A stretch of 20,382 bases of DNA from a virus: the IMG/VR virus record IMGVR_UViG_3300017724_000130, positions 1-20,382 of that record; one strand, written 5' to 3'. The notes beneath the pieces were generated by a model. The model saw nothing but the letters and a program-made list of their open reading frames with translations. It ran no database searches and was not told the DNA's origin. Positions 1-20,382 of this stretch are shown here, one piece after another. Within the stretch, counting starts at the first letter, position 1. Each line of letters starts with the position of its first letter. The position numbers and the translations under genes are program-made.

Positions 1-252
1 AACAACAATAGTTATCTATTGGTGACTGGTAGGAAAACACTCGATGAAATACTTGGTAAAGGAGACGACCAAAGCTTTGTTTCAATGCCTGACGAGACCC
101 CTAGTAGCGAAGAGTTGCTACAAATGATTACGTACTTTATTGAAACTGAGGAATATGAAAAATGCGCTGAGTTAAGGGATATCTTAATTGGCTCGGGAGA
201 GCTCCTAGAGGACAAATCGGAAACCACCGCGTCGAGGACCACCTCATGTTAA
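1..252 (+). CDS. Partial small protein with UVR-like helical motif (5' end outside window)
   Basis: The reading frame is open from base 1 through the TAA at 250-252, so the true start probably lies upstream. A TTG at 19 or GTG at 22 could start it, but neither has a ribosome site. The visible 83 residues include an acidic, helical segment reading EEYEKCAELRDIL (about bases 145-190), which resembles the UVR motif of UvrB/UvrC-type proteins, a short helical hairpin used in protein-protein contact. The gene at 3964-4230 carries almost the same segment, so the two are probably paralogues. The last 20 codons are Ser/Thr-rich and unusually GC-rich compared with the rest of the window. Function is unknown; DNA repair is not implied, since the motif is short and occurs in many adaptor proteins. 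Confidence 0.6.
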   Translation, partial: NNNSYLLVTGRKTLDEILGKGDDQSFVSMPDETPSSEELLQMITYFIETEEYEKCAELRDILIGSGELLEDKSETTASRTTSC

Positions 253-279
253 TCGCGCGCCGCCGCCAAAAATAACAAT

Positions 280-804
280 ATGATTATAACAACATTTACT
301 GCAGAAGACTTTGAACTGGTGAACAGCGAGTACCTTAGGAATAGTCCTAGAAAGCGATTTAATAACAATAAGGATGTGGACAACCACATAGCTAAGGTTG
401 CTGGGCTATGTGCGGAACTATCTCTACGTAAGTCTATTGGTTTAGATTGGAAGTTTTCATTTGATTCATCTGATATTCCTCTTGGTGGTAAAGAATGGCA
501 AATGAAATCTAGGTATGAATCAGGTCCAGGTAATCCTCCTAAGAAAACAATGTTCACAATATCACATAAATCAGACTATTCAAATATAGAGGGATTTATA
601 TTTTCTAAGGTATATATAAACGCAGATATGTCTGGTAGGGTAGAAACATATCCTCACGCCTATGATAGATACTATATAGAAGGAAATGGACATGAGTTTA
701 GAACATATGGTAGAATGATTAATGAAAGATTTCTACATGGGTCTGTTTGCGATGACAAATATAAGACAGACCTAAAAGAGGAATTGTTAATAACTTTTAA
801 ATAA
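280..804 (+). CDS. Hypothetical protein, 174 aa
   Basis: A soluble protein of 174 residues with no signal peptide or membrane segment. I do not recognise the family. The middle part has an alternation of charged residues (AELSLRKSIG, then DIPLGGKEWQMKSR at about residues 65-78) that loosely resembles the E...D...(E/Q)xK layout of PD-(D/E)XK nuclease-like folds. That resemblance is weak and is inference only. The ATG at 280 follows an AACAAT-rich stretch with no Shine-Dalgarno site, as for several other genes in the first 5 kb. The last codons and stop overlap the first block of a direct repeat (782-864) that forms the promoter region of the next gene. Confidence 0.75.
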   Translation: MIITTFTAEDFELVNSEYLRNSPRKRFNNNKDVDNHIAKVAGLCAELSLRKSIGLDWKFSFDSSDIPLGGKEWQMKSRYESGPGNPPKKTMFTISHKSDYSNIEGFIFSKVYINADMSGRVETYPHAYDRYYIEGNGHEFRTYGRMINERFLHGSVCDDKYKTDLKEELLITFK

Positions 805-864
805 TAATCACCTCAGATTTTCAGGTTCAATAAAAAATGATTATATTTATACTATAAATAACAA
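782..864 (+). repeat. Direct repeat copy 1, promoter cassette
   Basis: This stretch matches 1246-1328 at a constant offset of 464 bases. Identical blocks lie at 782-798 (17 bp), 805-821 (16 of 17) and 840-864 (25 of 25), with diverged sequence of exactly preserved length between them. Each copy sits directly upstream of a gene, so this is best read as a duplicated promoter/leader cassette whose spacing matters. In this copy the first block also encodes the end of the upstream gene. Confidence 0.85.
844..860 (+). promoter_or_regulatory. Palindromic promoter core upstream of the 875 gene
   Basis: TATTTATA, one C, then TATAAATA form a perfect 8+1+8 palindrome 14 bases before the ATG at 875. The second half matches the T4 late-promoter core TATAAATA recognised by gp55; the first half matches the motif found alone upstream of other operons in this window. 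Transcription from it would give a short, A-rich leader. Promoter function is inferred from position and recurrence. Confidence 0.6.
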
Positions 865-874
865 CAATTAAAAT

Positions 875-1246
875 ATGAAAAAAGCAAAACATAAGCACAA
901 AATAGGTTCAGTAGTTAAGTTTAAATTCTTTGATGGTTCTGTACATGTTGGTGAGATCGTATCTCAAAACTATATGGGTGAAGATTGGGACCACACAGAA
1001 ACTAATTGGAAAATACCACAATATACTATACATGTACCTTCTGATAAATACAGTAGAGGTTACATGATTTATTCAAGTATGACACATGAAAGAATTTTTC
1101 CTAAAGATGCTAACATTGTCAAGCCTAAGTTTAAGGCTACACCTACTATAAAAAGTATTAAGCATAAATTTAATGACACTACAACTGAATTAAATGATGC
1201 AATCAACAAACAAAAAGATTTTATAAGTGGTAAAGTTAACAACTAA
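875..1246 (+). CDS. Hypothetical protein, 123 aa, possible small beta-barrel N-terminus
   Basis: A basic, soluble 123-residue protein. The N-terminus (about residues 10-30, IGSVVKFKFFDGSVHVGEIV) has the alternating hydrophobic pattern of an SH3/Tudor/KOW-like small beta-barrel, followed by a Tyr/Trp-rich middle and a lysine-rich helical tail. No catalytic motif is visible. The leader has no Shine-Dalgarno site and is A/C-rich. The gene sits between the two copies of the duplicated promoter cassette, so it has its own promoter and is a single-gene unit or the head of a read-through transcript into the VWA protein. I do not recognise the family. Confidence 0.75.
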   Translation: MKKAKHKHKIGSVVKFKFFDGSVHVGEIVSQNYMGEDWDHTETNWKIPQYTIHVPSDKYSRGYMIYSSMTHERIFPKDANIVKPKFKATPTIKSIKHKFNDTTTELNDAINKQKDFISGKVNN

Positions 1247-1328
1247 ATTGTTAATAACTTTTTGAAACTAATCACGTCAGATTTTTTTATGTCGTATATT
1301 TTTATTATATTTATACTATAAATAACAA
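1246..1328 (+). repeat. Direct repeat copy 2, promoter cassette
   Basis: Second copy of the cassette at 782-864, starting at the last base of the preceding stop codon. It keeps the 17-bp, 17-bp and 25-bp conserved blocks at the same spacing. The middle of this copy (1288-1312) is in turn 23 of 25 identical to 5467-5491, upstream of the 5622 gene, so part of the element occurs a third time. Confidence 0.85.
1308..1324 (+). promoter_or_regulatory. Palindromic promoter core upstream of the zincin-VWA gene
   Basis: The same perfect TATTTATA-C-TATAAATA palindrome as at 844-860, 22 bases before the ATG at 1347. The expected transcript leader is a run of AAAC repeats with no Shine-Dalgarno site, a pattern typical of leaders read without anti-SD pairing. 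Confidence 0.6.
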
Positions 1329-1346
1329 ACAAACAAACAACAAACT

Positions 1347-3452
1347 ATGTCAAAAAATTATTCAAACTCCTCATTCTGGTACGACTTCGACGAAGACGAT
1401 AATGTGGATATTATTACTGGAGAAGAAATTAAGCCTGGTAAAGACTACCATAAAATGGCTGCTACTCTTAGAGCCATATCAAACTTTGTACGTATAGTAA
1501 CTGGTGAAAATATACCTGTCAAATACAATAGCAAAGATGAAAGTTTTACTGATGGTAAAACAGTCGTTATATCTAGTAATATCAAAGACAAAGACTTCGA
1601 CCCTACTGTTGGTTTAGCCCTTCACGAAGGTTCTCACTGTTTACTTACTGATTTTGATCTTTTAAAACAAGATAATTTTGATGAGTATATTAAATCAAAC
1701 TTTAATATTACAGAAATAGCCCACAAATATGGCCATTATGAATCAATGTGGGACGATGAAAAAGACCAATATGTTAATACTCACACAATAAATACTAGAC
1801 ACGCCATTAATCAAGTAGCTTCTACGCTTAAACAAATATTAAACTATGTTGAAGATAGACGTATTGATAACTACATCTACAAAAATGCTCCAGGTTACCA
1901 AGGTTACTATGAAGCACTATACAACAAATATTTCCATTCTAATATTATTGATAAGGCTCTTAAGTCTAATGAAAAAACAAGTCTTGATCTAGACTCATAT
2001 ATGTTTAGATTAATCAATTTGACAAATTCAAATAGAAACTTTAATGCTCTTCCTGATCTTATGAAAATCTGGAAAGTATTAGATCTTAAAAATGTTAATA
2101 GACTAAAAAATACAAGTCAAGCATTAGACGTTGCTGCTGAAATATACAAAATAATAGAGTCAAATATACCTACTCCAGAAAAACAAGAACAAGACAATGG
2201 TGGAGATACTAGTGGAGAAGAATCTACCAATAGTTCTAATACTGGTGGTGATTCTGATTCTTCTAAAGAATTAAGTCAAGACGATATTGATGATATTGCA
2301 AAGAAAATCGTAGAAGATGACGGTTCTACTGCTCAAGGTTCTACACCTCAAAGTGCTACAGGTACAAAAACAATTGAACTATCTGATTCTCAAAAAAGAA
2401 GCTTAGATAAAGCTATTGATAAACAAAAAGAACTACTTAATGGTACTATCAAAAAGTCTAAGGTTTCTAAAAAAGATAACAATAATATCAAGGCTATACA
2501 AGATTCTGGATCAGAAACTAAAATAGTTGGAAAAGGACAACAAGGTAAATACTGGAAAACTACTTCAAATGGAACAAATTGTTTAGTTGTTAAATCACTA
2601 ACACAATCCTTAGTTGACTCAGAAATTTACAATACTATTTCACGTAGTTATAGATGGAGAACAGAAGAAGCTCAAGAATCTGTAAACAATGGATTAAGAT
2701 TAGGTACTCAATTAGGTAGAAAACTTCAAATTAGAAATGATGAAAAAAGTTTAAAATATACCAGACTTAATAAAGGTAAAATAGATAGGAGATTAATTTC
2801 TAGTCTAGGTTATGGATATGAAAGTGTATTTAACCAGGTGTTTCAAGAAAAATTTAAGCCGGCAATTGTTCACATTAGTGTTGACGCTTCAGGTTCTATG
2901 TCTGGTGAAAAATGGAGAAATTCTCAAACTGCAGCAGTTGCCATCGCAAAAGCCGCATCTATGGTACAAAATTTAGATGTAGTTATATCATATAGAAGTA
3001 CTGAAGATATTGGAAACAAAATGACACCAGCCATCTTTATTGCTTATGATTCTAGAAAAGATAAAATTACAAAAATTAGTAAATTATTCAAATATATATC
3101 TTGTCCAGGAACTACACCTGAAGGACTTTGCTTTGAAGCTATTCAAAAAGAAATTGTAGATGGAAGTAATGGTGTTGATAGTTATTTCATTAATTTTTCT
3201 GATGGAGAACCTTACTTTGAAAACAAAGATATAACTTACTATGGAACTGAAGCATACAATCACACAAGAAATCAGGTAGAAAATATGAGATCTAGAGGTA
3301 TCAAGGTACTAAGTTATTTTATTAGTGGTGGTTATTACAGAAGTAATCAAGACAATTTTAAATTAATGTATGGTAAAGATGCAGAATTTATTAATACCAA
3401 ACAACTAACTCCCCTAGCTAAATCATTAAACAAAATGTTTGCAACTATATAA
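1347..3452 (+). CDS. Zincin-like metallopeptidase plus VWA domain protein (CobT-like)
   Basis: A 701-residue protein with three regions. Residues 1-270 hold H93-E94-G-S-H97, an HExxH zinc site, followed by N166-x-x-E169-D170-R171, the NxxED element that in related VWA-linked zincins supplies the third ligand. Residues about 275-345 are an acidic, Ser/Asn/Gln-rich linker. Residues about 505-701 form a von Willebrand A domain with a complete MIDAS metal site: D513-A-S515-G-S517, T589/T590 and D619. This arrangement is known from CobT-like partners of MoxR/CobS AAA+ ATPases, which remodel proteins; T4-like marine phages are known to carry CobS- or CobT-like genes. No AAA+ partner is visible in this window. 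Its substrate and role in infection are unknown. It has its own promoter and its stop overlaps the next ATG by one base, so it is co-transcribed with the lipoprotein. Confidence 0.85.
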   Translation: MSKNYSNSSFWYDFDEDDNVDIITGEEIKPGKDYHKMAATLRAISNFVRIVTGENIPVKYNSKDESFTDGKTVVISSNIKDKDFDPTVGLALHEGSHCLLTDFDLLKQDNFDEYIKSNFNITEIAHKYGHYESMWDDEKDQYVNTHTINTRHAINQVASTLKQILNYVEDRRIDNYIYKNAPGYQGYYEALYNKYFHSNIIDKALKSNEKTSLDLDSYMFRLINLTNSNRNFNALPDLMKIWKVLDLKNVNRLKNTSQALDVAAEIYKIIESNIPTPEKQEQDNGGDTSGEESTNSSNTGGDSDSSKELSQDDIDDIAKKIVEDDGSTAQGSTPQSATGTKTIELSDSQKRSLDKAIDKQKELLNGTIKKSKVSKKDNNNIKAIQDSGSETKIVGKGQQGKYWKTTSNGTNCLVVKSLTQSLVDSEIYNTISRSYRWRTEEAQESVNNGLRLGTQLGRKLQIRNDEKSLKYTRLNKGKIDRRLISSLGYGYESVFNQVFQEKFKPAIVHISVDASGSMSGEKWRNSQTAAVAIAKAASMVQNLDVVISYRSTEDIGNKMTPAIFIAYDSRKDKITKISKLFKYISCPGTTPEGLCFEAIQKEIVDGSNGVDSYFINFSDGEPYFENKDITYYGTEAYNHTRNQVENMRSRGIKVLSYFISGGYYRSNQDNFKLMYGKDAEFINTKQLTPLAKSLNKMFATI

Positions 3453-3967
3453 TGAATAAAATACTGTACATACCACTAATACTTATATTATTAAGTTGTG
3501 AAAAAGAAAGGGTAGCTCCTATAGGCCATGAATTTAAAATAGATGTTGGCTTGCCAGTTGACTCTTTTGGATACTATCATTTAGAATTATCTGAAGACTG
3601 GCAAACCCTTCATCGCATTTCAGGTATTGTTTCTCCTGTCTTTAATAGTTATGAATTGGCAACAGTTTATTGGGAAAGTTCCCACTATTGGAATATTGGT
3701 GATACTTTAGGCTATATAGTTCATTTTAATAACCCAGAAAATGATATTTATTTATATAGTAATAGAGATACTGCCTATATAACATGGTTTAACGGCTTTG
3801 AAGTACCAACAATTAATGGTAATACATATCAAACAGAAGATGGCGAAATAAATACAATGTTTGCACCTGTTAGATCTATGATAGAAGATACAATTAGAAT
3901 AACTGCAAGTGTAATTTTTGCAGATGGATATGAAAAAAGTAAAGATATTAACATTATACTAGAATGA
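3452..3967 (+). CDS. Phage-encoded lipoprotein
   Basis: A 171-residue protein starting with a short basic-hydrophobic signal (about residues 1-15) ending in the lipobox LLSC, so Cys16 should be lipidated after signal peptidase II cleavage. The mature part begins C-E-K-E and is rich in aromatic and polar residues with beta-strand alternation, as in small periplasmic or surface beta-sandwich lipoproteins. It starts at TAATG, one base into the stop of the zincin-VWA gene, and its own stop overlaps the next ATG by four bases, so all three are translationally coupled. Phage lipoproteins often act in superinfection exclusion by blocking receptors or DNA entry; that role is inference here. No family recognised. 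Confidence 0.8.
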   Translation: MNKILYIPLILILLSCEKERVAPIGHEFKIDVGLPVDSFGYYHLELSEDWQTLHRISGIVSPVFNSYELATVYWESSHYWNIGDTLGYIVHFNNPENDIYLYSNRDTAYITWFNGFEVPTINGNTYQTEDGEINTMFAPVRSMIEDTIRITASVIFADGYEKSKDINIILE

Positions 3968-4230
3968 AAATATTTGATAATAACAGTGGAGAATACAAGA
4001 TGGTCGATTTAACAGATTTTTTTGATGATGTTCAGAGAGATGCCATGGAGTCTGGTTTAGAATTATTTAAACTATATGGTATCACTGGTATGAAGGAAGA
4101 GTTAGGTAGTAAAAACCCATTGAAGATAGCAAATAAGCTTATAAAGTATTTTGTCAAATACGAAGAATATGAAAAGTGTGCTGAATTAGTTAAAATAATA
4201 GAAGAGCATAAAAAATGTCAGATAAAGTAG
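3964..4230 (+). CDS. Small protein with UVR-like helical motif, 88 aa
   Basis: An 88-residue, mostly helical soluble protein starting at the ATGA overlap with the lipoprotein stop. The C-terminal part (about residues 63-85) carries YEEYEKCAELVKIIEE, nearly the same as the segment in the partial gene at the window start (EEYEKCAELRDIL). This looks like a UVR-type helical hairpin and marks the two as paralogues. No enzymatic motif is visible. Likely a protein-protein interaction module; partner unknown. Confidence 0.75.
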   Translation: MKIFDNNSGEYKMVDLTDFFDDVQRDAMESGLELFKLYGITGMKEELGSKNPLKIANKLIKYFVKYEEYEKCAELVKIIEEHKKCQIK

Positions 4231-4409
4231 AAGATATATTATATAAAGCATATGGAGAAGGTATTTGGTCAGATGTGTTATCTGTTTCAAAAAGCCTAGA
4301 AGGAAAACACTATCACACGTATGGTGATAAAATAGAAGAAGCATATAACATAGTAAAAACAAAAAAAGAAAAAGGTTATGAAAATAAACATTTGGATAAA
4401 AAAAGATGA
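4215..4409 (+). CDS. Hypothetical protein, 64 aa
   Basis: A small charged protein starting at an ATG 16 bases inside the preceding gene and ending 32 bases inside the next, the tight packing typical of phage accessory clusters. Sequence is Lys/Glu-rich with a probable helix in the second half. No family recognised. The start is supported only by an A-rich upstream region and the absence of other candidate starts. Confidence 0.6.
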   Translation: MSDKVEDILYKAYGEGIWSDVLSVSKSLEGKHYHTYGDKIEEAYNIVKTKKEKGYENKHLDKKR

Positions 4410-4908
4410 AGCAGTAAGCGGCAAGATAACAGAATATCATTGTCACATACCTCAAGTATCATATGGTAACTACGTACAGGTAGTTGTATCACAAGATGAA
4501 TTTGCAAAATTAGAAGATAGCAAAAAAATAAGTATACATGATTTAAATGATATGTCAATGAAATCAGATAACTCTGATTGGTTAGTTTCGCAATACAACA
4601 GAAATAGAGAGGTAAAAGACCACGTTGTCTCAAAGGAACAAATACCATATATCTATGAAAGAAACCCAGATACAGATGAAATATTTAGGCGTCGTTCTGG
4701 TGATGTTCATTCTTCTAGAGAATTAGTAGAAAACTTTAAAAAAGAAACAGCCATACAGAGTGTTGGTGAGCGAGATTATTCATCTGAAAAAGGTTTAGAC
4801 GAGTTAATTAATAAATATAAAAATGTTACTGGTGGCGATTTTAATGATTGGTTTCATAAACTAACTAAAAATGAGCAGTCAAAATTACAAAGGTTATTTA
4901 AAAAATAA
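4378..4908 (+). CDS. Hypothetical protein, 176 aa
   Basis: A soluble, charged 176-residue protein. The first 45 residues alternate as beta strands (MKINIWIKKD...QVVVSQDEF), the middle is polar and the last 60 are helical and Lys/Glu-rich. The ATG at 4378 is preceded directly by AAAGGTT, a weak ribosome site also seen before the next gene's preferred start. It overlaps the previous gene by 32 bases. No family recognised. Confidence 0.7.
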   Translation: MKINIWIKKDEAVSGKITEYHCHIPQVSYGNYVQVVVSQDEFAKLEDSKKISIHDLNDMSMKSDNSDWLVSQYNRNREVKDHVVSKEQIPYIYERNPDTDEIFRRRSGDVHSSRELVENFKKETAIQSVGERDYSSEKGLDELINKYKNVTGGDFNDWFHKLTKNEQSKLQRLFKK

Positions 4909-4918
4909 AATAAAGGTT

Positions 4919-5278
4919 ATGATAAATTCAAAAGAGGCATTTATGTCTAAGTTCAAAAGAACTAAAAAAAGATTACAAAAGAAATTTCCTGGAGCAGAAC
5001 TTTCAACAACACCATCAGGCCAGTTTTATATTGGTCAATATGGTAAAAATATAATTGGTGAAGATTATCCTGATTTAGCTATTGCAAAAACTGCTTGGGA
5101 GGCTTGGAGAAATTTAGACACAGTAGAACATTGGAATAGAATAAACACTAGAAATAAAAAGAAGCTTAGAAAGTCTCTAAACCATATAGTAGTTTCTGGA
5201 GATACTTCAACCTATGATCCAACAGACTACATTGAAACGCCTGAATCATTCACCATAAGTGACGGAGAAGAATGGTAG
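4919..5278 (+). CDS. Hypothetical basic protein, 119 aa
   Basis: I place the start at the ATG at 4919, preceded by the same AAAGGTT as the upstream gene; a longer reading to an ATG at 4871 would overlap the previous gene by 38 bases without a ribosome site. The N-terminal third is very basic (FKRTKKRLQKKFPG), followed by a beta-strand/aromatic stretch around GQFYIGQYGKNIIGEDYPDL and a Trp-rich helix (TAWEAWRNLD). The aromatic layout suggests a small nucleic-acid-binding or AP2-like domain, but I cannot assign one. Its stop overlaps the next ATG by seven bases. Confidence 0.7.
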   Translation: MINSKEAFMSKFKRTKKRLQKKFPGAELSTTPSGQFYIGQYGKNIIGEDYPDLAIAKTAWEAWRNLDTVEHWNRINTRNKKKLRKSLNHIVVSGDTSTYDPTDYIETPESFTISDGEEW

Positions 5279-5454
5279 ATATGTCTAAAACATCGGAACT
5301 ATTCAATAATCTTGTAGACGCTTGGGATAAACTTAAGCTTTCAAAGCTAAAACATAGTGATGGCCACATTACTAAAGATGAGTTATTTGATATAGAATAT
5401 TATGCGTTCGAAGCAGAAACAATATTTATTAAACATTTAAAAAAAATAAAGTGA
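5272..5454 (+). CDS. Hypothetical protein, 60 aa
   Basis: A short helical protein, acidic in the middle and lysine-rich at the end. ATG at 5272 overlaps the previous stop; an internal ATG at 5281 could be the true start, shortening it by three residues. It ends just before the leader region of the next unit. No family recognised. Confidence 0.6.
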   Translation: MVDMSKTSELFNNLVDAWDKLKLSKLKHSDGHITKDELFDIEYYAFEAETIFIKHLKKIK

Positions 5455-5621
5455 AAAACATTTTTATATGTCATATTTTTTTATTATATTTTATATAATT
5501 GATTTATTAGTTGTATAAGGAGAAAGATAGTAATACCGGCAATATTATATAATCACTTAAACAGATAAGGAGTTACGCTGAAAATCCTTTAAAGAGTAGG
5601 CAAATCAAAAACATTTTTAAA
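5455..5621 (+). promoter_or_regulatory. Promoter and long structured leader of the 5622 gene
   Basis: A gene-free 167-base leader. Bases 5467-5491 match part of the duplicated promoter cassette (23 of 25 with 1288-1312), so transcription probably starts shortly after. Downstream, ATAAGGAG occurs twice (5515-5522 and 5565-5572), each like a strong ribosome site but with no start codon behind it; the second can pair with TCCTT at 5585-5589 to form a small hairpin. The gene's own ATG at 5622 has no ribosome site next to it. No open reading frame longer than 16 codons was seen. A post-transcriptional control element is possible. Confidence 0.5.
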
Positions 5622-5951
5622 ATGGCACACAAAACAAATTACAAACAAAACAACAGACAAGAAAGAACTAAGTTTAATCCTTCAAAGTTTGGTTCTACAT
5701 GGGCCAGTATCTTTTGGAAAGGTAAACCTGGGTTAACTGCACAAGGAGAAGCTAATCAACCAGTAATTGGAAGCTTAAATATTGGTGGTAAACAATTTGA
5801 CTTAACATTCTCAGAATGTAATAAGCTTATTGAAACATTAATAGATGCTAAAGAAGCTGCTAAAATTTCTAAAAGATTAGGTACAACTTCAAATGGCGCT
5901 GGATCCCCAGTAGGCTTTATGGAGGTTATGTCAGAAATGTACAAAAAATAG
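5622..5951 (+). CDS. Hypothetical protein, 109 aa
   Basis: A soluble, basic 109-residue protein with a Lys/Arg/Asn/Gln-rich first 25 residues (nucleic-acid-binding character), then a beta-strand region (PVIGSLNIGGKQFDLTFSE) and a helical end. The beta segment followed by an ECNKLIETLIDAKEAAKI helix is a compact alpha/beta domain of unknown type. It sits behind a long leader and shares a transcript with the following membrane protein, 10 bases downstream. No family recognised. Confidence 0.7.
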   Translation: MAHKTNYKQNNRQERTKFNPSKFGSTWASIFWKGKPGLTAQGEANQPVIGSLNIGGKQFDLTFSECNKLIETLIDAKEAAKISKRLGTTSNGAGSPVGFMEVMSEMYKK

Positions 5952-5961
5952 GAGAAAAGTT

Positions 5962-6231
5962 ATGGAAACAATTAACATTATTTACGGTTTGACTGGATTA
6001 GTTATTGGTGGTTTAGGTACCTCAATATGGTTAGGCTATAAAATTAAAGATCTTAAGAATACTATTTTAGATAAGCGAACAATAGTTAGGTTTCTTAAGG
6101 AGGCTTTAGACGCACATAAGCCTAAGAAGACTTACAAAAGAAAGCCGGCTAAAAAGTATCGTTCTAGTGACGGTAAGGCTAAGGCAACAAGAAAGCCTTC
6201 AACAAGAAAAAAGTACGAGAAAGCTAGTTAA
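5962..6231 (+). CDS. Single-pass membrane protein with a basic tail, 89 aa
   Basis: Residues about 5-25 form one glycine-rich membrane helix (GLTGLVIGGLGTSIW); the remaining 60 residues are strongly basic, with KPKK, KRKPAKK and KPSTRKK clusters like a histone H1 tail. The likely topology puts the basic tail in the cytoplasm, where it could hold DNA or acidic protein at the membrane; this is inference. A strong ribosome site (GGAGAAAAGTT) precedes the ATG, the same sequence as before the 15437 gene. No family recognised; a holin is unlikely given the long charged tail. Confidence 0.75.
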   Translation: METINIIYGLTGLVIGGLGTSIWLGYKIKDLKNTILDKRTIVRFLKEALDAHKPKKTYKRKPAKKYRSSDGKAKATRKPSTRKKYEKAS

Positions 6232-6246
6232 TTCTAGCCTTCTTGT

Positions 6247-6255
6247 ATATTTATT
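6247..6255 (+). promoter_or_regulatory. Late-type promoter motif upstream of hsp20
   Basis: ATATTTATT, a one-base variant of the ATATTTATA motif found before other operons in the window, lies 85 bases before the hsp20 start. The leader behind it contains a GC-rich patch (CTGCGGGCC, 6274-6282), GGTTATAGGTTA and a possible GTTAAA/TTTAAC hairpin (6295-6312). Confidence 0.45.
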
Positions 6256-6273
6256 ACTATATAACAATTGGTA

Positions 6274-6820
6274 CTGCGGGCCGGTAGGTTATAGGTTAAA
6301 ACTAAGTTTAACAAATTAAAATTATCTAAGGAGATTATTATGACAACACTAAGAGTGAACACGCCTTTCGGCACAAGACTATTCCCAACTGATTTATTAT
6401 TTAAGAATTTTTTCGATCAAGCTTCGGCTTTTGAGACTAATGTTGATAGGAAAATAAACCATCCTGTCGACATTATCTATACGGAAGAAGCCTTAATATT
6501 TGAAATAGCAGCAGTTGGATTAAATAAGGAAGACATCGATCTTTCGACAGAGGATGGAACTACGTTAAAGGTTTCATATACTAAACCAACCATCGAATCT
6601 AATGATTCAGATCAAGACGCAGGAGAATATATCCATAAGGGTATTGCGAAACGGTCTTTTCATTTAGGATGGAAAATTAGTCCTAAGTTTGATTTAACAA
6701 AAATTACGGCATCTATGGAAAACGGCCTTCTAAGATTAGAAGTACCCGCAGGTTCAGATAGTAAGCCTAAAACAATTACAATTAAATAGGTTATATAAAC
6801 AAATAAAAACTGGCCCGCAG
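6274..6820. repeat. Repeats bracketing hsp20
   Basis: CTGCGGGCC at 6274-6282 and its exact reverse complement GGCCCGCAG at 6812-6820 flank hsp20, and TAGGTTATA occurs in direct orientation at 6285-6293 and 6787-6795. Nine-base GC-rich matches are unlikely by chance in so AT-rich a sequence. They may mark a transfer boundary or common regulatory sites in the two leaders. Confidence 0.5.
6340..6789 (+). CDS. hsp20: Small heat-shock protein Hsp20
   Basis: A 149-residue alpha-crystallin family chaperone, which binds unfolding proteins without ATP and forms cytoplasmic oligomers. Seen: the strand pattern of the crystallin domain from about residue 42 to 137, GIAKRSFHLGWKI at 101-113 (the conserved xRxF strand), the hallmark A-x-M-x-N-G-L-L at 124-131 and a C-terminal I-T-I matching the IxI oligomer motif. 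Hsp20 is a common gene of T4-like marine phages, where it is thought to help virion protein folding. A strong AAGGAG ribosome site precedes ATG 6340. The gene is flanked by a 9-bp inverted repeat and a 9-bp direct repeat, noted separately. Confidence 0.95.
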   Translation: MTTLRVNTPFGTRLFPTDLLFKNFFDQASAFETNVDRKINHPVDIIYTEEALIFEIAAVGLNKEDIDLSTEDGTTLKVSYTKPTIESNDSDQDAGEYIHKGIAKRSFHLGWKISPKFDLTKITASMENGLLRLEVPAGSDSKPKTITIK

Positions 6821-6830
6821 GCTGATAGTT

Positions 6831-7055
6831 ATGAATAAAATATTTTACAATGGTAATGAAGCATACCACATAATTAGAACAATTTCAATAGAAGATTGTA
6901 ATCCTAGAAAGTACGGTATACCTAAAGACGATTATAATTCATATATGAAAGTACTCCAAGTATGGAGAAACCAATGTAATTGTGACCATGTATTAAAGAA
7001 AGATAATAGTTTTATGTTGTGTAGAACTATTAAAGATGCTCAAATTATAGAATAA
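6831..7055 (+). CDS. Hypothetical protein, 74 aa
   Basis: A small soluble protein with four cysteines (C-N-C around residues 49-51) and no clear motif. Its ATG follows directly on a short potential hairpin (AACT-GCC...GGC-AGTT, 6808-6830) with no Shine-Dalgarno site. It ends just before the tmRNA promoter. No family recognised. Confidence 0.65.
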   Translation: MNKIFYNGNEAYHIIRTISIEDCNPRKYGIPKDDYNSYMKVLQVWRNQCNCDHVLKKDNSFMLCRTIKDAQIIE

Positions 7056-7069
7056 TATCATTTAAATTG

Positions 7070-7078
7070 ATATTTATA
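7070..7078 (+). promoter_or_regulatory. Late-type promoter motif of the tmRNA gene
   Basis: TTGATATTTATAATTG contains ATATTTATA at 7070-7078, immediately upstream of the first paired segment of the permuted tmRNA (GATC at 7082-7085 or TTATAT at 7094). A start site 6-12 bases downstream would fall where the acceptor RNA should begin, which supports both the promoter call and the RNA call. Confidence 0.6.
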
Positions 7079-7084
7079 ATTGAT

Positions 7085-7141
7085 CGTTAGTAGTTATATT
7101 AGCTGCATTGTTGGACGAGGGTTCGATACCCTCCACCTCCA
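7085..7141 (+). ncRNA. tmRNA acceptor piece (tRNA-like 3' part)
   Basis: Holds the 3' side of helix P2, the T-arm and the 3' acceptor strand, with A7141 as discriminator base. The genome reads ACTAAA after the acceptor strand, so the CCA tail is not encoded and must be added by the host CCA enzyme. The 5' end is estimated from the promoter position. Confidence 0.8.
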
Positions 7142-7160
7142 CTAAATAGATTTACAATAT
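7142..7160 (+). other. tmRNA intervening segment (predicted to be excised)
   Basis: Nineteen AT-rich bases join the 3' acceptor end to the 5' acceptor start. In known permuted tmRNAs this loop is removed by tRNA-type processing enzymes (RNase P at the 5' side), leaving two RNAs held together by base pairing. The boundaries follow from the 7-bp acceptor stem plus one discriminator base. Confidence 0.75.
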
Positions 7161-7207
7161 GGGGGTGACTGGATTTGACACAATGATAAGGATATAATGA
7201 AGATCAC

Positions 7208-7249
7208 GCATTAACTGGCGAACAAGTTGAAATGGCGATGGCGGCTTAA
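7208..7249 (+). other. tmRNA tag reading frame, ending in ...EMAMAA
   Basis: Starting at GCA 7208 the frame reads ALTGEQVEMAMAA and stops at TAA 7247-7249. A start at GGC 7217 would give GEQVEMAMAA. The hydrophobic AMAA end matches the xLAA/xVAA ends that ClpXP-type proteases recognise. The stop codon sits in a GCTT...AAGC hairpin loop, the usual location (P5). Which codon is the resume codon cannot be decided from one sequence. Confidence 0.8.
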
Positions 7250-7419
7250 TTTAAGCACCCTGACCCAACGGTTGAAGAAGCATACCGTTTAAGCTTCGGT
7301 GGTAAGAGGTTAATGTATTTCGGAGGGTATTAGGAACTCTCACCCTCTATTTTTGCGTCTGAGACGTCGCGGATAGCTTAAAGAGTTCAGCTGGGAGGGT
7401 TGGCGGATTAAAAAAATAA

Positions 7420-8067
7420 ATGGAAAATAAAACAAATATATCTAGTTGGACAATAGACCAAGTTTTAGACCCAGAGTCTAAATTTTGGGATAAATTACTT
7501 GGTGATATGGATATATATTTATCAACACTAGATCCTGAATCAATAAATGCACTAGGATCAGAACCATTTAGAAGTAGAATAGCTGATTTTATAACATTTT
7601 TTAAGGGTAAAGCTGAGCAAAATCAAGTATTAAAAGAAATAGAAAAGGTTGAAGACGTTGTTACCGGTACACTATGGTCACTAATAAAAGACGAAGATAG
7701 GCATATTTTATTTGATAATGATATCGATTATTTTAGTGATTGGATTGATAGTTGTCCTAGAGAATTGTTAGATATTTATATTAAAGCGCTATCTAAAGGT
7801 GAATCACTTAATGATGTATCAGATACTGAATTAGATTTAACTGGAATTATACAAAAATCAAACATAAAGGAAGATATGTGTAATGTTAGTGTGTATAATG
7901 GCAAACTAATATTATCTTCAACCGATAAAAAATTATTGGATAAATTTAAAATAGTAATGGTAGAAGCAGGCAATACATTAAAAGACTATAGAACAGATAA
8001 AAGTCCTGATAATTTAAAAACAATACACACATATATATTTGAAATTACACATAGTAAAGACAAATAA
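7420..8067 (+). CDS. Hypothetical protein, 215 aa
   Basis: An acidic, soluble 215-residue protein, largely helical in the first 150 residues and with two or three beta strands near the end (NVSVYNGKLILSSTDKKL). The ATG follows an A-rich run with no ribosome site, just behind the tmRNA, so it may be read from the tmRNA promoter or from read-through. No motif or family recognised. Confidence 0.7.
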   Translation: MENKTNISSWTIDQVLDPESKFWDKLLGDMDIYLSTLDPESINALGSEPFRSRIADFITFFKGKAEQNQVLKEIEKVEDVVTGTLWSLIKDEDRHILFDNDIDYFSDWIDSCPRELLDIYIKALSKGESLNDVSDTELDLTGIIQKSNIKEDMCNVSVYNGKLILSSTDKKLLDKFKIVMVEAGNTLKDYRTDKSPDNLKTIHTYIFEITHSKDK

Positions 8068-8086
8068 TATAGTTATAAAGAGCAAT

Positions 8087-8269
8087 ATGAAATATAAGCA
8101 AGAAGTACAAGACATACTTGAAAGTGCAGAAAATTTAGCACTAACACTAGAAACAGTTACTAACACACCAAGATTAGCTAACCCAATTGAAATTAAAAGG
8201 CTAGCAACAGCCCTTAAAAACCTAATTAAAAAAGCATCTGACCGAATAAGTTTGGAGTATGAAGGATAA
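8087..8269 (+). CDS. Hypothetical helical protein, 60 aa
   Basis: A short helical protein. I choose ATG 8087; a longer reading from a TTG at 8039 would run into the preceding gene and lacks a ribosome site. The sequence has a heptad-like pattern (VQDILESAENLALTLETV, then IKRLATALKNLIKKASDR), suggesting a two-helix hairpin or a coiled coil. It overlaps the membrane protein downstream by 11 bases, so the two may work together. No family recognised. Confidence 0.65.
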   Translation: MKYKQEVQDILESAENLALTLETVTNTPRLANPIEIKRLATALKNLIKKASDRISLEYEG

Positions 8270-9335
8270 AATATTACCCTTTTTAATAGCACTATCTGCT
8301 TTAGCCGTATCTGGTTCAGCTGCATTTTACTCTGTCTTTGGATTAAGTAAGTTATTCGCAGGTGCCAGTACACAAGTAATAATAATGGCTGGTTCATTAG
8401 AGTTTGCTAAATTAGTAGTTGCTTCTTTACTATATCAATATTGGAGTTCTATTAATAAATTTTTAAGAACATATCTTTCAATAGCTGTATTTATTTTAAT
8501 GCTTATAACTTCTGGTGGTATATATGGATTCTTATCTGGAGCCTATCAAGAAACAGCAACTAAATCAGAATTTTTAGATAAATCACTGGGCGTATTAGAA
8601 ATTAAACAAACTAGATTTGAAGAAAATAAATCTGATCTTAAAATTGAAAAGGAACAATTAAATAAATCAATTTCAGACTTAAGAATATCATTATCTAACC
8701 CAGCCCAAGTACAATATATAGATAAAACTTCAGGACAACTAATCACAACTACATCTAGTTCTTCTAGGCGAGCACTACAGTCAGAATTAAATAAAACTAT
8801 TAGTGATAGAAATGTACTTAATTTAAAACTTGAAACAATTCAAGATTCTATTATGTCTCTTGATTCAAGAATATTAGATTTAGAAATATCTAACGAAGAT
8901 GAAAGAGAGTTAGGCCCACTAAAATATCTAGCAGAGACAACAGGACAAGATATGAACCAGGTAGTTAATTGGTTTTTACTACTTATAGTTTTTGTATTTG
9001 ACCCATTAGCTATTGCGATGGTTGTAGCAGCCAACTTTGCGTTTACACAAATAAGAAAACCAACAGTAAAAATGTCTGTTCCTGAAGGTATGGAATTTAA
9101 TACACCTTATAAAATACCTAAAAATATCAAAATAGAACCACAAGATATAGTCATGGATAATCTTGAACAAGTAGATAAAAAATATGAATTATATGGTGAA
9201 AAGTATACTGCAGAGGATATATACTCATTATCAAATAATTTGCCGGATACACTTATGAGACAAAATCATATATATATTAAAGAAGGCAATGCAAAATTAG
9301 CATTTGAAGTATTACAAAAAAATAAAATGGTATAA
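8259..9335 (+). CDS. Four-helix membrane protein with a long coiled coil
   Basis: A 358-residue integral membrane protein. Membrane helices are visible at about residues 5-29, 38-60, 70-93 and 235-263. Between the third and fourth lies a 140-residue hydrophilic region (about 95-234) rich in Glu/Lys/Ser with heptad repeats, likely a coiled-coil hairpin on one side of the membrane. The C-terminal 95 residues are soluble. With an even number of membrane helices, the termini lie on the same side, most simply the cytoplasm, and the coil is then periplasmic or cytoplasmic depending on how the third helix is set. The gene is coupled to the small helical protein upstream. Role could be superinfection immunity, lysis timing or envelope remodelling; none is shown by the sequence. 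Confidence 0.8.
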   Translation: MKDKILPFLIALSALAVSGSAAFYSVFGLSKLFAGASTQVIIMAGSLEFAKLVVASLLYQYWSSINKFLRTYLSIAVFILMLITSGGIYGFLSGAYQETATKSEFLDKSLGVLEIKQTRFEENKSDLKIEKEQLNKSISDLRISLSNPAQVQYIDKTSGQLITTTSSSSRRALQSELNKTISDRNVLNLKLETIQDSIMSLDSRILDLEISNEDERELGPLKYLAETTGQDMNQVVNWFLLLIVFVFDPLAIAMVVAANFAFTQIRKPTVKMSVPEGMEFNTPYKIPKNIKIEPQDIVMDNLEQVDKKYELYGEKYTAEDIYSLSNNLPDTLMRQNHIYIKEGNAKLAFEVLQKNKMV

Positions 9336-9347
9336 AGAGAATAAGTT

Positions 9348-9890
9348 ATGTCAGAAGAAGAAAAATCTCAATATTTAGTAGAATACAGACCCGGTACAGC
9401 TTGGAATGAAAGAAAGGGTACAATGTATAGGTGGATGGAATGTAAACGTTGTGGTCAAATGTCAAAATGTAGTGAAGACACCACAGCCACAACATGTTCA
9501 GACTGTGTTGCTGAATTAGTTGATCCGGTTGAAATAGGATATAAAAAATCAGATAAACCAAGAGGTTGGACACTAAAGGGTGTTTTTGTAGATAAAGAAG
9601 GCAATGTATATCATAAAGGTGTAGAACAACCAGAACTAAAAGGATCCCTAAAAGCAACAGAGACAGAAAAACGCATACCGTCAAAAAGAATGACAAAAAA
9701 TGAAAAAAACGAACTGATAGGTATTGCAGCTTTAAATTTACACAAATTAAAACGAAAGTTGCAAACATTACGTTGGAAAAAAGATAAAAAGCCAATTTTA
9801 AGTGAAATTAAATTGCATTCAAAGGTTGCATCTGCTAAATTCCCTAGAAACTTCAATCGGGAAGAATATTTATCAAAATACAAAAAATAA
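9348..9890 (+). CDS. Zinc-ribbon protein, 180 aa
   Basis: Residues 32-53 read C-x2-C-x14-C-x2-C (C32, C35, C50, C53; C41 is extra), a zinc-ribbon knuckle pair. The rest is strongly basic, especially from residue 105 (RIPSKRMTKNEKNE, then LKRKLQTLRWKKDKK), consistent with nucleic-acid binding. Zinc-ribbon proteins in phages serve in transcription control or as small adaptor subunits; the exact role is unknown. The start ATG 9348 follows a weak AGAGAATAAGTT. Confidence 0.8.
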   Translation: MSEEEKSQYLVEYRPGTAWNERKGTMYRWMECKRCGQMSKCSEDTTATTCSDCVAELVDPVEIGYKKSDKPRGWTLKGVFVDKEGNVYHKGVEQPELKGSLKATETEKRIPSKRMTKNEKNELIGIAALNLHKLKRKLQTLRWKKDKKPILSEIKLHSKVASAKFPRNFNREEYLSKYKK

Positions 9891-9915
9891 CATACATATT
9901 ATTTTCCTGTTTGAG

Positions 9916-9932
9916 TTATTTTTATTATATTA
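9916..9932 (+). promoter_or_regulatory. AT-rich promoter-like element before the 9939 gene
   Basis: TTATTTTTATTATATTA shares the core TTTTTATTATATT with the duplicated cassette (1299-1311) and with 5478-5490. It is the only intergenic sequence in the 9.3-12.5 kb cluster, so it may start a transcript that runs through the HD protein to gp55. Confidence 0.4.
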
Positions 9933-9938
9933 ACTAAT

Positions 9939-10094
9939 ATGAAAGAATTAATAGAAGAACTAATGGTTATAGTTATTGTTTTAATAATAACAACTATTGT
10001 AGTGTCTATTGTTTCTATATTTATGTTAATATTTTTACCAATAAAGATTCTAGAGAGAATAGGAAAATGGATACAAAAAATTACAACACCTTAA
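9939..10094 (+). CDS. Very small single-pass membrane protein, 51 aa
   Basis: ATG 9939 to TAA 10092-10094 encodes 51 residues: an acidic start (MKELIEELM), one long Ile/Val-rich membrane helix (about residues 9-35) and a basic amphipathic tail (PIKILERIGKWIQKITTP). It overlaps the next gene by 28 bases. Too short for many gene callers but its composition is that of a real membrane peptide; an antiholin- or spanin-like role is possible but not shown. Confidence 0.6.
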   Translation: MKELIEELMVIVIVLIITTIVVSIVSIFMLIFLPIKILERIGKWIQKITTP

Positions 10095-10303
10095 TATATA
10101 ATAGAGGTTCTAGTACAAAAGAAGCAAAAAGCATAAAGTTTGATTTACCTGAAGGTATGACTTGTGCAGAGTTTAAGGTTATATGTATTAGAATGGCTCA
10201 CGCAATAGGCTATCATGATAATTCAGTACGAGAACAATTTGGCTCAATTAGTGATGCAAATATCAAAGCTGATAAAGAACAATTAAAATTATTATTTGAC
10301 TAG
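10067..10303 (+). CDS. Hypothetical protein, 78 aa
   Basis: A small soluble protein preceded by AGGA at a suitable spacing. Contains a beta-type start (SIKFDLPEGMT) and a helix with CAEFKVICIRMAHAIGYHD. The order strand-helix-helix suggests a compact alpha/beta domain. No family recognised. Confidence 0.7.
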   Translation: MDTKNYNTLIYNRGSSTKEAKSIKFDLPEGMTCAEFKVICIRMAHAIGYHDNSVREQFGSISDANIKADKEQLKLLFD

Positions 10304-10305
10304 TT

Positions 10306-10548
10306 ATGGAAAACACACAAGAAATAAAAACACAAGTATTAGAAAGAGTACCTCCTGGAGATAGATGGAAACCGGTTGGTAGAACAGACACTGTATTTGA
10401 ATCGTTAACTGATGGTTTAGAATGGTGTTATCAAGAAACAGGATGTAGAGATTATCACCTTGCTGCATTTGACGGAAAGGTATACTCTATTGACCAAGTA
10501 GAAAAAGCCCCTGAACCACCTAAACAATTTAGTCTATACGGAGAATAA
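10306..10548 (+). CDS. Hypothetical protein, 80 aa
   Basis: A small soluble protein starting two bases after the previous stop. The region VFESLTDGLEWCYQETGCRDYHLAA has two cysteines and an amphipathic helix, followed by a beta strand (AFDGKVYSID). No family recognised. Ends two bases before the next ATG. Confidence 0.7.
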   Translation: MENTQEIKTQVLERVPPGDRWKPVGRTDTVFESLTDGLEWCYQETGCRDYHLAAFDGKVYSIDQVEKAPEPPKQFSLYGE

Positions 10549-10550
10549 TA

Positions 10551-10712
10551 ATGACAGAAGAAACAATATCAAAAATAACAGATTACATTTATAAAAATTA
10601 TCCATCATACAAAGGTATACAATTAATTATTAGGGAAAAGTCTAATTGTTTTCAAGTATCTAAGCATGAAGACGGATCCCCATTAATATTAGGAAAAAAA
10701 ATAGGAAAATAA
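10551..10712 (+). CDS. Hypothetical protein, 53 aa
   Basis: ATG 10551 to TAA 10710-10712 encodes 53 residues (MTEETISKITDYIYKNYPSY...), filling exactly the gap between its neighbours, with starts spaced as in the rest of the cluster. One amphipathic helix followed by two beta strands. Function unknown; kept because the fit to the operon is perfect and codon use is like that of its neighbours. Confidence 0.6.
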   Translation: MTEETISKITDYIYKNYPSYKGIQLIIREKSNCFQVSKHEDGSPLILGKKIGK

Positions 10713-10713
10713 T

Positions 10714-11496
10714 ATGAAATTAACAGAAGAACAAATAGTACAAAACTGGGAACAACTACAAACAAGAATAGCAGATAACTTTGATGGTGATAGAAAAAAT
10801 AACCTATTAAAATTATATAGTGACCTTTCAGAAAGAATGATGCTTGCACCGGCCTCTGGAATAGAACACTTTCATAATTGTTTTGCTGGTGGCTATGTAG
10901 ACCACGTATTAAGGGTTATGGATTGTACTGAAAGATTATATATCCAATGGGAAGAAATGGGTGCTGATATGTCTGGATATACTAAGGAAGAAATTATGTT
11001 TTGTGCTCTTAATCATGACTTAGGTAAGGCTGGAGATATAGATAACGATTATTATATACCAAACCCTAGTGAATGGCATAGAAAAAACCAAGGTAAAATA
11101 TATGATCCTAATCCAAATATACAAAACATGACAGTACCGCATAGAAGCATATGGTTGCTTTCAAAATATGAAATTCAATTTTCTCAAAATGAAATGATAG
11201 GAATATTAACCCATGATGGTGTATATGATTCTGCAAATGATTCTTACCTTAAACCATGGGGAAAAGAAAAAGCCTTATGGAATAATCTACCAATAATTCT
11301 ACATCATGCAGATCACATGGCTTCCAGAATAGAATATGAAGCTTGGAAATCTGGTAGTAAAATAAAGTCAGCGTTTACAAAACCAAGAGAAACAACATTA
11401 ATTAAAAAACCTAGTGCTAAAAAGGTTAAAATATCTACAGCTACAAATGGTACACCAGCACAAGATATGTTTAAGGACTTATTTGGAGAATCATAA
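10714..11496 (+). CDS. HD-domain phosphohydrolase
   Basis: A 260-residue metal-dependent phosphohydrolase of the HD superfamily, which cleaves phosphate esters of nucleotides. Seen: GGYVDHVLRV with H64, the defining H101-D102 in CALNHDLGK, a histidine at H143 and H167 in ILTHDG, and the late D200 in LHHADHMASR. This fits the H...HD...H...H...D metal-binding order. The last 45 residues are basic and low-complexity. HD proteins in T4-like phages are thought to act on nucleotide pools or signalling nucleotides; the substrate here is unknown. It precedes two genes ending in the late sigma factor, and its stop overlaps the next ATG by one base. Confidence 0.85.
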   Translation: MKLTEEQIVQNWEQLQTRIADNFDGDRKNNLLKLYSDLSERMMLAPASGIEHFHNCFAGGYVDHVLRVMDCTERLYIQWEEMGADMSGYTKEEIMFCALNHDLGKAGDIDNDYYIPNPSEWHRKNQGKIYDPNPNIQNMTVPHRSIWLLSKYEIQFSQNEMIGILTHDGVYDSANDSYLKPWGKEKALWNNLPIILHHADHMASRIEYEAWKSGSKIKSAFTKPRETTLIKKPSAKKVKISTATNGTPAQDMFKDLFGES

Positions 11497-11774
11497 TGTA
11501 TAATATATCTATAGATATTTTAATAACTCTATTATTGTTTGCTAGTATTTATGTTAACTGGAATCTATTTACAAAAATAGAAAAACTAGAAGAAGCAAAC
11601 GAAGAGGCAACAGATTGGATTTTAGGATATGGTGTTTCACTGGATAATATATTAACAAAAATAAAAGACTTAGATTCTAAAAATATATTTGAATCAGATG
11701 ATGAAGTAGGAGTAGTTTTTAAATCTATAAAAGAAACTATAGAATCTTTAGAGGAGTTAAAAAATAATGATTAG
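11496..11774 (+). CDS. Membrane-anchored coiled-coil protein, 92 aa
   Basis: An N-terminal membrane helix (about residues 5-25) followed by a coiled-coil stretch rich in Glu/Lys. The phrase SKNIFESDDEVGVVFKSIKE looks like a conserved core (I recall similar phrases in T4-like marine phages, unchecked). It overlaps HD upstream by one base and gp55 downstream by eight. Function unknown. Confidence 0.75.
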   Translation: MYNISIDILITLLLFASIYVNWNLFTKIEKLEEANEEATDWILGYGVSLDNILTKIKDLDSKNIFESDDEVGVVFKSIKETIESLEELKNND

Positions 11775-12540
11775 TCCAGTTGAACAATTCTATATAGATA
11801 TAGAAAAATTAAGAGAAAAAGAAAGACAAGAAGCATTACTACCAGCAGTTGCAAGAAGAGGTAGACCCAGAAAAAGAAAATTATATTTTACAGATGAAAC
11901 TGAAATGGCCATAATAGCATATAATATAGAAGAAAATATGCGATTAAAAAACAAAGTTTATAATGAGTTTATAAAACACCCTTTTGAAAAATTGTCTGAA
12001 AATATTATACATACATTTAAGTTTTATTATTTTGACGGTGGAACTCGAGAGGTACAACAAGAAGTTATAGCTTTTTTAATAGAAAAAATGAAAAAGTTTA
12101 CACCTGGAAAAGGAAAGGCTTTTTCATACTTTGGCCAAATAACTAAAAATTATTTGATACAAAACAACAATAAAAATTATAAGGATTTAAAAAATAAGGC
12201 ACCAATAACTGTTATAGATTTAAAGAGAGATTTAGGCGCCGAACAAGCATTACAAGATAAAAGAGACGGGCTAGATACATTCATGGACAGTTTTGTCACA
12301 TATTATAGTAAAAAGGTTGATGAAAAATTCAAATCCCAAAGAGATAAAAAAATAGCTTACGCAACATTAAAGCTATTCGAAGACAGAAAAAACATAGAAA
12401 TTTTCAACAAAAAAGCATTATACATTTTAATTAGAGAAATGACTAACACCAAAACACAACATATCACAAAGGTGGTCAATGTCATAAAACTTGATTTCAA
12501 AGAATTATATAAAAGATTTGAAAACGGAGCATATATTTAG
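11767..12540 (+). CDS. 55: Late-transcription sigma factor, gp55-like
   Basis: A 257-residue homologue of T4 gp55, a minimal sigma-70 relative that makes host RNA polymerase read phage late promoters. Seen: the long helical region at about residues 65-140, with HPFEKLSENIIHTFKF followed by the signature GKGKAFSYFGQITKNYLIQ (115-133), equivalent to sigma region 2. T4 gp55 is 185 residues; this one has about 40 extra residues at the start, including a basic R-R-G-R-P-R-K-R-K run (30-38) like an AT-hook, which would bind AT-rich DNA. The putative promoter motif TATTTATA lies just downstream and in front of the structural genes. The T4 partners gp33 and gp45 are not visible in this window. Confidence 0.88.
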   Translation: MISPVEQFYIDIEKLREKERQEALLPAVARRGRPRKRKLYFTDETEMAIIAYNIEENMRLKNKVYNEFIKHPFEKLSENIIHTFKFYYFDGGTREVQQEVIAFLIEKMKKFTPGKGKAFSYFGQITKNYLIQNNNKNYKDLKNKAPITVIDLKRDLGAEQALQDKRDGLDTFMDSFVTYYSKKVDEKFKSQRDKKIAYATLKLFEDRKNIEIFNKKALYILIREMTNTKTQHITKVVNVIKLDFKELYKRFENGAYI

Positions 12541-12550
12541 GATATAAAGT

Positions 12551-12559
12551 ATATTTATA
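12551..12559 (+). promoter_or_regulatory. Late-type promoter motif upstream of the outer-membrane gene
   Basis: ATATTTATA in the context AGTATATTTATATTCGG, 10 bases after the gp55 stop and 117 before the next ATG. The long leader carries GGTTA four times (12563, 12577 region, 12591, 12609 region). Confidence 0.55.
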
Positions 12560-12575
12560 TTCGGTTATAGCAATA

Positions 12576-12623
12576 GGTTATTAAATAAAGGTTACAAGAA
12601 TAGCGCAAGGTTATTCAATAAAG
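12576..12623 (+). repeat. Leader repeat GGTTATT(A/C)AATAAAG
   Basis: GGTTATTAAATAAAG (12576-12590) and GGTTATTCAATAAAG (12609-12623) are 15-bp copies differing at one base, in the untranslated leader of the outer-membrane protein. The GGTTA pieces also appear in the hsp20 leader. Possible operator or RNA-binding sites. Confidence 0.5.
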
Positions 12624-12675
12624 TCTTAAACGAAGAGAGCATTCAACTAAGCAAATTAAACAAGGAGAGAAAATT

Positions 12676-13086
12676 ATGAGAAACATTATTTTAACAGTAG
12701 TATTGGCATGTGCAACTATTTTAGCAACACAAGCACAAACAAAAGGCGATTGGTACGTTGGTACTGGAGACGTTGCAAACGTATCTTGGACAGATTGGGC
12801 AGTTGCTCCAACTGTAGGATATGGTGTAATGGATAACCTAATGGTAGGTTTATCTGTATCACAAGCAGACTCAACAGTGGACATGGAAATGGACTTCCAT
12901 GCAAGATATTTTGTAAAGGGATATTTTGTGTACGCTGCAACAAGTGGACTTGATACTGAGACATTGAGTCTTGGTGTAGGTAGATTATTCACAATTCACA
13001 AAGGTATTTATATAGACCCAAAAGTGGTTTATAATACTAGTGAGAAGACTACAAACCTTACATTAGGGTTTGGTCTTAAATTTTAA
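12676..13086 (+). CDS. Small outer-membrane beta-barrel protein
   Basis: A 136-residue secreted protein. Residues 1-20 form a Sec signal peptide (basic start, hydrophobic core, cleavage after TQA leaving Gln). The mature part is made of alternating aromatic and small residues in beta-strand pattern, with short polar turns, and ends in ...LGFGLKF, the terminal Phe that serves as the BAM insertion signal. About 115 mature residues would give an eight-stranded barrel at most. Phage-borne outer-membrane proteins can alter the host surface to block rival phages or change permeability; the role here is inference. A strong ribosome site AAGGAGAG precedes ATG 12676, and it lies behind its own late-type promoter motif. 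Confidence 0.82.
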   Translation: MRNIILTVVLACATILATQAQTKGDWYVGTGDVANVSWTDWAVAPTVGYGVMDNLMVGLSVSQADSTVDMEMDFHARYFVKGYFVYAATSGLDTETLSLGVGRLFTIHKGIYIDPKVVYNTSEKTTNLTLGFGLKF

Positions 13087-13150
13087 TTAAAACCCAATAG
13101 TGGGTAAATGCTCTCGAAATTATTAACAATTAAAAAACGGAGAAACAAAA

Positions 13151-13375
13151 ATGGAAAACGTAATTAAATATATTACAGGATTCTTTGGCGGATTATTAAC
13201 AGTTCTTATGGCTGTTCTTCCAGTAACGATCTTATGGTTCGTATTAACTGGTGGATCAGTATTTGGAATGGATGTAATCGCAAATCTTACTACATTAGTA
13301 AATGGATTTGGTCAAGGAGGATTTGCCGGATTAGTAGTACTAATTCTAGTAGCATCATTTTTTATCAAGAAGTAG
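13151..13375 (+). CDS. Two-helix membrane protein, 74 aa
   Basis: Two membrane helices (about residues 8-33 and 45-71) joined by a glycine-rich loop, with a short positively charged end (FFIKK). Size and topology fit a class II holin, but the gene lies away from any recognisable endolysin, so a pinhole or small regulatory membrane protein is equally likely. Its ribosome site is CGGAGAAA, and it is followed by an intrinsic terminator, closing the unit that begins with the outer-membrane gene. Confidence 0.75.
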   Translation: MENVIKYITGFFGGLLTVLMAVLPVTILWFVLTGGSVFGMDVIANLTTLVNGFGQGGFAGLVVLILVASFFIKK

Positions 13376-13401
13376 TAGATAAATCATAAATAGTTAATTA
13401 A

Positions 13402-13430
13402 GCCTGGAGATAATATCTCCGGGCTTTTTT
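13402..13430 (+). terminator. Intrinsic (rho-independent) terminator
   Basis: GCCTGGAGAT / ATCTCCGGGC form a 10-bp stem with one G-T pair and a three-base AAT loop, followed by six Ts. It ends the outer-membrane/two-helix unit and insulates the structural operon that starts 18 bases later. Confidence 0.95.
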
Positions 13431-13447
13431 ATTTTCCCAAGACTCTG

Positions 13448-13456
13448 ATATTTATA
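13448..13456 (+). promoter_or_regulatory. Late-type promoter motif of the baseplate operon
   Basis: CTGATATTTATAGTAA contains ATATTTATA at 13448-13456, 19 bases before the ATG at 13476 and directly behind the terminator. This position is the clearest case of the motif as a true operon promoter. Confidence 0.65.
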
Positions 13457-13475
13457 GTAAAGACGGAGATATATT

Positions 13476-13850
13476 ATGTTTCAAGACGAAATATTTGAAG
13501 GTAAAAGTTTTTCTGATTTATTAAAAGAAATACATACTAATTCAAAAAAGAAGGAAAAACAAATTAATTCATTGATTGCTCAATTGCATCCATTAGTTAA
13601 AAATATAACTGATGCTACTATTCTTGTGCCACTAATAAAGGATTATCTTGATGTGGGCATAAAAAATGATGACCAACTAGTAAAAATGGCTAGTATCATA
13701 CAGAGAGCAATGTCAAGAACAGAAGCAGAAGGTACAGATTTTAGTTTATCTGACGATGAAAAAAAGCAGTTATTAAATACTGTAAAAGAAGCTTCACAGA
13801 AAGTAGAATGGGAAGAAGATGCCAAGAGTAAGGTCAAGCAAACCAAGTAA
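13476..13850 (+). CDS. Conserved small virion-region protein, 124 aa
   Basis: An acidic, helical 124-residue protein that heads the baseplate operon, with ribosome site GGAG. The phrases KSFSDLLKEIHTNSKKKEKQI and HPLVKNITDATILVPLIKDYLDVGIKNDDQLVKMASIIQRA form two to four helices. I recall similar proteins next to the hub gene in marine T4-like phages (not checked), and its position suggests a baseplate chaperone or small hub part. It overlaps the hub gene by 32 bases. Confidence 0.75.
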   Translation: MFQDEIFEGKSFSDLLKEIHTNSKKKEKQINSLIAQLHPLVKNITDATILVPLIKDYLDVGIKNDDQLVKMASIIQRAMSRTEAEGTDFSLSDDEKKQLLNTVKEASQKVEWEEDAKSKVKQTK

Positions 13851-15426
13851 TCCAAATCCACAAAAATCAAGAGGAGCTGCTGCCCAGGATGTAAAAAATC
13901 AGGTTATAGAGGCTGCAGAGGTTGTTGATATAATTATGGATCCAACCCACCCTTCCTTTAATGCTGATAGAAGGAGAACAATAGGTGCTGTAATGGCAAG
14001 GCCTCTTGTTAGACAATTTAATCAACCTGTTGATAATTTGGCATGGTATAATCCACTACAATCCCATGCATCAATATATCCATTACTTGGGGAAATAGTT
14101 TTATTAATATCTGCACCTGCAACATCTGCACAATTAATAACTGAGGGTAAAGCAAAATATTATATGTCTGTTGTAAATGTTTGGCACTATGTTAATCACA
14201 ATGGACTACCAGCATCTAGTTATGATATTAACGCCCCAGACGCAGATAAAACTAAAAATTATAGAGGCTTTACTGGTAATTCTAAAGGTGGAGCAGATGA
14301 TATTCCTTTTGGGTCGACCTTTGTTGAAAAACCAATTGCAAGAGTTTTTCCATATGAAGGAGATATAATATATGAAGGTAGATGGGGCCAAAGTTTAAGA
14401 TTTGGTAGTACTGTTACAGAACCAGCAACACCTAATGATTGGTCTTCTACTGGTGATGATGGAGACCCAATAACTATAATTTCTAATGGCCACGCTTCTG
14501 AAGGATCTTCATACCACATTGAAAACATAAATCAAGATTCTAGTGGAATATTTTTATGTAGTTCACAAAAATTACCCATAGATATAGCATCAACAAACTT
14601 CGATTCATATGCATCTGCAGGAGTAGGTGCAACCGAAGAAAAAAGAGAACAAATAGCAGGACCAGAAGCTCCTGAAACTCCAACAGGTGGAGCAGCTAGT
14701 CCAGGAGGAAGTGCAGATGCAAAAGCGGCTGCAGGTGGAGGTGGAGCAGAAGATGGAGAGGATTTAGCTGATGTTCCACCAACAGAAACAGATGTACCAC
14801 CAGATGCAGAAGTATCTGCAGCTGTTGAAGAATTAGAAGACGCTGGAGAATTTGATGCATATAGAAGAGGTAAATATACTGAAACAATAACTTGTGTTGT
14901 TATTGACGGTAAAATTGTAAATAAAGCGTTTGCAGATAAATTACTAACAGTTAAACAGGCGGCTCAAAAAGACGGTGTACGTGTAAAATTAAATAGTGGG
15001 TTTAGACCAATGGAAGCTGCATCTGGACCAGGTTGGTCGACATCAGGTCAAATGACTCTTCGAAGACAAAATTCTGGTACCCAGGTTGGTGGTAAAAAAT
15101 CAGGATTAAAAGCAGCTGCTGGAGAATATAGTGATGGTTTTACAAAACAAATAAGACAAACTGGTTATTTCAGTCCTTTAACTGCTGGTCCAGGATTTTC
15201 AAACCACCAAAACGGTAAGGCTTTTGATATTCAAACTGGAATGGGTAAAAGTCAATCACCATATTCCACAACAACAAAAACTTGGAGGTGGCTAGTTGCA
15301 AATATGCACCAATATGGCTTTATTAGAGCTGTTGCAAAAGAAAGATGGCATTGGGAATATCACCCAGGAGCAGGTATGTTTTCAAAAGTACCTAGAGACC
15401 ATGGAACATGGGACAATTTAGTATAG
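13819..15426 (+). CDS. Baseplate hub (gp5-like) with M15 peptidase domain
   Basis: A 535-residue fusion. Residues about 50-260 carry the T4-like hub/OB-fold region (GEIVLLISAP, FPYEGDIIYEGRWGQSLRFG, GDPITIISNGH, GIFLCSSQKLPI). A Gly/Ala/Glu-rich linker spans about 265-345. Residues about 345-535 form an M15 (VanY/DD-carboxypeptidase type) peptidase, which cuts the D-Ala peptide crosslinks of peptidoglycan: SGFRP at 393-397, zinc ligands H463 and D470 in SNHQNGKAFD, and E508-x-W-H511-x-x-Y with catalytic E508 and ligand H511. T4 gp5 carries a lysozyme in the same role, so the phage has swapped a sugar-cutting enzyme for a peptide-cutting one. It probably opens the cell wall during tail contraction. 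Confidence 0.9.
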   Translation: MPRVRSSKPSNPNPQKSRGAAAQDVKNQVIEAAEVVDIIMDPTHPSFNADRRRTIGAVMARPLVRQFNQPVDNLAWYNPLQSHASIYPLLGEIVLLISAPATSAQLITEGKAKYYMSVVNVWHYVNHNGLPASSYDINAPDADKTKNYRGFTGNSKGGADDIPFGSTFVEKPIARVFPYEGDIIYEGRWGQSLRFGSTVTEPATPNDWSSTGDDGDPITIISNGHASEGSSYHIENINQDSSGIFLCSSQKLPIDIASTNFDSYASAGVGATEEKREQIAGPEAPETPTGGAASPGGSADAKAAAGGGGAEDGEDLADVPPTETDVPPDAEVSAAVEELEDAGEFDAYRRGKYTETITCVVIDGKIVNKAFADKLLTVKQAAQKDGVRVKLNSGFRPMEAASGPGWSTSGQMTLRRQNSGTQVGGKKSGLKAAAGEYSDGFTKQIRQTGYFSPLTAGPGFSNHQNGKAFDIQTGMGKSQSPYSTTTKTWRWLVANMHQYGFIRAVAKERWHWEYHPGAGMFSKVPRDHGTWDNLV

Positions 15427-15436
15427 GAGAAAAGTT

Positions 15437-15820
15437 ATGGCATTAATACCACCAAGCATATATGAAGGACAACAAGTAGTAATAAATTCAGACAGATTAC
15501 TATTTAACGCCCGAACAGATTCAATATTATTAATATCTGACGAAAGTGTAGGAATTTCAACCAATGGAACGTTCAACGTTGATTCAGGAGATATTGCAAT
15601 AATAAATAGTCCTGAAATATATTTAGGATTAGATGCTGTTGAACCTGTAGTTTTAGGTGATACATTGTTGGGATTATTAGAAGAACTATGTGACGCACTA
15701 GCAGCAGAAACCCACCCAACACCGGTTGGTCCTTCAGGTCCACCAATTAACGCAGCAGATTATTCATCAATTAAAAGTAGGCTTAAATCATTTTTAAGTC
15801 CACAAAATTACACATTATAA
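15437..15820 (+). CDS. Spike-like virion protein, 127 aa
   Basis: A 127-residue protein built from short beta-strands with a repeating SDRLLFNAR.DSILLISDESVGISTNGTFNVDSG pattern, which is the style of the C-terminal beta-helix of T4-like hub/spike proteins, ending in a Pro/Gly-rich stretch (THPTPVGPSGPP) and a short tail. It directly follows the hub gene with a strong GGAGAAAAGTT ribosome site. I infer it is the membrane-piercing spike tip, encoded apart from the hub rather than fused to it as in T4 gp5. Confidence 0.65.
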   Translation: MALIPPSIYEGQQVVINSDRLLFNARTDSILLISDESVGISTNGTFNVDSGDIAIINSPEIYLGLDAVEPVVLGDTLLGLLEELCDALAAETHPTPVGPSGPPINAADYSSIKSRLKSFLSPQNYTL

Positions 15821-15822
15821 AT

Positions 15823-16287
15823 ATGCCATTTTTACCACCAGCATTTCAATCAGCTTTATCAGGAATAGAAGCAAACCACCCACCAAACGCTGTTGCATTT
15901 GCAAACGCTTGGGCCGACGCGTTTTTTATTGGCTTCGGTAATCCAATTCCCCCATCAACAACAGGACAGGCAGCAAAATCTGCAGCATTTGGTATATTTT
16001 TAGGAGCGTTTGAAAAGTTTAACCCAGCAGATGCTCCACAAGGATTAAACATAATGAAATCTGGAGTAACGGCATTTGCAGCAACATTAGCATTAGGAAT
16101 GTTACCAAATTTTGCAGCTGTTCCGCCTTCAAGCCCATATCCTGGTTGGGAGCAATTTGCATCTCAAATAAGTGCATCAAATAATAAGGGTACAATGCCT
16201 GGATTAATAACTGCAGCAACTGTTCCGTGGTTTATGACTGGAATAGCTATTCATACAACAACTGGAGTTACGTTACCCTGGTCGTAA
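15823..16287 (+). CDS. Virion-region hypothetical protein, 154 aa
   Basis: A 154-residue, Ala/Pro/Phe-rich protein with no signal peptide; several hydrophobic stretches (about residues 29-40, 85-97) are short and interrupted by Pro and Gly. Composition suggests a structural protein with many small-residue turns. It starts two bases after the spike-like gene and ends before a late-type promoter motif. No family recognised. Confidence 0.65.
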   Translation: MPFLPPAFQSALSGIEANHPPNAVAFANAWADAFFIGFGNPIPPSTTGQAAKSAAFGIFLGAFEKFNPADAPQGLNIMKSGVTAFAATLALGMLPNFAAVPPSSPYPGWEQFASQISASNNKGTMPGLITAATVPWFMTGIAIHTTTGVTLPWS

Positions 16288-16306
16288 CAAATAACCAAAC
16301 TGTTTG

Positions 16307-16315
16307 ATATTTATA
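16307..16315 (+). promoter_or_regulatory. Late-type promoter motif before the wedge operon
   Basis: TTTGATATTTATATAAGG contains ATATTTATA at 16307-16315, 30 bases before ATG 16346. It shows the same TGATATTTATA context as the motifs before the tmRNA and the hub operon. Confidence 0.65.
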
Positions 16316-16345
16316 TAAGGAATACAAACGCTAGGAGAAAAAAAT

Positions 16346-16774
16346 ATGAAAAAATCTGATTTAGTTAGAGTAATTAGAGAAGTTGTCAAACGTGAAGTAA
16401 GGTCTGCGTTAAAAGAAGAATTAGGAAATAGACAACCAATTAAAGAAAAAACTACACGTAAAAAGAAAGAAAAAATTACCCAAACATTCAGCGACAACCC
16501 ATTATTAAACGAGGTTATGCAGGAAACTGCAGCAGATAATTGGGCTTCAATGGGCAATAGAGAATTAAATTCTACAGACGCCTTAGCAGGAAGAGCCGGT
16601 TTAGCATCAATGATGGGAATGGAAAGTCCAGATCAAGTTTTTGGTCAAAAACCATCAATACAACAAATGCTGCCTGAAGATAGAAAACATGTTCAAATAA
16701 AACCTGAATTAGAACAAGCATTAACAAAAGATTATTCAGCACTAATGAAAGCAATTGATAAAAAGAAAAAGTAA
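16346..16774 (+). CDS. Virion-region hypothetical protein, 142 aa
   Basis: A 142-residue, charged, mostly helical protein with an Arg/Glu-rich start (VRVIREVVKREVRSALKEEL) that looks like a coiled-coil or N-terminal helix, a lysine cluster, then a Met/Gly-rich stretch and a lysine tail. Ribosome site AGGAGAAA. Its place directly before gp25 suggests a small baseplate or tail accessory protein. No family recognised. Confidence 0.7.
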   Translation: MKKSDLVRVIREVVKREVRSALKEELGNRQPIKEKTTRKKKEKITQTFSDNPLLNEVMQETAADNWASMGNRELNSTDALAGRAGLASMMGMESPDQVFGQKPSIQQMLPEDRKHVQIKPELEQALTKDYSALMKAIDKKKK

Positions 16775-16780
16775 TATAAA

Positions 16781-17386
16781 ATGGGAATCCCAATAGAACA
16801 ACCAAATACAAATTTACGGGAAGAACAGTCTAGAATAAATGTTGGTAAAAATACCCATTTTATAGAAAGTTCTGGAAACTATATAATAGATGGTAAAATA
16901 GTTCAAGGCCGACCAAAAGGTTTTAGAGGTGCCAGGGCTAGAAAAGTTTCAACTAGACAACCTTTAGATTTTTTACCGGATGTTGCTATTGGTTTAAAAT
17001 TACCATTTAATAACCCAGATGGAAGGCTATTTGACTTAAATTATTTATCAATGGATCAAACAATGACTAATTTAGAAAACCTTTTATTAACTAGAAAGGG
17101 TGAAAGGATAATGCATCCAAAGTTCGGTACAAGACTACAGGAGGCATTATTTGAACCAAATACTGAAAAATTAAGAAGTTATATAAATACTGAAATAGAA
17201 AAGGCAATTACCCAATGGCTGCCATATATATTATTACAAGATGTTGAGGTTAACGTTGCTGAAAAATCTGGTAATAATTCATCAATGATAGATCCATTTC
17301 ATGGTATAGTTGCAAAAATAACATTCAGTTTAAAAAACAATAGAATAGATACACGACAAATTGTAATAGATATAAAAGCGGATTAA
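16781..17386 (+). CDS. 25: Baseplate wedge protein, gp25-like
   Basis: A 201-residue member of the gp25 family, a structural part of the baseplate wedge that helps start the sheath. Seen in residues about 90-195: the family signature LLTRKGERIMHPKFGTRL, then LFEPNTEKLRSYINTEI and TQWLPYILLQDVEVNV, ending in an RIDTRQIVIDI strand. T4 gp25 is 132 residues; this one has an extra 70-residue N-terminus rich in polar residues. It starts six bases after the previous stop and lies one base before gp6, as expected for co-assembly of the wedge. Confidence 0.92.
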   Translation: MGIPIEQPNTNLREEQSRINVGKNTHFIESSGNYIIDGKIVQGRPKGFRGARARKVSTRQPLDFLPDVAIGLKLPFNNPDGRLFDLNYLSMDQTMTNLENLLLTRKGERIMHPKFGTRLQEALFEPNTEKLRSYINTEIEKAITQWLPYILLQDVEVNVAEKSGNNSSMIDPFHGIVAKITFSLKNNRIDTRQIVIDIKAD

Positions 17387-17387
17387 T

Positions 17388-19271
17388 ATGGGAATACAAA
17401 CTACAAAATCGGACTTAAAATACTTGAATAAAGATTTTTCTCAATTTAGAGAAAAGTTAATAAATTATTCAAAGACATATTTTCCTGACACATTTAATGA
17501 CTTTAATGAGGCTTCCCCTGGTATGATGTTTATAGAGATGGCGTCTTATGTTGGAGATGTGTTATCTTATTATTTAGACAATCAATTAAGGGAAAGTTTA
17601 ATAACAGAAGCAACTGAGCGTTCTAATATTATTTCAATTGCAAAAGGTATGGGATATAAACCAAAACCATCTGTTTCGTCTTTTTCAACCTTAGATGTAT
17701 ACATATTATTACCAGCTGTTGGATCAGGGGTATCAGCTGCACCTGATTGGGCATACGCTCCAGTTGTAGATGAAGGATTACAGGCAGCCGCCAAAACTGC
17801 AGGAAATATAGGTTTCTTTTCCCTTGCACCAGTTGATTTTAGATTTTCAAGTTCACTTGATCCAACGGATGTTTCTGTTTATAAGATAGATGGTTCTGGA
17901 AACCCTGAATCTTTTTTATTAAAAAAACAAGTACCCATACAAAGTGGAAAACAAAAGGAAAAAAAGTTTGGTTTTGAGTCACCAAAAAAATACGACAAAA
18001 TATTGTTAGATGATAATAATATAATACAAATACTTGATTGCAGAGATGCAGATGAAAATAGGTGGTATGAGGTAGACTACTTAGCACAAAACACAATATA
18101 TGAAGAGGTAAAAAATACAGCCTTAATAGATCCAGAATTGGCTCAATTTAATGAAGAAACACCTTTTCTATTAAAATTAAGAAAAACTTCTAGAAGATTT
18201 ACAACAAATGTTTTAGCAGATATGACAACTGAAATACAATTTGGAGCAGGAAACTCCTCAGAATCAGATGAGTTAATAATACCAAATCCAGAAAATGTTG
18301 GTATGGCTATTCCATATGGAAACACTTCTGTAATGGATAATGCTTGGGATCCATCAAATACCATGTTTACTAGGGCATACGGAAAAGCCCCATCAAATAC
18401 AACACTAACAATAAAATATCTAGTTGGTGGAGGTATAGAATCAAACGTTAAGGCTGGTGTAATAACAGATCTAACAAAGGTTTCTTTTAGTTTAGACGGA
18501 GATGGACTATCATCATCAACAATAAATTTTGTACAAAAATCTATTGCAATAAATAATCCAGAACCAGCAACTGGTGGTAAGTCTGAAGAAACAGTAGAAG
18601 AAATTAGACAAAATGCCCTTGGAAATTTTGCAGCACAATCAAGAGCAGTAACTAGAGAAGACTATATATCTAGAGTATATTCTATACCAGCAAGATTTGG
18701 AAATGTTGCAAAATGTTTTATTATTCAAGATGAACAAGTAAATCCAAAAACAGGAGCAACTATATCTAATCCACTTGCTTTAAATATGTATGTTTTGGCA
18801 TTTAATAGTAATAAGCAATTAACAAACGCCAACCTAGTAACTAAGGAAAATCTAAGAAATTATCTAAGTAGATTTAGAATATTAACAGACGCAGTAAATA
18901 TAAAAAATGGATTTGTAATAAATCTTGGTGTAGACTTTTCAATAGTGCCTTTACCGGGCTATCAAGGACCCGATGTGTTGGTTAAATGTATTACAAAATT
19001 AAAGGAAATATTTAATATTGATAAATGGCAATTTAATGAGCCAATAATGCTAGGAAATATAGCAACTGAACTAGATAAAATAGAAGGTGTACAAACAGTT
19101 ATAGACCTAGATATTCATTGTAAATTTGATAAAGATGCTGGATATTCTGGAAATTATTACGACATTAGAACAGCAACAAAAAATAAAATAATATATCCAT
19201 CTCAAGATCCTGCAATATTCGAAGTCAAATATCCTGACGACGATATTAGAGGAAAAATAGTGGCTCTTTAG
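17388..19271 (+). CDS. 6: Baseplate wedge protein, gp6-like
   Basis: A 627-residue homologue of T4 gp6 (660 residues), which forms the inner ring of the baseplate wedge. The N-terminus (residues about 1-90) has SDLKYLNKDFSQFREKLINY, then SPGMMFIEMASYVGDVLSYY and ERSNIISIAKGMGYKPKPS, the gp6/gpJ-type start. The long middle is mixed beta; the region at about 395-450 (KSEETVEEIRQNALGNFAAQ, AVTREDYISRVYS) is the other well-kept gp6/gpJ signature. It lies one base after gp25 and is followed by a GGAG site for the next gene. Confidence 0.93.
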   Translation: MGIQTTKSDLKYLNKDFSQFREKLINYSKTYFPDTFNDFNEASPGMMFIEMASYVGDVLSYYLDNQLRESLITEATERSNIISIAKGMGYKPKPSVSSFSTLDVYILLPAVGSGVSAAPDWAYAPVVDEGLQAAAKTAGNIGFFSLAPVDFRFSSSLDPTDVSVYKIDGSGNPESFLLKKQVPIQSGKQKEKKFGFESPKKYDKILLDDNNIIQILDCRDADENRWYEVDYLAQNTIYEEVKNTALIDPELAQFNEETPFLLKLRKTSRRFTTNVLADMTTEIQFGAGNSSESDELIIPNPENVGMAIPYGNTSVMDNAWDPSNTMFTRAYGKAPSNTTLTIKYLVGGGIESNVKAGVITDLTKVSFSLDGDGLSSSTINFVQKSIAINNPEPATGGKSEETVEEIRQNALGNFAAQSRAVTREDYISRVYSIPARFGNVAKCFIIQDEQVNPKTGATISNPLALNMYVLAFNSNKQLTNANLVTKENLRNYLSRFRILTDAVNIKNGFVINLGVDFSIVPLPGYQGPDVLVKCITKLKEIFNIDKWQFNEPIMLGNIATELDKIEGVQTVIDLDIHCKFDKDAGYSGNYYDIRTATKNKIIYPSQDPAIFEVKYPDDDIRGKIVAL

Positions 19272-19285
19272 AGGAGAAATAATAT

Positions 19286-20382
19286 ATGCAATATTCAATA
19301 ACACCTAAAAAAGATGCAACCATTTATGAAAGATCTGGTAGTATGAACACTGGAATAGACGAAATATTAGAGCTTTCAAAAATAGTTAGTGCATCTGATT
19401 CAACTAATATATATAATTCTAGAGCCCTAATAAAATTTGATCTAAGCAAAATATCAGGATCAATAGTTGCAGGATTAATACCATCCGCATCTCAATTAAA
19501 TGCCCCTAAATATTATCTTAAACTATACACTAACAATGCCCATGACTTAGAATACAAATATGGAATAGAAGCTTGGCCAATATCAGAGTCTTGGAATATG
19601 GGTAAAGGTAGAACAGACGATCAAAAAGTTCTTCCAGGAGGATCTCTTGGCCATGAAGAAGAAGGTGTAAGTTGGCAATATAAAGATGGTAGATTTTATT
19701 TTGGAAATACATGGGCAACCAGTTCTGCAATAATGGGAGTTGGAACAACTGGATCTTATTCAACTACCCCAGGAGGAGCAACTTGGTATACTGGATCTGG
19801 ATATGTTGCATCTCAATCATTTGACTACGAAGCAACAGATATAAACATGGACGTAACAAACATTGTTAATAATTGGCTAAACAACTCTATACCAAATGAA
19901 GGATTTATAATTATGCGTAGTGGCTCTAACCAAGGGCAAACTATTGACGAAGAAAGAAATGGAATTCCTTATGGTACATTAAAATTCTTCTCTACAGATA
20001 CCCACACAATATATCAACCAAGATTAGTTGTAGGTTGGGATGATTCAATCCATACCCAATTCGGTCCTATTGGAAGTGACATTAATGCAGACAATATTAT
20101 AGATATAAGAAATAGAGGAAAATACAAAAAATCTGACAGGACAAAAATACAAATTATTGCTAGACCTAAATTTCCTATAAAAACATACCAAACTGCATCA
20201 GAAGCTCTTGATAAGTATCAATTACCTATTTATTCTTACTGGTCAGTTAAAGACATGATAACAGAAGAAACTATAATTCCTTTTGATAGTCAATCAACAT
20301 GGATAAGTAGTGATAACGATGGAAGTTATTTTAATTTATGGATGGACCAATTTTACGAAGAAAGAAGATATAAGTTTGTATT
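19286..20382 (+). CDS. Large structural protein, DNRLRE-like (3' end outside window)
   Basis: ATG 19286 follows GAGGAGAAAT; the frame stays open to the window end (365 codons), so the gene is cut. The first 230 residues match a DNRLRE-like beta-sandwich: DATIYERS...NTGIDEILEL, then SRALIKFDLSKI, a middle with YGIEAWPISESWNMG, and DVTNIVNNWLNN...NEGFIIM, the strand-turn pattern of surface or adhesive domains. In T4-like marine phages a large tail or tail-fibre protein follows gp6, so a baseplate-peripheral or adhesion role is likely; this is inference. Further domains are not visible here. Confidence 0.8.
   Translation, partial: MQYSITPKKDATIYERSGSMNTGIDEILELSKIVSASDSTNIYNSRALIKFDLSKISGSIVAGLIPSASQLNAPKYYLKLYTNNAHDLEYKYGIEAWPISESWNMGKGRTDDQKVLPGGSLGHEEEGVSWQYKDGRFYFGNTWATSSAIMGVGTTGSYSTTPGGATWYTGSGYVASQSFDYEATDINMDVTNIVNNWLNNSIPNEGFIIMRSGSNQGQTIDEERNGIPYGTLKFFSTDTHTIYQPRLVVGWDDSIHTQFGPIGSDINADNIIDIRNRGKYKKSDRTKIQIIARPKFPIKTYQTASEALDKYQLPIYSYWSVKDMITEETIIPFDSQSTWISSDNDGSYFNLWMDQFYEERRYKFV

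Follow-up and report, generated by a model that had tools for sequence, protein, structure and literature searches.

Bacteroidota-type signatures in a phage-encoded, circularly permuted tmRNA and its relatives

Three events in cellular lineages have been invoked to account for permuted tmRNA genes. Where, then, does a permuted gene come from when it is carried by a virus and resembles the unsplit tmRNA of Bacteroidota, and what could it do during infection? We followed up such a locus in the window, i.e., the whole of a linear 20,382-base IMG/VR fragment. We consider it likely that the locus encodes a functional permuted tmRNA of Bacteroidota ancestry, a reading that includes processing into two pieces, ribosome rescue and membership of a phage-borne lineage.

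Gene layout and pairing across the permutation

The permuted tmRNA in the window is real. The Rfam permuted-tmRNA model RF04321, in a search proposed by a preliminary description of this DNA, matches positions 7094–7249 with 64.5 bits (cut-off 47), ARAGORN also calls a permuted tmRNA, and the core pattern was found in 0 of 100 shuffles of the window (expected 0.00 times). The gene is phage-encoded and circularly permuted, as that description had it: T-arm and 3′ acceptor strand precede the 5′ acceptor strand (Table 1). The T-arm lies upstream of the tag and no second one was found downstream in the window; the standard one-piece layout was not recovered either, with no RF00023 match of note in the Rfam search of the window. 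The 7-bp acceptor stem and the two P2 segments described beforehand are all present and covary in relatives, and a further helix, P2c, was missing from the earlier list. Since discriminator A7141 is followed by CTA, the CCA end is probably added. The intervening sequence measures 16–22 nt in close relatives and as much as 266 nt in others.

Table 1. Positions of the tmRNA gene and neighbouring elements in the window.
Feature	Position	Strand	Basis or remark
TATTTATA motif, candidate phage promoter element	7071–7078	+	Just 5′ of acceptor piece
Acceptor piece	7081–7141	+	Rfam, ARAGORN, covariation; 5′ end predicted
P2c, 3′ strand	7081–7085	+	Pairs with 7202–7206
P2b, 3′ strand	7094–7099	+	Pairs with 7192–7197
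P2a, 3′ strand	7106–7111	+	Pairs with 7180–7185
GGAC	7113–7116	+	
T-arm	7117–7133	+	7113–7133 with GGAC
Acceptor 3′ strand	7134–7140	+	Pairs with 7161–7167, 7 bp including one G-U pair
Discriminator A	7141	+	
Intervening sequence	7142–7160	+	19 nt; removal expected
Coding piece, 5′ part	7161–7216	+	Alignment of relatives, resume-distance counts
Acceptor 5′ strand	7161–7167	+	
D-domain ACTGGATTTGAC	7168–7179	+	
P2a, 5′ strand	7180–7185	+	
P2b, 5′ strand	7192–7197	+	
P2c, 5′ strand	7202–7206	+	
Tag reading frame GEQVEMAMAA*, Gly resume codon GGC	7217–7249	+	ARAGORN; kept in relatives
tmRNA pseudoknot 3′ of tag, single	7256–7301	+	Alignment of relatives; outer CACC/GGTG
Pseudoknot S1, ACGGT/ACCGT	7268–7272/7284–7288	+	
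Pseudoknot S2, GAAGC/GCTTC	7277–7281/7293–7297	+	
Separate structured RNA, outside tmRNA	7323–7392	+	Upstream of gene at 7420; 22 viral loci, pair counts; hairpins GAGGGT/ACCCTC, CGTC/GACG, AGCT/AGCT
Loop-loop pseudoknot of this RNA, GAACTC/GAGTTC	7334–7339/7383–7388	+	

A pattern scan of IMG/VR returned 84 stretches with a permuted core, and the tag VE[ML]AMAA is common to 29 sequences including the window. The degron-like Ala-Ala end and stop of the window tag are likewise conserved in relatives. We then counted pairs in 34 aligned phage genes, covering 29 pairs in five helices: 96.2% of cells are paired, compared with 43–53% when slid, 13 of the 29 pairs show double changes (6.1 expected from shuffles) and the covariation score is 0.287 against 0.131 in shuffles, with 0 of 500 shuffles for each of the three measures. 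Four of the five helices, the acceptor stem and P2a–c, bridge the intervening sequence, with one strand on either side of it, and they covary. By eye, P2c occurs as TGATC/GATCA, TGACC/GGTCA and TGAAC/GTTCA, and P2a as CATTGT/ACAATG, CTCTTT/AGAGAG and CTCAAT/TTGAG. Pairing between the two pieces is under selection, and compensatory changes across the permutation make a pseudogene very unlikely. Energy folding of the single tmRNA pieces gave z near 0, a method that is uninformative for pseudoknots and two-piece RNA.

Both H-type pseudoknots of the preliminary description exist, but only the first (7268–7297) belongs to the tmRNA; its S2 co-varies among relatives by inspection (GAGGC/GCCTC, GAGAC/GTCTC, GAGGT/ACCTC). 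The second was rejected as a tmRNA pseudoknot because its covarying block is also present in three phages that have the same gene neighbourhood and no tmRNA at all (L089, L090, L097). The tmRNA therefore ends near 7305 with a coding piece of about 145 nt, and the proposed end at 7407, with a predicted piece of 240 nt, was too far downstream.

The part of the coding piece ahead of the tag is short. From G1 to the resume codon there are 56 nt in the window, 56–60 nt in GE-type phages (two longer values are probably mis-set resume codons), 59–61 nt in crAss-like phages and Panino, and mostly 56–63 nt in relatives with longer intervening sequences. Elsewhere, the distance is 82–86 nt in alpha permuted genes and 92–98 nt in Bacteroidia one-piece genes, one probable miscall aside. 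As only 10 nt separate P2c (last position 7206) from the resume codon (first position 7217), there appears to be no room for PK1, and this would be a natural tmRNA apparently without that pseudoknot. The short form is common to the phage genes, which supports a single origin of the phage lineage.

Lineage signatures and origin of the permutation

The alpha-, beta- and cyanobacterial permuted tmRNAs (RF04321; RF01849, RF01850, RF01851) have the same layout as the window: T-arm and acceptor 3′ strand, intervening sequence, acceptor 5′ strand, P2, tag and pseudoknot. The preliminary description named these groups and suggested that the gene could mark its source lineage; by our results, this lineage is probably none of the three. 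None of these lineage-specific models reached its cut-off among the matches listed for the window, overlapping lower-scoring clan matches being unlisted; beta_tmRNA (RF01850), the only one reported, scored 44.4 bits against a cut-off of 84, its match being confined to the tRNA domain. Pelagibacter phage Mosig, used as a positive control, exceeds the alpha_tmRNA cut-off (67.6 vs. 50 bits). The window differs from all three in that its D-domain has TTGAC, its tag starts with Gly, its 5′ part is shorter and the post-tag [CG]AACAGAA motif is lacking.

The sequence signature is that of the Bacteroidia one-piece tmRNA (RF00023). Both share a 5′ end GGGGxTGACTGGxTTTGACA with the D-domain ACTGG-N-TTTGAC, the T-arm GGACGAGGGTTCGAxxCCCTCC, a resume context ending in GGC, a Gly-Glu tag start and a tag end ALAA or AMAA. 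The window departs from these genes in its permuted order, in the 56 rather than 92–98 nt to the resume codon (no PK1) and in one post-tag pseudoknot that replaces a longer downstream region. In GTDB, with one genome per species, 18 stretches match the coding piece exactly over its first 20 nt, 17 of them in Bacteroidota-labelled genomes (13 one-piece by ARAGORN and 4 uncalled, some of these near contig ends); the remaining one is a permuted gene on a phage-like contig that had been assigned to a Pelagibacter MAG. A sample chosen via RF00023 and without the 20-nt pattern gave a standard tmRNA in 27 of 30 Bacteroidia genomes, and in the 23 one-piece genes resolved by ARAGORN we counted TTGAC in 19, a Gly-start tag in 17 and the tag end AMAA in 6. 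TCGAC, on the other hand, is found in 16/16 alpha permuted cores and 9/9 one-piece cores sampled from Pseudomonadota. These frequencies come from the RF00023 sample only, since an earlier one-piece set had been picked by the pattern GGGGNTGACTGGNTTTGACA and is biased for D-domain counts. That first pattern, since replaced, reached 2 of 148 even when the phylum was sampled evenly, its rarity being explained by the many Bacteroidia that carry GGGGxCG.

The source lineage thus appears to be of Bacteroidota type: the window tmRNA resembles the unsplit Bacteroidota gene and no cellular split version. A tree of the tRNA domain was poorly resolved, being too short at about 48 nt, so the case for an independent permutation rests on signatures and distribution. 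As to the latter, a second pattern scan gave at least 119 stretches and, pooled with other loci, at least 71 permuted and at least 61 one-piece genes with a D-domain of the window type. Relatives occur in many marine contigs. A blastn search of the tmRNA locus against annotated phages at E 1e-5 gave no match, and a relaxed search of these phages led to named members of the same type: the crAss-like phages cr114_1, cr125_1 and cr10_1 and the cultured Maribacter phage Panino. Their genes are permuted like that of the window, with a TTTGAC D-domain, a Gly-start tag and 59–61 nt to the resume codon, but have longer intervening sequences (one with a tRNA-His gene) and are annotated only as tmRNA.

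Taken together, the phage genes are best read as a fourth permuted tmRNA lineage, distinct from alpha, beta and cyano, whose permutation was probably independent of the others. On balance, we lean towards a fourth circular permutation for which phages are the only place of origin or of survival; it would have started from a one-piece gene of Bacteroidia, lost PK1 and spread among unrelated Bacteroidota phage families (T4-like myoviruses, crAss-like phages and Panino) while their hosts kept the one-piece form.

Alternatively, the gene could descend by transfer from the alpha, beta or cyano lineage and have converged on Bacteroidota features that suit the host alanyl-tRNA synthetase, SmpB and proteases. 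Its acceptor and T-arm are broadly like beta_tmRNA (the 44.4 bits above), and marine phages with an alpha-type permuted tmRNA do exist (PMC9004378), Mosig being one at 67.6 bits. We regard this descent as unlikely, given the model scores and the D-domain, Gly-start tag and short 5′ part, all of which differ. Moreover, the post-tag motif CAACAGAA/GAACAGAA occurs in 35/68 TCGAC-type permuted genes against 2/60 of the TTGAC type, and both of the latter matches fall, by inspection, in the downstream gene, which leaves the window type without it.

Acquisition from an unsampled bacterial group with a permuted tmRNA of its own, perhaps within Bacteroidota, seems to us quite improbable. Sampling of the phylum is incomplete, and one of 395 Bacteroidota genomes does hold a copy above the RF04321 cut-off (L223). 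This copy, however, sits in a phage-like region beside tRNA genes and short ORFs, in a genome with its own one-piece tmRNA, and 0 of the 394 other genomes exceeded the cut-off. Filters were stricter in this search of 395 genomes, and the scores of crAss members lie little above the cut-off (50.9 vs. 47 bits), so weak members could be missed.

Two-piece tmRNAs of phages are already published: 53 such structures were reported among 402 phages with a tmRNA and discussed within three lineages (PMC9004378). Those of OM43 phage Melnitz and of pelagiphages are phage-encoded, permuted and marine like the window, but of alpha type rather than Bacteroidota type. A 2025 paper on a tmRNA database (PMC11915505) gives three main clades of permuted genes and 79 sequences from phages, and the Panino paper, in its available portion, mentions a tmRNA without noting its form (PMC11590407). 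In the literature searched, supplementary tables apart, no Bacteroidota-type permuted lineage came to light, though such tables may list one; this form is a new variant. If our reading is true, a virus-borne permuted lineage with unpermuted hosts implies that a core translation RNA exists in versions which phages themselves evolve and exchange.

Proposed function, phage and likely host

The mechanism that we propose follows established tmRNA biology. A single transcript, possibly from a phage promoter at 7071–7078, would be cut by host RNase P before G7161 and by RNase Z or a similar enzyme after A7141, with CCA added. The gene order and conserved cross-piece helices point to two mature pieces, an acceptor piece of about 61 nt and a coding piece of about 145 nt, which would stay joined through the acceptor stem and three P2 segments. 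Once charged with alanine, the tmRNA would be delivered by host SmpB to stalled ribosomes; translation would resume at GGC 7217 and add A-GEQVEMAMAA as a proteolysis tag. Host SmpB is presumed because none was found in a 153-kb relative or the other phage records tested. It is likely that the window tmRNA rescues ribosomes in this way, probably as a supplement during infection, when many mRNAs are broken; extra rescue capacity would be useful in lytic infection for that reason. The presence of this tmRNA type in cultured and gut phages makes function open to experiment.

The RNA could instead be a decoy or modifier that titrates SmpB or adds a different tag and so spares phage proteins from degradation, a role to which we assign little probability. 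The tmRNA of phage DS6A, reduced to a tRNA-like domain, inhibits host tmRNA (as cited in PMC11915505 and PMC4131195), and the NNY motif that is widespread among tags of Bacteroidia is missing from the window tag. Against a decoy, the frame is conserved, the AMAA end matches 6 of 23 Bacteroidia host tags, and tag and downstream pseudoknot are kept in most relatives. A non-functional remnant, left when a phage integrated at a host tmRNA gene or excised imprecisely from it, is barely credible: tmRNA genes are common integration sites, a role proposed for Panino (PMC11590407), but compensatory changes cross the permutation, the tag frame is intact, dozens of contigs carry the gene, and most sampled host genes are one-piece, so that a permuted copy could not restore them.

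In line with the T4-like phage of the preliminary description, the window encodes baseplate wedge proteins of gp25-like and gp6-like type, along with Hsp20 and VanY-domain proteins. A gp55 late sigma factor was not confirmed, the candidate ORF 11767–12540 having homologs in Flavobacterium and related phages and no profile match. These homologs fall in the same three groups as those of the gp6-like protein, whose matches are Microcystis phage Mel-JY01 (50.6%), Flavobacterium phage immuto (42.9%) and an uncultured huge phage (42.6%). The phosphohydrolase at 10714–11496 matches four immuto records only (43.5%), and the three genes keep the same order in immuto. These matches and the shared gene order make a Bacteroidota host likely; the closest baseplate homolog, however, is from a phage recorded on Microcystis. 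Whether a phage infects alpha-, beta- or cyanobacteria cannot be read from a permuted tmRNA alone.

The TATTTATA octamer looks like a phage promoter element. It occurs 13 times in the window against 5.8 expected, including intergenic gaps at 844, 1308, 7071, 12552, 13449 and 16308 (+), and precedes the genes at 875, 1347, 12676, 13476 and 16346. A [GT]ATATTTAT-like stretch stands ahead of most GE-type phage tmRNAs.

A second structured RNA and minor observations

The block at 7323–7392 is a candidate new cis-regulatory RNA. A pattern scan found its core in 21 viral stretches besides the window, and it is missing from many tmRNA relatives. In 17 distinct sequences, 93.4% of cells are paired (33–42% when slid), and double changes affect 5 pairs where shuffles give 2.3; a comparison with Rfam gave no match. 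With or without a tmRNA, it precedes a gene for a ‘W-x-I-D-x-V-L-D-P’ protein, and it is perhaps the leader of the gene at 7420.

The window has another Rfam element, a DUF805b cis-regulatory RNA at 5567–5602 (39.5 bits, cut-off 35.6), just upstream of ORF 5622. Among the tail genes, the protein of 13819–15426 has a VanY D-alanyl-D-alanine carboxypeptidase domain (Pfam, 52.9 bits) and is possibly a tail-associated endolysin.

Other observations concern the relatives. The intervening sequence of the permuted tmRNA in cr114_1 contains a tRNA-His gene (L302, 1247–1319), an arrangement called unique to one nominally archaeal tmRNA gene (PMC11915505), and a RAGATH-9 RNA (153.7 bits) lies upstream of the same tmRNA (L302, 723–890). 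Four loci (L106, L066, L207 and L199) have a tag frame of apparently about 36 codons from GGC (e.g., GTQIKSVKAG...YAMAA), and ARAGORN misplaces their tags. L106 is the Bacteroidota-type permuted gene on a phage contig (C10 of G003) in a Candidatus Pelagibacter MAG; the contig is probably misbinned, and the MAG also has its own alpha-type tmRNA. Finally, one-piece phage tmRNAs with unusually long tags of the ANAQIEANMNKVFSLLREEVAVAA type were seen at several loci (within L119–L212, and L300), one of them in the cultured Cellulophaga phage Calle_1.
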